A stretch of 64,000 nt of DNA, from NCBI RefSeq assembly GCF_022865125.1, contig NZ_CP094828.1:4395219-4459218 (forward strand), given 5' to 3'. Under the pieces are notes generated by a model. It did no database searches, had not been told where the DNA came from, and was given only the letters and a program-made list of their open reading frames with translations. Source of the DNA: Acuticoccus sp. I52.16.1 (GTDB taxonomy: Bacteria; Pseudomonadota; Alphaproteobacteria; Rhizobiales; Amorphaceae). Shown in pieces: positions 1-64,000 of the stretch; position 1 is the stretch's first letter, and each line of letters opens with the position of its first letter. Both the position numbers and the translations under genes were made by a program.

Positions 1-974
1 CGGGGACACTCGCCGGGCGGCTCCTCTTCATCGGCGACGTCGCAGCGTTCGAGATCCCCGCCTACGCGATCGGCTCCTATTGGGAGATGCCGGCCTTCGC
101 GCTCCTGGGCGTCGTGGCGGCGATGGTCGCGATCACCTTCCAATTCGCGCTGATCGTGTTCGATCAGACGGCGCGCTCGATCATGATGCCGGCGTGGACG
201 CGGCCGGTGGTGGGCGGCGTCATCATGGGGGGATTCGGCCTGTGGGTGCCGGAGGTGATGGGCGTCGGCTACGAGGCCACGGACACCGCCCTGCACGGCG
301 GCTTCGCGCTGTGGACGATGGTCACGCTGGTGGTGGCGAAGATCCTGGCGACCTCGCTGTCGCTGGCCAGTCGGTTCGGCGGCGGCATCTTCTCGCCGGC
401 CCTCTACCTCGGCGCCATGACCGGCGGCGCGTTCGGCATGGTTGCCGCCTCGCAGTTTCCGCACCTGGCGTCGGACCATGGGCTCTATGCCATCCTGGGC
501 ATGGGCGCGGTGGCGGCGGCGCTCCTCGGCGCGCCGATCTCGACGACGGTGATCGTCTTCGAGCTGACCGGCGGCTACGCGCTATCGATCGCGCTCCTCC
601 TCTCGGTCTCGATCGCCACGGGACTGCACCTCGCCGTCCATGGCCGCTCCTACTTCCACCACCAGCTCGAGACGCGGGGCGTCGTGCTGTCGGATGGCCC
701 GCACCGCTTCTTCCTGAAGACGGTCACGGTGGCGACCTTCATGACCGAACTCGAAGAGCCCGCCAGCCTCGCCGACCGGGGTGACCCGCGGGCGGTGCGC
801 CGCTACGACACGCTGGAGACGGTGCTGCGCGTCTTCAACGAGACCGGCGCCGACGCGCTGGCGGTGGTCGACGCGCGTAACACCGACGCGGTCGTCGGCA
901 CGGTCACGCACGTCCAGGCGCTGCGGGCCTACAACCGCCGCCTGGAAGAGGCGAGCGTGGAGGAGCACCGGTAG
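1..974 (+). CDS. ClC-family chloride channel/antiporter with C-terminal CBS region, 5' truncated
   Basis: The reading frame is open from base 3, so the gene starts outside the window; about 323 codons are present. The protein is a hydrophobic inner-membrane ClC-type anion channel or H+/Cl- exchanger. The motif GGGIFSPALYLGAMTGG is the conserved ClC segment that lines the anion site, and the later GAPISTTVIVFELTGGY segment is the family's late transmembrane helix with the glutamate-containing F-E-L-T-G signature. After the last helix comes a soluble tail with a CBS-like unit (around VLRVFNETGADALAVVD) that probably senses nucleotides or closes the dimer; it is short, so only part of a CBS pair is present. 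The gene ends 52 bases before the convergent aldolase gene. Family assignment is firm, substrate (chloride, or fluoride) is not. Confidence 0.9.
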   Translation, partial: GTLAGRLLFIGDVAAFEIPAYAIGSYWEMPAFALLGVVAAMVAITFQFALIVFDQTARSIMMPAWTRPVVGGVIMGGFGLWVPEVMGVGYEATDTALHGGFALWTMVTLVVAKILATSLSLASRFGGGIFSPALYLGAMTGGAFGMVAASQFPHLASDHGLYAILGMGAVAAALLGAPISTTVIVFELTGGYALSIALLLSVSIATGLHLAVHGRSYFHHQLETRGVVLSDGPHRFFLKTVTVATFMTELEEPASLADRGDPRAVRRYDTLETVLRVFNETGADALAVVDARNTDAVVGTVTHVQALRAYNRRLEEASVEEHR

Positions 975-1026
975 CGCGGGCGTGTCGCACGGACCGCCGC
1001 GGCTCCGGTGCTCGGCCCGGCTCCGC

Positions 1027-1803
1027 TCAGGAGCCGACGAGACCGCGCCACTCGCGCACGCTCGCCTCGGCCGCGGTGGCGAGCAGGCGCACGTCGCCGG
1101 AAACGGTGGTCATGTCGAACCCCCAGCCGATCGCCTTGGCGGCGTACTGGGCGCTCCCGCAGTGGAGCGCCGCGCGCTTGCCGGCGGCCTTCGCGGCGCC
1201 GAGGATCTGCTTGATGACGGCGACCATCTCGTCCTCCTGCCGGTCGAACCCGGGCGCGAGACGGCCCTGGGTGACGCCGAGGGTGAGGTCCGCGGGGCCG
1301 ATATAGAGCCCGTCCAGGCCCGGCGTCGCGGCGATCGCATCGACGTTCGCCACCGCTTCCGCGGTCTCGATCATCGCGAAGGCCAGGAGCTGCGAGTTCG
1401 CGGCGGCGTAGTAGCCCGGACCGGCGCCGATGGAGACGCGCGTCGGGCCGTAGGACCGGCTCCCCTCGGGCGGATAGCGCATCGCGTGGACCAAAGCCTC
1501 CGCCTCCGCCCTGGTGTTGACCATCGGGCAGATGATCCCGTGCGCGCCCGCGTCCAGCGCCTTCATGATGATGCCGGGCTCGTTCCAGGGCACGCGCACC
1601 AGCGGCGTCACCTGGCTCCCGGCGAGCGCCTGGAGCATCGGCAGCGCCATCGAGTAGTCGAGCGCCCCGTGCTGGAGGTCGAGGGTGACGCTGTCGTAGC
1701 CCTGCGCCGCCATGATCTCGGCGGTGAAGGGGCTGCCGATCGAGCACCAGCCGTTGATCGTCCCTCGGCCGTCCGCCCAGATGTCTTTCAGCTTGTTCTT
1801 CAT
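1027..1803 (-). CDS. HpcH/HpaI-family 2-dehydro-3-deoxy sugar-acid type aldolase
   Basis: A 258-residue class II pyruvate aldolase. The family cleaves 2-keto-3-deoxy acids such as 2,4-dihydroxyhept-2-enedioate or 2-keto-3-deoxy-L-rhamnonate to pyruvate and an aldehyde, using a divalent metal. Seen: the N-terminal W-C-S-I-G-S-P-F segment, the D-L-Q-H-G-A-L motif (family D-x-E/Q-H), the V-R-V-P-W strand, the G-A-H-G-I-I-C-P-M motif, and the metal-ligand strand A-M-I-E-T followed by G-L-D-G-L-Y-I-G-P-A-D-L. The chosen ATG at 1803 begins MKNKLKDIW; a longer frame reaches 2091 but runs over the end of kdsB with unrelated composition. It lies 103 bases downstream of kdsB on the same strand and could be co-transcribed. 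The physiological substrate is unknown. Confidence 0.88.
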   Translation of the reverse strand: MKNKLKDIWADGRGTINGWCSIGSPFTAEIMAAQGYDSVTLDLQHGALDYSMALPMLQALAGSQVTPLVRVPWNEPGIIMKALDAGAHGIICPMVNTRAEAEALVHAMRYPPEGSRSYGPTRVSIGAGPGYYAAANSQLLAFAMIETAEAVANVDAIAATPGLDGLYIGPADLTLGVTQGRLAPGFDRQEDEMVAVIKQILGAAKAAGKRAALHCGSAQYAAKAIGWGFDMTTVSGDVRLLATAAEASVREWRGLVGS

Positions 1804-1906
1804 TGTCGTTCCCGCGTTTTGCCCTTGGTGGCAGAACCGGGCGGGAGTGTCGACGCTCGCGCCGGCGGAGCCAAGGGGGCGGAACCGGGGCCTTGGTCGG
1901 TGGGGC

Positions 1907-2689
1907 TCAGTCGATCCCCAGCTTGGCGAGGGCGGCTTCGACCCGTGGCACGTCCTCCGGGTTATTGACCTCCCAGAACATCGACTGGCGGGCCTCGACC
2001 GTGACGCACTGCACGTCGATCCCGTTCTCCAGGAAGCGCAGCTGCTCCAGACCTTCGTGCGTCTCCAGCGGGCCGGGCTCGAAGCCGACATACCGGCGCA
2101 GCGCCGCCGGGCGGTACGCGTAGAGGCCGACGTGGTGATAGACCGGCGGGGCGGGCTTGCCCTCGGCGACGTAGGGGATGACCTCCTTGGAGAAGTAGAG
2201 GCCGCGGCCCTCGCGGGTCATGACCACGGTGGTGCCGCCGACGCGCCCGGCGGCGCGGTCCTGGCGGAAGCGCGCCAGGGTCTCGTCGTCGCACAGGAGC
2301 GCCGGGGTCGCGACCGCCGCGTCGCCGATGCCCTCGATCAGCTCGGTGACGAAATGCGCCGGGGTGAGGGGGGCGTCGCCCTGGAGGTTGACGACGAGGT
2401 CGGGCGTGGCGGGCAGCTTGTCGAGCGCGTCCTCGCACCGCTCGGTGCCGTTGCGGCACTGGTCGGACGTCATCAGCACGGCAGCGCCGAACGTCGCGGC
2501 ATGCTCGGCGATGCGCTCGTCGTCGGTGGCGATGTAGACGGCGTCGATATCCGGCACCTTCAGCGCCACGTCGTGGGTGCGTTGCAGCAGGCTCTTGGCG
2601 ACGCCGGAGGCACCGCGCAGCGGCTGCAGCGGCTTGCCCGGGAACCGGATCGACGGAAACCGCGCCGGGATGATGATGACGGTGCCCAA
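1907..2689 (-). CDS. kdsB: 3-deoxy-manno-octulosonate cytidylyltransferase (CMP-KDO synthetase)
   Basis: A 260-residue cytosolic enzyme that couples KDO to CTP, giving CMP-KDO for lipid A-KDO core assembly. The N terminus carries the nucleotide-binding signature I-I-I-P-A-R-F-P-S-I-R-F-P-G-K-P-L; further conserved blocks are A-V-Y-I-A-T-D-D-E-R-I, V-N-L-Q-G-D-A-P and H-V-G-L-Y-A-Y-R. Length matches the family. The start codon is TTG at 2687-2689; it is preceded by AGGAG with a 6-base spacer and no ATG or GTG fits the conserved N terminus. The gene is divergent from kdsA, with the first two committed KDO steps sharing the intergenic region at 2690-2810. Very secure. Confidence 0.97.
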   Translation of the reverse strand: MGTVIIIPARFPSIRFPGKPLQPLRGASGVAKSLLQRTHDVALKVPDIDAVYIATDDERIAEHAATFGAAVLMTSDQCRNGTERCEDALDKLPATPDLVVNLQGDAPLTPAHFVTELIEGIGDAAVATPALLCDDETLARFRQDRAAGRVGGTTVVMTREGRGLYFSKEVIPYVAEGKPAPPVYHHVGLYAYRPAALRRYVGFEPGPLETHEGLEQLRFLENGIDVQCVTVEARQSMFWEVNNPEDVPRVEAALAKLGID

Positions 2690-2810
2690 GTTTTACTCCT
2701 CGTCGGCGAGGCTCGGCCATACCGTGAGAGCAGGGGCGCTGCAACCGCGACGGCCTTGAAGGCCGGCTCCGGGCGGGGCATTGAATGCCCAATTCCTAAT
2801 CCGAGAGGCG

Positions 2811-3659
2811 ATGATGGACCATCCGACCACCACTGCGCCGCGCGGCCGGGTCGACGTCGGCGGCGTCGCCTTCGCCAACGACGCTCCGCTCGCGCTGATC
2901 GCCGGCCCCTGCCAGATGGAGAGCCGCGACCACGCCTTCGACATGTGCGGCGCGCTGAAGGCGCTGACGGCGGAGCTGGGCATCGGCTTCGTCTACAAGT
3001 CGAGCTTCGACAAGGCCAACCGCACCTCGCTCGAGGGCGCGCGCGGCATGGGGCTCGACGCGGCCCTCCCGGTGTTCGCCGATCTGAAGCGCACGTTCGA
3101 CGTGCCGGTGCTGACCGACGTCCACACCGCCGAGCAGTGTGCGGTCGTCGCCGCCACCTGCGATATTCTGCAGATCCCCGCCTTCCTGTGCCGGCAGACC
3201 GACCTCCTCGTCGCCGCGGCGGAGACCGGGCGTGTCGTCAACGTCAAGAAGGGGCAGTTCCTGGCGCCCTGGGATATGACCAACGTCGTGCGCAAGGTGA
3301 CCGAGAGCGGAAATCCCAACGTGCTCCTGACCGAGCGCGGCGTCTCCTTCGGCTACAACACGCTGGTGTCGGACATGCGCGCCTTGCCGATCATGGCCGA
3401 GACCGGCGCGCCGGTGATCTTCGACGCCACCCACTCAGTGCAGCAGCCCGGCGGGCGCGGCGGCTCCTCCGGCGGCGACCGCCGCTTCGTGCCGACCCTG
3501 GCGCGCGCGGCGGTCGCCGTCGGCGTCGCGGCCGTCTTCGTCGAGACGCACCAAGATCCCGACAATGCGCCCTCCGACGGACCCAACATGCTCCCCCTCA
3601 CCGACATGCGCGCGTTCCTTGAGACGCTGATGGCGCTGGACCGGGTCGTGAAGGTCTGA
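2811..3659 (+). CDS. kdsA: 3-deoxy-8-phosphooctulonate synthase (KDO-8-phosphate synthase)
   Basis: Condenses phosphoenolpyruvate with arabinose 5-phosphate to KDO-8-phosphate, the first committed step of KDO synthesis. Conserved blocks: L-I-A-G-P-C-Q-M-E-S near the N terminus, Y-K-S-S-F-D-K-A-N-R-T-S, D-V-H-T-A-E-Q-C, I-P-A-F-L-C-R-Q-T-D-L-L, V-N-V-K-K-G-Q-F, and the C-terminal F-V-E-T-H-Q-D-P-D-N-A-P-S-D-G-P-N-M. The cysteine of the G-P-C-Q motif suggests the metal-dependent KdsA class (inference). GAGAGG lies at 2803-2808 just before ATGATG at 2811/2814; the second ATG (2814) has the better spacing, so the true start may be one codon later. A TTG at 2781 is in frame but has no ribosome site. 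About 282 residues, usual for the family. Confidence 0.96.
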   Translation: MMDHPTTTAPRGRVDVGGVAFANDAPLALIAGPCQMESRDHAFDMCGALKALTAELGIGFVYKSSFDKANRTSLEGARGMGLDAALPVFADLKRTFDVPVLTDVHTAEQCAVVAATCDILQIPAFLCRQTDLLVAAAETGRVVNVKKGQFLAPWDMTNVVRKVTESGNPNVLLTERGVSFGYNTLVSDMRALPIMAETGAPVIFDATHSVQQPGGRGGSSGGDRRFVPTLARAAVAVGVAAVFVETHQDPDNAPSDGPNMLPLTDMRAFLETLMALDRVVKV

Positions 3660-3702
3660 GAACCGCGGCCAGGGGCTCGGGTCTCACCAAGGAACAGGGC
3701 GG

Positions 3703-3862
3703 GGTGCCTGTCCCTCGGATCCGACCGTCGCCGAAGAAGCCCTGGCCCGAGGCGAGGCGAGGCGCAAGGCACGCTCCCTGCGGTCGCTCTGCGGCCTTGC
3801 GCATCCCCTCGCCTCGGACCTGATCGGGCTTCAGCGACGGTCGGCTCCGAGGAACAGGCACC
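3703..3862. repeat. Long imperfect inverted repeat (about 68-bp arms) between convergent kdsA and rnhA
   Basis: Arms lie at 3703-3770 and 3794-3862 with a 23-base loop. Read against its reverse complement, the right arm repeats the left with few changes: GGTGCCTG, CCTCGG, CCGACCGTCGC, GAGGCGAGG and, at the apex, GCGCAAGGC. The RNA from either strand would fold into one very long hairpin. There is no T-run, so it is not a classical intrinsic terminator, but it sits exactly where transcripts from kdsA and rnhA collide. A second element of the same plan lies at 50145-50294. Confidence 0.85.
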
Positions 3863-3918
3863 GGCGGGCCGTCCCCGTGGGGCGCCCGGCGACGCCGTGC
3901 CGTGGGACGGGAAGGGCT

Positions 3919-4386
3919 CTATCGGGCGGCGCGGATGTCCTTGATGCCCTGGCGGGCGAGTTCGTCGGCGCGCTCGTTTTCCGGGTGGCCGGCGTGGCCC
4001 TTCACCCAGGACCACTCCACCTTGTGACGTTGCGTCAGGTCCGACAGTTCACGCCACAGGTCGTCGTTCTTCACCGGCTTCTTCTCGGCGGTCTGCCAGC
4101 CGTTGCGCTTCCACTTCGCAAGCCACTGCGTGATGCCCTGGCGGACGTATTGCGAGTCGGTGACGATCTCGACCTCGGTCGGGCGCTTCAGCGCCTCCAG
4201 GCCCTTGATCGCCGCCGTCAGCTCCATGCGGTTGTTGGTGGTGTGCGCCTCGCCGCCGTAGAGCTCCTTCTCGTGCGCGCCATAGGTCAGGATCGCGCCC
4301 CAGCCGCCCGGACCCGGATTCCCGCTGCACGCGCCGTCCGTATAGATCACGACCTTGGGGGTGGCCGCAGGGGCGTCGGCGGTCAT
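3919..4386 (-). CDS. rnhA: Ribonuclease HI
   Basis: A 155-residue endonuclease that cuts the RNA strand of RNA-DNA hybrids (R-loops, Okazaki primers). Catalytic DEDD acids are visible: Asp in [16 protein letters not shown], Glu in N-N-R-M-E-L, Asp in V-T-D-S-Q-Y-V, and Asp in N-E-R-A-D-E-L-A; the W-V-K-G-H-A-G-H loop supplies the conserved His. The ATG at 4386 follows AGAGGATCCC and gives the usual length; an upstream ATG at 4419 adds 11 unconserved residues. In many alphaproteobacteria rnhA follows ispH-thrB; here an insertion sequence separates thrB from rnhA, so rnhA has probably lost operon transcription or uses a new promoter. Confidence 0.96.
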
Positions 4387-4567
4387 GGGATCCTCTTGGC
4401 TGGGGGAGCAGGCTGGCACCGCGCCGTGGAACCACGCCCGCCCGCCGGTGGCAACCGAACGGGGGGCGGTATCGACGGTGCCGTGCGCCTAGGTCGTGAA
4501 CTCATGGTCCGGGATTCTCAAATGGTCGCGCCCATGATTCAATCTCCTGTCAGTCAGGAGTTGGGGC

Positions 4568-4930
4568 GTGGCACGTTACGATCTGAGCGAAGTGGAATGG
4601 TCGATCATCGAGCCGCTGTTGCCGCCGGCGCCGGCCGGAAAGCAGCGTGTGGACGACCGGCGTGTCCTCAACGGCATCTTCTGGGTGTTGCGGACCGGGT
4701 CACCGTGGCGCGACTTGCCGGCGCGCTATGGCCCATCGACGACGGTCTACAATCGCTTCAACAGATGGGCCAAGCGCGGCGTATGGCTGGTGGTGTTCGA
4801 GGCACTTGCTCGAGAAGAGCCGGCCGCGCTCCAGCTCATCGACAGCTCCATCGTGAAGGCTCACCAGCACGCAGCCGGCGGAAAAAAGGGGGCCCGGATC
4901 ACGCCATTGGCCGTTCTCGTGGAGGACTGA
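4568..4930 (+). CDS. IS5-family transposase, upstream frame (OrfA)
   Basis: A 120-residue first frame of a DDE transposase. It contains the DUF4096-type N-terminal domain typical of this group: L-S-E-V-E-W-S-I-I-E-P-L-L-P near the start, R-V-L-N-G-I-F-W-V-L-R-T-G-S-P-W-R-D-L-P, and Y-N-R-F-N-R-W. The first catalytic Asp is probably in L-I-D-S-S-I-V-K-A-H-Q. A run of six A followed by five G at 4882-4892 lies where the conserved reading moves into the -1 frame; a ribosome slipping there makes the full transposase, otherwise translation stops at 4930. ATG at 4568 follows CAGGAGTTGGGGC. Confidence 0.88.
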   Translation: MARYDLSEVEWSIIEPLLPPAPAGKQRVDDRRVLNGIFWVLRTGSPWRDLPARYGPSTTVYNRFNRWAKRGVWLVVFEALAREEPAALQLIDSSIVKAHQHAAGGKKGARITPLAVLVED

Positions 4931-5334
4931 CGACCAAACTCCACGCCGTCGTCAACGAGCGGGGCCTGCCGATCCGCTTCGTAATCACGGCTGGTCAGGC
5001 CTCCGACAAGACAACAGCGCCGATCCTCCTCGACGGGCTCCCACTCGCACCGGACATCGTGGCCGACCGCGGCTACAGCGCCAAGGCGCTGATCGAATGG
5101 TGTGCGGCCAGAGGCGCCACCGCCCACATCCCGAGCCAGCGCAACGTTCGTGTTATGCGCACCGTTGCACCACCGCTCTATCGGCTGCGCAACCTCGTCG
5201 AGCGGTACTTCAACAAGCTGAAGCACTTCCGCCGCATTGCCACCCGATTCGACAAACTCGCCCGAAACTTCATGGCCGCCGTCGCCTTGGCATCGACCCG
5301 CCTATGGCTACGACACCATGAGTCCACGACCTAG
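4893..5334 (+). CDS. IS5-family transposase, downstream frame (OrfB, made by -1 frameshift)
   Basis: This is the catalytic C-terminal part, read in the -1 frame after the A6G5 tract; the start given here is only the first base after that tract, not an initiation codon. It shows I-G-R-S-R-G-G-L-T-T-K-L-H-A, the second DDE Asp in D-I-V-A-D-R-G-Y-S-A-K-A-L, I-P-S-Q-R-N, and the Glu region R-L-R-N-L-V-E-R-Y-F-N-K-L-K-H-F-R. The chain ends at TAG 5332-5334, which lies inside the flanking CTAG. No premature stop is visible, so a fused product of about 255 residues is expected. Confidence 0.85.
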
Positions 5335-6290
5335 AGGCCGTATTCGGTGGCGCTCGTGACGCTGCGGTGGAAGCGCAGGCGCTCGTAGTAGGGCCGCGGG
5401 TCCTTCGGGGTGACGAGGGCGTCCTCGGGGACGCGCAGCCAGTCGTGCAGGCGTGTCAGGCAGAAGCGCAGCGCCGCGCCGCGGCACAGCAGCGGCAGCG
5501 CGTCCCGCTCGGCGGCGGAAAGGGGGCGCACCGCGTCGTAGCCTTCGATCATCGCCCGCGCACGGGTGACGTTGAAGGCGAGGTCGTCCTCGAAGCACCA
5601 GGCGTTGACGCAGATGGCGAGGTCGTAGGCCAGCATGTCGTTGCAGGCGAAGTAGAAGTCGATCAGACCCGAGAGGCGGTCGCCGATGAAGAAGACGTTG
5701 TCCGGGAAGAGGTCGGCGTGGATGACGCCCTGCGGCAGGTCGCGCGGCCACGCGGCGTCGAGTGCCACCAGCTCCTCGTCCACCAGCGAGGCCATGCCGG
5801 GGATCACCGCGTCGGCCTGGTCGCGCGAATCGTCGAACAGCGGGCCCCAGGAGGCGACGCCGAGCGCGTTGGGCCGTGCCATGCCGAAGGTCTGCGTCGC
5901 GTTGTGGAAGGCGGCGAGGCCGCGGCCCAGTTCGGCGCAGTGCAGCGGCTTGGGCTTCTTCGTCGCCATCCCGTCGAGGTAGGTCACGATCGCCGCGTGC
6001 CGGCCGCACAACTCGCCCAGCAGCGCACCGTCGCGCCGCGGCAGCGGTTGCGGCGCGGCGATGCCCTTGTCGGCGCAATGGTTCATCAGATGCAGGAAGA
6101 ACGGCAGGTCCGCCGCATCCACACGCTGCTCGTACAGCGTGAGGATGTAGGTCCCCGTCGTCGTCATCATGACGTAGTTGGTGTTCTCGACACCCTCGGC
6201 GATGCCCTTGGCAGAGAGCAGGTCGCCGATGTCGTAGTCGGTGAGGAAGGCCGTCAGCGCTTGATCGTCGACGGCGGTATAGACCGCCAC
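5331..6290 (-). CDS. thrB: Homoserine kinase (ThrB, phosphotransferase-fold type)
   Basis: Phosphorylates homoserine for threonine synthesis. At 319 residues it belongs to the APH/choline-kinase-fold ThrB of alphaproteobacteria and pseudomonads, not the GHMP type. Seen: G-V-E-N-T-N-Y near residue 33, the Lys-less strand Y-I-L-T-L-Y-E, the catalytic loop V-I-H-A-D-L-F-P-D-N-V-F-F and the Mg-binding G-L-I-D-F-Y-F-A. The start is GTG at 6288-6290, eight bases after the ispH stop, indicating co-transcription. The stop codon TAG (5331-5333, minus strand) is part of the CTAG flanking the insertion sequence, so the reading frame survived insertion unchanged. Confidence 0.95.
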   Translation of the reverse strand: MAVYTAVDDQALTAFLTDYDIGDLLSAKGIAEGVENTNYVMMTTTGTYILTLYEQRVDAADLPFFLHLMNHCADKGIAAPQPLPRRDGALLGELCGRHAAIVTYLDGMATKKPKPLHCAELGRGLAAFHNATQTFGMARPNALGVASWGPLFDDSRDQADAVIPGMASLVDEELVALDAAWPRDLPQGVIHADLFPDNVFFIGDRLSGLIDFYFACNDMLAYDLAICVNAWCFEDDLAFNVTRARAMIEGYDAVRPLSAAERDALPLLCRGAALRFCLTRLHDWLRVPEDALVTPKDPRPYYERLRFHRSVTSATEYGL

Positions 6291-6297
6291 GAACCGT

Positions 6298-7290
6298 TCA
6301 GCCGGAGAGCGACTCGGTCAGCGAGGGCTGAACCGTGCGTGCGTCGCGCAGGGCGCGGGGGAGGGCGAACTCGATCGATTCGTCCGCGGTTCGGGAAGTG
6401 GTCACCTTGATGTCGAACGCCTCTGCAAAGCGGTCCAGCACCTCCTCGACCAGCGCTTCCGGAGCGGAAGCGCCAGCGGAGATGCCCAAAGTCTTGATGC
6501 CGGCGAAGTGCTTCAGGTCGATCTCGGCGGCACGCTGGATGAGCTTTGCATTCCGGCAACCGGCCCGCAAGGCGACTTCGCGCAGCCGCTGCGAGTTCGA
6601 CGAGTTGGGGGCGCCGACGATGATCATCGCGTCGCAGTCCGAGGCGACGGCCTTCACTGCCTCCTGCCGGTTGGTGGTGGCGTAGCAGATGTCGTCCTTG
6701 TGCGGGCCGACGATCGACGGAAAACGCTCGCCCAGGGCGGCGACGATGTCGCGCGTGTCGTCCACAGAAAGCGTCGTCTGACTGATCCAGGCGAGGTTGT
6801 CCGGGTTCTGCGGCGCGAGCTTGACCACGTCGCGCACGGTCTCCACCAGGGTCACCGCGCCGTCGGGCAGCTGGCCCATGGTGCCGACCACCTCCGGATG
6901 GCCCGCGTGGCCGATGAGGATGATCTCGCGCCCGCGCTTGAAGTGGATCTCGGCTTCCTTGTGCACCTTGGAGACGAGCGGGCAGGTCGCGTCGAGGAAG
7001 AAGAAGTTGCGCGCGGCCGCATCCGCCTTGACGTCCTTGGGGACCCCGTGGGCCGAGAAGATGACCGGACGGTCGTCCTCCTCGATCTCCTCGAGTTCCT
7101 CGACGAAGACGGCGCCTTTCTCTTCGAGGGATGTGACAACGTAGCGGTTGTGCACGATCTCGTGGCGGACGTAGACAGGGGCCCCGAACTTCTCGAGCGC
7201 GATCTCCACGATCTGAATCGCCCGATCGACGCCCGCGCAGAAGCCGCGGGGCGCGCACAGGACGACGTTGAGGTTGGCACGCTCGGTCAT
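6298..7290 (-). CDS. ispH: 4-hydroxy-3-methylbut-2-enyl diphosphate reductase
   Basis: Last enzyme of the MEP isoprenoid pathway, a [4Fe-4S] protein that turns HMBPP into IPP and DMAPP. The three cluster cysteines are visible in [19 protein letters not shown] and V-A-S-D-C-D-A; catalytic T-Q-T-x-class residues appear in I-S-Q-T-T-L-S, and E-I-V-H-N and S-A-H-G-V-P substrate motifs are present. ATG 7290 (MTERANL) gives 330 residues; the frame runs on to 7857 but that part has no similarity and overlaps the divergent lipoprotein gene. First gene of the ispH-thrB(-rnhA) cluster. Confidence 0.96.
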
Positions 7291-7419
7291 CACGGCGTCA
7301 CTCCGCATTTGATTGGCGATCACGAACGTCATACAGGAGCGATGCGCGACGGAGTCAAGGAGCGCGGGCATATGGAGTGCAATCGACGCGACGCGTCGCA
7401 TCGAGGGTCGGGGCCGCGG

Positions 7420-7971
7420 ATGGCGTATCGAGTGACGGCAGCGTTGGCGATGATCGCCGCGCTGAGCCTGGCCGGCTGCGGCAACAGCAGCGTGAACGAT
7501 GCGGTCGGCGGAGTGACCTCGCTGCTCAACGTCGGCGGTGGACCGGAGCAGAAGCCGGAGCCGACGCCGGCGTCCGTGCCGCAGAACAGCGCCAAGTGCC
7601 CCGGCGTCTACGTCTTGCCCGATACCGAGGTCGTGCGGCGCGAGGCCGCGGGCGGGGGTGACGACGCGTTGCAGTGGCAGGCCTCCATCACCAAGACCGC
7701 GCGCGAGTGCGCGCCGAGCGGGACCGGCATGCGGGTGCGCGTCGGTGTCGCGGGGCGGATCGTGCGCGGGCCGAAGGGTGGGGGCACGCGCTCGATTTCG
7801 CTGCCGCTGCGGGTCGCCGTACGCGAGGGGAACGACACCACCTACAGCAAGGTCCACACCGTCGACGTCCAGTTCGACGGGCCATCCAAGGACTGGGCCT
7901 TCGTCGACGAGAACGTCACCGTCTCGGAGACCCGCCAGACGCAGATCTTCGTCGGCTTCGACACCAAATAG
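7420..7971 (+). CDS. Putative outer-envelope lipoprotein of unknown function
   Basis: A 183-residue protein with a lipoprotein signal: a short basic start MAYRV, a hydrophobic stretch, and the lipobox L-A-G-C at residues 18-21 with cleavage before Cys21. The mature part begins with a Gly/Asn/Ser/Pro-rich tether and includes two further cysteines (K-C-P-G and R-E-C-A) that may form a disulfide. The rest is beta-rich with a phrase V-Q-F-D-G-P that fits a small immunoglobulin-like or beta-sandwich fold. The ATG at 7372 in the same frame would precede the signal peptide with 16 charged residues and is less likely. Divergent from ispH. I do not recognise a function. Confidence 0.8.
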
Positions 7972-7977
7972 GCGGAC

Positions 7978-8895
7978 TCAGCGGCGCGGGCGGTGGAACG
8001 CGCCGATCGAGATGAGCAGCCCCAGCACCACCACCGCGATCCCCAGGACCTGCACCGGCCCCGGCCACTCGCCGGTGATCGGTACGCCGATGAGGATCGC
8101 CAAGCCGGGCACCAGCGCCGGGAAGGCCGAGACGCGCCCGGCGCCGATGAGCTGCGCGGCGCGGGTGAACGTCACCGTGGCGACGACCGCGGCGAGCACC
8201 CCCTGCACCGCCAGCTGGCTGAGGAGATTGGGCAGCGGCAGCGCGGCGAGGCGGTCGAACGACTGCGTGGCGAGGTAGTAGGGGACGAACACCGCGCTGG
8301 AGAGCACCGCGATGATCGCCGCCGCGGCGATCGGCGGGGTGGCCCATTTCTTCGCCAGGACGGTGAACAGCGCCCAGCAGCTGCCGGCGGTGAAGAACAG
8401 CATATCGCCGATGAAGGCGTGCGTGCCGCCGCTGAAGAGCGTCGGTCCCGCAACCAGCGCCAGACCGGAGATGATCACGGCCATCCCCAGGATGTGGATC
8501 GGCCGCACGGATTCACCCAGCACCAGTGCCCCCAGCACCAGCCCGGAGACGATGAGCCCGGACGGCTGGAACACCGCACCGTGCGCGAGCGGGGCGAAAT
8601 AGTAGCCGCCGACCGCCAGGTACATGAAGCCGGGGCCCAGCACGAGCGTCATGACGAGCCCGCGCCGCCAGCCGACCCCGGCGAGCCGCGCCGGGTCGTG
8701 GCGCAGCAACCACGGCAGCAGGATCAGCGCCGCCGGGCCGAAACGCAGCAGAGTCAGGTCCGCCATCGTCAGCCCCGAGGCGGTGCCGTAGCGGTTCATG
8801 GCGAGGTAGGCGCCCCATATGGCGACGGTGACGAGGCCGAGGGCGATGCCCGCTTGTTGGTCCGTCAACGTCCGGGGGGTGGCGATGACGGACAT
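7978..8895 (-). CDS. EamA/DMT-family transporter, 10 predicted membrane helices
   Basis: A 305-residue drug/metabolite-superfamily inner-membrane transporter (RhaT/YdcZ-like), with two repeats of five helices each. The first repeat runs from G-I-A-L-G-L-V-T-V-A-I-W-G-A-Y to about residue 145, with the E-S-V-R-P loop just before the second repeat; the second includes G-D-M-L-F-F-T-A-G-S-C-W-A-L-F and ends with V-P-I-T-G-E-W-P-G-P-V-Q-V-L-G, the usual EamA end motif. GAGGAG lies upstream of ATG 8895; the frame goes on to 9066 without support. Members export amino acids or metabolites; the substrate cannot be read. Convergent with the lipoprotein gene, with a 6-base gap. Confidence 0.9.
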   Translation of the reverse strand: MSVIATPRTLTDQQAGIALGLVTVAIWGAYLAMNRYGTASGLTMADLTLLRFGPAALILLPWLLRHDPARLAGVGWRRGLVMTLVLGPGFMYLAVGGYYFAPLAHGAVFQPSGLIVSGLVLGALVLGESVRPIHILGMAVIISGLALVAGPTLFSGGTHAFIGDMLFFTAGSCWALFTVLAKKWATPPIAAAAIIAVLSSAVFVPYYLATQSFDRLAALPLPNLLSQLAVQGVLAAVVATVTFTRAAQLIGAGRVSAFPALVPGLAILIGVPITGEWPGPVQVLGIAVVVLGLLISIGAFHRPRR

Positions 8896-9091
8896 GCAGG
8901 CTCCTCGTCGGGTCGGCGCGGGGCGCGACGATCGCCGCGAATATGTGTGATGGCACAGAATAGGGCGGCCGAACACCGCGCCCCCCCGGGATGCCGCCAC
9001 GCGCTGGGAGCGGGGCGGGGCGCGCCCTTGCCCGCGCCCGCACCGGGGTGTGACAGTGACCCGCACGAGAGACCAAGGGAGACGCCTGAGC

Positions 9092-9556
9092 GTGGCTCAT
9101 TCCGAGATCGACGGCGACGCCGTCCGCGCCCGCATCGACACCGCGCTGGCCGAGCAGGCGCCGGGTTTCGAGACCTTCTTCCTGGCGCGGCTCCTGGGGG
9201 CGACGTTCACCTATCTGCCGCAGGGCGTGCCGGCGGGAGAGGTCGAGGCCTGCCGCGTGCGGTTCCGGGTCGAGCCGTTCATGTTCAACCCGCAGGGGAC
9301 GCTGCACGGCGGCATCGTCGCCACGGCGATGGACATCTCCATGGGCCACCTCCTGAACAAGGCGACCGGCGCGACGGGGACCGCCACGATCGAGATGAAG
9401 ACGCAATATATGCGCCCGGTGGGGCCGGGCCTCGCGACGGCGGAGGGACGATTTCTGCGTCGCGGCCGCACCATGTGCTTCCTGGAGAGCCGGTTGACGG
9501 ACGAGGAAGGGCGGCTGTGCGCCCACGCCACCTCGACCTGGAAGCTGCCCGGCTGA
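9092..9556 (+). CDS. PaaI-type hotdog-fold acyl-CoA thioesterase
   Basis: A hotdog thioesterase that hydrolyses acyl- or aryl-CoA in the cytosol. The core motif is F-N-P-Q-G-T-L-H-G-G-I-V-A-T-A-M-D, in which the H-G-G turn and the following Asp define the PaaI/YbgC catalytic geometry; T-I-E-M-K-T-Q-Y-M-R-P-V-G-P-G is the conserved edge strand. The start is uncertain: GTG at 9092 has AAGGGA 11 bases upstream and gives 154 residues, while GTG at 9050 would add 14 residues. Divergent from the EamA gene and convergent with the VOC gene. Natural substrate unknown. Confidence 0.85.
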   Translation: MAHSEIDGDAVRARIDTALAEQAPGFETFFLARLLGATFTYLPQGVPAGEVEACRVRFRVEPFMFNPQGTLHGGIVATAMDISMGHLLNKATGATGTATIEMKTQYMRPVGPGLATAEGRFLRRGRTMCFLESRLTDEEGRLCAHATSTWKLPG

Positions 9557-9574
9557 CCCGGCGCGAGGGCCGGC

Positions 9575-10408
9575 CTACGCGGCGACGAGGACCTGCGTGC
9601 CCCACGGATCGGCGAGGACGATGCCCTCGTCCACCCGTTCGACCGGGATGCCGGCCTTGTCCGCGCGGGCGGCGATCGGCTCCGGCGCGTCGATCGCGGT
9701 GAAGGTGACCCGGGCGAGGCCGGTGGTGCCGATCGGCCGCGCCCCCGCGCCGCGGCTCGCCCAGATGTTCGTTCCGAGGTGGTGGTGGTAGCGCCCGGCA
9801 CCGTAGAACATCGCACCGGAATAATGCGATGCGGTCACCGGCAGCCCCAGCACCTCGCCGTAGAAGGCCCGCGCCGCGCCCAATTCGCCCACGCGCAGGT
9901 GGACGTGGCCGACGATCGTGCCCGCCGGCGCCCCCTGCCACGGCGCCTTGGCGCGACCGGCGATCCCCTCGAAATCCATCGGATCGTTGACGAACTGGAC
10001 CTCGCCGTCCTTCCACGGCCAGGTCTCGCGCGGCCGGTCGGCGTAGATCTCGATGCCGTTGCCCTCCGGGTCGGAGAGGTAGACGGCGTCGCTCACCGCA
10101 TGGTCGGCCGCGCCATCGAGCCGGTAGCGCCGCCCGGCGGCGAAGTGCAGCCAGGCCCCGAGGTCGGCGTGCGAGGGGAGGAGGAAAGCGGTGTGGAAGA
10201 GACCCGGGAAGCGGGGCTGACCGATGGTGACCGCCGGGTCCGCGACCAGCTCCAGGAGAGCCGCCCCGTCGACCCCGAGGTGCGCCACGCCCGCCGCCTC
10301 GTCGAGGACGCGCAAACCGACGACGTCGACGTAGAAGTCGCGCACCTTGGCGAGGTCCTTGACCGTCAGCGTGATGGAGCGGACCCCGTCGATCGCCCCC
10401 GCGCTCAT
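9575..10408 (-). CDS. VOC-family protein, two-domain extradiol-dioxygenase-like
   Basis: A 277-residue protein made of two vicinal-oxygen-chelate domains (about 1-125 and 140-277). The first begins I-T-L-T-V-K-D-L-A-K-V-R-D-F-Y and has D-P-E-G-N-G-I-E-I-Y-A-D at its end; the second begins V-G-H-V-H-L-R-V-G-E-L and holds the Y-H-H-H-L-G-T-N-I-W-A-S block, close to CatE-type catechol 2,3-dioxygenases of Firmicutes and to YwbC-like proteins. The two histidines and the Glu of the first domain could bind Fe(II), but the typical end glutamate of domain two is not clear, so catalysis is uncertain. ATGA overlap with the upstream acyl-CoA synthetase indicates coupling. Confidence 0.85.
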   Translation of the reverse strand: MSAGAIDGVRSITLTVKDLAKVRDFYVDVVGLRVLDEAAGVAHLGVDGAALLELVADPAVTIGQPRFPGLFHTAFLLPSHADLGAWLHFAAGRRYRLDGAADHAVSDAVYLSDPEGNGIEIYADRPRETWPWKDGEVQFVNDPMDFEGIAGRAKAPWQGAPAGTIVGHVHLRVGELGAARAFYGEVLGLPVTASHYSGAMFYGAGRYHHHLGTNIWASRGAGARPIGTTGLARVTFTAIDAPEPIAARADKAGIPVERVDEGIVLADPWGTQVLVAA

Positions 10409-12609
10409 GCCGGTTCGACCATCGTCGGGCCGGCCTCGGCCGCGGCCGGGTCGTGCGTCACGATCAGCGCGTCGACCGCGAGGATGTCCGCACCCCGGCA
10501 GATCAGCGGGTTGACGTCGAGCTCTGCAACGTGGCCCCGATGGTCGGCGGCGAACTCGGACACGCGGGCGATGACGGCGGCGAGCGCCGGGACGTCGACT
10601 TCGGGGAGGTCGCGGAAGCCATCGAGGATGGCGTTCCCACGCAAGCGTCGCAGCATATCGTGCGCCTCTTGGACGGTGACGGGGGCCGGAGCGGCCACAC
10701 TGTCTTGCAGCAATTCGACGAGGACGCCACCCAGGCCGACCACGACGAGCGGACCGAACGCCGCGTCCACCGTCGCGCCGACGACGATCTCGACGCCCCG
10801 CGGCACCATCGGCTGCAACAGAACGCCGTCGATCCGAGCGGAGGGAGCGGCGGCGGCGACGGTCTCCATCATGCGCGCGAAGGCTTGCGCGACGGCGTCC
10901 GGCGTCCGCAGGTCGAGGGCGATGCCGCCGACCTCTGTCTTGTGCGGCAGGTCGGGTGAATCGATCTTCACCACTAGCGGCATGGCGAGCCGCTCGGCGA
11001 TCGCGCGGGCCTCCTCGGCCGTCCGCGCCACCTCTTCGCCGACCACCGGCACGCCGTAGGCCGCCAGCGCCTCCTTCGCTTCACGCTCGGTCAGCGTGCG
11101 GGCGGGACCGACGAGCTTGGGCGCGACGAGTGCGGCGGCCGCCGGGTCGCTCACCCTGCCGCCGCCCTGCGGCCGGTCGCGGCGGGCGTGCCAGTCGGTC
11201 CACAGCGCGATTGCCTTGAAGCACACGTCCATCGAGCGCGTCAGCACCAGGTGCCGCGCCTCCTCGATCTCCAGCGCGCCCGGCCCTTCCAGCCACGCCG
11301 TCAGCCACGGCACGATGATCGGCTTGCCGGACTGGCCGGCGATCTCGTTCATCAGCGCGATGCGCGGCAGGCTCGTCTCATAGGCCAGGACGTGCGGGAC
11401 GATGACGGAGTTGTACTCGGGCTGGCTCATCACCGCGCGGATGCAGACCTCGAGCGATTCCATGTCGTTGATGACCTGGGCGGTGACGTCGCACGGGTTG
11501 CGCGCCGAACCGAACTCGGGGATCCGCGCCGCCAGCGTCGCCGCGACCTCGGCGTTGGGCTGCGGCAGGGGCACGCCGGACACCTCCGCCGCGTCCGCCG
11601 CCATGATCGCCGCACCGCCCGACGTCGCGATCACGACCGTCCCGTCCGCCACCGGGGGGCCGACCTTGGCGAAGAAGGCGGACAGCTCGTGCAGCTCCTC
11701 GTAGCTGTCGACGTAGATGCCGCCGGCGCGCTCCACCATCGTGCGGTAGGCGTCCTGCGAGCCGGCGAGGTTGCCGGTGTGCGAGGCGGCCGCCCGCGCG
11801 CCTTCCTGACCCTTCGCCATCTTGTAGAGGAGTACGGGCTTGCCGGCCGCGGTGGCGTTGCGCACGGCGGTCTCGATCTGGCGCGGGTGGGGCATCCCCT
11901 CCAGCAGGCAGGAGATGACCGCGGTGTCCGGATCGCAGGTGAGATAGGAGATGCAGTCGGCGAGGTTGACGTCGGCCGAGTTGCCGCAGGTGAGGACGGC
12001 GCTGAAATAGACGCCACGCTGCGCCGCCTGGCTGAACGCGAGCCCCAGTGCGCCGGACTGGCTGATGAAGCCGATGCGCCGCGCCTCCCGCGGCTGCTCC
12101 CAGCACCGCTCGAACCGCAGGTCCGACAGGAACGTCGCCGCGGCGCGCGACTCGTAGTGGACGAAGCCGATGGTGTTGGGGCCGTTGAGGCGCACCCCGG
12201 TCTCGGCCGCCCGCGCGGCGAGGCGGGTCTGGATCGCGGCGGTTTCGGCGTCCCCCGTCTCGGCGAACCCGGACGCGATGACGACCGCGCCCCCCGCGCC
12301 GACCGCGACACAATCCTCGAAGATCGGCTCGACGGTCTTCAGATCGGTGGCGATGACGACGCAGTCGGGCGCCTCCGGCAGGTCCGCCAGCGAGGGATAG
12401 CAGGGCCGCCCATAAAGCTCGGCCCGCTTCGGGTTGATGAGGTAGAGCCGGCCGGTGAAGGCATAGAGATTGGCGACGAAACGCGCGCCGAACGACGTCT
12501 CGCGCGAGGAGACGCCGACGATGGCGATGCTCTGCGGATTGAACAGGCGCTTCAGCGACGGGCCGTCGTAGGGGTCGCGGATCATGTCGCGGGTGGTGTC
12601 GCGTGTCAT
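10405..12609 (-). CDS. Acetate/acyl-CoA ligase, ADP-forming type (fused alpha and beta subunits)
   Basis: A 734-residue NDP-forming acyl-CoA synthetase. Order: CoA-binding Rossmann domain (about 15-120, starting S-I-A-I-V-G-V-S-S), succinyl-CoA-ligase-like flavodoxin domain with the phosphohistidine region (about 150-300, R-I-G-F-I-S-Q-S-G-A-L-G), a third domain, and a C-terminal ATP-grasp domain (about 500-720) with A-M-P-L-V-V-K-I-D-S-P-D-L-P-H-K-T-E-V-G-G. Such enzymes activate acetate, propionate or aryl acids, or run in reverse to make ATP. The ATG at 12609 has only a weak upstream site; a second ATG lies eight codons further in. Followed without gap by the VOC gene, so the pair may act on the same aromatic or acyl substrate (inference). 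Confidence 0.92.
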   Translation of the reverse strand: MTRDTTRDMIRDPYDGPSLKRLFNPQSIAIVGVSSRETSFGARFVANLYAFTGRLYLINPKRAELYGRPCYPSLADLPEAPDCVVIATDLKTVEPIFEDCVAVGAGGAVVIASGFAETGDAETAAIQTRLAARAAETGVRLNGPNTIGFVHYESRAAATFLSDLRFERCWEQPREARRIGFISQSGALGLAFSQAAQRGVYFSAVLTCGNSADVNLADCISYLTCDPDTAVISCLLEGMPHPRQIETAVRNATAAGKPVLLYKMAKGQEGARAAASHTGNLAGSQDAYRTMVERAGGIYVDSYEELHELSAFFAKVGPPVADGTVVIATSGGAAIMAADAAEVSGVPLPQPNAEVAATLAARIPEFGSARNPCDVTAQVINDMESLEVCIRAVMSQPEYNSVIVPHVLAYETSLPRIALMNEIAGQSGKPIIVPWLTAWLEGPGALEIEEARHLVLTRSMDVCFKAIALWTDWHARRDRPQGGGRVSDPAAAALVAPKLVGPARTLTEREAKEALAAYGVPVVGEEVARTAEEARAIAERLAMPLVVKIDSPDLPHKTEVGGIALDLRTPDAVAQAFARMMETVAAAAPSARIDGVLLQPMVPRGVEIVVGATVDAAFGPLVVVGLGGVLVELLQDSVAAPAPVTVQEAHDMLRRLRGNAILDGFRDLPEVDVPALAAVIARVSEFAADHRGHVAELDVNPLICRGADILAVDALIVTHDPAAAEAGPTMVEPA

Positions 12610-12695
12610 GGCAAACCGTTTCTCGTGTCCTTGGGCATTTTTGCGGACACCTTACGCGGATTCACCGAGACTGAAACAACGTTTCGTATGGCGAG

Positions 12696-12715
12696 CGGCG
12701 CCCTCGGGGGCGCCG
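12696..12715. terminator. GC hairpin downstream of the FecR-domain gene
   Basis: A perfect 8-bp stem (CGGCGCCC, TCGG loop, GGGCGCCG) lies 11 bases past the stop of the minus-strand FecR-domain gene and before the next gene start. There is no U-run, so it may only stall polymerase or protect the mRNA 3' end. Confidence 0.4.
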
Positions 12716-12725
12716 CCGCCGAAGG

Positions 12726-15700
12726 TCAGCGCTGGCCGACGAACGTGCCGGTCGCCTGCCATCCCGGCTCGGCGGCCGAGAAGGAGCCGATGATGCCCTG
12801 CGCCTTCATCTCCGGTCCGTCGACGAACGCCCCGGAGACGCTGCCGTACAGCGTCGGGAACTCGGCGTTGGCGGCGTAGTCCGAGCCGCCGAGCGAGCCG
12901 CTGAACTGGTTGAGCGCGGACTGCGTCTCGTTCATGCCGACACCGCCGCCGAAGTCCCGGCCGTCGAAGTTGGAGAACTGGATGCTGCCGGCCCGCTCGC
13001 CGAAGTCGAAGTCCATGTGGACGTCGCCGACGGCGATATAGCGCGCGGTGCCCGTCTCGGTTTCGGCCGCGACGTTGCCGACGGCGTGACCGTCGAACGT
13101 GGCCGAGCCGGTGGTCGGGATGTCGACCTGGCGGGTGACGTCGCCGGCGGCCCAGGTGCCCAGATGGACGAAGTCGCGCCGCGTCTCCCCGTCGCCCGTT
13201 TCGGTGTCGGTCTGGGTGCCCCACCATCCCCATTCGAGGAAGGCGCATTCGCACTCCGTCACGCCCGCGTCGGCGAAGAGCTGCGGCTGCGGGGTGAGGG
13301 TCGAGGGGATCATGTACGTCGCCGGGCTCTGGTCGGCGACCTGGCGGGCCACCTGGCCGCCGTCGAGCGTCATCTGCGTGTCGGGGCTGCCGGGCTCGTT
13401 GTTGTAGCCGGCCTCGATGGCGCCGTAGGTGTCGTGGTCGACGTAGGTCTCGGTCGTCGTCGAGCCGCGCACCAGCGCAATGGAGGCCTCCACCTGGCCG
13501 GTGACGTCCGCGCGCTGCGACAGGTCCACCGTGCCGAGGCCGAACGGGACCTGGTAGCGCGCCACCGGGTCTTCGCTCTCGTTGACGTCGTCGACGATGA
13601 TGACGCCGCCGATGCCGGACTTCTGCACCAGCGTCTGCAACACGAACTGGCCGACCTCGGTGGAGCGCATCGCCACCGGGGCGCCGTCGTCCGGCTCCAG
13701 CATGCCGGCGGCGAAGCCCTCGAACTGGCCCACGACCCGGTCGAACGCGGTGACCGGCGTCTGCGATGCGAGGTTGGCGAGGACGCCGGTGCCGCTGATC
13801 AGCTCGTTGTCCTTCAGGAATCCGCCGCTCTCGGGCTGCACGTCGACGAAGCCGACGACCGGCTCGCGTAGCGGCACGACGGTGTCGTCGGCGTAGGGCT
13901 CGTCGTCCGACAGCACCGTGCCGGGGACGATGGCGAAGGTCTCGCCGTTGCGGCCGTAAATCGTCTGCGGCTTGCCGTCGACGATGAAGTCGGCGCTACC
14001 GAGCGCGCCGGTCATCGCCGAGGGGGCGAAGTCGGACGAGGTGCGGTAGGTGCCGCGGCGCGAGCCGATGGCGAAGAGGCCGGCATCGTCGATATCGTCG
14101 AAGGTGCCGCTGACGAAGCCGACGCCGACCGAGACGACCGACCGCTGATCGACGCCGGACCCGTTGATGACCATGCCCGCCTGCAAGGTACCGGGCTGCT
14201 CCTGGAAGTCGTCCGCGTCGACCATGTAGAGGTCGGTGGTGCTCGCCGAGAGCAGCGAGCGGCCGAATTCCCGCGCGATCAGCGGGTTCAGGTACGGAAG
14301 CTGCGAGTTGAGATCCTGGTTGTCCCACTGCGGGTTGGAGCCGATCTCGTAAGTGCGCACCAGCGGCGCGCGCTCGCCCTCCTCGGGGAAGAAGACGCCG
14401 GCCGGGGTCGCGACGCCGCCGTAGCCGGTGAACATCACCTGCTCGAAGGCGCCGTCCGGCCGGTCGGGTTGCAGGTAGTAGAGCACGAACCCGTCGGCGC
14501 GGCGGTACATGACCCCGCGTGTGGGCTCCGATTCGCCCTCCTCGTTCACGTTGAAGCCCAGGGTGTTGGACTCGAGGCGGAAGCGGAAGTCGCCTTCCGC
14601 CTCGTCGTAAGGGAGGCGCGTGCCGCTGTCGGTGCGGATGCCGGTGATCGTGCCGTCGTCGTCGCGGATGTAGGTGAAGGTCTCGCCGAGCGGGTAATTG
14701 GCGAGCAGCGTCAGGCCGCCGTAGTCCACCTCCTCGCCGGGGATGCCGGGCGTGAGGGGGCTGAAGCCGGGCGTGCGGGCCGCGCGCAGCGGGAACTCGT
14801 CCTCCGGCGGGGGCGGCGGAGGCGGGGGCGGCGGAGGAGGAGGAGGCGGGGGCGGAGGCGGCGGTGGGGGCGGCGGCTCGGGCTGATTGCCGACGTCGTC
14901 GCGGATCTCGTCGCCCGCCGCCTGCTCGACGATGGTGGTCTGGATCTCGTTGGTGGCGCTGACGATGCCGACCTCTTCCACCTCCGGTGCCATGCTGCTG
15001 CGCACGATCTGCGGCCGCGGTCGCGGCAAGACGGTCAGCGGCGCCAGCTCGGAGTTCATGTCGGGGATGAGGCTGGCGACCACCTGCTCGTTGGTCGGCC
15101 GTGAGCGGGCGCCGCCATTCTTGCCCGGCCGGCCCGAGAGGCGCCCCTGAAGGGTCGACTGGTCGAGCAGGGAGGTGGGAACCGTTTCGACCCGCACCCC
15201 GGCGCCGGTGCCGAAGAATGCGAAGGAGTAGCCGTTCTTGTAGATGCGGCCGCGCGGACCGCCGCCGTTCGGGTTGAGGACGATCTCGTCGCCGAACACC
15301 AGCGAGGCGGTCGCCGAGGGGCAGCGTCCGTCCGTCATGCAGCCGGGCTCGAGGTCGATGTTGACGATCGCGCCGCGCACGCCGAGCGTGCCGACGGGCG
15401 TGCCGAAGCGCACCTGCCCGCCCTGCTTGGACAGCCTGCCGCCCACGAAGCGCAGCGCGCCCTGGGTCACCTCGGCCGCCAGCGAGCCGCCGGAGGAGGC
15501 GGGATTGTAGACGAACTCGTCGATCACCACGCGCGAGTTGGAGGCGATGGTGAAGGCCGACCCGTCCACGAACATGATCTGCGCCAGCCCGTCGGACGAG
15601 GTGACGACGCGGTCCTGGTAGAGGATGTTGTCGCCGATGACGACGGTGCGGCGCCCGGCGATCCGCTCGACGTCGGTGTTCTGGTTGACCGCGGTGGTCA

Positions 15701-15821
15701 CGCCGATGCGGTCCTGCGCGGCGCCGGGCGAGGCGGTCCACAGGGGCGCGAGCGCGGTCGTCGCGAGGGCGGTGGCGGCCAGGAGGCCGAGACGCGCGGG
15801 GGTCATGGTCTTCGCCATCAT
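12726..15821 (-). CDS. Secreted FecR-domain protein with poly-proline linker and TbpB-like C-terminal barrel; probable Slam cargo
   Basis: 1031 residues. A Sec signal peptide (hydrophobic A/L/T-rich, cut near S-P-G-A-A-Q) has no lipobox cysteine. Residues about 55-170 form a FecR domain (V-I-G-D-N-I-L-Y-Q-D-R-V, D-G-S-A-F-T-I-A, T-P-V-G-T-L-G-V-R-G). Then a disordered stretch and 24 consecutive prolines (residues 316-339; DNA 14805-14876), a large beta-rich middle part, and at the end a stretch that resembles the beta-barrel lobe of transferrin-binding-protein B and other Slam substrates, ending G-I-I-G-S-F-S-A-A-E-P-G and T-G-T-F-V-G-Q-R. Its start overlaps the stop of the Slam-like gene (TGATG), so the two are translationally coupled. 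The C-terminal assignment is by eye and moderate; the FecR domain is clear. A surface or secreted ligand-binding protein is the likely role. Confidence 0.85.
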   Translation of the reverse strand: MMAKTMTPARLGLLAATALATTALAPLWTASPGAAQDRIGVTTAVNQNTDVERIAGRRTVVIGDNILYQDRVVTSSDGLAQIMFVDGSAFTIASNSRVVIDEFVYNPASSGGSLAAEVTQGALRFVGGRLSKQGGQVRFGTPVGTLGVRGAIVNIDLEPGCMTDGRCPSATASLVFGDEIVLNPNGGGPRGRIYKNGYSFAFFGTGAGVRVETVPTSLLDQSTLQGRLSGRPGKNGGARSRPTNEQVVASLIPDMNSELAPLTVLPRPRPQIVRSSMAPEVEEVGIVSATNEIQTTIVEQAAGDEIRDDVGNQPEPPPPPPPPPPPPPPPPPPPPPPPPEDEFPLRAARTPGFSPLTPGIPGEEVDYGGLTLLANYPLGETFTYIRDDDGTITGIRTDSGTRLPYDEAEGDFRFRLESNTLGFNVNEEGESEPTRGVMYRRADGFVLYYLQPDRPDGAFEQVMFTGYGGVATPAGVFFPEEGERAPLVRTYEIGSNPQWDNQDLNSQLPYLNPLIAREFGRSLLSASTTDLYMVDADDFQEQPGTLQAGMVINGSGVDQRSVVSVGVGFVSGTFDDIDDAGLFAIGSRRGTYRTSSDFAPSAMTGALGSADFIVDGKPQTIYGRNGETFAIVPGTVLSDDEPYADDTVVPLREPVVGFVDVQPESGGFLKDNELISGTGVLANLASQTPVTAFDRVVGQFEGFAAGMLEPDDGAPVAMRSTEVGQFVLQTLVQKSGIGGVIIVDDVNESEDPVARYQVPFGLGTVDLSQRADVTGQVEASIALVRGSTTTETYVDHDTYGAIEAGYNNEPGSPDTQMTLDGGQVARQVADQSPATYMIPSTLTPQPQLFADAGVTECECAFLEWGWWGTQTDTETGDGETRRDFVHLGTWAAGDVTRQVDIPTTGSATFDGHAVGNVAAETETGTARYIAVGDVHMDFDFGERAGSIQFSNFDGRDFGGGVGMNETQSALNQFSGSLGGSDYAANAEFPTLYGSVSGAFVDGPEMKAQGIIGSFSAAEPGWQATGTFVGQR

Positions 15822-17203
15822 CAGAACCTTTTGGAGAGCCCGAGCGTGAAGATTGCGTTGGTATATTCGCGCGTGTCGTAGTTGGACGCTTGGTGGCGGA
15901 TCTGGCCAGTGAGGAAGGCCGAGAAGTTGTTCTCGATCGGCACCGAGACGCCGGCCTCGGCCCAGAAGGCGTAGTCGTCTTCGGTGGAGTTGGGGTCGAT
16001 CAGCGGGTCCGGACCCCAGTAGCCGCGCCACAAGGTGCCGCCCGTCAGCGACAGCGCCCACGGCACCCCCTGGTCGAGCGGGCCGTAGCCGGGGCCGAAG
16101 AAGCGGTAGGTGACATTGCCGACGAGCGACAGCTCGGCGAAGCTCTTGAAGTCGTCGCGCGCGTCGACGATGCGCGAGCCGGCGGCGAGCGAGGTGATCC
16201 ACTGCGGCGACCACAGTCCCGTCAGCCGGGCCGAGCCGCGATACTCCTCACCCGTCTGTAGCCGGACGGTGGGGTAATATTGCGAGTTGTCGTAGTTGAG
16301 CGCGCGCACCTCGGCCCGCCCGTCGTAGAGCAGGTTGCCCATCAGCTTGCTCTGGAAGCGCACGCCGCCGCCGTAGGTGCTGGAGTAGATCGAGTGCCCG
16401 AGCGCATTGGCGCCGAGGATGCCGTAGACGCCGATGCGCGCCTCGTCGAGACCCACCCGGCCGAGCCCGAACGAGGGGCCGATCTGCGCCTCGATCAGGT
16501 TGAGGTCGAGCCGGCGCATGTCGCCGAAGACGCTGTTGTAGTTGGTGATGTCGGCCTCGATGAGGTCGCCCTGGTTGCGCAGGTCGTAGGAGAAGTGCGC
16601 CCGCGCCAGCGAGAAGACGTTCCAGTCGCCGGCCGCCCGCGCGTCCTGGTTCAAGACCACCGGGATGCCGTTCACGGTGATCGTATCGTCGCCCGGCGCG
16701 GCGTTGGCGTTGGTCTGGTACTGGATGCCGCCGACCACCTGGCCGGAGACGTAGAACCGCCGGTCCTGCGCGTCGATCTGGCCGAGGAAGCTCTGCACGC
16801 GCTCGCGGACCGGGGCCGGGATGTTGGGCTGTGCGGCGACGGCCTCGAGGTAGCTGCGCGCCATCTCGCGCGCGCCGATGCGGTAGTACAGCACTCCGAG
16901 TTCGAGCTGCACGCGTGGCAGGTTCGGCGCGAAGACGAGAATGCGCTCGAGGGTCGCGATCGCACCCTCGTAGTCGCCGAGCTGGGCGGAGACGAGCGCA
17001 TACTCGAAGGCGACGTCGAGGTTGTCGGGATCGTTCAGCGTGGCGAGGAAGAGCTGGTCGCGCCGGGCCTCCAGCGAGCTCGGCCCCGTGGACGACTGCG
17101 CCCATCCCGTGCCCGCGAGCGCGACCACGACGAAGAGCGACAGGACACCACGAAGCAGGGCTCCGCGTGCTGTTCGGCGGCGCACCGTCGACATGCGGGC
17201 CAT
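15821..17203 (-). CDS. Slam-like outer-membrane protein: TPR domain plus DUF560 beta-barrel
   Basis: 460 residues. A signal peptide ends near G-T-G-W-A-Q. Residues about 45-145 hold TPR-like helices (N-L-D-V-A-F-E-Y-A-L-V-S-A-Q-L-G-D-Y-E-G-A-I, then L-E-L-G-V-L-Y-Y-R-I-G-A-R-E-M-A-R). From R-F-Y-V-S-G-Q-V-V-G-G-I-Q-Y-Q-T-N-A-N onward alternating beta-strands continue to a terminal Phe (L-G-L-S-K-R-F), the signature of a BAM-inserted barrel. This layout, periplasmic TPR followed by barrel, is that of surface lipoprotein assembly modifiers (Slam), which move TbpB-like proteins to the cell surface. The next gene encodes a plausible cargo. The true start could be ATG 17203 or the internal ATG three codons later. 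Divergent from the CHASE2 cyclase, with 166 bases between them. Confidence 0.88.
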   Translation of the reverse strand: MARMSTVRRRTARGALLRGVLSLFVVVALAGTGWAQSSTGPSSLEARRDQLFLATLNDPDNLDVAFEYALVSAQLGDYEGAIATLERILVFAPNLPRVQLELGVLYYRIGAREMARSYLEAVAAQPNIPAPVRERVQSFLGQIDAQDRRFYVSGQVVGGIQYQTNANAAPGDDTITVNGIPVVLNQDARAAGDWNVFSLARAHFSYDLRNQGDLIEADITNYNSVFGDMRRLDLNLIEAQIGPSFGLGRVGLDEARIGVYGILGANALGHSIYSSTYGGGVRFQSKLMGNLLYDGRAEVRALNYDNSQYYPTVRLQTGEEYRGSARLTGLWSPQWITSLAAGSRIVDARDDFKSFAELSLVGNVTYRFFGPGYGPLDQGVPWALSLTGGTLWRGYWGPDPLIDPNSTEDDYAFWAEAGVSVPIENNFSAFLTGQIRHQASNYDTREYTNAIFTLGLSKRF

Positions 17204-17369
17204 GGACCAACCTCTTCGTCAGAAACAGACATAAGGATGCAAATTGATACAGCCGAACTTGACACAGTGCTGGCATGATCACATCGGTCCATGGGGGCCG
17301 ATTCTGCGTTCTTCCGGCGTGTGTCGCGTCTCGGCAACAATTTTGAGATGACGGCGGGGTGGCGGGTCG

Positions 17370-19667
17370 ATGGAACGCACCGGCGAGGGGGGCGGCTCCG
17401 GTCCGCAAGCCCTGAAACAGCGCCGCCTGCGCCCCACTCGGTGGCGCCGGCTGCTGCGCCGCGTGGCACCGCTGACCCTGATCACGTTCGCCCTCATCGT
17501 GACCGGCATTCTCGTCAGGGTCGAGAACTTCGCCGCCTTGCAGCGGTTGCGGACGATCGTGTTCGATGAGTACCAGAACCTCCACCCGCGGCAGTATGAC
17601 CTCGATGCCCCCGTGCGCATCATCGCCATCGACGAGGAATCCCTCGACCGGCTCGGCCAATGGCCCTGGCCGCGCAGCCGCGTCGCCGATCTGGTCGACC
17701 GGCTGACCGAGATGGGCGCCGCCGCGATCGGCCTCGACATCCTGTTCGCCGAGGCGGACCGCATGTCGCCCGACAATATCGCCCGCCTGATGCCCGAGGG
17801 GCCGGAGCGCGAGCGTGTCGCCGCGGCGCTACAGGGCGTGCCGCGGGGCGACGATATGCTGGCCGTCTCGCTCCAGAATGCGCCGGCGGTGGTGGGCGTC
17901 CTGCTGGAGGCGGGGGCGGGGCCGGGGGTCGACGCGCCGCAGGCCGACCGCGGCTTCACCGATCCCAAGGCCGGGTTCGCCTTCGCCGGGGACCCGCCCG
18001 ACCAGTTCCTCCCCCACTTCGGCCGGATCAACGGGCCGCTTCCGGGCTTGGCGCAGGCCGCCCTCGGCCTCGGCGCGCTCAACTGGCTGCCGGGTACGGA
18101 CCAGATCGTGCGCACCGTACCGCTGCTCTTCCATGCCGAGGACGGCGTCTACATGCCCGGTCTCGCGGCCGAGACGCTGCGCGTCGCGCAGCAGGCCTCC
18201 GGCTTCGTGGTGCGCTCCTCCAACGCCAGCGGGCAGACCTCGTTCGGCGCTCACACCGGCATCAACGCGGTCAAGATCGGCGCCTTCGCCGTGCCGACGA
18301 CCCGCGACGGCAGCGTGCTGATGCACTACACCCCGCACGAAGCGGCGCGCCTGATCCCCGCCTGGTGGGTGCTGGAGGGGCTCGTCGACCCGGACGAGAT
18401 CGCCGGGCGCATCATCCTCGTCGGCGCGACGGCGACGGGGCTGTTCGACCTTCAGGCGACGCCGATCGACGTCGCGATCCCCGGCATCGAGATCAACGCC
18501 CAGCTCATCGAGCAGATCGTCGAAGGGGTGTGGTTGGAGCGGCCGGACTGGGCGGAGGGGCTGGAGCTCGTCGTCTTCATCGTGCTGGCGGTCCTGTTCG
18601 GCTTCGTCTCGGGGCTCTTCTCGCCGCAGACGGCGGTGCTGGTGGGGGTGGCGACCATCGGCCTCGTCTTCGCCGGCAGCTACGCCGCTTTCGTGCGTGC
18701 GGGGCTCTTCCTCGACCCGTCCTACCCGTCACTCGCCAGCGCGGTGACCCTGTTCGCGACGACGGCATGGGTCGCCGTGCGCGAGCGGAGGGACCGGCGC
18801 TGGGTGCGCGACGCCTTCAGCCGCTACGTCTCGCGCGACGTGGTGGAGAACCTGGCGCAAGACCCCGCCCGGCTGACGCTCGGCGGCGAGATGCGCCCGA
18901 TGACGATCCTCTTCACGGACATTCGCGGCTTCACCACCATCGGCGAGACGATGGACGCCCAGGCGCTGACCGCCTACCTCAACGCCTTCCTGACAGAGAT
19001 GACGGGCGTCATCCTCGCCCACCGCGGCACGATCGACAAATATATGGGCGATGCCATCATGGCGTTCTGGAACGCGCCGCTGGACGACTTCGCCCACGCC
19101 GCCCACGCCTGCGAGACCGCGCTCCACATGCTCGACGCGCTGGAGGCGTTCAACGCGCGCTCGGGTGGGGCGCTGCCGGAGACGGCCATCGGCATCGGCC
19201 TCAACACCGGCGTGTGCTGCGTCGGCAACCTGGGCGCCAGCCAGCGGTTCGACTATTCGGTGATCGGCGACGACGTGAACATCGCCTCGCGCCTGGAGAG
19301 CCAGACGAAGACCTACGGGCTGCCGATCCTCGTCGGTCCGAGGACGGCCGAGCAGGCGCGTCCCGCCGGCTATCTCTTCGCCCTGGTGGATAAGGTGAAG
19401 GTGAAGGGAAAGACCGAGGCGATCGACGTCTTCGGCCTCATCGGCGGCCCCAACCACCCGCCGTCGCATCAGCTGGAGATGACCGCCAAGGGGATCGACA
19501 TCCTCGCCGAGGCCGCCCAGGACGGAGACGTCGAGCGCATGAAGGCGGCGCTGGACGCCATCGGCCACACCGAGCCCTGCGTGCTCGACACCGTCGTCGC
19601 GATGTATCGCCGGCGCTACGAGCGGCTGACCCGCACCGGCATCGACGATATCGCCGCGACCGACTGA
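17370..19667 (+). CDS. Class III adenylate/guanylate cyclase with extracytoplasmic CHASE2 sensor
   Basis: 765 residues. TM helix about 33-49, then a periplasmic CHASE2 domain (about 50-385; D-A-P-V-R-I-I-A-I-D-E-E-S-L, R-L-G-Q-W-P-W-P-R, A-I-G-L-D-I-L-F-A-E), then three closely spaced TM helices (about 399-470), and a cyclase domain (about 505-690). Catalytic features are intact: metal Asp in L-F-T-D-I-R-G-F-T (D517) and D-K-Y-M-G-D-A (D561, with K557 at the adenine-selecting site), and the I-G-D-D-V-N-I-A-S-R-L-E segment giving the specificity Asp and the N637/R641 transition-state residues. The Lys/Asp pair favours cAMP as product. Start codon ATG 17370; the hydrophobic parts begin soon after. 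Divergent from the Slam-like/FecR operon, suggesting a shared stimulus. Confidence 0.93.
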   Translation: MERTGEGGGSGPQALKQRRLRPTRWRRLLRRVAPLTLITFALIVTGILVRVENFAALQRLRTIVFDEYQNLHPRQYDLDAPVRIIAIDEESLDRLGQWPWPRSRVADLVDRLTEMGAAAIGLDILFAEADRMSPDNIARLMPEGPERERVAAALQGVPRGDDMLAVSLQNAPAVVGVLLEAGAGPGVDAPQADRGFTDPKAGFAFAGDPPDQFLPHFGRINGPLPGLAQAALGLGALNWLPGTDQIVRTVPLLFHAEDGVYMPGLAAETLRVAQQASGFVVRSSNASGQTSFGAHTGINAVKIGAFAVPTTRDGSVLMHYTPHEAARLIPAWWVLEGLVDPDEIAGRIILVGATATGLFDLQATPIDVAIPGIEINAQLIEQIVEGVWLERPDWAEGLELVVFIVLAVLFGFVSGLFSPQTAVLVGVATIGLVFAGSYAAFVRAGLFLDPSYPSLASAVTLFATTAWVAVRERRDRRWVRDAFSRYVSRDVVENLAQDPARLTLGGEMRPMTILFTDIRGFTTIGETMDAQALTAYLNAFLTEMTGVILAHRGTIDKYMGDAIMAFWNAPLDDFAHAAHACETALHMLDALEAFNARSGGALPETAIGIGLNTGVCCVGNLGASQRFDYSVIGDDVNIASRLESQTKTYGLPILVGPRTAEQARPAGYLFALVDKVKVKGKTEAIDVFGLIGGPNHPPSHQLEMTAKGIDILAEAAQDGDVERMKAALDAIGHTEPCVLDTVVAMYRRRYERLTRTGIDDIAATD

Positions 19668-19674
19668 GCCCGGC

Positions 19675-20226
19675 TCACCCGGTCCGCCGGCAGCTGCCCT
19701 GCTCGGTGACGTAGTCGAACGTGAACCCCATCGGCACCGACTGCGGCACCGAGTAGATCAGCGTGTAGCGGAAGTCGCCCCGGCCGGCGAAGAAGTGCAG
19801 CGAGGAGGGGCCGTTCATGAACGTCACCGGCGCCCCGGCCTCGATCCGGCCGGCCCAGGCGTAGAGCGCGGCGAACCACGGCTCGTCCCGGTCGGCGATC
19901 GCCGCCTCGTAGATGACGAGGTCGCCGTCGCGGCAGAGGTCCTGGATGGTGTCGTCGTCCGCCCCGGCGATTGCCATGCAGTTCATGAACTGGTCCTCCG
20001 GGTCGGCCCGGCCGATCAGAATCCGGAACGGCATCTCCGGCGGGGCCTCGGCCCCGGCGACCGGGGTGCCGTCGTCTTCGTGGCGGATGGAGACCGCCCG
20101 CGCCCCTTGGCACGCATAGGCGCCGGGGCCGACCTCCTGCGCGTGTGCCGGTGCGCCGCCGCCGGCGGTCACGGCCAGCGCCGACGCCAGCGTTGCCGAA
20201 ATCCACATCGCACGCCGCGCCGCCAT
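19675..20226 (-). CDS. Putative periplasmic protein of unknown function
   Basis: 183 residues with a Sec signal peptide (MAARRAMW start, hydrophobic core, cleavage near A-P-A-H-A-Q). The mature part has three cysteines plus one near the C terminus (Y-A-C-Q, N-C-M-A, L-C-R-D, G-S-C-R-R-T-G), likely two disulfides. ATG 20226 has CGGAG with 7-base spacing; the frame extends to 20460 without a better start. It ends 7 bases from the convergent cyclase gene. I do not recognise the family. Confidence 0.75.
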   Translation of the reverse strand: MAARRAMWISATLASALAVTAGGGAPAHAQEVGPGAYACQGARAVSIRHEDDGTPVAGAEAPPEMPFRILIGRADPEDQFMNCMAIAGADDDTIQDLCRDGDLVIYEAAIADRDEPWFAALYAWAGRIEAGAPVTFMNGPSSLHFFAGRGDFRYTLIYSVPQSVPMGFTFDYVTEQGSCRRTG

Positions 20227-20387
20227 CGCATTCTCCGTTCCTCGCTCGCGTGCCGGAGGCCGTCGCGCCCGGCTCGTCGGGCAATGGTGCAATAAATGCG
20301 CGCCCGGCGCCATGTGCGGCCCGCTCCGGCTTTGCCGGCCGACAGCTCGGGCTCGGCGCGTCGACTTTTCGCCGCCGGTTTCGGATC

Positions 20388-20403
20388 TGGCATTGAGGTT
20401 GCA
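20388..20403 (+). promoter_or_regulatory. Candidate sigma-54 (RpoN) promoter of the amino-acid ABC operon
   Basis: TGGCATTGAGGTTGCA fits the -24/-12 consensus TGGCAc-N5-TTGCA, with GG at 20389-20390, GC at 20401-20402 and exactly 10 bases between. It lies 74 bases upstream of the binding-protein start on the same strand. RpoN control of polar amino-acid uptake is common, so nitrogen regulation is a reasonable inference. Confidence 0.6.
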
Positions 20404-20477
20404 GCGCTCCGGGCCACGCAACCCCGCCCGTACCGCCGCCGCGGCGGGCCGCCCAGGCAACCAGAACGGAGCAAGAC

Positions 20478-21338
20478 ATGGTGGATCTGCCCAACGTCCT
20501 CAGCCGGACCGTCCTCGCCCTCGGCCTGATCGCGGCGCCGCTCGCGGCCGGCGCCGCCGATCTCGCCGAGATCAAGGAGCGCGGCTACATGAGCATCGCC
20601 ACCGAGGACAACTACGCACCGTTCGAGATCATGGAGGGTGACACGCCGACCGGCTTCACCCACGACATGGTCGCCGCTCTCAAGGAATACGCCCCGTTCG
20701 AGATCCGACAGGACATCCTGCCGTGGTCGGGCCTGCTCGCCGCGGTGCGTGCCGGCAAGTACGACGCGGCGATCACCGGCTCGATCATCTCTCCCGAGCG
20801 ACTGCGGGTCTTCGATTTCGCGGTGCCGACCGCCTCGGCCCAGCACTACTACATCAAGCGCGCCGACGACGACCGCATCGCCGGCATCGCCGACCTCGAC
20901 GGGCTGACCGTCGGGGTGCAGGCCGGCTCGGTGCTCCTGTCGCGCCTGCCGGAGCTCGAGGCGATGCTGGAGGAGAGCGGCGGGTCGATGGGCCGCGTCG
21001 TCGAGTACACGTCCTATCCGGAGATCTACGAGGACCTGAAGAACGGGCGCCTCGATTATACGGTCAACTCCATCATCTCCGCCAAGAGCCTCATCGCCGA
21101 GCGCGGCGACGAGTTCACCCTCGGCGAGCCTGTCTCCGGCCCCGGCTTCCACGCCTACCCGGTGCCCAAGGGCAACGAGGAGCTGCTCGATTTCATCAAC
21201 GGGTTCATCCTCGAGATGAAGGAGAGCGGCAAGCTCGCCGAGTTGCAGGAGAAATGGTTCGGCCAGGCCTTCCCGGACCTGCCCGCCGAACCCATCACCT
21301 CCGTCGAGACCTACGAAGCGCTGACGCGGGTCGACTGA
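20478..21338 (+). CDS. Polar amino-acid ABC transporter substrate-binding protein
   Basis: 286 residues, periplasmic SBP of the cluster-F (HisJ/GlnH) type. Signal peptide ends near A-A-G-A-A-D. The mature chain starts L-A-E-I-K-E-R-G-Y-M-S-I-A-T-E-D-N-Y-A-P-F-E, the usual ligand-facing N-terminal motif, followed by G-F-T-H-D-M-V, A-A-V-R-A-G-K-Y-D-A-A-I-T-G-S-I-I-S-P-E-R and D-L-D-G-L-T-V-G-V-Q-A-G-S. The arginine that binds the ligand carboxylate (S-P-E-R) is present. First gene of a four-gene operon. Ligand is probably a polar amino acid or opine. Confidence 0.94.
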   Translation: MVDLPNVLSRTVLALGLIAAPLAAGAADLAEIKERGYMSIATEDNYAPFEIMEGDTPTGFTHDMVAALKEYAPFEIRQDILPWSGLLAAVRAGKYDAAITGSIISPERLRVFDFAVPTASAQHYYIKRADDDRIAGIADLDGLTVGVQAGSVLLSRLPELEAMLEESGGSMGRVVEYTSYPEIYEDLKNGRLDYTVNSIISAKSLIAERGDEFTLGEPVSGPGFHAYPVPKGNEELLDFINGFILEMKESGKLAELQEKWFGQAFPDLPAEPITSVETYEALTRVD

Positions 21339-21366
21339 TCCGCCCGGCGCACAGGAGGCGAGACGG

Positions 21367-22008
21367 GTGACCGGCGCCGAATTCCAGATGCTCCTTTCGG
21401 GCGCATGGACCACGATTTGGATCTCCGCGCTCGCCATCGTCGGCGGCGTACCGCTCGGCCTCCTGCTGGGGCTGGGGCGGGTCGCGGGGATCCCCGTCCT
21501 GTCGCAGGTCCTGGCGCTCTACATCTCCATCGGCCGCGCGACGCCGCTGGTGACGCTGGTGCTGCTGCTCTTCGTGGGCCTGCCGGTGGTCGGCATCGAT
21601 ATCGACGCGGTCACCGCCGGCGTGCTGACGCTGCTCCTCAATACCGCGACGTTCAACGCGGAGATCTGGCGCTCGGTGTACGACGCGTTCCCCCGCGGCC
21701 AGGTCGAGGCGGCGCAGGCGGTGGGAATGCCGCGGCCGTTGATCTTTCGCCGCATCATGCTGCCGCAGATGTCGATGGCGGCCCTGCCGGGGCTGATGAA
21801 CGAGGCGACCCTGCTCATCAAGGCGAGCCCGGCGATCGCCGTCATCGGCATCGTCGACCTCACGCGCGTGACCGACCGCATCTCCGCGCGCACCTACGAG
21901 CCGCTGCCGCCGATCATCGCGGCGGGCGTCATCTACATGCTCATCATCGCCGGGATGGTGCGCCTGCAACGCGTGCTCGAAGCGCGCGCCGCGAAACGTG
22001 CCGCATGA
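21367..22008 (+). CDS. Amino-acid ABC transporter permease (HisQ/HisM type), first
   Basis: 213 residues, inner membrane, about five helices. The EAA loop for the ATPase is V-E-A-A-Q-A-V-G-M-P-R-P-L-I-F-R-R-I-M-L-P-Q. GTG start at 21367 with CAGGAGG eight bases upstream. Lies 28 bases after the binding-protein gene and forms a hetero-pair with the next permease. Confidence 0.93.
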   Translation: MTGAEFQMLLSGAWTTIWISALAIVGGVPLGLLLGLGRVAGIPVLSQVLALYISIGRATPLVTLVLLLFVGLPVVGIDIDAVTAGVLTLLLNTATFNAEIWRSVYDAFPRGQVEAAQAVGMPRPLIFRRIMLPQMSMAALPGLMNEATLLIKASPAIAVIGIVDLTRVTDRISARTYEPLPPIIAAGVIYMLIIAGMVRLQRVLEARAAKRAA

Positions 22009-22045
22009 GGCGTTCGGGTGGGTGACAGCGCATGAGTGACCTCGC

Positions 22046-22711
22046 ATGAGTGATTGGGAGATCGTCCTCCAGGAGTGGCCGCGGTTCGCGCGCGGCTTCT
22101 CCAATACGCTGATGCTGTTCGGCGTTTCGGTCGTCGGCGCCTTCGTTCTCGGCGCCTTCCTCGCCAACGCCCTCGTCGCCCGCAACCCGTCGGTCAAGGG
22201 TGCCGCGCACGTCTACGTCGACGGCATGCGCATGCTCCCGTTCCTGATCTTCGCCTATCTGCTCTACTACGGCCTGCCGTCGGTCGGGATCCGCATGTCG
22301 GCGTGGACGGCGGGGCTGTCCGGGTTGATCCTCTACCATGCGGCCTACGTGGCGGAGATCCTGCGCGGCGCGTGGGCGCAGCTTCCCCCGGGGCAGACCG
22401 AGGCGGCCCGCGCCATGGGCTTCCACGGCGCCAAGCTGTTCCTGCGCATCGTCTTGCCGCAGCTCGTCCTCGGCAGCGCGCCGATCCTCGGCAATCAGCT
22501 CATCTACATGCTGAAGGACACCGCCTTCCTGATGATCATCACCGTGCAGGAGCTGACCTACGCGGCCTCCTCGGTGCAGTCGATGTACTTCGTGCCGCTG
22601 CAACCCTTCATCGTCGCCATCGCGCTCTATTGGCTGATGACGATGGCGATCGAGGGCCTCGTCTTCCTCGTCGGACGCTTTGCCAGAAAGAGAGGCCTCG
22701 GCCGTGCCTGA
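22046..22711 (+). CDS. Amino-acid ABC transporter permease (HisQ/HisM type), second
   Basis: 221 residues, with the EAA loop [22 protein letters not shown] and the preceding R-M-L-P-F-L-I-F segment that replaces the usual R-G-T-P. ATG 22046 is preceded by a five-codon open frame (22032) that is out of frame and probably meaningless. The gene overlaps the ATPase start by 8 bases. Confidence 0.92.
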
Positions 22712-23468
22712 TCCCGCGCCCCCCGCCCTCGAAGCGCGTCACATCTCCAAGACCTTCGGCGAGCTGGAGGTGCTGCGCGACATCTCGCTCGTGGTGAACC
22801 CCGGAGACACGATCTCCGTGCTGGGGCCGTCGGGCTCCGGCAAGTCCACCATGCTGCGCTGCCTCAATTTCCTGGAGACGCCCGACAAGGGCCGGGTGCT
22901 CCTGCGCGGCGAGCCGGTCGGCCGTCACCCCGACGGGCGGCTGATGAGCGACAAGGAACTCGCCCGCAGTCGTGCGCGGATGGGGATGGTCTTTCAGAGC
23001 TTCAATCTGTGGCCGCACTTCACCGTGCTGCAGAACGTGATCGAGGCGCCGACCAAGGTCCTCGGCGTCTCCAAGGCCGACGCCACCGCGCACGGCGAGG
23101 CGCTGCTCGCCAAGGTCGGCCTCGCCGACAAGCGCGACGTCTACCCCTACGCGCTCTCGGGCGGGCAGAAGCAGCGCGTCGCCATCGCCCGCGCGCTGTG
23201 CATGAAGCCGGACGTGCTCCTGTTCGACGAGCCCACCAGTGCCCTCGATCCGGAGCTGGTCGGCGAGGTGCTCGCCGTGATGCGCGACCTCGCCAAGGAG
23301 GGGATGACGATGGTCGTCGTCACCCACGAGATGGGCTTCGCGCGCGACGTCTGCGACGAGGTGGTGTTCATGGACCGCGGCGTGGTCGTCGAGCACGCGA
23401 CGCCGAGCGAGTTCTTCGGCAACCCCAAGACGGAACGGGCGCAGCGGTTCCTCTCTCGATACGCTTGA
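22704..23468 (+). CDS. Amino-acid ABC transporter ATP-binding protein (GlnQ/HisP type)
   Basis: 254 residues. Walker [11 protein letters not shown]-loop F-Q-S-F-N-L-W-P-H, signature A-L-S-G-G-Q-K-Q-R, Walker [12 protein letters not shown] and switch H-E-M-G-F-A. The GTG at 22704 lies within the end of the second permease and follows AGAGAGG; a TTG at 22680 is in frame but embedded in the permease. Completes the operon with 20478-22711. Confidence 0.95.
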
Positions 23469-23516
23469 GGCGCGGCCCCGCCTGAACCCGTGAGCGCGCT
23501 GCCGGGCGGAGAGGCG

Positions 23517-23700
23517 GAGCGAGGGGAGTTCCCCCCTCGCGCTCCCTCCATCTCGCCGATGGGCAGGCCTGCAGGATGGGCGGGCTGGCGCCCTTCATTC
23601 CTGCAGACCCGGTCCAGCGTGGAGTGGGCTGCGACAGCGTCAAGCGCTCGTCCTCGCCATGCTCGCTGCGCTGCGCGTGGCTCCGGGTGCGCGCTTGACC
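23517..23700. repeat. Hairpin-rich intergenic region between convergent ABC genes
   Basis: The 285-base gap between the glnQ-type gene and the convergent peptide-ABC gene holds no ORF I can support. It contains several inverted repeats: an imperfect GGAGCG-AGGGG stem at 23517-23546, a perfect 8-bp CTGCAGGA/TCCTGCAG pair at 23570-23577 and 23600-23607, and a perfect 9-bp GTCAAGCGC/GCGCTTGAC pair at 23640-23648 and 23692-23700. The position matches the long inverted repeats at 3703 and 50145, but the arms are less regular here. Confidence 0.55.
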
Positions 23701-23753
23701 CCGCCGCATCCCTCGGGCCGTGCGGGTGCCGCCTCGAGGGGTGAGGGGCGGGG

Positions 23754-25537
<1,784 letters not shown>

Positions 25538-25541
<4 letters not shown>

Positions 25542-26458
25542 TCTTCGCCTTTCAGACGCGGGTCGATCGCATCGCGCAGGCCGTCGCCGAGGAGGTTCAG
25601 CGAGAACACGACGATGAGGATCGCGATGGACGGGAAGACCGCCAGCCAGAACGAGTCGAGGATGTTCTCGAAGCCTTCGCGGATCATGCCGCCCCATGTC
25701 GGTGTCGGCGGCGCGACACCGAGGCCGATGAAGGCGAGCGAGGCTTCGACGCGGATCGCGGTCGCGAGGTAGAGCGAGCCCATCACCAGGATCTCGGGGA
25801 GAATGTTGGGCAGGATATGCCCCACGATCAGCCGCCGGTTGGAGAAGCCGAGCGCGCGGCCCGCCTCCACGAACTCGCGCTCCTTGATGGAGATCGTGGG
25901 AGCCCTCGCGATGCGTGCGAAGGGGGCGACCGCGGTGACGGCGATGGCGAAGATCAGGTTCTCGACCGAGGGGCCCAGCATCGCGACGATGAAGAGCCCC
26001 AGGATCAGCGCCGGGAACGCCAGGAAGACGTCCATGATCTGCATCAGCACGATGTCGATCGCGCCGCCGAAGTAGCCGGCGATCATGCCGATCATCGTGC
26101 CGACCACCAGCGCCAGGCCGATCGCGAGCAGGCCGATGGTGAGCGAGATGCGTCCGCCGTAGAGGATGCGCGAGAGGACGTCGCGGCCGTAATAGTCGGT
26201 GCCGAACCAGTGCTCGGCCGACGGCGGTTTGAGGCGGAAGAGGATGGACTGGTCGATCGGGTCGTAGGGCGCGATCCACGGGGCGAGGATCGCCAGCAGG
26301 CACACGGCGAGGAAGAGGCCGAGCCCCACCCACGACGTCTTGTTGGCGTTGAAGGCCTTGTAGAGCCCGGCGCCGAACGCCCTCGAGACCCGGCTCACAT
26401 AGGCGATGCGGGAGGTGGGGGGGCGGGAGGTGGGGGGGCGGGATCCGAGGGTGCTCAT
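25538..26458 (-). CDS. Peptide-type ABC transporter permease (DppC family)
   Basis: 306 residues. Starts MSTLGSR at ATG 26458, overlapping the DppB-type stop by ATGA. The cytosolic N-terminal tail carries a duplicated five-residue unit P-P-T-S-R from a 15-bp tandem DNA repeat at 26409-26438. The DppC N-terminal region P-Y-D-P-I-D-Q and F-G-T-D-Y-Y-G-R-D-V-L-S-R is clear, and the EAA loop is F-V-E-A-G-R-A-L-G-F-S-N-R-R-L-I-V-G-H-I-L-P-N. Confidence 0.93.
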
Positions 26459-27396
26459 TTGTATTTGATCCTCGGGTCGATGAGGCCGTAGACGAGGTCG
26501 GTGCAAAGGTTCACCAGCACGACGATCAGCGTGTAGATGACCATCATCCCCTGCAGCATCGTGTAGTCGCGCTGGTTGAGCGCGCCGACGATCAGCTTGC
26601 CGAGCCCCGGCCGGTTGAAGACGATCTCGGTCAGGACCGAATTGCCGATCAGGTAGCCGAGATAGAGGCCGACCACCGTCACCACCGGGATCAGCGCATT
26701 GCGCAGACAGTGGCGCCAGACGATGACGGCGAAGGCGAGGCCCTTCGCCTCGGCGGTGCGCACATAATCCTGGTTGAGAACCTCCAGCATCGCCGAGCGG
26801 GCGACGCGGGTGATGTAGGCCGCCATGATGAGGCCGAGGTTGATCGCCGGCAGGGCGAGGTCCGACAGGCGGTCCCCGAGCGTGGTGCCGCGGCCGGACG
26901 AGATCACCGGGAACCAGTCCAGCTGGATGGCGAACGCGATCAGGAGCAGGATGCCCGACACGAACGCCGGCAGCGACAGGCCCAGAAGCGACGTGATGCG
27001 GATGACGTAGTCGGTGAACTTGTTGCGGCGGAGCGCGGACCAGACGCCGAGCGGGATGCCGAGCACCGCGCCGATCACCAGCGAGACGCTCGTCAGCTCC
27101 AAGGTCGCCGGGAGGACCTTCATGACCTCCTCGATGACCGGCCGGCCCGAGACCAGCGAGACGCCCCAGTCGCCGACGATCACGCCACCGAGGAAGCGCA
27201 GATATTGCACGATCATCGGTTCGTTGAGGCCGAGCCGCTCGCGCAGCGAGGCGATCGAGGCCTGGCTCGCCTGATCGCCCAGGATGATCAGCGCCGGATC
27301 GCCCGGCAGCACGCGCACGATGAAGAACACGACCGTCAGCACGCCGAACAGCGTGACGCAGGCGAACCCGAGCCGCTTGAGGACGAAGGCCGTCAC
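26455..27396 (-). CDS. Peptide-type ABC transporter permease (DppB family)
   Basis: 313 residues, six helices. N terminus K-R-L-G-F-A-C-V-T-L-F-G-V-L-T-V-V-F-F followed by L-P-G-D-P-A; EAA loop Y-V-R-T-A-E-A-K-G-L-A-F-A-V-I-V-W-R-H. Coupled by ATGA overlap to the DppC gene. A 213-base gap separates it from the binding-protein gene upstream; that gap contains no ORF and no clear promoter. Confidence 0.93.
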   Translation of the reverse strand: MTAFVLKRLGFACVTLFGVLTVVFFIVRVLPGDPALIILGDQASQASIASLRERLGLNEPMIVQYLRFLGGVIVGDWGVSLVSGRPVIEEVMKVLPATLELTSVSLVIGAVLGIPLGVWSALRRNKFTDYVIRITSLLGLSLPAFVSGILLLIAFAIQLDWFPVISSGRGTTLGDRLSDLALPAINLGLIMAAYITRVARSAMLEVLNQDYVRTAEAKGLAFAVIVWRHCLRNALIPVVTVVGLYLGYLIGNSVLTEIVFNRPGLGKLIVGALNQRDYTMLQGMMVIYTLIVVLVNLCTDLVYGLIDPRIKYK

Positions 27397-27609
27397 CGGC
27401 GCTCGCCTCCGGCGGTCGCGTGGCCCGTCGGGGGCAGTCCCGTCATGGGGAAGTCTCCTGCTTGAACGGGTGGACCGGGACGAGGGTTAGCCTCACCGCG
27501 TGCCGGTCCAGGCCCGCGCGTGCGGTCGGCCGCCAGGGGTGCGTGGCCTCTGCCATCGGTCCTCCGAGGTGGGCGGATGGCGGCCACCCGCGGGCGGCCG
27601 CCAGGCGCG

Positions 27610-29154
27610 TCAGTCGGTGAAGTGGGCCTTCTCGGTGACGGCGGGCGACAGGTTCAGCGAACCCTTGATGTCGTAGCCGAGATCGAGATTGTCCTTCCAC
27701 GCCCAGAGCTGGAGGTTCTGGTAGATCGGCACCGCGCAGACCTCCTCCATGATCTTCTGCTGCGCGCTCGCCCAGAGCTCGGCCTGCTTCTTCGGGTCGG
27801 TCTCGGTGCGGGCGGCCTCGATCTCGTCGTCGGCGACGTCGCAGTGCGAGAAGTTCGTCACCGCGGTCGGCGTGCCGACGGTCGAGTCGGAGTGGAAGAA
27901 CTGCGTCAGGTAGGTGTCGGCGATCGGGAAGCGGGCGGCCGAATAGTGGACCACGTCGCTGGCGTCCTCGCGGATCTGGCTGTGGAACGTTGCGTGCTCC
28001 ACCGTCTCGATCTCCATGTTGATGTCCGCCTGACGCAGCAGTTCCTGCACCGCTTCCATCGTCGAGAGCATGCCCGGCAGCGTGGTGTGGATCGCCTTGA
28101 TGGTGATGCCGTCCGGGTGGCCGGCCTCCGCCAGCAGCTCCTTGGCCTTCTCGACCGAGAACTCGTAGGTCGGCACGTCGTCGGTGTAGCCGAGGTAGCC
28201 TTCCGGCACGGGCGAGATCGCCGGCAGCGTCACGCGGTCGCCCTTGAAGGCCACCATCGTGTCGCGGTCGATGGCGTGGGCGATCGCCTGGCGCACCTTG
28301 ATCTCGTCCAGCGGCGGCTTGGTCATGTTGAGGTGGATGACCGACATTTCGCCCGGCACCATCACCGAGACCTTGGTGTTCGGCACCTTCTCGATGCGCT
28401 CCACCCAGGTCTGGTCCTGGCGGCCGTAGATCATGTCGATCTCGCCGGCCTGGAAGGCGAGGTCACGCGCCGCGTCGGACGGGATGTAGCGGTAGTAGAT
28501 CTCTTTGATCTCGGGTTCGCCGCGGAAGTAGTCCGGATTGGCGACCAGCTTCACGTACTGCTGCGGCTGATACTCGGCGAACATGAACGGGCCGGTGCCG
28601 ATCGGGTTGGTCTTGAAGTCGTCGCCCAGCGCCTCGACCGCGTCCTGGCAGACGATGTTGCCGCCGTGATAGGGCACGAGCAGCCCCAGAAGGCTCGGAA
28701 TCGCGTGCTCGAGCTGGATCGTCACCTCGTAGGGGCCCGTCGCCTCGATGGAGGAGATGGGCGTGTAGTCCTTGGCGAAGGACGAGGTGTCGCCGTTGGC
28801 CGAGCGCTTCAGCGAATAGACCACGTCCTCGGCGTCGAGGTTGCCGTATTCGCCGTGACAGTCGACGTCCTCGCGCAGCTTGAAGGTCCAGGTCAGGCCG
28901 TCCTCGGACGTCTCCCAGCTCTCGGCGATGTCGGGCTCGATGAATTCCGGGCTCGACTGGCCGGGGGTGATGCGCACGAGCCCGTTGAACATCCAGTAGA
29001 GCAGGCCCTTGTCGGGCGTCGTCGTGGCGACGTGCGGGTCGAGCGTGCCCGCGTCGGCCGTCCCCATGCCGACGTTGAGCGTGGTCCCGTCGGCATGGGC
29101 GGCGCTCGCCATGAGCATGCTCGCGAGGCCGGCCAGTAGGATTTTCGTTTTCAT
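27610..29154 (-). CDS. Peptide/opine-type ABC transporter substrate-binding protein (family 5)
   Basis: 514 residues. Sec signal peptide MKTKILLAGLASMLMASAAHA; mature part opens with the family-5 motif around D-A-G-T-L-D-P-H and W-M-F-N-G-L-V-R-I-T, then S-W-E-T-S-E-D-G-L-T-W-T-F-K-L-R-E-D-V. ATG 29154 follows GAAGGAGGAG; frame extension to 29382 is not supported. Partner of the permeases and double ATPase to its left. Ligands of this family range from dipeptides to opines, glutathione and nickel complexes. Confidence 0.93.
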   Translation of the reverse strand: MKTKILLAGLASMLMASAAHADGTTLNVGMGTADAGTLDPHVATTTPDKGLLYWMFNGLVRITPGQSSPEFIEPDIAESWETSEDGLTWTFKLREDVDCHGEYGNLDAEDVVYSLKRSANGDTSSFAKDYTPISSIEATGPYEVTIQLEHAIPSLLGLLVPYHGGNIVCQDAVEALGDDFKTNPIGTGPFMFAEYQPQQYVKLVANPDYFRGEPEIKEIYYRYIPSDAARDLAFQAGEIDMIYGRQDQTWVERIEKVPNTKVSVMVPGEMSVIHLNMTKPPLDEIKVRQAIAHAIDRDTMVAFKGDRVTLPAISPVPEGYLGYTDDVPTYEFSVEKAKELLAEAGHPDGITIKAIHTTLPGMLSTMEAVQELLRQADINMEIETVEHATFHSQIREDASDVVHYSAARFPIADTYLTQFFHSDSTVGTPTAVTNFSHCDVADDEIEAARTETDPKKQAELWASAQQKIMEEVCAVPIYQNLQLWAWKDNLDLGYDIKGSLNLSPAVTEKAHFTD

Positions 29155-29210
29155 GGAACTCCTCCTTCGATGTCGGTTCGGTCGGGTGTGCCCGGCACGC
29201 AGAACAAGGC

Positions 29211-29924
29211 TCAGAACAGGTCTTCCAGGCGGCAGTTGACGAGCATCTCCGCCATCACCGCCGTGTTGGGCAGCGCGATGGCCGTGGCGATCAGCTCGGC
29301 GAGGTCGTCGGGGTCGATCATCTCCTCGCGGCTCACCTTGGTGACGCCGGCGGTGAGGTCGGTCGCGACGAAGCTGGGGCACACGGACGTGGCCCGCACG
29401 CCGTCCTCCCAGCCGATACGCCGCGTACCGTGGGTCAAGGCGATGAGGGCATGCTTGGTCATCGCGTAGGCGATGTTGTCGTTGCGCACGCGTTTGCCGG
29501 AGAGAGACGCCACGTTGATGATGCGCCCGGAGCCGGCCTTCTTCAGGTGCGGCAGCGCCAGCCGCGTCATGTAGAGCGGGCCCTTGATGTTGATGGTGAA
29601 GAGCGTGTCGAGGTCCGCCTCGTCACCCGCCTCGATCGAGAAGGTGTTGGAGGTGCCGGCGTTGTTCACCAGGCCGTCGATCCGGCCGAACTTCGCCACC
29701 GTGGCGTCGATCCAGGCCTGGTAGGTGCTGCGGTCCTCGGCGTCGTAGCGGGCGGCGAGGAAGCGGTCCTGCGGCGCGTCGGGGAGGGCGGCGGCCATCG
29801 CGTCGACGTTGCGGGCACCGGCGCTGACCGAATAGCCCTTGGCCAGCAGCGTCTCGGCGAGGGCGCGGCCGATGCCGCGGCTCGCCCCCGAAATCATGAT
29901 GACGCGGCCCTCGGGCTCAAGCAT
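29211..29924 (-). CDS. Short-chain dehydrogenase/reductase
   Basis: 237 residues, classical SDR. NAD(P) site S-G-A-S-R-G-I-G-R-A near residue 12, L-V-N-N-A-G-T at about 80, and catalytic Ser (V-A-S-L-S-G) with Y-A-M-T-K. Overlaps the start of the gene to its left by none and the DAO gene upstream by 8 bases, so it is read with the oxidoreductases. Likely reduces or oxidises a product of the amine oxidases (inference). Confidence 0.92.
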   Translation of the reverse strand: MLEPEGRVIMISGASRGIGRALAETLLAKGYSVSAGARNVDAMAAALPDAPQDRFLAARYDAEDRSTYQAWIDATVAKFGRIDGLVNNAGTSNTFSIEAGDEADLDTLFTINIKGPLYMTRLALPHLKKAGSGRIINVASLSGKRVRNDNIAYAMTKHALIALTHGTRRIGWEDGVRATSVCPSFVATDLTAGVTKVSREEMIDPDDLAELIATAIALPNTAVMAEMLVNCRLEDLF

Positions 29925-31053
29925 AGCGACGCTCCTCCAAAACGGATGGGAACCGGTCGACGCCGAAGGGCGCGATCGGGGCTGACGAAGGCCGCCCGTC
30001 GGCGATCTCCAGGATGAGGTGTGCGATCAGCGGCGACAGGGCGAACCCGTGCGCTGAGAAGCCGAAGGCATGAATGAGGCCAGTCGTCGTGCGGCTTGCC
30101 GAAATGATCGGGAGCCCGTCGGCGGTGACGCCTTCCAGCCCGGCCCAGGTGCGCACGATCCGCGCCTCCGCGAGGTGCGGGAAAAGTCGCTGTGCGTTGG
30201 CGAGGTTGGCGCCGACCAGCGTGGGGCGCGGGCGCCCGATCCGGTGTGCCGCGTCCACCTCGCCGGCGAAGCCGCCACCGATGACGACGTGCCCGGAGCG
30301 CTTCTGCTTCAACGACAGTTTGCCGTTTTGCGTGCCGACGACCGCGCTCACGAACGGGGCCAGCGGCTCGGTGACGCTCATTTGCAGCGCGGTCGGGGTG
30401 AGCGGCACCGGCTCACCCGCGCCGGCCGCCGGCGCATCGCCCCACGCCCCGGCCGCGTTGACGACGATCGGTGCGCGCACCGGCCCGGTGGGCGTCTCCA
30501 CCCGCAGGCACGCGGCGTCGCGCACGACGGCGAGGGCGGGGCGTTGCTCGCTGACCCGGACGCCGGCGGCACGGGCGGCGCGGGCGAGGGCGTGGACGGT
30601 CTTCAGCGGATCGGCGAAGCCGTCGTCCCGCACGACGAGCGCGCCGCGGCAATGCCGGGCGAGGGCCGGCTCCAGCGCGGCGAGGGCGGCGGCGCCGATG
30701 GTCACCTCGTGGTCGTAGCCGAGCGCGCGGGTGGCGGCGGCGCGGGCCTCGAGCGCGGTCATCGCCTCGTCGTCCTCGGCGACGCGGACCTGCCCGGAGG
30801 GGACGAAGCCGACGTCGGAGCCGAGGTCGGCTGCGGCGGTGCGCCAGAGGGCGAGCGCGGCGCGGGCGAGTGGGATCTCTGCGGGGTGCCGGTTGAGGCT
30901 GCGGATCCCACCGGCGCTCGCGCAGGAGGCGTGCCGGCCGATCGTCTCGGCCTCGAGGAGGTGGACGCGGCGACCGGCTCGCGCTGCGCGCACGGCCGTC
31001 CAGAGGCCGATCAGCCCGCCGCCGACGATGGCGATGTCGGCGTCCTCCCTCAT
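29917..31053 (-). CDS. FAD-dependent oxidoreductase, DAO family (fourth copy)
   Basis: 378 residues. N-terminal FAD motif V-G-G-G-L-I-G-L-W-T-A, then G-G-I-R-S-L-N-R-H-P-A-E-I-P-L, C-terminal G-F-S-A-H-G-F-A-L-S-P. Such enzymes oxidise D-amino acids, sarcosine, glycine or opines. It follows the HcnB-type gene by 33 bases in the same direction and may be its third (HcnC/OoxB-like) subunit; the DAO gene at 32750 is an equally good candidate. Confidence 0.9.
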   Translation of the reverse strand: MREDADIAIVGGGLIGLWTAVRAARAGRRVHLLEAETIGRHASCASAGGIRSLNRHPAEIPLARAALALWRTAAADLGSDVGFVPSGQVRVAEDDEAMTALEARAAATRALGYDHEVTIGAAALAALEPALARHCRGALVVRDDGFADPLKTVHALARAARAAGVRVSEQRPALAVVRDAACLRVETPTGPVRAPIVVNAAGAWGDAPAAGAGEPVPLTPTALQMSVTEPLAPFVSAVVGTQNGKLSLKQKRSGHVVIGGGFAGEVDAAHRIGRPRPTLVGANLANAQRLFPHLAEARIVRTWAGLEGVTADGLPIISASRTTTGLIHAFGFSAHGFALSPLIAHLILEIADGRPSSAPIAPFGVDRFPSVLEERRYA

Positions 31054-31086
31054 CCGGCGCCTCCCGTTGTCATGTTTTGCATGCCA

Positions 31087-32451
31087 TCATGTACCATCTG
31101 CGGTAGCAAGGGCCGCGTAGTCACTCAACAGCAGCGGCTTCAGGGGCGGGCGGATCCGCAACGCGCCGACCTCGCCCGGCGCGCGCCCGGTCTCGGCTGC
31201 CAGCAGGCGGGTGAGATTGGCCCCGCAGATGCGCCCCTGGCACGGTCCCATGCCGCAGCGCGTCGCCGTCTTGACCCGGTTCGGCCCCGTCGCCCCCAGC
31301 TCGACCGCGCGCCGCACCGCCCCGTAGGTGACGGCCTCGCAGCGGCACAGCACCGTGTCGTCGGTGGCGAAGGCGCTCACCGGGCGCGGCGCATAGAGCG
31401 TGTCGACGAAGTGCCGGGCGCGGCGGCCGTCGATGGACGCGGTGGGTCCGGTGGCGACGCCCAGCGCGTCGCAGATGGCGTGGGCCGCCGCCTCGCCCTG
31501 ACGCGCGGCGAGAGCGGCGCCCCCGATCCCGGCCCCGTCGCCGGCGACGAAGACGCCCTCGTGCGGGGTCCGGCCCGCGGCGTCGACCTCGGCGGCGAAG
31601 GCGGCCTGCGCGTCGTCCCAGCGGTGCGGCAGGCCGAGGAGGCGGGTGAGCTGCGTGTTGGGGATGACGCCGTCGTGCACCGCGAGGCGGCCGGCGGGGA
31701 GGGTGTGGATCTGCCCCGCGGCGCGGAACCGCACGGCCTCCAGCCGCTCGCCCCCCAGCGCCTCCAGATGCGAGATGTCGCGATAGGCGGTCCCGGAGAG
31801 GAAACGGCGTACGGCGAGAGCGGCGCCGTTGGCGAGGAGGCCGGCGTCGTCGGCGAGCGCGGCCGGTAGCCGGGCGAGCGCCGCGCGGGACGGGAGCGCC
31901 GGGGCGAAGTCGAGCGTGGCGGCGATCTCGACCCCGAAGGCGGCGAGCTGGCGCGCCACCAGCAGGACGAGGGGACCCTGGCCGGCGAGCACGACCGGGC
32001 CGTCCGGCACCATGCCGCCCTGCTTCAACGCGATCTGCAACGCGCCGACGCCGCTGACGCCGGGGAGCGTCCAGCCGGGGAAGGGCACCGGCCGCTCCAT
32101 CGCGCCGGTGGCGACGAGGAGGACGCGGGCCCGCGTCTGCCGCAGCCGGCGGGCCGCCTTGTCGAACCACAGGATCTCGCGGTCGGACGATATGTCGACC
32201 ACCTCGGCCCCGGCCGCGAGCGTGGCGTGGCGGCGGGCGGCGGCGATGGTGGCCGCGGCGCCGGCATAGCCGGCCGCGAGCGCGGCGCGCGCGGGGTCGG
32301 CGGCGGCGGCCTCGGCGGCGCGCCAGATCTGCCCGCCCGGCGCGGGCTGCTCGTCGATCAGGAGGGTGGTGAGGCCGGCCGCGCCGGTGACGGCGGCCGC
32401 GCTCAGGCCGGCCGGCCCGGCGCCGACGACGGCGACGTCGACGGTCCTCAC
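31087..32451 (-). CDS. HcnB/OoxA-type FAD and [2Fe-2S] dehydrogenase subunit
   Basis: 454 residues. Begins with an FAD-binding G-A-G-P-A-G-L-S-A-A motif, has a second nucleotide site around V-A-G-D-G-A-G-I-G-G, and ends with a BFD-like iron-sulfur region: L-C-R-C-E-A-V and C-G-M-G-P-C-Q-G-R-I-C. This is the alpha-subunit plan of hydrogen cyanide synthase, opine oxidase and D-hydroxyproline dehydrogenase. GTG 32451 overlaps the HcnA-type stop (GTGA), indicating coupled synthesis of the two subunits. Confidence 0.92.
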   Translation of the reverse strand: MRTVDVAVVGAGPAGLSAAAVTGAAGLTTLLIDEQPAPGGQIWRAAEAAAADPARAALAAGYAGAAATIAAARRHATLAAGAEVVDISSDREILWFDKAARRLRQTRARVLLVATGAMERPVPFPGWTLPGVSGVGALQIALKQGGMVPDGPVVLAGQGPLVLLVARQLAAFGVEIAATLDFAPALPSRAALARLPAALADDAGLLANGAALAVRRFLSGTAYRDISHLEALGGERLEAVRFRAAGQIHTLPAGRLAVHDGVIPNTQLTRLLGLPHRWDDAQAAFAAEVDAAGRTPHEGVFVAGDGAGIGGAALAARQGEAAAHAICDALGVATGPTASIDGRRARHFVDTLYAPRPVSAFATDDTVLCRCEAVTYGAVRRAVELGATGPNRVKTATRCGMGPCQGRICGANLTRLLAAETGRAPGEVGALRIRPPLKPLLLSDYAALATADGT

Positions 32452-32753
32452 GCCCCGCCCTCGGTCAGCACCGCGCCGTCCTCGGTCAGGACCGCGCCGC
32501 GCTCGGTCAGGACCGCGAGGCCCTCGCGCACCGGGACCATGCAGGCCTGCTCGCCGCGGCGCCCGTCGATCGTGACGAGGCAGCCGAAGCATACGCCCAT
32601 GAGGCAGTAGGGCGTTGGTCCGTCGCCGATCGTCGGTCGCCCGGCCGCCAGCAGCGCCAGCGCGACGCTGTCCCCTTCGCGCGCCGCCAACGGGGCGCCG
32701 TCGACGGTGATCGTCACGGCGCGGCCCTCGCCGATGCGGCGGAACCCGCTCAT
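32448..32753 (-). CDS. HcnA-type small [2Fe-2S] subunit with C-terminal heptad repeats
   Basis: 101 residues. The plant-type ferredoxin cluster motif is C-L-M-G-V-C-F-G-C followed by a fourth Cys in E-Q-A-C-M-V-P. Small subunit of the HcnABC/opine-oxidase class. The tail is odd: it ends with three copies of A-V-L-T-E-x-G made by a 21-bp tandem repeat (units starting 32460, 32481 and 32502), extending it past the normal family end. ATG 32753 overlaps the stop of the DAO gene upstream (ATGA). Confidence 0.9.
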   Translation of the reverse strand: MSGFRRIGEGRAVTITVDGAPLAAREGDSVALALLAAGRPTIGDGPTPYCLMGVCFGCLVTIDGRRGEQACMVPVREGLAVLTERGAVLTEDGAVLTEGGA

Positions 32754-33856
32754 GCCGGCACCTCGGCGAAGCGCCGGGGCGAGAAGGCGGGGTAGCGCTC
32801 GGCGAGCGTCTCGGCGAGGACGGCCTCGGCGACCTCGCCGGCGTGGGCGGCGGCGAGCGTCACGCCGCTGTGGCAGGAGAGGGCCATCGCCCCGGGGTGA
32901 GCCTCGGACTGGGCGTAGATCGGCAAGCCGTCCGGCGACATGACGCGCAGCGCGCCCCACTGGCGCACCACCCGGACCCCGGCGAGGCGGGGGAACATCC
33001 GCACCGCCCGTGCCGCGATGGCGCCGCCGACCTCGGTCGTGGTGCCACGGTCGTAGCCGACGTCCTCCTTCGAGTCGCCGATGAGCACGCTCCCCTGGTT
33101 CGTCTGGCGCACGATGAAGCACGCCGGATCGAGGAAGTGCGGCAGCTTCTCGGTCACCAGGATCTGCCCGCGCTGCGGCTTCAGCGGCACGTCGAGGCCC
33201 AGCTCGGCGGCGAGCGCGGTGGTGCCGAGACCGGCGGTGAGCACCACCTGCCCGGCGGCGAAACGCTCCCCTTGCGCCGTCAGAACGAACCCGCCCCCCT
33301 CGGGCGTGACGTCGTCGACGCGCCGGCGCACCACGCGGGCGCGGCCGGTGCCCAGAAGCGCGGCGCGCAACGCCAGGTGCGTGGCGAGCGGGTCGGCGTG
33401 CCCGTCCGCCGGACACCACGCCCCGCCGACCGCCTCCGGCCCGACCGAGGGCACCCGCTCCACCAGCGCCTCGCGCGAGATCACCTCGACGTCGCCGGCG
33501 CCCTGGTTGTGCAGGCGGCGCACGGTGTCGTCCAGCGCGGCCAGCTCCGTCTCGCTGAGCGCGATCTTGACGCCGCCGCAGCGTTCGTAGGCGGGGTTCT
33601 CGCCGGAGCGCTCGGCGATGTCGGCGGCGAAGGCGTCCCAGGCGGCGGCCGAGCGGCGCGAAAGGTCCGCATAGGCCGGCGCGCCGATCCCCTTCGACTG
33701 CACCCACACGAGGCCGAAGTTGCCGACCGAGGCGTGCAGGTCGTCCGCGTCGGGGTCGAACAGGGTGACGGTGGCGCCGCGCGTCGCCAGCCCGAAGGCG
33801 AGCGCCGAGCCGACGAGGCCGCCACCGACGACGGCGATGTCGCTGCCCGTCCTCAT
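32750..33856 (-). CDS. FAD-dependent oxidoreductase, DAO family (third copy)
   Basis: 368 residues. FAD motif V-V-G-G-G-L-V-G-S-A-L-A; later V-L-T-A-G-L-G-T, P-Q-R-G-Q-I-L-V-T-E and C-H-S-G-V-T-L-A. The context, ATGA-coupled to the HcnA-type gene, makes it the likely HcnC/OoxB beta subunit, which oxidises an amine, opine or D-imino acid and hands electrons to the iron-sulfur subunits. Confidence 0.9.
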   Translation of the reverse strand: MRTGSDIAVVGGGLVGSALAFGLATRGATVTLFDPDADDLHASVGNFGLVWVQSKGIGAPAYADLSRRSAAAWDAFAADIAERSGENPAYERCGGVKIALSETELAALDDTVRRLHNQGAGDVEVISREALVERVPSVGPEAVGGAWCPADGHADPLATHLALRAALLGTGRARVVRRRVDDVTPEGGGFVLTAQGERFAAGQVVLTAGLGTTALAAELGLDVPLKPQRGQILVTEKLPHFLDPACFIVRQTNQGSVLIGDSKEDVGYDRGTTTEVGGAIAARAVRMFPRLAGVRVVRQWGALRVMSPDGLPIYAQSEAHPGAMALSCHSGVTLAAAHAGEVAEAVLAETLAERYPAFSPRRFAEVPA

Positions 33857-35016
33857 CCGTGCAGGGTCAGGTCGGCGGCGTTCGCGTCGAGCTTCGCGAG
33901 ACGGTCGAACCGGAAGGCGGCGAGGTCGAAGCGCGGCGCGCGGCCGAGCGCGAGGTCGGCGGCGAGCGGCCCCGTTACCGGCCCGAGGCAGAAGCCGTGG
34001 CCGGAGAAGCCGGCCGCGACGACCGCGTTGTCCATCCCCGGCACATGGTCGATGACGGGGAGCGAATCGGGGGTCAGGTCGAGGAGGCCGCCCCAGAAGG
34101 CCTGGAACCGGGCCTCGCCGACCACCGGCAGCACCTCGACGGTGCGAGCGATGGTGGTGGCGATCTGCTTGGTGCGCGGGCGGGCGACCGGGCGGCCGTT
34201 CTCCTCTTCCAGCGTGCCGTCGAACGTCTCGCGGCCGCTGGTGAGGCGGAAGCAGCCGTTCGCCTCCTGCCGCACCGCGAGGTTGGCGTTGGCGACACCG
34301 AGGACCGGCCCGAGCGTCGGTGCCACCGGCTCGGTCTGCACGACGGTGACGATGGGGACGATCATCGGGATCCTGGCGCCGAGCGGGGCCAAGAGGTCGT
34401 TGACGTGGACGCCGCCGGCGATCACCACCGCGCCCACCGCGATGCGGCGCGTGGCGGTGACGGCGTGGGTGATGCGACCGCCCTCGTGCTCCAGCGACCG
34501 GACGCGCTCGCCGTAGCGGAGGCGCGCGCCGGCACGCTCGGCGGCGGCCAGCAGCGCCGTCACCGTGGCGACCGGGTCGGCGTGGCCGTCGCTGGGGCAG
34601 AACGAGGCGGCGATCACCTTGTCGGAGATCGCGGGGGCGATGGTGCGCACGTCCGACAACGTGGGGAGGAAGGTGAGTTCGAGCCCGGCGGCGGACTGGT
34701 CGGCGACGAGGCGCTTGATGATCTCCACCTCGCCGTCGTCGCGGGCGAGGCGCAGGTTGCCCTCCTGGCGGTAGTGAGTCGGCGCGCCGAGCTTGGCGGC
34801 GAGGTGCGGCCACTCGGCGACGGCGGCCTGCGCCAGCGGCAGCTCCGCGGGGTGCCGGCCGGACTGGCGCACGCCCGCCAAGGTCCAGCCCGAGGCCATC
34901 GCGGCGGGCCCGTAGGCGTCGATCACCTCGACGCTGGCGCCGGCTTCGGCGAGCGACAGGGCGGCGGCGGCACCGGTGATCCCGGCACCGATGACGAGGA
35001 CGTCGGGGGCACTCAT
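33853..35016 (-). CDS. FAD-dependent oxidoreductase, DAO family (second copy)
   Basis: 387 residues. N terminus V-L-V-I-G-A-G-I-T-G-A-A-A-A-L-S; G-V-R-Q-S-G-R-H-P-A-E-L-P is the segment after the FAD site shared with the 29917 copy; C-terminal G-F-S-G-H-G-F-C-L-G-P-V. Translationally coupled by ATGA at both ends. Function by family only; the substrate is open. Confidence 0.9.
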   Translation of the reverse strand: MSAPDVLVIGAGITGAAAALSLAEAGASVEVIDAYGPAAMASGWTLAGVRQSGRHPAELPLAQAAVAEWPHLAAKLGAPTHYRQEGNLRLARDDGEVEIIKRLVADQSAAGLELTFLPTLSDVRTIAPAISDKVIAASFCPSDGHADPVATVTALLAAAERAGARLRYGERVRSLEHEGGRITHAVTATRRIAVGAVVIAGGVHVNDLLAPLGARIPMIVPIVTVVQTEPVAPTLGPVLGVANANLAVRQEANGCFRLTSGRETFDGTLEEENGRPVARPRTKQIATTIARTVEVLPVVGEARFQAFWGGLLDLTPDSLPVIDHVPGMDNAVVAAGFSGHGFCLGPVTGPLAADLALGRAPRFDLAAFRFDRLAKLDANAADLTLHG

Positions 35017-36311
35017 GCGGCGGCCTCGGCAAAGCGGGAGAGACGGAAGGGGGCGGGGTCGACCACCGGCGTGCGCCCCTCGACGAGGCTGGCCGCGAGG
35101 CGGCCGACGCCGGGGCCGATGCCGAAGCCGTGGCCCGAGAGGCCGGTCGCGATCCAAAGGCCCGGCGTGCCGGGGGCTTCGTCGATGATGGGGATCTCGT
35201 CGGGCGTGACGTCGATCATGCCGCCCCAGCTCTCGGCGATCTCGACGCCGGCGAGCGCGGGATGGATCTCCTTGGCGCTCTTCAGCATGTCGGCGAGGAG
35301 GGCGTGGTCGGGTTCGGGGTCGAGGATGCGGACCTTCTCCATCGGCGTCACCTCGTCGTTCTCCCACCGCGCGTGGCCGAGGGGGCCGAAGAAATCCCGC
35401 CCGACGCGGATCTTCGCCATGCCCCAGCGGTGATAGAGCGTCGGCACGAAGGTGAAGAAGTGGCGGAACGCGGCCGGCACGATCTGGAACGTGGACGCGT
35501 TGGTGCGGCCGAGCGTGTAACCGCCGTCGAGCCGGCGGCGCAGCGAGGCGCCGGTCGCGCCGATGCCGCCGGGGTGGATCAGCGGCCCCGGCGTGGTGCG
35601 CGCGGCCTGCGAGCGGACGGCGAGCTGCGGGATGTAGACGCCGAGGTTCTCGAGGAATGTGCGCGACCAGGCCCCGCCGCCGAGGATCGCCGCCGTGCAG
35701 GCGATGGTGCCCCGCTCGGTGACGACGCCCGACAGCCGCCCGCCGGCGGTCTCGACCCCGCGCGCGGCGCAGCCCTCGACGATCGTCACCCCCTCGGCCG
35801 CGGCGCGGCGGGCGAAGGCGGGGACGGCGAGCGTCGGCTCGGCGGTCATGTCGGACGGGGTGTGCAGCGCGCCGGCGAACCGGCGGTCGTCGCGGCCGAG
35901 GAGGGCGTCGGTCTCGGCCGGCGACAGGATCCGGGTGTCGAGCTGGTAGTCGCGCGCCTCGTCGAGCCAGGCGGCGCGGGTGGCGAGCTCTTTTTCGGTC
36001 TGGGCGAGGTAGGTGGTGGACTTGGCGCCGAAGCCGATCTCCTCGCCCGTCTCGGCGGCGAGGCCCTCCCACAGGCGTGCGCTCTCGATCATCAGCGGCA
36101 ACTCGCGCGCGTCGCGGCCCTGCTTGCGGATCCAGCCCCAGTTGCGGGAGGACTGCTCGGCGGCGATGCGCCCCTTCTCGACGAGGGCGACCGAATGGCC
36201 GTCCTTGGCGAGGTACCGGGCGGCCGTCACGCCGACGATGCCGCCGCCGATGACGACGACGTCGACCGCGGCGGGGAGGGTGGGGTGTTGCGAGGGGTTC
36301 ACGGGAGCCAT
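35013..36311 (-). CDS. FAD-dependent oxidoreductase, DAO family (first copy)
   Basis: 432 residues, longer than the others. FAD motif V-V-I-G-G-G-I-V-G-V-T-A-A-R-Y, then S-S-R-N-W-G-W-I-R-K-Q-G-R-D, a signature seen in gamma-glutamylputrescine-oxidase-like proteins, and C-terminal G-L-S-G-H-G-F-G-I-G-P-G-V-G. ATG 36311 could be replaced by GTG four codons in. Seven bases separate it from the upstream ATPase gene. Confidence 0.91.
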   Translation of the reverse strand: MAPVNPSQHPTLPAAVDVVVIGGGIVGVTAARYLAKDGHSVALVEKGRIAAEQSSRNWGWIRKQGRDARELPLMIESARLWEGLAAETGEEIGFGAKSTTYLAQTEKELATRAAWLDEARDYQLDTRILSPAETDALLGRDDRRFAGALHTPSDMTAEPTLAVPAFARRAAAEGVTIVEGCAARGVETAGGRLSGVVTERGTIACTAAILGGGAWSRTFLENLGVYIPQLAVRSQAARTTPGPLIHPGGIGATGASLRRRLDGGYTLGRTNASTFQIVPAAFRHFFTFVPTLYHRWGMAKIRVGRDFFGPLGHARWENDEVTPMEKVRILDPEPDHALLADMLKSAKEIHPALAGVEIAESWGGMIDVTPDEIPIIDEAPGTPGLWIATGLSGHGFGIGPGVGRLAASLVEGRTPVVDPAPFRLSRFAEAAA

Positions 36312-36318
36312 TGCAAAA

Positions 36319-37290
36319 TTACAGGCGAACGAGCGGCTTGATGCAAGCGGCCCGCCGGGTGTTGCCCACGGCGGCGAGCGCCGGCTCGGCCTCGGCGCAG
36401 CGTGCCTCGGCGATCGGGCAGCGGGTGCGGAAGGCGCAGCCCGAGGGCGGCGCGACCGGATCCGGCAGCTCGCCCTGCAGCGGCGGCTCGCTCGCCCGCG
36501 CCTTCATCGACGGTGTCGCCTCGATGAGGGCGCGCGTGTAGGGGTGGGCGGGGGCGCTGAAGACCTCCGCCGCCGGCCCTTCCTCGACGATGCGGCCGAG
36601 GTACATCACCGCGATCCGGTCCGACAGGTGGCGCACGACGTGGAGATCGTGGCTGATGAAGACCAGCGCCAGCTTCAGCTCCGCCCGGAGGTCGGCCAGG
36701 AGGTTGACCACCTGCGCCTGGATCGACGCGTCCAGCGCCGACACCGGCTCGTCTGCGACGATGAAGTCCGGCCGGGTGGCGAGGGCGCGGGCGATGGCGA
36801 TGCGCTGGCGCTGCCCGCCGGAATATTCGTGCGGCCTGCGCGCGGCCGCTTGCGGGTCGAGGCCGACGATGGCGAGGAGACGCGCCACCTCGGCGGCGAT
36901 CTGGCTGCGCGCCACCGTCTCGTGGATGCGCAAGCCGTCGGCGATCTGTGCGCCGACGCTGCGGCGCGGGTCGAGGCTGGAGAACGGGTCTTGGAAGACC
37001 ACCTGCATGCGCGCCTTCAGCGCCCGGCGCGAGGCGCCGCGGCGCGCGCTCAACGGCTCGCCGGCGAACGTCACCTCGCCCGCGGTCGGGCGGGCGAGGC
37101 CCAGCAGCAGGCGCCCAAGGGTGGACTTGCCGCACCCGCTCTCGCCGACGATGCCGACCACCTCGCCCGGATAGACGTCGAGGTCCACCCGGTCGACCGC
37201 CTTGAGCGCGGCGGCGCCGAAGAGCCCGCGCCGCACCGTGTAGCTGCGCGAGACGCCTCTGGCCGAGACGAGGGGGGTGAGGGCGCTCAT
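36319..37290 (-). CDS. Peptide-type ABC transporter ATP-binding protein (OppF family)
   Basis: 323 residues. Walker A G-E-S-G-C-G-K-S-T, signature Y-S-G-G-Q-R-Q-R-I, Walker B I-V-A-D-E-P-V-S-A-L-D, and the Opp-type C-terminal extension with C-A-F-R-T-R-C-P cysteines (iron-sulfur-like site reported in DppD/F). ATG 37290 overlaps the stop of the fusion gene. Confidence 0.94.
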   Translation of the reverse strand: MSALTPLVSARGVSRSYTVRRGLFGAAALKAVDRVDLDVYPGEVVGIVGESGCGKSTLGRLLLGLARPTAGEVTFAGEPLSARRGASRRALKARMQVVFQDPFSSLDPRRSVGAQIADGLRIHETVARSQIAAEVARLLAIVGLDPQAAARRPHEYSGGQRQRIAIARALATRPDFIVADEPVSALDASIQAQVVNLLADLRAELKLALVFISHDLHVVRHLSDRIAVMYLGRIVEEGPAAEVFSAPAHPYTRALIEATPSMKARASEPPLQGELPDPVAPPSGCAFRTRCPIAEARCAEAEPALAAVGNTRRAACIKPLVRL

Positions 37291-39146
37291 GCCAGCTCGC
37301 GCCATCTGAGGCACCGCACCGCGTGGTCGGGGCCGGCCTCCTCCACCACCGGGTGGTCGGTGTGGCAGGCGGGCGCGGCGTGGGTGCAGCGGGGGGCGAA
37401 GCGGCACCCCTCGGGAAGCTCGTGCGGCGCGGGGACGACGCCGGGGATCGCCAGCAGGCGGTCCTCACCGCTCTCCGGCACGCATTTCAGGAGCGCGGCC
37501 GTGTAGGGGTGGCGCGGCGCGGCGAACACCTCGGCGACCGGGCCGGTCTCGACCAGCTCGCCGGCGTAGAGCACCACCACGCGGTCGGCGATCTCGGCGA
37601 CGATGGCGAGGTTGTGCGTCACGAAGACCATCGCCATGCCCGCCTCCGCCGCCTTCAGCTCTTCGAGGAGGGCGAGGATCTGCGCCTGGATCGTCGGGTC
37701 GAGCGCGGTGGTCGGCTCGTCGGCGATGAGGAGCTTGGGGCCGTTGGCGAGCGCGGCGGCGATCATCGCCCGCTGGCGCTGCCCGCCGGACAGCTCGTGC
37801 GGCCAGGCCTTCGCGGCGCGGCGCGGGTCGGGCATGCCGACGCGGGCGAGCAGCGCCTCGGCCCGGCGGGCGGCCTCGCGCCTGTCGACCACGCCGTCGG
37901 TGTGGGCGTGGATGGATTCGGTGATCTGCTCGCCGACGCGCATCACCGGGCTGAGGCTCGCCGAAGCGTCCTGGAACACCATCGCGACGTCGCGGCCGCG
38001 CAGCCGCCGCAGCTCCTCTTCCGAGCGTGTCAGCACGTCGACCTCGCCCTCGCCGGTGGCGAGGGAAACGGTGCCGCTCGGCGCGAGGCCCGGCGGCAGC
38101 AGGCCCATCATGGCGAGGCCCGACAGCGTCTTGCCCGAGCCGCTTTCGCCGACGAGGGCGAGCGTCTCGCCGGGGCGCACGTCGAACGAGACGTCGCGCA
38201 CCAGCCGCGTCGCGGTCGGGCCGGGACCGATCGCGACGGTAAGCCCGTCGAGCCGGGCGACCGCGCCGCCGGTGCCGGCGGTCGCGGCCGGCGCCGTGCC
38301 GCGCCGCTTGCGCAGCCAGCTCACGGTGCCCTTCGGCGCGGCGCGCGGATCCAGGACGTCACGCAGCGCATCGCACAGGAGGTTGAACGAGAAGATCGCC
38401 AGGACGAGCGCCAGGCACGGCCACACCAGAAGCAGCGGCGCGGTGTCCATCGCCGCGCGCGCGCCGCGGATCATCAGGCCCCACGACGGCGCCGGCGGCA
38501 CGACGCCGAGCCCGAGGAAGGAGAGCCCGCTCTCGATCACCATCGCCGACGCGACCGTCACCGAGAGCTGCACCAGGAGCGGCGGGGCGATGTTGGGCAG
38601 CAGCGTGCGCGCCAGGATCGGCACCGGATGGCGCCCCAGCGCTTCCTGCGCGACCACGAACTCGAGCCCGCGCGTCTGCAACGTGGCGGCGTAGGCGACG
38701 CGCACGAAGCGCGGCGTGTAGAGGATCGACAGCGCGATCACCAGCGTGGTGGCGCCCGAGCCGAGCAGGGTGACGACGAGGAGCGCCAGAAGCAGCGGCG
38801 GCAGGCATAGGAGCACCTCGGCCGCGCGCACCGTGAAGAGCTCGGCTAGGCCGCGGAAGTAGCCGCCCATGAGGCCGAGCGCGGTGCCGATCGCCGCGGC
38901 GACGAGCGAGGACAGGATCGCCACCGCCAGCGAGGCGCGCCCGCCCCAGACTATGCGCGACAGCTCGTCCCGGCCGAACTCGTCCTGTCCCAGCGGATGC
39001 GTCCAGGAGGGGCCGGCGAAGCGGTGCGGAATGTCGATCTTGGTCGGATCCGGCAGCGGCAGGAGCGGGGCCAGCACGGCCGCCCCGACGATGAGAAGAA
39101 CCAGCGCGACGGGGATCGCGAGCTTGGTCGCCGCCCGTGCCGTCAT
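37287..39146 (-). CDS. Peptide-type ABC transporter permease-ATPase fusion (DppC-DppD)
   Basis: 619 residues joining two normally separate subunits. Residues 1 to about 275 are a DppC permease (H-P-L-G-Q-D-E-F-G-R-D-E-L-S, EAA loop E-F-V-V-A-Q-E-A-L-G-R-H, L-D-P-R-A-A at the end); a short Thr/Ala/Gly linker follows, then an NBD from about 295 with Walker A G-E-S-G-S-G-K-T, signature L-S-G-G-Q-R-Q-R and L-I-A-D-E-P-T-T-A-L-D. Frame is continuous with no stop or low-quality break. Fusions of this plan are known in databases; it implies fixed one-to-one assembly. Confidence 0.92.
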   Translation of the reverse strand: MTARAATKLAIPVALVLLIVGAAVLAPLLPLPDPTKIDIPHRFAGPSWTHPLGQDEFGRDELSRIVWGGRASLAVAILSSLVAAAIGTALGLMGGYFRGLAELFTVRAAEVLLCLPPLLLALLVVTLLGSGATTLVIALSILYTPRFVRVAYAATLQTRGLEFVVAQEALGRHPVPILARTLLPNIAPPLLVQLSVTVASAMVIESGLSFLGLGVVPPAPSWGLMIRGARAAMDTAPLLLVWPCLALVLAIFSFNLLCDALRDVLDPRAAPKGTVSWLRKRRGTAPAATAGTGGAVARLDGLTVAIGPGPTATRLVRDVSFDVRPGETLALVGESGSGKTLSGLAMMGLLPPGLAPSGTVSLATGEGEVDVLTRSEEELRRLRGRDVAMVFQDASASLSPVMRVGEQITESIHAHTDGVVDRREAARRAEALLARVGMPDPRRAAKAWPHELSGGQRQRAMIAAALANGPKLLIADEPTTALDPTIQAQILALLEELKAAEAGMAMVFVTHNLAIVAEIADRVVVLYAGELVETGPVAEVFAAPRHPYTAALLKCVPESGEDRLLAIPGVVPAPHELPEGCRFAPRCTHAAPACHTDHPVVEEAGPDHAVRCLRWRELA

Positions 39147-40099
39147 GCGCTCAGCCGCACCTTGGGGTCGAGCATCGCGTTGAGGAGGTCGACCACCAGG
39201 TTGATGAGCACGAAGAGCGCCGAGATCGTCAGGACGATGCCGACCACCTCGGGATAGTCGCGCGCATCCACCGCCCGCACGAGGAAGCCCGACAGGCCCG
39301 GCCAGTTGTAGACGAACTCGACCAGCACCGTGCCGCCCAGCAGCGTGCCGAGCTCCAGCCCCGTTACGGTGACGACCGGCACCAGCGCGCTGCGCAGCAC
39401 ATGGCGCGACAGGATCCGCCGCGGCGCCACGCCCCGCGCCCGCACCGCCCGCACGAAGTCGCGCTCCAACACCTCGAGGACGGCGCTGCGCGTCATGCGC
39501 ACGATGACGGCCGTCAACGGCGTGGCGACGGTGAGGGCGGGAAGGATGAGGAGGCCGAGGTGGCGCACCGGATTGTCGGCGAAGGCGACGTAGCCGCCGG
39601 CGGGGGCGATCTTCAGCGTCTGCGCGAAGAGGAGGATGGCGAGCGTGCCGATGACGAAGACCGGCGTCGACAGGGCGACGGCGGCCGCGCCCGAGGCGAG
39701 ACGGTCGGTGATCCCGCCGGCATGGGTGGCGGCGCGGATGCCGACGGGGATGCCGATCGCCGTCGCCACCAGCGCGGCGGTGACGATCAGCTCCAAGGTG
39801 CGTGGCAGACGCAGCGCCACCTGCTCGGCGACCGGGGTGCCGTCCTGCAGCGAGTTGCCGAGGTGGCCGCGCGCCAGGCCCGTCAGATAATCCCAATACT
39901 GCACGTAGATCGGCGCGTTGAGGCCCAGCTTCTCCCGCAGTGCGGCGACCGCCGCGGGGTCCGGCGCGGTGCTCCCGGTCGACAGGAGCAGCTCGGCCGG
40001 GTCGCCCGGAACGATGTGCAGCAGCAGGAAGACGATCGTCGCCACCAGCCACACCATGAGGACGGCGACCGCGATCCGCTGGGCCACATAGGCGAGCAT
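39143..40099 (-). CDS. Peptide-type ABC transporter permease (DppB family)
   Basis: 318 residues. N terminus M-L-A-Y-V-A-Q-R-I-A followed by H-I-V-P-G-D-P-A-E; EAA loop F-V-R-A-V-R-A-R-G-V-A-P-R-R-I. ATG 40099 overlaps the binding-protein stop (TGATG) and its end overlaps the fusion gene (ATGA). Partner of the permease half of the fusion. Confidence 0.93.
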   Translation of the reverse strand: MLAYVAQRIAVAVLMVWLVATIVFLLLHIVPGDPAELLLSTGSTAPDPAAVAALREKLGLNAPIYVQYWDYLTGLARGHLGNSLQDGTPVAEQVALRLPRTLELIVTAALVATAIGIPVGIRAATHAGGITDRLASGAAAVALSTPVFVIGTLAILLFAQTLKIAPAGGYVAFADNPVRHLGLLILPALTVATPLTAVIVRMTRSAVLEVLERDFVRAVRARGVAPRRILSRHVLRSALVPVVTVTGLELGTLLGGTVLVEFVYNWPGLSGFLVRAVDARDYPEVVGIVLTISALFVLINLVVDLLNAMLDPKVRLSA

Positions 40100-41631
40100 C
40101 AGGAGAGCGCGGTCTCTTCCAGGGTGAGCCCGGAATAGAACGTGAGCTGGCCGGGGAGGTTCTTGAAGCCGGACACCTTGTCCGACATGCCGTAGCCCTG
40201 CGCGCGCCAGCACAAGCCCGCCAGCGGCACCTCGTCGATCGCGATGCCCTCAAGCTTCTCGTAGATCACCTTACGCGCCTCGGTGTCGAACGTGGAGCGC
40301 CCCTCGGTGAGGAGGGCGGTGATCTGAGGAATGTCGAGGTTGATGCTGCGGGCGAACGAGGGCGGCAAGGCCGGGTCGATCAGGCGGGCGATGCCGTCCG
40401 GATCGTTGGAATCGGCGGAGGTCCCCATCACCGCGAAGTCATACTCGCCGGCGTTGCCCTTCTGCACGCGCGTCGCCCAGTCGGGCAGGTCGAGCGTGAC
40501 GTTGATGCCGATCATCGACAGGTACGCCTGCGTGATCTCGGCGGTGGAGGTGTGCATGCCGTACTGCGCCGTCGACAGCAGCGTGCAGTCGAACCCGTCC
40601 GGGTGGCCGGCCTCGGCCAGCAGCGCCTTGGCCTTCTCCGGGTCGTAGGCCCAGGCGTCGGCGTATTGCGGGTTGTAGAACGGGCTGGCGTCCGAGATCG
40701 GCAGGTGTGCCAGGCCTGCGCCGCGGCCGAAGAAGGCGGCGTCGACCACGTCTTCGCGCTTGACCGCGTGGGCGATCGCGCGGCGCACCAACGGGTTGTC
40801 GAACGGCTTCCGGGCGCCGTTGAAGGTGAGGTACATGAACGGCCCCTCGACCACGTCGAGCGTCAGCGACGGGTTGTCGTCGATGGAGCCCATCGCCGGC
40901 CAGGGGACGTACTCGATGAGGTCGACGTCGCCGGCTTCGAGCGCTGCGACGCGCAGGTTCTCGTCGGCGTAGGCGACCGCCTTGATGCCGGCGAGCTTGG
41001 GAAGGCCGGGCTTGTAGTAGTTGTCGCTGGCGACGAGATCGACCGAAACGCCCCGCTCGCGACTGTCGATCTTGAACGGTCCTGCGCCGACGAGGGCTTC
41101 CTCGTCGGACCCCTCGGGGATGATGGGCATGTTGTAGTGGGCGAACAGCGTCTCGGCCGTCGCGAAGGGCTCGGAGAAGGTGAGCTTCACCGTCTTGGCG
41201 TCCGGCATCTCGATCTTCTCGATGAGCTGGAGCGAGGTGGTGTAGGCGGCGGACGATCCCTCCGCGGCGCCGGTCTCGATGGTGTATTTCACGTCAGCGG
41301 CGGTCACGGGGCGGCCGTCGTGCCACACCGCGTTGTCGCGCAGCTTGAAGGTCCACACGCCGCTTTCGTCGACGCCCCAGTCCTCGGCGAGCTCGCCGCG
41401 GATCTGGCCGGCGTTGTCGTAGCTTAGGAGGCCGCGGTGGATCATCAGCTTGACGGTGCCGGCCGCGGTGCCGGCATTCTGTAGCGCGGCGAAGCTGGGC
41501 GGGTAGGACGACAGGCCGAAGGTGAGGATGCCGGTGGCCTGTGCGCGGGCCGTCGGTGCGCCGATGAAGCCGATGGTACCGGCTGCGGCCGCGCCGGCCA
41601 TGAAGCGGCGACGTGTCAGATCCAAGCTCAT
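40099..41631 (-). CDS. Peptide-type ABC transporter substrate-binding protein (family 5), Tat-exported
   Basis: 510 residues. The leader has a twin-arginine motif L-T-R-R-R-F-M then a hydrophobic A/G stretch and cleavage near A-R-A-Q, so export is by Tat, not Sec, in contrast to the other family-5 binding protein in this window. The mature part has W-T-F-K-L-R-D-N-A-V-W-H-D-G-R-P-V and related family-5 blocks. ATG 41631 is preceded by GGGGGAGAGACGAC. Confidence 0.93.
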   Translation of the reverse strand: MSLDLTRRRFMAGAAAAGTIGFIGAPTARAQATGILTFGLSSYPPSFAALQNAGTAAGTVKLMIHRGLLSYDNAGQIRGELAEDWGVDESGVWTFKLRDNAVWHDGRPVTAADVKYTIETGAAEGSSAAYTTSLQLIEKIEMPDAKTVKLTFSEPFATAETLFAHYNMPIIPEGSDEEALVGAGPFKIDSRERGVSVDLVASDNYYKPGLPKLAGIKAVAYADENLRVAALEAGDVDLIEYVPWPAMGSIDDNPSLTLDVVEGPFMYLTFNGARKPFDNPLVRRAIAHAVKREDVVDAAFFGRGAGLAHLPISDASPFYNPQYADAWAYDPEKAKALLAEAGHPDGFDCTLLSTAQYGMHTSTAEITQAYLSMIGINVTLDLPDWATRVQKGNAGEYDFAVMGTSADSNDPDGIARLIDPALPPSFARSINLDIPQITALLTEGRSTFDTEARKVIYEKLEGIAIDEVPLAGLCWRAQGYGMSDKVSGFKNLPGQLTFYSGLTLEETALS

Positions 41632-41679
41632 GTCGTCTCTCCCCCTTGGTGGATGCGGGTGTGGCCCGCCGGTCTGCCG

Positions 41680-43296
41680 TCAGATTGCAGAGGCTATGCC
41701 ATCGAGTTCGTCTTGTGTTTTTAGAGTCGCGGTCCGCTCGTCGGCGGGGCCGAAGCCGCCGCCGCCAGGCGTTGCGAGTGCGAACCACTGGCCGGCGGCG
41801 AGTTGGCCCTTGTCATGATCGAACGGGGCGACGCCGGGGCCGCGCTCCAGCGCGCCGTGCCCGCCTTCGCCGCCGCCCTCAAGCCCCCACGAGCGGGAGC
41901 GGGTGCGCGAGACGTCGACCCGCACGAGGCAGTCCTCCTCCGCGCGCACCACGCGCCTGAGGCCCATGCCGCCGCGGAACTTGCCCTCGCCGGCCGACCC
42001 GTTGACCAGCTCGTAGCGGACCACCGTGAGCGGATATTCGAGCTCCAGAGCCTCGACCGGGAGGTTGGAGGTGTTGGTGACGTGGACGTGGATGCCGTCG
42101 AGCCCGTCCTTGGTGGGCCGCGCACCGCCGCCGCCGCCGAACGTCTCGAGGTAGACCCAGATGGTGCCGTCGGCTTTGCGCTGACCGGTGAAGGTCGCCA
42201 CGCAGCAGGCCGAGTTGGTGCAGGCGGTCACCTTGTCTGGGGCGGCCTTGTAGAGCGCGCCGAGGGTGAGGTCGGCGACGCGCTGGCAGAGCTGCACCCG
42301 GCCGTTGACCGCCGCGGGGTGCCGGCAGTTGAGGAGCGAACCCGAGGGCGCGGTCACCGTGATGGGTCGGGCAAGGCCGGCGTTGGGCGGCACGGTGGGG
42401 TCCACCACGGCCTTGACGATGTAGTAGACGGTCGCCGCCAGCGCGGTCCACGTCATGTTGATGCCGGCGCGCTGTTGCGGCGGGGCGGTGAAGTCCACCG
42501 TCATCTCGTCGCCCGTCACCGTCAACGTGACGGCGAGGGGGAGGGTGGTGTCGAACTCCGGCCCGTCGAACACGTCCTCGAAGGTGTGGACGCCGTCCTT
42601 CAGCGCGGCGATCCCGGCGCGCATCTTGCGCTCGGCATAGTCGAGCAGTGCGTCGCCGGCGGCGAGCACCGTTTCGGTCCCCCACTTGGCGCACAAGTCC
42701 TGGAAGCGCTGCACGCCGACGCGGTTTGCCGCCATCTGCGCTCGAAGGTCCGACAGCCGCTCGCGCGGGACCTGACAGTTGAGGAGGATGAGGTCCTGCA
42801 CGTCCTTCTGCAGCGCGCCCGCCTTGTAGAGGCGGATCGGCGGGATGCGCAGGCCTTCCTGGTAGATGTGGGCGTGGCCGCGGTCGGCGAAGTCGGCATG
42901 GTGGGCGAGGTTCACCGTCCAGGCCGCGATCTCGCCGTCCACGAAGATCGGCTCGGCGAGGACGATGTCGGGAAGGTGCGTGCCGCCGCCCATATAGGCG
43001 TCGTTGCCGACGAAGACGTCGCCCGGCGCCATGTCGGCGACGTCGTGCAGTTCCAGGATCTTCGGGATGATGCCGATGAACGAGCCGAGGTGCAGCGGGA
43101 TGTGCTCGGCCTGGCACAGCGTCTGCCCGGCGGTGTTGAAGAGCGCGGTGGAGCAGTCCCGCCGCTCTTTGATGTTGGTGGAGTAGGACGCGCGGATCAG
43201 CGCCTCGCCGGTCTCCTCGACGATGGAGGAGAGCGCGGCGCCGATCACTTCCACGGTGATCGGGTCGAGCTGCGTGGCGGTGGCGGGAGCGTCCAT
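41680..43296 (-). CDS. hyuB: Hydantoinase B / oxoprolinase-type subunit (HyuB), first pair
   Basis: 538 residues. Start M-D-A-P-A then D-P-I-T-V-E-V-I-G-A-A-L-S-S-I-V-E-E-T-G-E-A-L-I-R-A-S, family opening; also N-D-A-Y-M-G-G-G-T-H-L-P-D and C-terminal T-P-G-G-G-G-F-G. Works with HyuA to open hydantoins or 5-oxoproline, or (acetone carboxylase family) other ring or ketone substrates, using ATP. ATG overlaps HyuA stop by one base (TGATG). Confidence 0.93.
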   Translation of the reverse strand: MDAPATATQLDPITVEVIGAALSSIVEETGEALIRASYSTNIKERRDCSTALFNTAGQTLCQAEHIPLHLGSFIGIIPKILELHDVADMAPGDVFVGNDAYMGGGTHLPDIVLAEPIFVDGEIAAWTVNLAHHADFADRGHAHIYQEGLRIPPIRLYKAGALQKDVQDLILLNCQVPRERLSDLRAQMAANRVGVQRFQDLCAKWGTETVLAAGDALLDYAERKMRAGIAALKDGVHTFEDVFDGPEFDTTLPLAVTLTVTGDEMTVDFTAPPQQRAGINMTWTALAATVYYIVKAVVDPTVPPNAGLARPITVTAPSGSLLNCRHPAAVNGRVQLCQRVADLTLGALYKAAPDKVTACTNSACCVATFTGQRKADGTIWVYLETFGGGGGARPTKDGLDGIHVHVTNTSNLPVEALELEYPLTVVRYELVNGSAGEGKFRGGMGLRRVVRAEEDCLVRVDVSRTRSRSWGLEGGGEGGHGALERGPGVAPFDHDKGQLAAGQWFALATPGGGGFGPADERTATLKTQDELDGIASAI

Positions 43297-45371
43297 CACG
43301 AGGCCTCCATGACGAGGTTGCCCATGGGGTCGACGGTGAGGCGGGTTCCGGGCGGGACGACGGTGGTGGTGTCCATCTGCTCGACGATCGCGGGGCCTTC
43401 GAACGTCATGCCGGGCTTCAGCGCGGTTCGGGCGTAGACGGGCGTCGCGACGACTTCGCCGGCGGCGGCGAAATAGGTCTGCCGGGTGCCGACTTCGGCG
43501 CCGGAGGGGTCGGCGGAGCCGGGCTCGGCGCGCGGCAGGCTCGCCTTCTCGACGACGCCGAACGCCTCGACGCGGAAGGTGACGAACTCCACCGCCTCCT
43601 CCTTGGCGAGGAAGCCGTAGCGCTGGCGGTGCGCGTCCTCGAAGCCGTCGATCAAAGCCGCGACGCTGTCCGGCGAGATCGGCCCGGCGGGGACGCGCAC
43701 GGCGAGCTCGTAGTTCTGCCCGCGGTAGCGCATGTCGACGGTGCGCGACAGGCGCCGCGCGTCGGGCGCGACGTGCTCGGCGGCGAGCCAGCCTTCCGCC
43801 TCCTCCACCAGGGGGGCGAGCGTCGTTTCGGCGGCGGCGGCGTTTTCGGCCTCGGCGGCCATCAGCTTGGTGGCGGCGAAATCGGCACGCAAATCCGTCA
43901 GCAGCAGGCCGATGGCGCACATGATGCCGGGGCTGGGCGGGATGACGATGCGGCCCATGTCGAGCGCGTCGGCGAGCCGCGCGGCGTGCAGCGGCCCGGC
44001 ACCGCCGAACGCCATCAGCGCGTAGTCGCGCGGGTCGTGGCCGCGCTGGACCGAGATGGTGCGGATCGCGCGCGCCATGTTGGCCGTCACCACGGCGAGG
44101 ATGCCCTCGGCCGTCGCCATCGTGGAGAGGCCGAGCCGATCGCCCAGCGCGCCGATCGCCGTCTCGGCGAGGTCGCGGCGGATGGGCATGCGGCCGGCGA
44201 GGAGGTGCGTCGGGTTGAGCGTGCCGAGGACGACGTTGGCGTCGGTCACGGTGGGGGCGGTGGCGCCGCGGTCGTAGCAGACCGGGCCGGGGTCCGCGCC
44301 GGCCGACTGCGGGCCGACCTTCAGGAGCCCGCCGGAGTCGATGTAGGCGATCGACCCGCCGCCGGCGCCGACCGTGTGGATGTCCAGCATCGGCGCCTTG
44401 ATCGGGTAGCCGTGGACGATCGCCTCGGAGGCGAGCTTGGGCTGGCCGCCCTGCATCAGCGCGACGTCGGTCGAGGTGCCGCCCATGTCGAAGGTGATGA
44501 GGTTGGAAAAGCCCGCCTCGCGCCCGATCGCCTCGGCCGCGACGACCCCGGTGGAGGGCCCGGAGAGGACGGCGCGCACCGGCGTGCGGGACGCGGCCTC
44601 GAAGCTCACCACGCCGCCGTTGGACTGCGTGAGGTGAGGCGCCGCGGTCATGCCGAGCGCTTCCAGCCGCGGCGTCAGCCGGTCGATGTAGCGCTGCATG
44701 ATCGGGCCGAGGTAGGAGTTGACCACGGTCGTCGACAGCCGCTCGAACTCGCGGAATTCGGGCGCGATCTCGTGACTGGCGCAGATGAAGGCGTCCGGCA
44801 GCTCCTCGGCGACGATGGCCCGCGCCCGCGCCTCGTGCGCGGGGTCGACGAACGAATAGAGGAAGCAGATCGCCACCGCCTGGCAGCCGGCTTCGGCGAG
44901 CTCGCGCGCGGCGCGGCGCACGGCCGCCTCGTCGAGCGGGGTCTCGACCGTGCCGTCGTGGCGCAGCCGCTCGGCCGCCTCCTTGCGATGGCGCCGCGCG
45001 ACGAGCGTCTGCGGCTTATCCTCGAAGAGGTCGTAGAGGCTGGGACGCTTCTGCCGGCCGATCTCGAGGAGATCGCGGAACCCCTCGGACGTGACGAGGC
45101 CGACGAGCGCGCCGCGGTGGGTGATCAACGCATTGGTGGCGACGGTGGTGCCGTGGCCGAAGTAGGCGATGCGCGCGGCCGCCTGCGCCTCGCCCGGCAG
45201 CACGCGGGCCATCCCCTCGGCGACGCCCGCGGCGATCCCCTCGGACGGGTCGTGCGGCGTGGAGGCGACCTTCCAGACGTCGGTGCGGCCGGTGGCTTCG
45301 TCGAACAGGCACACGTCGGTGAACGTGCCGCCGGAGTCGACCCCGACCCGCCAGGTCCGTTCGGTCTGCAT
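43296..45371 (-). CDS. hyuA: Hydantoinase A / oxoprolinase-type ATPase subunit (HyuA), first pair
   Basis: 691 residues, actin-like ATPase fold. V-G-V-D-S-G-G-T-F-T-D-V at the N terminus, H-G-T-T-V-A-T-N-A-L near 70, F-D-M-G-G-T-S-T-D-V-A-L and G-A-G-G-G-S-I-A near the centre. ATG 45371 with GGGAGG upstream; a longer frame to 45458 runs into the operator region. First gene of the long minus-strand catabolic run, directly under the palindrome at 45402. Confidence 0.94.
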   Translation of the reverse strand: MQTERTWRVGVDSGGTFTDVCLFDEATGRTDVWKVASTPHDPSEGIAAGVAEGMARVLPGEAQAAARIAYFGHGTTVATNALITHRGALVGLVTSEGFRDLLEIGRQKRPSLYDLFEDKPQTLVARRHRKEAAERLRHDGTVETPLDEAAVRRAARELAEAGCQAVAICFLYSFVDPAHEARARAIVAEELPDAFICASHEIAPEFREFERLSTTVVNSYLGPIMQRYIDRLTPRLEALGMTAAPHLTQSNGGVVSFEAASRTPVRAVLSGPSTGVVAAEAIGREAGFSNLITFDMGGTSTDVALMQGGQPKLASEAIVHGYPIKAPMLDIHTVGAGGGSIAYIDSGGLLKVGPQSAGADPGPVCYDRGATAPTVTDANVVLGTLNPTHLLAGRMPIRRDLAETAIGALGDRLGLSTMATAEGILAVVTANMARAIRTISVQRGHDPRDYALMAFGGAGPLHAARLADALDMGRIVIPPSPGIMCAIGLLLTDLRADFAATKLMAAEAENAAAAETTLAPLVEEAEGWLAAEHVAPDARRLSRTVDMRYRGQNYELAVRVPAGPISPDSVAALIDGFEDAHRQRYGFLAKEEAVEFVTFRVEAFGVVEKASLPRAEPGSADPSGAEVGTRQTYFAAAGEVVATPVYARTALKPGMTFEGPAIVEQMDTTTVVPPGTRLTVDPMGNLVMEAS

Positions 45372-45401
45372 GGGGCCTCCCGATGAAAGTTGGCACGCCG
45401 C

Positions 45402-45429
45402 GCATCCGTCATGTATACACGGCGGATGC
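45402..45429. promoter_or_regulatory. 28-bp palindrome, probable GntR/FCD operator
   Basis: Half sites GCATCCGTC and GGCGGATGC flank an ATGTATACAC centre; 24 of 28 positions agree with the reverse complement and the core TGTATACA-like centre is typical of FadR/GntR-FCD sites. It lies 30 bases before hyuA ATG and 79 before the GntR gene, so binding could control both directions. Confidence 0.7.
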
Positions 45430-45508
45430 ATAACGGGATTTCCAGCCCGCTTTGTCAACCTCTCATTATTTCAATCCGCACGAACTCAACGGCGTTCGAC
45501 GAGACGGC

Positions 45509-46171
45509 ATGGCCAGCAAGATCCACCAAGACAGATCGGTCCCGACGGCACGCGCCAAGGCCTACGCCTACGTGCTCGACCACATCATCCGCGGCGACTT
45601 CCGCGGCGGCGACTTCATCGAGGAGGAGTGGGTGTCCTCGGCCGCCGGCGTATCGCGCACGCCGGTGCGGGAGGCCTTCCACCGCCTGGAATCGGAGCGT
45701 TTCATCGAGCTGCTGCCGCGGCGCGGGGCGCGCGTGCGCCAGGTGACGGCGCAGGAGATGATGCAGGTCTACGAGGCGCGCCGGCTGATCGAGGGATTTG
45801 CCGCCCGCCGCATCTGCGAAGCCGCGAAGGGCGCCCCGGTCGAGATGAAGCGCCTCGCGGCGGAGATGCGTGCCCTCGGCGACAGCGACTTGCGCCGCCA
45901 CGTCGACCTCGACCGCGACTACCACGTCGCCCTCGTCGAAGGCTCGCGCAACGACGTGCTGATGGAGGTGCTGGACGCCCTGCGCGCCCGCCAGCAGCAG
46001 GTGGCCTATGCTGTGCTGAACGCCGACCCGTCGCGCCTCGAAACCATCCTCGCCGAGCACGAGGCGATGGTCGACGCCCTGGACCGCGGCGACGGCGACG
46101 GCGTGGTCGGCCTCCTCAACCGCCACCTGAGGCCGATCCAGAGCGTGGTGGAGCGGTTGCCGGGCGAATAG
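45509..46171 (+). CDS. GntR-family transcriptional regulator, FCD subfamily
   Basis: 220 residues. N-terminal winged helix: R-A-K-A-Y-A-Y-V-L-D-H-I-I-R-G-D-F, then G-V-S-R-T-P-V-R-E-A-F-H-R-L-E (recognition helix) and R-R-G-A-R-V-R; C-terminal all-helical FCD ligand domain (from about 85) with D-L-D-R-D-Y-H and H-E-A-M-V-D-A-L as metal/ligand His positions. ATG 45509; an earlier TTG at 45452 would add 19 residues that overlap the control region. Lies between two hyuAB pairs and probably regulates both. Confidence 0.93.
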   Translation: MASKIHQDRSVPTARAKAYAYVLDHIIRGDFRGGDFIEEEWVSSAAGVSRTPVREAFHRLESERFIELLPRRGARVRQVTAQEMMQVYEARRLIEGFAARRICEAAKGAPVEMKRLAAEMRALGDSDLRRHVDLDRDYHVALVEGSRNDVLMEVLDALRARQQQVAYAVLNADPSRLETILAEHEAMVDALDRGDGDGVVGLLNRHLRPIQSVVERLPGE

Positions 46172-46324
46172 GACCCGGCCCCACGCGCGGTGCGCGCACA
46201 ATGCGCAAGCGGCTGATTATCGGTCAGATGTTGCCGGGAATTTGGCGCGCACGGCGACCCTCGCCGCGTTGACCGCCCCGGCGGCACGCGTAGTTTGGCG
46301 CCTTCCTTCAGAAACGGTGTGTGA

Positions 46325-48415
46325 ATGTTACGGCTCGGCGTCGATATCGGTGGGACCTTCACGGACTTTGCGCTCGTGGAGAGCGACAGCGGGCGCGCCG
46401 CCGTCCACAAGCGGCTGACCACGCCCGACGACCCCGCCCGCGCCGTGATCGAAGGCGTCGCGGCGATCGCAGCGGCGGAGGGGATCGCGGTCGCCGACAT
46501 CGGCGAGATCGTCCACGGCACGACGCTCGTCACCAACGCGCTGATCGAGCGGCGCGGCGCGCGGGCGGGGATGCTGGTCACGAAGGGCTTCCGTGACACC
46601 TTCGATATCGGCCAGGAGCAGCGCTACGACCTCTACGACCTGCGCCTGAAGTTCGCCGATCCGCTGGTTCCGCGCCGGCTTCGGGTGGAGATCCCCGAGC
46701 GTTTGAAGCACGACGGCTCGGTGCTGGCCCCGCTCGACGAGGACGCCGTCGCCGCCGCCGTCACCCACCTCGTCGAGAAGGAGAAGGTCGAGGCGCTGGC
46801 GATCTGCTTCCTGCATGCCTACGCCTCGGCCGATCACGAGGAGCGGGCCCGGCGGATCGCCGCAGCGGCCTACCCGGACCTCTACATATCCACCTCGTCG
46901 GGCGTCTTCCCCTATGCGCGCGAGTTCGAGCGCTGGACCACGACCACGGCGAACGCCTATGGCCAGCCGATGGTCGATGCCTATCTGGCGCGGCTGGAGG
47001 CGGGGCTGGCGGACGCCGGTTTCGCCGGCCGGCTCGCCATCATCGGCTCCGGCGGCGGGCTGATGACGCTGGAGACGGCGCGCCGGTTCCCGGTGCGGCT
47101 CCTGGAATCGGGGCCGGCGGCGGGCGTCCTGATGGCCGCGCGCGTGGGCGACGTGGTCGGCGTCGACGATCTCCTGGCGTTCGATCTCGGCGGAACCACC
47201 GCCAAGGGCGCGCTCGTGCGTGGCGGCCGCCCCTTCAAGGCCTACGCGTTCGAGGCGGCGCACTCCTACAAGCACAAGACCGGCAGCGGGCTGAAGCTCC
47301 AGATCCCGGTGATCGACATGGCCGAGATCGGGTCGGGCGGCGGCAGCATCGTCTCGATCGACGAGCTGGGCCTCCTGCGCGTCGGCCCGCGGTCGGCGAG
47401 CGCGGTGCCGGGGCCGGCCTGCTACGCCCGCGGCGGCACCGACCCGACGCTGACCGACGCCAACCTGACGCTCGGCTACCTCGACGCCGACTTCTTCCTC
47501 GGCGGCCGGATGCCCCTCGACCCCGCCGCCGCCGAGAGCGCCATCGCCGCGCGCACCGCGCCGCTCGGCCTGGAGACCGTCCGCGCCGCCTGGGGCATCC
47601 ACGACATCGCCAACGAGGACATCTGCCGCGCCTTCCGCATGCACGCCACCGAGCGCGGGTTCGACTATCGCCGCTCGGGCATGGTGGCGTCCGGTGGCGG
47701 CGGGCCGATCCACGCCGCCCGCATCGCCCGCAAACTCAAGGTGCCGCAGGTGATCTACCCGGCCGGCGCGGGCGTGATGTCCGCGTTCGGCATGCTGGTC
47801 GGCGCCACCTCGTTCGAGATCGTGCGCTCCTACCGCGCGCCCGTCGCCGGGCTGGACGCCGCCGCCTTCACCGCGACGCTGAGCGAGATCGAGGCGGAGG
47901 CGACGGCCTACCTCCTCGCCGCCGGCCTCACCGCCGACGCGATCACCGTCGAGCGCCGCCTCGACATGCGCTACCGCGGCCAGGGCTACGACATCGAGGT
48001 CGCCGTTCCCGCGGGGCTGGCGCCTGCGGCGATCCCGGATGCCTTGTCCGGCCTCTTCGCCGAGGCCTACCGCGCGACGTTCGACACCACGCTCGACCAG
48101 CCGCTCGAGATCGCCAGCCTCAAGGTCGAGGCGACGGGGCCGCGGCCCGACATGCCGCTCGCCGCCGGCAACGCCGGTACGGCAGGCGCCCTCGCCGCTG
48201 CGCTGAAGGGCTACCGCCGCGCCTATTTCCCGGCGGCCGGCGGCCTCGTCGACTGTCCGGTCTACGACCGCTACCGGATCGCGCCGGGCGAGCGCCTGGC
48301 CGGGCCCTGCCTCGTCGAGGAGCGCGAATCCACCATCCTGCTCGATGCCGGAGACACCGCCGAGGTGCATCCCAGCGGCGCCGTCGTCGCCAGCATCGCC
48401 GCCGCGATCGCCTGA
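46325..48415 (+). CDS. hyuA: Hydantoinase A / oxoprolinase-type ATPase subunit (HyuA), second pair
   Basis: 696 residues; L-G-V-D-I-G-G-T-F-T-D-F-A-L, H-G-T-T-L-V-T-N-A-L-I-E-R-R-G, F-D-L-G-G-T-T-A-K-G-A and G-S-G-G-G-S-I-V-S-I. Only modestly similar to the first HyuA outside the motifs, so it is not a recent duplicate. Clear T-A-K variant of the second phosphate loop (T-S-T-D in copy one). 150 bases after gntR. Confidence 0.94.
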   Translation: MLRLGVDIGGTFTDFALVESDSGRAAVHKRLTTPDDPARAVIEGVAAIAAAEGIAVADIGEIVHGTTLVTNALIERRGARAGMLVTKGFRDTFDIGQEQRYDLYDLRLKFADPLVPRRLRVEIPERLKHDGSVLAPLDEDAVAAAVTHLVEKEKVEALAICFLHAYASADHEERARRIAAAAYPDLYISTSSGVFPYAREFERWTTTTANAYGQPMVDAYLARLEAGLADAGFAGRLAIIGSGGGLMTLETARRFPVRLLESGPAAGVLMAARVGDVVGVDDLLAFDLGGTTAKGALVRGGRPFKAYAFEAAHSYKHKTGSGLKLQIPVIDMAEIGSGGGSIVSIDELGLLRVGPRSASAVPGPACYARGGTDPTLTDANLTLGYLDADFFLGGRMPLDPAAAESAIAARTAPLGLETVRAAWGIHDIANEDICRAFRMHATERGFDYRRSGMVASGGGGPIHAARIARKLKVPQVIYPAGAGVMSAFGMLVGATSFEIVRSYRAPVAGLDAAAFTATLSEIEAEATAYLLAAGLTADAITVERRLDMRYRGQGYDIEVAVPAGLAPAAIPDALSGLFAEAYRATFDTTLDQPLEIASLKVEATGPRPDMPLAAGNAGTAGALAAALKGYRRAYFPAAGGLVDCPVYDRYRIAPGERLAGPCLVEERESTILLDAGDTAEVHPSGAVVASIAAAIA

Positions 48416-48426
48416 GGGACACGACC

Positions 48427-50076
48427 ATGACGCCCACGTTCGACGCCGTCGACCTCTCCATCCTCTGGGAACGCCTCGTCTCGATCACCGACGAAGGGGC
48501 GACCGCGCTCATCCGCACCTCGTTCTCGACCCTGGTGCGCGAGGGGTTCGACCTCTCGGTGCTGATCTTCGACGCCGACGCGCGGATGATCGCCCAGTCG
48601 ACCAAATGCATTCCGGTGTTCATCGGAACCGCGCCGATCACGCTTTCGCACATGCTGCGGAAGTTCCCCGGCGCCACGCTGGATCCGGGCGACGTGGTGA
48701 TCTCCAACGATCCCACCATCGGCACCGGCCACATGTACGACCTCGCGGTGATGCGGCCGATCTTCCGCAACGGCACGCTGGCCGGCTATGCGATGTCCAT
48801 CACGCACCTGCCGGATATCGGCGGGATGGGGTTCTCCGTCTCCGCCACCGAGATCTACCACGAGGGTCTGCGCCTGCCGATCACCAAGCTGGTGAAGAAG
48901 GGCGTGCTCGACGACGACCTGATGGAGCTGATCAAGCTCAACGTGCGCGTGCCCGACCAGGTCGCGGGCGACATCTTCGCCAATATCTCCTGCACGTCGG
49001 TCGTCGTGCGCCATGTGCTGGAGTTCATGGACGAATACGGCTTGGCCTCGTTGACGCCGCTCGCCGACGAGATCCTCGCCCAGTCCGAGAATGCCGTGCG
49101 CCAGGCGCTCCTGGCGATGCCGGACGCGGAATATACCAGCCGGGCGCAGGTCGAGGCCTACGACGAGGTCCGGACCCTCCGCTGCCGCGTCGTGAAGGCG
49201 GGAGACCGGCTCACCGTCGACTTCGAGGGGACCGGGCCGTGCGTCGGCGCTGGCATCAACGTGCCGTTTCCGTATACCCGCGCCATGGCCCTCTACGCGC
49301 TGAAGTGCATCACGACGCCCGGCATCCCCAACAACGACGGCGCCACGGCCCTGATCGACGTGGTGGCGCCCGTGGGCTCGATCCTCGCCGCGGTGCCGCC
49401 GGCGCCCTCTGCCGGGCGTCACACGATCGGCCATTTCGTCGTGCCTCTGATCTTCGATGCGATGGCCCGCATCGTGCCCGACCGCGTCACCGCCGCCAGC
49501 GGCCTCATCGACATCATGACCTTCCAGGGACGGCACGACGACGGCCGCGAGATGGCCGCCAACTACTTCGTATGCGGCGGCTTCGGGGGCCTCCAGGGGA
49601 TGGACGGGCGGCAGACGACGCCCGGCTCGTCCAACATGGGGACCACGCCGATCGAGGTGTTCGAGCCGCTCAGCGGCCTCGTCGTGGAGGAGAAGTCTCT
49701 GCTGGCCGACAGCGGCGGCGCCGGGGCGTTCCGCGGCGGCGCCGGGCAGACCGTGGTGATGCGCAACGGCACGGCGCGCGACATGGTCTTCTTCGCCATG
49801 GCCAACCGGACGATGTTCGCCGCCGAGGGCCTCTTCGGAGGCCGGCCCGGCGCGCGGCGGCGTCACATGATCGACGGGGTCGAGGTCGACGGCCAGGGGC
49901 GGCACGTGTTGGTTCCGGGCGCCGAGCTGCGCCTCGAGCAGGCCGGCGGCGGCGGCTACGGCCCTCCCGACGAGCGTCCCACCACGGCGATCGCCCGCGA
50001 CATCGACGACGGGTTCCTGACGCCGGAGGGCGCCGTCGCGAGCTACGGGCCGCGCGCCGCGGGGCTCGGCGGCTGA
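48427..50076 (+). CDS. hyuB: Hydantoinase B / oxoprolinase-type subunit (HyuB), second pair
   Basis: 549 residues starting 11 bases after its HyuA partner. D-L-S-I-L-W-E-R-L-V-S-I-T-D-E-G-A-T-A-L-I-R-T-S, then S-N-D-P-T-I-G-T-G-H-M-Y-D, and Q-A-G-G-G-G-Y-G-P-P-D-E-R at the end. The conserved N-D-P-x-x-G-T-H element is present as N-D-P-T-I-G-T-G-H. Confidence 0.93.
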   Translation: MTPTFDAVDLSILWERLVSITDEGATALIRTSFSTLVREGFDLSVLIFDADARMIAQSTKCIPVFIGTAPITLSHMLRKFPGATLDPGDVVISNDPTIGTGHMYDLAVMRPIFRNGTLAGYAMSITHLPDIGGMGFSVSATEIYHEGLRLPITKLVKKGVLDDDLMELIKLNVRVPDQVAGDIFANISCTSVVVRHVLEFMDEYGLASLTPLADEILAQSENAVRQALLAMPDAEYTSRAQVEAYDEVRTLRCRVVKAGDRLTVDFEGTGPCVGAGINVPFPYTRAMALYALKCITTPGIPNNDGATALIDVVAPVGSILAAVPPAPSAGRHTIGHFVVPLIFDAMARIVPDRVTAASGLIDIMTFQGRHDDGREMAANYFVCGGFGGLQGMDGRQTTPGSSNMGTTPIEVFEPLSGLVVEEKSLLADSGGAGAFRGGAGQTVVMRNGTARDMVFFAMANRTMFAAEGLFGGRPGARRRHMIDGVEVDGQGRHVLVPGAELRLEQAGGGGYGPPDERPTTAIARDIDDGFLTPEGAVASYGPRAAGLGG

Positions 50077-50088
50077 GCCGCGTTCCGG

Positions 50089-50120
50089 CCGAGCCCGCCG
50101 CAGGCCTCCGGCGGGCTCGG
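50089..50120. terminator. Perfect 12-bp GC hairpin just after hyuB
   Basis: CCGAGCCCGCCG (50089-50100) pairs with CGGCGGGCTCGG (50109-50120) around an 8-base loop, beginning 13 bases after the stop codon. No T-run follows; probable transcript-end or mRNA-stability hairpin. Confidence 0.55.
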
Positions 50121-50144
50121 GTCCCACCAGCGATCAGGGGGCCC

Positions 50145-50294
50145 GCCTGATCGCCGGAACCGCCGTCGCGCTGTCCCCCTGGCAGCGCCCGCGGCACCGC
50201 GCAAGGGCGAGCGGCTGCGCCGGCCTTCGGCCCCTTGCGCGGCGCCACCGCCCCTGCCGGACGGGGGGCGCGACGGCGGCTCCGGCGATCAGGC
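50145..50294. repeat. Long imperfect inverted repeat between convergent hyuB and the fusion regulator
   Basis: Arms at 50145-50207 and 50231-50294 with a GC-rich 23-base loop. Matching blocks include GCCTGATCGCCGGA, CCGCCGTCGCGC, and GCGCAAGGG at the apex. Same plan and same apical GCGCAAGG as the 3703 element; no T-run. The 296-base intergenic region holds no ORF. Confidence 0.8.
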
Positions 50295-50372
50295 TCCGAA
50301 AGGCCCGGTGCGTGGGCGCCGTGCGGTGGGGACGTCGTGCCGGGGGCGTTTAGGGGGTGAGACGGGGGCGGG

Positions 50373-51962
50373 TCAGATGCCGTGTTCGGCCAGGAATTGG
50401 CCGATGCACTCGAAGCAGACCTTCCAGGCCGGTTCGTGGTCGACGATGATGTGGTTGCGGCTTTCCAGCGGCACGAACTGCGCCCCCGGGATCCCCGCCG
50501 CCACCGCGCGGCCCTGCTCCAGCGGGATCCGCTGGTCGTACTTGGAATGCAGCACGATCGTCGGCGCGCGGACCGCAGCGAGCCGGTGCCGCACGTCGAT
50601 GTAGCCGAACGCGTCCTGGAACCGCGCCGCGTTGGACGGCGAGGTCGTCTGGCGTTGGAAGTCGTCGAACCAGGCGAGCTCGTCGGCGCTCGCCTCGGGC
50701 ATGAAGGTCTGCGAGAAGATGTGCCGGTAGGCGGGGTTGTCGGTCCCCCAGCCCAGCGCAGTCAGGGTCAGCACCGCCTCGCGCCGCGCCTGCTCCGCGG
50801 CGCTGGCGAGGTGGCGCCACCCTGCCGCGTAGCCCCCCACCAGGATGAGGCCGCTGACCCGCTCCGGGTGGCGCACCGCATATTCGATCGACACCGCGCA
50901 GCCCTGCGACACGCCCAGCAGCGGGAACCGATCGAGGCCGAGCCGGTCGGCGACCGCCTCGAGATCCTCCACGAACGCATCGAAGCTGAGGTCGTCCACC
51001 TCCCAGTCGGACAGGCCGCAGCCGCGCTCGTCGTAGCGCACGAAGGTGCGGGTGCGCGAGATGGCGGCGAAGCTGCGGCCCCAGATCGGACTGGACCAGT
51101 CGAACTCCAGGTGGTTGAGCCAGTTGGCCGCTTTCAGCAGCGGCGGCCCTGAGCCGACGGTCGCATAGGCGATCTTGGTGCCGTCCGGCACGTCGCAGAA
51201 GCCGATCCGCTGCGCGCGCAACGGACGGTGGCGGATGTCGGTGACGCGGCGCGGCCGGCGTGCCGGCACCGCCGGGGCGTGGGCGGGGTCCACCGGGTCC
51301 GGGCGGCGACGCGCGGGCGGGTGGGGCGGCGGCGGTCTCGGCACGCGCGCATTGGCGGGGGGCGCGGCCGCGGCCATGTGCGCCTCGGCGCCGGCCGGGT
51401 CCGCCTCGCGCCACAGGCGTCGCCACTTCTGCCCCTCGAGCGGCGGTAGCTCGGGGTGGGTGGCGAGGCGGCGCAGCACCTGCGCCCGTGTCACCAGGGC
51501 GTCGTGCCGCTGCACGGCCAGCCAGGATTCGAAGCTGGCGTCCCCCGCACCGTCCATCCCGTCGAGGAAGACCATCCCGAGCGGCTCGGCCATCGCCTGC
51601 AGGGCGGCGAGGTCGACCGGGGCCGCCCCGCCGCTCAACTGCCGCTCGATCTCGGCCAGGTCGACCGTCACGCCGGTGGCATCGAACGTCACCCGCTCGC
51701 GGTCGGCGACGATGCGCACGCGGTCCGGCGCGTCGACCACCTTGCGCAGCTTGCTGAGCGACCAGCGCAGCGCCGCCTTGGGATCGTCCGGCAGGCCCCA
51801 GAACATTTCGCACAGCCGCTCACGCCGCTGCGGCCGGCCCGTCGCGACGAGAAAGGCCAGCAACGCCCGCGCCTTGCGTGAGGAGGGGAGGGCCACCGCG
51901 CTCCCGCCCGCGAACACCTTCAGCTCGCCGAAGAGGGTAATTTCCAGATCGTGTGACGGCAT
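50373..51962 (-). CDS. SARP/OmpR-type winged-helix regulator fused to an alpha/beta hydrolase
   Basis: 529 residues from ATG 51962 (a start at 52019 would add 19). Residues about 1-90 are a winged helix as in SARP/AfsR activators (L-F-G-E-L-K-V-F-A-G, S-S-R-K-A-R-A-L-L-A-F-L, L-R-W-S-L-S-K-L-R-K-V); a short BTAD-like helical part follows to about 200, then a Pro/Arg-rich linker (about 210-240), and an alpha/beta hydrolase from about 250 with nucleophile motif G-V-S-Q-G-C-A and a late His in S-R-N-H-I-I-V-D. It probably senses an ester or lactone and changes transcription, or the hydrolase serves only as ligand pocket. DNA target unknown. Confidence 0.85.
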   Translation of the reverse strand: MPSHDLEITLFGELKVFAGGSAVALPSSRKARALLAFLVATGRPQRRERLCEMFWGLPDDPKAALRWSLSKLRKVVDAPDRVRIVADRERVTFDATGVTVDLAEIERQLSGGAAPVDLAALQAMAEPLGMVFLDGMDGAGDASFESWLAVQRHDALVTRAQVLRRLATHPELPPLEGQKWRRLWREADPAGAEAHMAAAAPPANARVPRPPPPHPPARRRPDPVDPAHAPAVPARRPRRVTDIRHRPLRAQRIGFCDVPDGTKIAYATVGSGPPLLKAANWLNHLEFDWSSPIWGRSFAAISRTRTFVRYDERGCGLSDWEVDDLSFDAFVEDLEAVADRLGLDRFPLLGVSQGCAVSIEYAVRHPERVSGLILVGGYAAGWRHLASAAEQARREAVLTLTALGWGTDNPAYRHIFSQTFMPEASADELAWFDDFQRQTTSPSNAARFQDAFGYIDVRHRLAAVRAPTIVLHSKYDQRIPLEQGRAVAAGIPGAQFVPLESRNHIIVDHEPAWKVCFECIGQFLAEHGI

Positions 51963-52003
51963 CCACGGCTCCAGCCCATGAAAACAACGCGAACGCGCGT
52001 CGA

Positions 52004-52030
52004 ATAATACGCAATTCACAACGCTGGCAA
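52004..52030 (-). promoter_or_regulatory. Possible promoter of the winged-helix/hydrolase fusion gene
   Basis: On the minus strand TTGCCA (52025-52030) and TATTAT (52004-52009) resemble -35 and -10 boxes with a 15-base spacer, 42 bases ahead of the start codon, in a locally AT-rich stretch. Spacing is short of the ideal 17. Confidence 0.3.
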
Positions 52031-52366
52031 CAACGCGGCGCCCTCAGATGACAAATTGTGCGGTGCGATCTGCGTAATCGAGGGGGTGGTGCCCGTAATT
52101 ATGGCAGATATGGGGCTCGCCGCGTCTGAATGCAGGCGTGTGGGTAAGTTTATGGGTTCAAGAATTCTTCTAATCGTCTGAACGTATTCTGTATGCGGCG
52201 GGGCGCGCGTGTATCGCCGCGCCGAAGTTCCATCAACGTCAAGATTCGTCCCGCAACCGGCGGCAGGTGACGTGCACGGCACGCGAGGTTCCGGCCGGCG
52301 CGCCGCCCGTTCGGCCGCGGATGAGCACGTTTCCAAGCAATTTCAGCGGTCCGCGCGCGCCGCGCC

Positions 52367-52600
52367 GGCGTGCGCATCGTCGCCGAGCGCATCGTCGCCG
52401 GACTGCCGCTGGGCGAGAAGTTCGACTTCGTCGACCGGATGGCCGCACGGGTCCCAGTCGGCTCCGTGCGCTTCACCACCGCGCCGGTGCCGATCGGCGA
52501 CGTGGTGGTGCCGGCCAGGGCGATTGTGCGCATCAGCACAATGTCGGCGATGCGCGACCCCCACCTCTACCGTGACCCGGAGCGGTCCCGCACTGGTCGC
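52367..52600 (+). pseudogene. Cytochrome P450 relic
   Basis: In one frame the translation reads like P450 segments: R-I-V-A-E-R-I-V then F-D-F-V-D-R-M-A-A-R-V-P (as in the C/D-helix region), directly joined to T-T-A-P-V-P-I-G-D-V-V-V-P-A (the E-x-x-R-following beta region, normally D-V-E-I-G-G-V-x-I-P-A-G) and M-R-D-P-H-L-Y-R-D-P-E-R (normally N-R-D-P-x-x-F-x-D-P). The I-helix, E-x-x-R motif and heme Cys are missing; a large internal deletion and later frameshifts are implied. The rest of 51963-52883, about 0.9 kb without an intact gene, holds nothing else I can support. Confidence 0.5.
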
Positions 52601-52883
52601 CGGGGCGCCGAACCTGACCATGGTCCGGCGCCCGCACCTGAGCGGCATCGGCGGCATCCGCCAGATTACACCGATGGAGGTGCGTATCGGATGACGCGCA
52701 CGGCACCCGGCGGCGCCGGCCCCGGCACGACAAGAGGGACGGCGATCGCTGCGCCCGACCCGCGGTGCGTCTCCCGCCGCGATGCCGAGAGGCACGGCTA
52801 GCGCCGTCGCCCTGTTTGGCGCGACCGCACGAATTCGGCCGCGCCCGATGCCTTTTCACCCTGTAACGAACGGAATTTCACCG

Positions 52884-53111
52884 ATGACATCGACTGATAC
52901 CGGACCCCGGATCGCCGTATTCGCGGCGAACCGCCATGCGGCGCCCCCCGGACCTGCGCAACCTTTCTGGCGCCTGGCCGATCGGCTCGCCACCTACCTC
53001 ACCCGCCGCCGGGAGTATGGCCGGCTGCTCGACATGCCCGACTATCTGTTGACGGATGTCGGGCTGACCCGTGCGCAGATCGCCGAGATCAAACGCGACC
53101 TGCGCCCCTGA
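52884..53111 (+). CDS. DUF1127-domain small protein
   Basis: 75 residues from ATG 52884 (alternative ATG at 52848). The C terminus is a DUF1127 unit: Y-L-T-R-R-R-E-Y-G-R-L-L-D-M-P-D-Y-L-L-T-D-V-G-L-T-R-A-Q-I, an Arg-rich amphipathic helix ending in the family's D-V/I-G-L-T-R motif. Members bind RNA or modulate phosphate and stress responses in alphaproteobacteria. Followed by a good terminator. Confidence 0.85.
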   Translation: MTSTDTGPRIAVFAANRHAAPPGPAQPFWRLADRLATYLTRRREYGRLLDMPDYLLTDVGLTRAQIAEIKRDLRP

Positions 53112-53159
53112 GGCGGCCCGCGCGGAAGGCCCCTCACCGGGACACCGCCGAGCGAGAAC

Positions 53160-53190
53160 GGCCCCGTCGCGTCCGCGGCGGGGCCTTTTT
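53160..53190 (+). terminator. Rho-independent terminator of the DUF1127 gene
   Basis: An 11-bp stem (GGCCCCGTCGC, 53160-53170, with GCGGCGGGGCC, 53175-53185; one G-T mismatch), 4-base loop, then TTTTT at 53186-53190. Confidence 0.85.
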
Positions 53191-53254
53191 CGTGCGCCGT
53201 GTCCCGGCCCGGCACGACCCGGCACGGTCCCGGGCGGGGGCGGGGAGACGAAAC

Positions 53255-53282
53255 GGCCCCCGCGAGCGGGCTCGCGGGGGCC
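53255..53282. terminator. Perfect 12-bp GC hairpin between convergent genes
   Basis: GGCCCCCGCGAG (53255-53266), CGGG loop, CTCGCGGGGGCC (53271-53282). On the minus strand it is followed by GTTTCG, so it may end the RTX transcript; the U-tract is weak. Confidence 0.5.
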
Positions 53283-53336
53283 GGGACGGGTCGTCGATGG
53301 CGCGGTGCGGCGGGCGGGGGCCGCCCGCCGCGGGGA

Positions 53337-55307
53337 TCAGAAGATGAAATCGATGAAGTTGAGGTCGTTCACCGCCGTGTTCTCGACCGTGAGGACGTTG
53401 CCGTTGCCGAAGTCGATCTCCACGTCGGCGCCGACCTGGGTCATCGCCTGCTTGGTCTGGAAGAAGTTGAAGCCGAGGTCGTCGGAGATCTCGATGCGGT
53501 CGAAGCCGGTCCCGAAGTCGGTGATCGAATCGGCGCCTTCCTCGTAGACGAAGATGTCGGCACCGGCACCGCCGGTCATGACGTCGTCGTCCTCGCCGCC
53601 GTCGATCGTGTCGTTGCCGGCGCTGCCGGTGATCTCGTCGTTGCCGGTGTTGCCGAAGAGCTCGAGGTCGATCAGCCCGTTGTCGAGGGCGCTGGCGTCG
53701 ATGCTGTCGTTGCCGGCGAGACCCTTCACCTCCAGCGTCTCGGTGTTGCGGATGTCGAGCGTGAAGTTGCCGAAATTGACGCGCTCGAACAGCACGTTGC
53801 CGCCGTTGGTGCTGATCTCGAAGCTGTCGCCGGCACCGTCGGCCCCTTCGACGAGGGCGGTGTCGTCGTTGGCACCGCCGTTCATGAGGTCGGAGCCGTC
53901 ACCGTTGCGCCAGATCATCAGGTCGTCGCCGCGCGCGCCCAGCATGGTGTCGTTGCCGGTGTCGCCGGCCAGCGTGTCGCCGCCGTTGGAGCCGATCAGC
54001 TCGTCCTCGCCGGCGCCGCCGTTGATCTTCAGGTCGATGAGTCCGATGCGCAGGTCGCCGGCGTCCACGGTGTCGTTGCCGCCGAGGCCGTTCACCACCA
54101 GCGTCTCGGTGTTGTCGATCTCGAGGCCGAACTGGCCGAAGTTCACCCGGTCGAATTCGACGGTGCCGAACGTGTTGCCGACGACGAACGCGTCGCCGCT
54201 CCCGTCCGATCCGTTGACGATGGCGATGTCGTCGCCGAGGCCGCCGTTCATGGTGTCGGAGCCGTCGCCGTTGTTCCAGACCATCTGGTCGTCACCAAGC
54301 CCGCCGAGCATGGTGTCGTCGCCCTCGTTGCCGACGAGCTTGTCGTCGCCGAGCCCCCCCTCGAGGAGGTCGTCGCCCTGGGTGCCGAGGAGGAGGTCGT
54401 CGCCCGCCCCGCCGTCGGCGTTGAACTGGATGAAACCGTCGGCGACCAGGCTGCCGTCGATGGTGTCGTCGCCGCCCTGGCCGTTCACTTCCATCAGCTC
54501 GGTGTTGCGCAGCTGGACCGAGAAGTTGCCGAAATTGGTGCGCTCCAGCAGGACGTGCGGGCCGGTGGTGGAGACCTTGAAGGCGTCGCCGGCGCTGTCG
54601 GAGCCGTTGATCTCGCCGGTGTCGAACTGGTCGCCACCGTCCATGGTGTCGTTGCCGTCACCGTTGTTCCAGATCATCAGGTCGTCGTCGGCACCGCCGA
54701 GCATGGTGTCGTCGCCGGCGTTGCCGACGAGGGTGTCTTCGCCGGCGGCGCCGCGAAGGGTGTCGTCGCCCTGACTGCCGAGCAGCTCGTCGTTGCCGCC
54801 GCCTCCGTCGATGACCAGCTCGACCATGCCGGCCTGCAGGGCACCGGCGTCGACGCGGTCGTTGCCGCCGCGGGTGACGACGAGGATCCGCTCCGTGGTG
54901 CCGACGCTGACGCTGGAGGGGCTCGCCACCTTGTTGAACTCGACCCGGCCGCCCGCCGACGCCAGCGTGAAGTTGTCGCCGACGAAGCCGTCGCTGCCGA
55001 TGAAGTTCGCCTGGTCGTAGCCGTCCTCACCGTCGAAGAGATCGTTGCCCGGCCCGTCGCTCTCCTGCCAACGCATCAGGTCGTCGTCGAGGCCGCCGAC
55101 GAGAGTGTCGGACCCGAGCTGGCCGTCGAGCGTGTCGTTGCCGGCACCGCCGGACAGAAAATCGCGGCCGAGGCCGCCCAGAAGAATATCGTTGCCACCG
55201 CGGCCGAAAACATCGTCGTTGCCAGCCCTGGCATTGATCAGCTCGTCGGCGCCGGTGCCGTCAATCAAGTCCGCGAAGATCGTGCCGTTAATGGGGACAA
55301 ATGGCAT
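53337..55307 (-). CDS. Secreted RTX (hemolysin-type Ca-binding) repeat protein
   Basis: 656 residues. ATG 55307 has TTGGAG 7 bases upstream; the GTG two codons earlier is too close. After an N-terminal block of GGxGxDxxx nonapeptides come modules of about 120-130 residues, each with a short RTX run (G-N-D-T-M-L-G-G, D-D-L-M-I-W-N-N-G-D-G), an N-G-S-D-S-A-G-D-A-F-like strand, R-x-N-F-G-N-F/Q-F, and N-T-E-x-L-x-V-N-G-x-G-G-D-D-T-I-D. Four such modules are recognisable. No signal peptide; the tail D-L-N-F-I-D-F-I-F matches type I secretion signals. No type I transporter is in the window. Function unknown; likely surface or extracellular. Confidence 0.9.
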   Translation of the reverse strand: MPFVPINGTIFADLIDGTGADELINARAGNDDVFGRGGNDILLGGLGRDFLSGGAGNDTLDGQLGSDTLVGGLDDDLMRWQESDGPGNDLFDGEDGYDQANFIGSDGFVGDNFTLASAGGRVEFNKVASPSSVSVGTTERILVVTRGGNDRVDAGALQAGMVELVIDGGGGNDELLGSQGDDTLRGAAGEDTLVGNAGDDTMLGGADDDLMIWNNGDGNDTMDGGDQFDTGEINGSDSAGDAFKVSTTGPHVLLERTNFGNFSVQLRNTELMEVNGQGGDDTIDGSLVADGFIQFNADGGAGDDLLLGTQGDDLLEGGLGDDKLVGNEGDDTMLGGLGDDQMVWNNGDGSDTMNGGLGDDIAIVNGSDGSGDAFVVGNTFGTVEFDRVNFGQFGLEIDNTETLVVNGLGGNDTVDAGDLRIGLIDLKINGGAGEDELIGSNGGDTLAGDTGNDTMLGARGDDLMIWRNGDGSDLMNGGANDDTALVEGADGAGDSFEISTNGGNVLFERVNFGNFTLDIRNTETLEVKGLAGNDSIDASALDNGLIDLELFGNTGNDEITGSAGNDTIDGGEDDDVMTGGAGADIFVYEEGADSITDFGTGFDRIEISDDLGFNFFQTKQAMTQVGADVEIDFGNGNVLTVENTAVNDLNFIDFIF

Positions 55308-55406
55308 TGTCACGCTCCAAAGACATGTTCGATGAGAGACACGCCACAGCGGCGTTGCCTTGCCAGGGAGATGCCGGCGTGCAGTTGGAGCGAGCGTGAT
55401 AAGGAC

Positions 55407-55437
55407 CGTTGTAAAATTACCGATCCATCGTTGTAAA
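55407..55437. promoter_or_regulatory. Direct repeats upstream of the RTX gene
   Basis: CGTTGTAAA occurs at 55407-55415 and 55429-55437, 22 bp apart (two DNA turns), about 100-130 bases before the RTX start; a 7-bp inverted repeat AACGCGC/GCGCGTT follows near 55460. The 389-base region to the next gene (55308-55696) has no ORF I can support and is more AT-rich than its surroundings. Confidence 0.45.
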
Positions 55438-55696
55438 TGAGCCTATATTTTCACAAACGCGCGTTTGAGCGCGTTGAAATGTCCCAAAGCGCCGGGGCCG
55501 TCGTTTAATGTGGCGTTTTAGTGGCGGGAAATCGCGACGCGTATGGCGGGAAGACGGGCCCGTTGCAGACAGCGTGCCGCCCATGGATGCAGCCTGCTTC
55601 CGGTGACTTTCCAAGTTGCGCACGCGACTGGCGGATTACGTCGATTTCGTCTTTGGGGTGTCCGGCCGGCCCCGATCACGAGGCCGGCCGGACGGT

Positions 55697-57949
55697 TCAG
55701 CGCAGCAGCTCTTCGATGCGGATCGGGAAGCGCCGGGCGCGCACGCCGGTGGCATGCCAGATCGCGTTGGCGATCGCCCCGACGGTGCCGGTGATGCCGA
55801 CCTCGCCCACGCCTTTGACGCCGAGGGCGTTGACGTGCGGGTCCACCTCGTCGACCAGCAACGCCTCGATCGACGGGACGTCGGCGTTGACGGGGACGTG
55901 GTAGCCGGCGAAGTCGGCGTTCATCGGCCGGCCGGTGCGCGGGTCATGCACGGCCGCCTCGTGGAGGGCGAAGCTCAGGCCCCAGATCATGCCGCCGGTG
56001 AGCTGGCTGCGCGCCAGCCGCGGGTTGATGATCCGCCCCGCGGCGAACGCGCCGACGAGGCGGCTGACGCGCACCTGGCACAAGTCCGGGTCGACCATCA
56101 CCTCGGCGAAGACGGCGCCGTGGGTGAACATGGCGTAGTCCTCGGCGTCGGCGGGGTTGCGTGCCCCGGTGCCGGCGCCCTCCACTTGGTTCACCCCCGC
56201 CCGGCGCATGATCTCGGCGTAGCTCTCGCTGCGCGTCTCGTCGTCGGCATGCTGGAGCCGTCCGCCGCGGCCGACGACGCCCTGGTTGCCCGCGCCGAAG
56301 AGCGGCGAGGCGGGATCGGCGGTGGCGATCTCGGCCAGCCGCGCGATCGCCTCGCCGCCGGCCGCGAAGATGGCGCTGCCGGCGGTGGCGGTGTGGCCCG
56401 ACCCGCCGGCGACCCCGCCGTCGGGCAGCTCGGAATCGCCGGCGCGCAGCTCCACCTTGTCGGCGTCGAGGCCGAGGCCGTCGGCGGCGATCTGGGCCAG
56501 CGCGGTGAGAGCGCCCTGGCCCATCTCCACCGCCGAGATCTCCACCACCGCGGTGCCGTCCTCACGCAGCGTCGCGCTGGCCTGCGCCTGGAACATCGGC
56601 GCCGGGAACAGCGCGGTGCCCATGCCCCAGCCCACCAACGCGCCGCTTTGCGAGCGCATCTGCCGCGGGGCGAGCGGCCGGCCGGCCCAGCCGAACCGGC
56701 TGGCACCCTCCAGGTAGCAGCGGCGCAGCTCCTTGGACGAGAACGGGCGTCCGGTCGCCGGGTCCGTCTCGGCGTAGTTCAGGAGGCGGAACGCCAAGGG
56801 ATCGAGGCCGGCCGCTTCCGCCGCCTCGTCCATCGCGCATTCGAGGGCGGCCGAGCCGGTCGCCTCGCCGGGCGCGCGCATCGGGCCGGGGGTGCCGGTG
56901 TCGATCCGCACGCCGGTGTGGCCGGTGCGCAGCGCCGGCGTCGCATAGAGGTTGTGCGAGGCGTTGGCCGCCGGCTCCAGGAAGTCGTCGAACCGCGAGG
57001 TCGTGGACTGGGCGTGATGGTCGAGCGCCGTCAGCCGCCCCTCGGCGTCGATTCCGAGGGTGATGCGCTGGCGGGTGCCGCCACGGTGGCCGACGGGGCC
57101 GAACATCTGGTCCCGGCGAAGGACGAGCTTGACCGGGCGGCCGACCATGCGCGCGGCCAGGATGCAAAGGAGCTGCGGCCCGTTGAGGATCGCCTTCGAG
57201 CCGAAGCCGCCGCCGATGAACGGGCTCTTGAGGTGCACGTCCTGCGCCGGCACGCCGAAGTAGCCGGCGAAGTCGCCGCGGGCGATGTTGATCGCCTGAT
57301 TGGGCACGTCGATCGTCAGCCGGTCGCCGTCCCAGGCGGCGACGATGGCGTGCGGCTCCAGCGCGTTGTGGTACTGCAGCGGCGTCTCGATGGCGGTCTC
57401 GATGCGGTGCGCGGCGTCGCGGAGGCCGACCTCGACGTCGCCCTTGGCGAACGCCGGCTCGGCGCCGATGCCGACGCCGGGCGGGTCGTACACTTCGCCG
57501 TCGTCATGCGTCACGTGCGCGGGCTCGACGTCGTAGCGCGGGGCGAGCAGGCGCGCGCCCTCGGCGGCGGCCTCCAGCGTCTCGGCGACGACCACCGCGA
57601 CCGGCTGGCCGGCGTAGCGCACGGCGTCGTTCTGCAGTGCCTCGGTGCGCCATGAGAACATGTGCACCTTCTCGTCCGGATCGCGGGCGAGGGCGGGGCG
57701 GTTGGCGGGCGTGATCACCTCGACGACGCCGGGGTGCGCCTTGGCGGCGGCGACATCGAGGAAGGTCACGCGCCCGCGGGCGACGGCGGCACTGGCGTAG
57801 ACCGCGAAGAGCATGCCCTGCGGGTGGTTGTCGGCCGCGAAGGTCGCCGCGCCGGTGACCTTGGCGTGGCCGTCACGCCGGGTGATCGGCTGGCCCGCGT
57901 TCGAACCGAGGCGGACGTGGCCGGTGGAAGCATCCAGGGTCTCAGCCAT
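55697..57949 (-). CDS. paoC: Aldehyde oxidoreductase/xanthine dehydrogenase family, molybdenum-binding subunit
   Basis: 750 residues. Xanthine-oxidase-family large subunit that holds the molybdopterin cytosine dinucleotide centre. Blocks seen: G-Q-P-I-T-R-R-D-G-H-A-K-V-T-G-A-A-T-F, F-I-G-G-G-F-G-S-K, M-R-A-P-G-E-A-T-G, V-E-M-G-Q-G and the catalytic Glu in V-K-G-V-G-E-V-G-I-T-G. Match to YagR/PaoC is by gene order and the partner subunits. Its start lies eight bases inside the PaoB-type gene. Likely oxidises aromatic or short aldehydes in the cytosol or periplasm. Confidence 0.92.
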   Translation of the reverse strand: MAETLDASTGHVRLGSNAGQPITRRDGHAKVTGAATFAADNHPQGMLFAVYASAAVARGRVTFLDVAAAKAHPGVVEVITPANRPALARDPDEKVHMFSWRTEALQNDAVRYAGQPVAVVVAETLEAAAEGARLLAPRYDVEPAHVTHDDGEVYDPPGVGIGAEPAFAKGDVEVGLRDAAHRIETAIETPLQYHNALEPHAIVAAWDGDRLTIDVPNQAINIARGDFAGYFGVPAQDVHLKSPFIGGGFGSKAILNGPQLLCILAARMVGRPVKLVLRRDQMFGPVGHRGGTRQRITLGIDAEGRLTALDHHAQSTTSRFDDFLEPAANASHNLYATPALRTGHTGVRIDTGTPGPMRAPGEATGSAALECAMDEAAEAAGLDPLAFRLLNYAETDPATGRPFSSKELRRCYLEGASRFGWAGRPLAPRQMRSQSGALVGWGMGTALFPAPMFQAQASATLREDGTAVVEISAVEMGQGALTALAQIAADGLGLDADKVELRAGDSELPDGGVAGGSGHTATAGSAIFAAGGEAIARLAEIATADPASPLFGAGNQGVVGRGGRLQHADDETRSESYAEIMRRAGVNQVEGAGTGARNPADAEDYAMFTHGAVFAEVMVDPDLCQVRVSRLVGAFAAGRIINPRLARSQLTGGMIWGLSFALHEAAVHDPRTGRPMNADFAGYHVPVNADVPSIEALLVDEVDPHVNALGVKGVGEVGITGTVGAIANAIWHATGVRARRFPIRIEELLR

Positions 57950-59006
57950 GGGCGGTGGCTCCATGCACGGGGGCGGTCGCGAAGACGGAGGCGGGAAGGG
58001 CCGGGATCGTCTCCGGGGTGCCGGCGGCGGCGAGCGCCAGCGCACGGGCGGCGACGCGGCCGGCGAGTTCGATCTTGGCGGCGTTGTCGCCGGAGGGGCG
58101 GGCACCCTGGAGGGCGAGCGCGGCGGCGGCGCGGAACGCCTCGGGCGACGCGGGTGCACCGGCAAGGCTCGCCTCGGCCGCCGCAGACCGCCACGGCTTG
58201 GCCGCGACACCGCCGAGCGCGAGGCGGGCTTCGGCGATGACGCCGTCTTCCATCCGCAGCGCCGCCGCGGCGGACACCAGCGCGAAGGCGTACGAGGTAC
58301 GCTCGCGCAGCTTCAGATACCGCGCATGGCCGGCGAAGCCCGCCGCGGACGGGGGGAGGCGCACGGCGGTGATGAGTTCGCCCGGCTCCAGCGCCGTTTC
58401 CACCGCGGGCGTGTCGCCCGGGAGGCGGTGCAGTGCGTCGAGCGGAAGGTCGCGCGAGCCTGCCGGCCCGGCGATCTCCACCACCGCGTCGAGGGCCAAG
58501 AGGGGCACGCAGAAGTCGGACGGGTGCGTGGCGATGCACGCCTCGCTCCAGCCCAGCACCGCTTGGCCGCGTGTGTCTCCGCCGTGGGCGTCGCATCCGG
58601 CGCCGGGGGTGCGGCGGTTGCAGGCGCTGTGGGGGTCGGTGAAATAGGCGCAGCGGGTGCGCTGCATGAGATTGCCGCCCACGGTCGCCGCGTTGCGCAG
58701 TTGTGGCGAGGCGCCGGAAAGCAGCGCCTCCGCAACTGCCGGGGCGGCCTCGCGCACATCCCCGTTGCGGGCGAGGGCGGCGTTCGTCACCAGCGCGCCG
58801 ATGCGAATGGCGCCGTCGGCCAGCGTCTCGATCCGGTCGAGGCCGGGGAGACGGCGGATGTCGACGATGCGCGTGGGGTGGCGGGTGCCGCCCTTCATCA
58901 GATCGAGAAGGTTGGTGCCGCCGGCGAGGTAGGCGGCGCCCGGTTCGGTCGCCGCCGCGACTGCCTCGTCGACCGAGGCCGGGCGGACGTAGTCGAAGAC
59001 GTTCAT
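57942..59006 (-). CDS. paoB: FAD-binding subunit with extra Fe-S motif (PaoB/YagS-like)
   Basis: 354 residues. FAD motif A-Y-L-A-G-G-T-N-L-L-D-L-M-K and S-P-Q-L-R-N-A-A-T-V-G-G-N-L. Right after this, C-A-Y-F-T-D-P-H-S-A-C-N-R-R-T-P-G-A-G-C contains the cysteine-rich insertion that holds an additional [4Fe-4S] cluster in E. coli PaoB and 4-hydroxybenzoyl-CoA reductase-like enzymes. Coupled by ATGA to the paoA-type gene. Diagnostic for the PaoABC subgroup. Confidence 0.92.
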   Translation of the reverse strand: MNVFDYVRPASVDEAVAAATEPGAAYLAGGTNLLDLMKGGTRHPTRIVDIRRLPGLDRIETLADGAIRIGALVTNAALARNGDVREAAPAVAEALLSGASPQLRNAATVGGNLMQRTRCAYFTDPHSACNRRTPGAGCDAHGGDTRGQAVLGWSEACIATHPSDFCVPLLALDAVVEIAGPAGSRDLPLDALHRLPGDTPAVETALEPGELITAVRLPPSAAGFAGHARYLKLRERTSYAFALVSAAAALRMEDGVIAEARLALGGVAAKPWRSAAAEASLAGAPASPEAFRAAAALALQGARPSGDNAAKIELAGRVAARALALAAAGTPETIPALPASVFATAPVHGATAHG

Positions 59007-59497
59007 GCCGGTGTCCGTTCTTTGCGGGCGAGGCGCGCGTGGGCGTCGAGCACCGCCTCGGTGATGCCGGGGTAGGCGGCGCAGCGACACAGGTTGCCGC
59101 TCATCCCCTCGCGGATGCGCTCCGGGTCGGCGCCGGCCTCGCCCTCGGCGAGCAGACCGACGGCGCTCATGATCTGGCCTGGCGTGCAGTAGCCGCACTG
59201 GAAGGCGTCATGCTCGACGAAAGCGGCCTGCACCGGATGCAGCACACCGTCCGCCGACAGGCCTTCGATGGTGGTGATCTCGGCGCCGTCGACGCTCATG
59301 GCGAGCGTCAGGCACGCGTTCACGCGCTGGCCGTCGACCAGCACGGTGCAGGCGCCGCACTGGCCACGGTCGCAGCCCTTCTTGGTACCGGTCAGCTGCA
59401 ACCGCTCGCGCAAGACGTCGAGAAGAGTGGGTCGCGCGTCCTCGAGCTGGACCTCGCGGCGCTCTCCGTTGACAGTGAGACACAGGGAAAGGGTCAT
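59003..59497 (-). CDS. paoA: [2Fe-2S] subunit (PaoA/YagT-like)
   Basis: 164 residues. First cluster K-K-G-C-D-R-G-Q-C-G-A-C-T-V, C-L-T, second cluster F-Q-C-G-Y-C-T-P-G-Q and G-N-L-C-R-C-A-A-Y. ATG 59497 with GGAGG eight bases upstream. E. coli PaoA has a Tat signal; none is encoded here, so the complex should stay in the cytosol (inference). First gene of the operon, divergent from the TetR regulator. Confidence 0.93.
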   Translation of the reverse strand: MTLSLCLTVNGERREVQLEDARPTLLDVLRERLQLTGTKKGCDRGQCGACTVLVDGQRVNACLTLAMSVDGAEITTIEGLSADGVLHPVQAAFVEHDAFQCGYCTPGQIMSAVGLLAEGEAGADPERIREGMSGNLCRCAAYPGITEAVLDAHARLARKERTPA

Positions 59498-59592
59498 CGT
59501 GCCTCCGATGAGGTGTATGTCCTGAGGAGGCGGAACGGCGTCACCACGCGATGGAAAAGGTGGGTGAACGCCGCCGCCTGGAAGCACATATA

Positions 59593-59631
59593 CGGAGGGT
59601 GCCTCCGCTTTCAAGGCGGAGCGCGCCTCCG
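59593..59631. promoter_or_regulatory. Two tandem 15-bp palindromes, probable TetR operators
   Basis: CGGAG-N5-CTCCG occurs at 59593-59607 (N5 = GGTGC) and 59617-59631 (N5 = CGCGC), 24 bp centre to centre, in the divergent paoA/tetR intergenic region. The 5-5-5 plan and pairing fit two TetR dimers. The second copy followed by TTTTT could also look like a terminator, but no plus-strand gene precedes it. Confidence 0.7.
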
Positions 59632-59649
59632 TTTTTAGGATTGGAGTGA

Positions 59650-60255
59650 ATCGTAGTCCAGGCCGAAGAGAATAAACGGCGTCCGCAGCGCAAGCCGCGG
59701 GCCGATTCCGTCCGCAATCGCAAGCGGTTGCTGGAGGCGGCGGCGGCCGTCTTCTCGGCCGGCGGGCCGGACGCCAGTCTGGAAGCGGTGGCAAGAACGG
59801 CCGGCGTCGGCATCGGCACGCTCTACCGCCATTTTCCGACGCGCGAGGCGCTGTTTCAGGCCGTCTACCGTCACGAGGTGGACGAGCTGGTGGAGGCGGC
59901 CGAGCGGCTGACCGCGGAGGCGGAACCGCTGGCGGGCTTGCGCACATGGCTGCGCGCGGCGGTGAGGATGGTGGCGACGAAGAAGGGTATGGTCGCCGCG
60001 CTCGCCCCCGCGATCGACAACACTTCGCCCTTCTATGCCGACAATGCCGCCAGGGTCGGCGGCGCGCTGGCGGCTTTGATGGGGCGGGCGGTCGCCGCGG
60101 GCGAGCTGCGCGACGAGGTCTCACCGGAGGAGTTGCTGCGCACGATGCTGGGCCTTTGCTACATGGGCAATCAGCCGCCCGACTGGCAGGACAGCGTGGT
60201 GCGCCTGCTCGACGTCTTCCTCGACGGCCTCTGCGCGCGGCCACGGGCCCAATGA
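59650..60255 (+). CDS. TetR-family transcriptional regulator, start codon unclear
   Basis: The N-terminal HTH is standard: L-L-E-A-A-A-A-V-F-S-A-G-G-P-D-A-S-L-E-A-V-A-R-T-A-G-V-G-I-G-T-L-Y-R-H-F-P-T-R, and the ligand domain follows. From the TTG at 59728 the protein is 175 residues, but the 26 codons before it, back to a TGA at 59647, also read like a TetR arm (K-R-R-P-Q-R-K-P-R-A-D-S-V-R-N-R-K-R). That stretch contains no ATG, GTG or TTG; ATC at 59650 stands just after GGAG. Either a rare start is used or the original start was lost. Probably represses paoABC. Confidence 0.85.
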   Translation: MVVQAEENKRRPQRKPRADSVRNRKRLLEAAAAVFSAGGPDASLEAVARTAGVGIGTLYRHFPTREALFQAVYRHEVDELVEAAERLTAEAEPLAGLRTWLRAAVRMVATKKGMVAALAPAIDNTSPFYADNAARVGGALAALMGRAVAAGELRDEVSPEELLRTMLGLCYMGNQPPDWQDSVVRLLDVFLDGLCARPRAQ

Positions 60256-60311
60256 TGCATCGCGCCGCTTCGGTGTGTAGGCTCGGGCCGACTGGCGAGG
60301 GAGCGACGACT

Positions 60312-60734
60312 ATGACGAGAGCGGATCGGTGGGGCTGGTGCGGCGCGGCGGCGGCGCTGCTTCTGGCGGCGGGCATCGGCGGCGCGGCGGCCCAGCCCTG
60401 CGGCGACGACGCGACCCAGGCCGAACTCAACGCCTGTGCCGGCCGCGCGGTGGACGCTGCCGAGGCGGACCTTGCGCAAATGAGCGAAGAGATCCTCGCC
60501 CGCCTGCCCGATGAGGAGGCCCGCGCCGGCTTCCAGGCCGCGCAGGAGGCCTGGACCGCCTACCGCGACGCCGAGTGCACCTTCGCCGCGAGCGGGGTCG
60601 CCGGAGGGTCGATCTACCCGCTGGTGTGGGGCGAGTGCATCGCCTCGCTGACCGACGAACGGGCCGCCACGCTGGACGGCTTCCTCCACTGCGAGGAGGG
60701 CGACACATCCTGCCCGGTGCCGCCGGCCCAATAG
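60312..60734 (+). CDS. LprI-like (DUF1311) periplasmic protein
   Basis: 140 residues. Sec signal peptide to about G-G-A-A-A-Q; mature part Q-P-C-G-D-D-A-T-Q-A-E-L-N-A-C-A-G, then A-W-T-A-Y-R-D-A-E-C-T and V-W-G-E-C-I, and a disulfide-rich end E-E-G-D-T-S-C. This Cys pattern and W-x-x-Y-R-D-A-x-C motif are those of the lysozyme-inhibitor LprI family. 56 bases after tetR; convergent with the kinase gene. Confidence 0.85.
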   Translation: MTRADRWGWCGAAAALLLAAGIGGAAAQPCGDDATQAELNACAGRAVDAAEADLAQMSEEILARLPDEEARAGFQAAQEAWTAYRDAECTFAASGVAGGSIYPLVWGECIASLTDERAATLDGFLHCEEGDTSCPVPPAQ

Positions 60735-60749
60735 AAACGTCGGGCCGCC

Positions 60750-60771
60750 GAGGCCGGTGCGCGAGCCGGCC

Positions 60772-60773
<2 letters not shown>
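60750..60773. terminator. 8-bp hairpin at the LprI/kinase convergent junction
   Basis: GAGGCCGG (60750-60757) pairs with CCGGCCTC (60766-60773), 8-base loop; its right arm overlaps the kinase stop codon. No U-run. Confidence 0.4.
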
Positions 60774-63753
<2,980 letters not shown>

Positions 63754-63761
63754 GGATCAGA

Positions 63762-64000
63762 TCACCATCTGATGGGAGGCGAATTGGCGACGAATCCCAC
63801 GACCTGGTTGCCCGTCTGATCGAAGATCAGCTTGTCGAAGACGCCGGTCGCCGCGCGGGAGATGCCGCGGCCGCAAGGAGCGGTGGCGCGGCCACGGTCC
63901 GTATGCATGAAGTGTTTCCAGTCGAAGCCGGGTCCGTTGTCCTTGACGCTGACGTAGACGCCGTCGTCCTTGCGCGTGCCTGTGACCTCGACGAGGCCGG
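63762..64000 (-). CDS. ATP-binding regulatory protein (HATPase_c fold), 5' end outside the window
   Basis: The minus strand is open from the window edge to TGA at 63762-63764; about 79 codons. The translation shows V-K-D-N-G-P-G-F-D (the HATPase G1 box D-x-G-x-G) and G-R-G-I-S-R-A-A (the G2 box), ending N-S-P-P-I-R-W. This fits an anti-sigma/SpoIIE-type ATPase or a short kinase C terminus. It lies 8 bases upstream of the hybrid kinase and reads in the same direction, so the two probably belong to one signalling operon. Confidence 0.7.
   Translation of the reverse strand, partial: GLVEVTGTRKDDGVYVSVKDNGPGFDWKHFMHTDRGRATAPCGRGISRAATGVFDKLIFDQTGNQVVGFVANSPPIRW

Follow-up and report, generated by a model that had tools for sequence, protein, structure and literature searches.

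Although CHASE2 is widespread as an extracytoplasmic sensor domain, few of its inputs are known. The same view is taken in the accessible part of a report describing a Burkholderia CHASE2 histidine kinase with LysM-FecR (PMC5192318), and the available text on Campylobacterota describes clusters combining a CHASE2 cyclase with a FecR outer-membrane protein, a TPR protein and a phosphodiesterase (PMC9239204). For S. meliloti, the accessible sections of PMC7529298 describe NsrA and CyaK as required for responding to an outside protein signal, place the NsrA barrel at residues 600-1200 and hold surface exposure in NsrA to be limited to this barrel, and according to the available part of a further paper CHASE2 cyclases raise cAMP on a plant protein sensed via NsrA (PMC13001267). 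We found nsrA (1200 aa) overlapping cyaK on pSymB and identified FecR (E 2.3e-15) and TPRs in NsrA by a domain search. Another FecR gene of S. meliloti, smc02177, located near cyaD1-clr, is described in the part of PMC5498481 available as being cAMP/Clr-induced, with signal perception being independent of it.

Proteins of the T11SS network are 14-stranded barrels in the available text of PMC8406197. About ten T11SS cargo architectures have been described, none being called FecR in the accessible portion of PMC12282271, and the main texts of both papers contain no mention of FecR or of a cyclase. A Lysobacter cluster encodes Slam and its TbpB-like cargo together with an RpoE-type sigma factor, a separate FecR regulator and a TonB-dependent transporter (PMC11233812, available in part), so that a FecR gene beside Slam can also stand for iron control of the ordinary sigma/anti-sigma type. 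The accessible part of a further paper containing the terms FecR and 'Slam-dependent' merely lists gene names (PMC12075148). Within the library of papers searched, to which this statement is confined, a T11SS cargo headed by FecR is nowhere described; in the initial annotation of the locus analysed here, a FecR module on the outside of a Slam cargo is likewise not known to have been described.

Architecture of the three-gene locus

We analysed a stretch of 64,000 nucleotides from Acuticoccus sp. I52.16.1, referred to as the window. On its minus strand, it encodes a Slam-like outer-membrane protein of 460 aa with TPRs and a barrel (15821-17203), followed on the same strand by a FecR-TbpB-like exported protein of 1031 aa (12726-15821), the ATG of which has one base in common with the TGA of the upstream Slam-like gene. 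A divergent intergenic region of 166 bp (17204-17369) separates the Slam-like gene from a plus-strand gene for a CHASE2 class III adenylate/guanylate cyclase of 765 aa (17370-19667), identified by domain matches and catalytic motifs. The translational coupling and the divergent cyclase 166 bp away, both claimed in the initial annotation, are thereby confirmed. A Pfam-type domain scan of three flanking genes identified an acyl-CoA synthetase, a glyoxalase-family protein and a solute-binding protein, and none of these three is a sigma factor, a TonB receptor or a metal/haem uptake gene. The glyoxalase-family gene (9575-10408) lies a few kb from the Slam-like/FecR-TbpB pair; according to the accessible text of PMC12282271, glyoxalase genes are found together with marine cluster-3 T11SS, and the proximity is perhaps a coincidence.

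The element AACTTGACA within the 166-bp region is common to three of the five Acuticoccus loci compared, and no match to a sigma-70 consensus is present in these 166 bp. The best Clr-like site in the region has two mismatches, with 17 such sites across the 64 kb, and the best CRP-like site has three, with 50 such sites, both consensus patterns being taken as general knowledge; neither the 166 bp nor four relatives contain a CRP/Clr-type box that exceeds background. We dropped a cAMP-receptor box between the divergent genes, as equally good sites are frequent in the 64 kb.

The Slam-like protein is composed of a signal sequence, TPR helices at about residues 43-147 (TPR_19, E 1.4e-7) and a 14-strand β-barrel at residues 150-459. 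Its AlphaFold model (mean pLDDT 87.2) shows helices followed by 14 long strands, i.e. the N-terminal TPR and 14-strand barrel arrangement of a T11SS outer-membrane protein. Foldseek searches with the barrel model returned BcsC, FadL and porins as top matches, polysaccharide channels and porins ranking first, and no solved Slam structure was found among the matches listed (50 for the barrel model, 32 for a profile search). PF04575 (SlipAM/DUF560) has no match in the window protein and, with E limited to 0.1, matches nine of the 31 family members aligned, the best at 4.1e-5, this alignment (A3) being built without split or partial genes (L046, L049, L072) and without the FecR-only type. Of the Slam-type/DUF560 protein claimed initially, the TPRs and the 14-strand barrel thus stand in the predicted structure, whereas its sequence supports a DUF560/PF04575 identity only weakly.

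The FecR-TbpB protein carries a FecR/cell-surface-signalling domain at residues 67-231 (15129-15623, minus strand) directly behind an N-terminal hydrophobic segment, a disordered linker at residues 231-381 (14679-15131, minus strand; pLDDT mostly below 50 at 230-379) with a run of 24 prolines and, in the predicted structure, a TbpB C-lobe-like handle and barrel at residues 698-1031 (12729-13730, minus strand). Structure comparison of the AlphaFold model assigns the N-terminal domain to the FecR/PupR signalling-domain fold and the C-terminal lobe to the TbpB/NHBA/fHbp type, in line with the initial proposal of a FecR domain at the front and a TbpB-type barrel lobe at the end. With an export signal, assigned by visual inspection of the N-terminal sequences, and this predicted C-terminal barrel, the protein has the features of a T11SS cargo. 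In contrast, a cytoplasmic part and a transmembrane helix ahead of the FecR domain, as in an anti-sigma regulator, are not present, and no transmembrane-like or strongly hydrophobic stretch follows residue 45; for lack of a cytoplasmic part we rejected a canonical FecR anti-sigma role.

We aligned 29 full-length relatives (A4), not including the shorter or partial L029, L048 (569 aa), L072 (542 aa), L073 (557 aa), L079, L080, L058 and L059, or L122 and L123. The relatives match slam_lipo in 24, FHBP_C in 19 and TbpB_B_D in nine cases, a lipobox-like motif is present in none of the 29, and the linker spans 92-174 aa in all of them. The linker is proline-rich in Acuticoccus, though not in every relative; long proline runs occur in only some of the relatives, and we dropped poly-proline as a conserved device for this reason. 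Both cysteines of a CxC at residues 857/859 are kept in 29/29 relatives, accompanied by the invariant alignment columns W864, G865, W867, H886 and W890. The resulting CxC ... WGxW ... H ... W motif (residues 857-890; 13150-13253, minus strand), found in the 29 aligned relatives, is a possible metal, haem or disulphide site. Two Acuticoccus genomes encode a second Slam-like pair of a TPR-barrel protein and a protein of 637-640 aa that is TbpB-like at its end (L058:1218-7180 and L059:3642-9676) and from which the CxC is missing by eye. In L058, the latter protein has a FecR match under the cut-off (19.6 bits). Ahead of both pairs, a protein of 847-848 aa containing a Crp-type HTH is encoded, which shows a weak cNMP-binding match in L058.

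The cyclase (17370-19667, plus strand) contains a CHASE2 domain at residues 47-408 and a class III catalytic domain at residues 510-684, in which the motifs FTDIRGF, DKYMGD and DDVNIASR are all present; hydrophobic windows begin at about residues 31, 392, 415 and 430. Its putative product is cAMP.

Recurrence of the gene set and of FecR-CHASE2 pairing

The locus is real and recurs in several families and gene orders. In 24 of the 29 full-length relatives the FecR-TbpB gene lies directly behind a TPR-barrel frame, with gaps of -37 to +50 bp, this frame being broken in L049 and cut by the contig start in L046. Another FecR or FecR-TbpB gene lies between the two in four relatives (L048, L069, L072 with a broken TPR-barrel frame, and L073), and the remaining FecR-TbpB gene (L077) is located at a contig end, the TPR-barrel gene being in the same cluster for the other 28. 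A CHASE2 cyclase lies in the same stretch in 13 of the 29 FecR-TbpB loci and is absent from the stretch examined in the other 16, two of which (L046 and L075) are contigs of less than 7.4 kb. The cyclase is divergent in five Acuticoccus loci, convergent in L070 and co-directional in L028 (Aureimonas), L074, L076, L077, L078 and L081, in the last four of which FecR-TbpB and cyclase frames overlap. Further co-directional operons are present on plasmid p1 of Shinella sp. H4-D48 and on plasmid pAMI5 of Paracoccus aminophilus (Rhodobacterales), the latter operon being divergent from a cNMP-binding patatin gene. In Jiella (L029), likewise co-directional, the examined stretch covers the FecR-TbpB end and the cyclase only, and in L049, one of the 13 loci, a protein with Ion_trans and cNMP_binding domains, of the cyclic-nucleotide-gated channel type, is encoded between FecR-TbpB and cyclase (L049:4822-5988). 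Azospirillum thermophilum encodes a TPR-barrel protein and a FecR protein of about 298 aa with no cyclase in the stretch. The variation between divergent, co-directional and convergent order argues for selection acting on the gene set.

On a 41-row TPR-barrel tree built without the near copies L063, L065, L067, L078 and L081, linkage to a cyclase takes three changes to explain. Mantel correlations between the three gene trees amount to 0.90-0.96 for 13 loci and 0.58-0.82 for eight loci (one per genus, except for two Acuticoccus), carrying little weight because shared species history explains them equally. Searching 398 genomes of the phylum, we found full-length FecR-TbpB only in the order of Acuticoccus and FecR-only matches reaching beyond it, both among the matches listed. 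In other members of the phylum, the same search showed open frames reaching 19,352 aa that begin with a FecR-like head, and giant surface proteins may therefore commonly use this module.

Pairing of FecR with CHASE2 is widespread and not special to the window locus. Across 51 genomes of the order, a FecR domain lies within 6 kb of 34 of 63 CHASE2 genes versus 0.47 expected from uniform placement, refuting a chance neighbourhood; this count covers 63 of the 68 CHASE2 genes and all 81 FecR matches, and the own genome of the window supplies two of the 34. A sample of CHASE2 neighbourhoods, comprising every fourth row of the first 125 matches listed (32 rows), contains FecR in at least 20 of the 28 counted (L082-L109), the window, L026, L043 and row 85 at a contig edge being left uncounted, as were L110-L121, chosen because FecR was already known nearby. 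Six of these 20 were missed by our own FecR profile and recovered by wider seeds plus Pfam (five) or by a Pfam search (L107).

The own genome contains two CHASE2 and two FecR genes, which are paired up. Its other CHASE2 cyclase adjoins a 207-aa FecR gene (L060, C1:4564000-4578000), and a cNMP-binding domain is encoded upstream of its CHASE2 domain at a distance of about 0.4 kb. The FecR neighbours of CHASE2 vary from small proteins to large adhesins and FecR-TPR proteins. FecR-headed cadherin/Big/VWA/RTX-type adhesins lie directly beside CHASE2 cyclases in L055 (the same place as L082), L056 and L092, and NsrA-like FecR-TPR proteins of 1252-1308 aa are encoded near CHASE2 in L101 and L099. In L121, a TPR-barrel gene and a CHASE2 cyclase flank three tandem FecR genes (7213-9642), and NHLP-type bacteriocin export genes adjoin FecR-CHASE2 cyclase loci on Shinella and Ensifer plasmids (L122, L126).

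A possible relay from the outer to the inner membrane

The FecR domain of the window protein structurally resembles 5ix9 (listed as cell surface anchoring domain, antifreeze protein), which we take to be a Marinomonas adhesin, and this likeness together with the FecR/PupR match favours a periplasmic FecR domain. By sequence, the likeness to a retention module is weak: NF033682 scores 14.9 bits against a cut-off of 50 in the window member and, with E limited to 0.1, matches 20 of the 29 relatives, the best at 7e-5. A position of FecR on the outside, as assumed in the initial annotation, is unlikely for three reasons stated in the available portions of the papers cited: in E. coli, FecR uses this domain to contact FecA on its periplasmic side (PMC5498481), the N-terminal retention domain of LapA-type adhesins is periplasmic with the remainder spanning an outer-membrane channel (PMC6890996), and surface exposure in NsrA is ascribed to the barrel alone (PMC7529298). 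We thus infer that the FecR domain is retained in the periplasm and that the linker is probably long enough to pass the pore. Release of the LapD/LapG type was dropped as a candidate, since a LapG-type protease (PF06035, Peptidase_C93) has no match at E up to 0.001 in the own genome, which is 97% complete; a double alanine in Acuticoccus, a possible LapG site, is by eye not kept in the relatives.

As NsrA and CyaK are both needed for the outside signal, the combination of FecR, TPR, barrel and CHASE2 represents an experimentally supported relay, which by analogy lends the initial idea of a surface sensor or binder reporting to cAMP a precedent (PMC7529298, accessible part). We tentatively favour, at somewhat less than even confidence, a model according to which the three genes form one outer-to-inner-membrane signalling relay of a split NsrA-CyaK kind. 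According to this model, the Slam-like TPR-barrel protein in the outer membrane would handle the FecR-TbpB protein as cargo, and the TbpB-like lobe would be displayed at or through the Slam-like barrel, binding an outside ligand, while the long disordered linker would let the FecR domain remain periplasmic like a LapA-type retention module. Ligand binding would alter the contact of FecR with the CHASE2 domain of the divergent cyclase, and this altered contact would in turn change the cAMP output. In favour of such a relay we count the predicted folds, the gene linkage in its varying order, the FecR-CHASE2 excess and the NsrA-CyaK precedent, as well as the putative cAMP-type effectors encoded beside relatives, i.e. 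the channel-like gene of L049 and the Paracoccus patatin gene. Weighing against it are the 16 loci with no cyclase in the stretch examined, the dispensability of smc02177 for perception, the narrow profile match to NsrA, the weak retention-module similarity with no LapG-type protease match in the own genome, the FecR-only loci having a TPR-barrel protein but lacking the lobe, and the Lysobacter cluster with its separate FecR regulator. A bolder version, which we regard as possible but doubtful, sees a half-secreted receptor at a Slam-type (T11SS) pore, with the lobe outside, the linker threading the pore and a periplasmic FecR switching the CHASE2 cyclase; FecR would then be a general periplasmic plug-and-signal head serving several outer-membrane routes, namely Slam in the window, type I secretion for the cadherin/RTX-type adhesins and the fused barrel in NsrA, all read by CHASE2 enzymes.

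Alternatively, the cyclase could sense alone via CHASE2, the FecR-TbpB protein and its Slam-like partner being an exported effector whose expression or activity is under the cAMP pathway. The 166-bp control region common to the divergent genes fits this reading, but no CRP/Clr-like site stands above background there or in the four relatives with the patterns used. The precedents diverge in the available texts: smc02177, a FecR gene beside cyaD1-clr, is activated by Clr and dispensable for perception (PMC5498481), whereas NsrA, a FecR protein adjoining cyaK, is needed for it (PMC7529298). With the overlapping co-directional frames of L076, L077, L078 and L081 fitting stoichiometric partners better, we consider an exported effector unlikely. 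Lower still we place the possibility that the Slam-like barrel is an NsrA-like receptor and no secretor, with FecR-TbpB being wholly periplasmic, its lobe docked to the barrel protein from the inner side and FecR to CHASE2. TPR-barrel, FecR and CHASE2 loci without a TbpB-like lobe do exist, and in such loci the barrel need not be a secretor; the polysaccharide channels and porins leading the Foldseek matches, the absence of a PF04575 match in the window protein and the NsrA barrel as sole part said to be surface-exposed (PMC7529298, in part) point the same way. The slam_lipo, FHBP_C and TbpB_B_D matches among the relatives and the SlipAM matches in the TPR-barrel family speak against it, as does the TPR-barrel gene in the cluster of every FecR-TbpB gene except the one at a contig end.

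That the whole FecR-TbpB protein is a soluble secreted T11SS cargo, i.e. a haemophore-like binder with FecR as extra binding module and a merely regulatory link to the cyclase, is improbable. T11SS cargo, both known and predicted, may lack lipidation and have such a barrel at its end (accessible text of PMC12282271), agreeing with the lack of lipobox-like motifs, but FecR and retention-type domains of known proteins are periplasmic in the available parts of PMC5498481 and PMC6890996, the CHASE2 linkage is recurrent and the three scanned flanking genes are unrelated to metal or haem uptake. Chance neighbours would explain the 16 FecR-TbpB loci without a cyclase in the stretch examined, but this explanation has a close to negligible probability given the FecR-CHASE2 excess over expectation, the three gene orders and the operons on two other named replicons. 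If the relay exists, T11SS would serve in signalling as well as in nutrient capture and adhesion, and an outside protein signal would have a route across both membranes towards an increase in cAMP. Should CHASE2 usually be partnered by FecR-bearing outer-membrane or surface proteins, as the clustering suggests, many orphan cyclases and kinases would gain a candidate receptor.

Comparison with known systems

The FecI-FecR-FecA system shares the FecR/PupR signalling-domain fold with the window protein, which differs in having no room for a cytoplasmic anti-sigma part and no second hydrophobic helix, and the three flanking genes scanned are neither sigma factor nor TonB receptor. The Lysobacter cluster likewise unites a FecR protein, a TbpB-like Slam cargo and Slam, but there FecR is separate beside an RpoE-type sigma factor, and the accessible text contains neither a FecR-cargo fusion nor a cyclase or CHASE2. 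LapA-type adhesins resemble the window protein in their N-terminal periplasmic module, and CHASE2 cyclases also have FecR-headed adhesins of the cadherin/VWA/RTX type as neighbours; the LapA-type adhesins differ in type I secretion and LapG/LapD control (PMC6890996, available part), no LapG being found in the own genome. The Campylobacterota and Burkholderia clusters share a FecR protein beside a CHASE2 sensor, whereas a TbpB-like lobe and a Slam-like partner are unreported there in the text available.

The window locus resembles T11SS/Slam in that a protein with TPRs and a 14-strand barrel is coupled in translation to an exported one ending in a TbpB/NHBA/fHbp-type lobe. In contrast to T11SS/Slam, PF04575 is weak in the window family, and the window cargo has an N-terminal FecR domain, a 150-aa linker, no lipid anchor and a cyclase partner. 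Like the NsrA-CyaK locus, the window encodes FecR, TPRs, an outer-membrane barrel and a CHASE2 cyclase side by side; NsrA is a single polypeptide, whereas in the window these modules are split over separate TPR-barrel and FecR proteins, the latter carrying a TbpB-like lobe in addition. Profile alignment of NsrA with the TPR-barrel family covers 60 TPR columns only, and the FecR domains of NsrA and of the FecR-TbpB family compare at E 0.023. Direct barrel homology with NsrA was not found by profile comparison, and the narrow match together with this E value suggests that the shared architecture may be a convergent assembly. The kinship is thus known at the level of shared domain types, and by analogy the window is best read as a split NsrA-CyaK-like relay to which a Slam-type cargo has been added.
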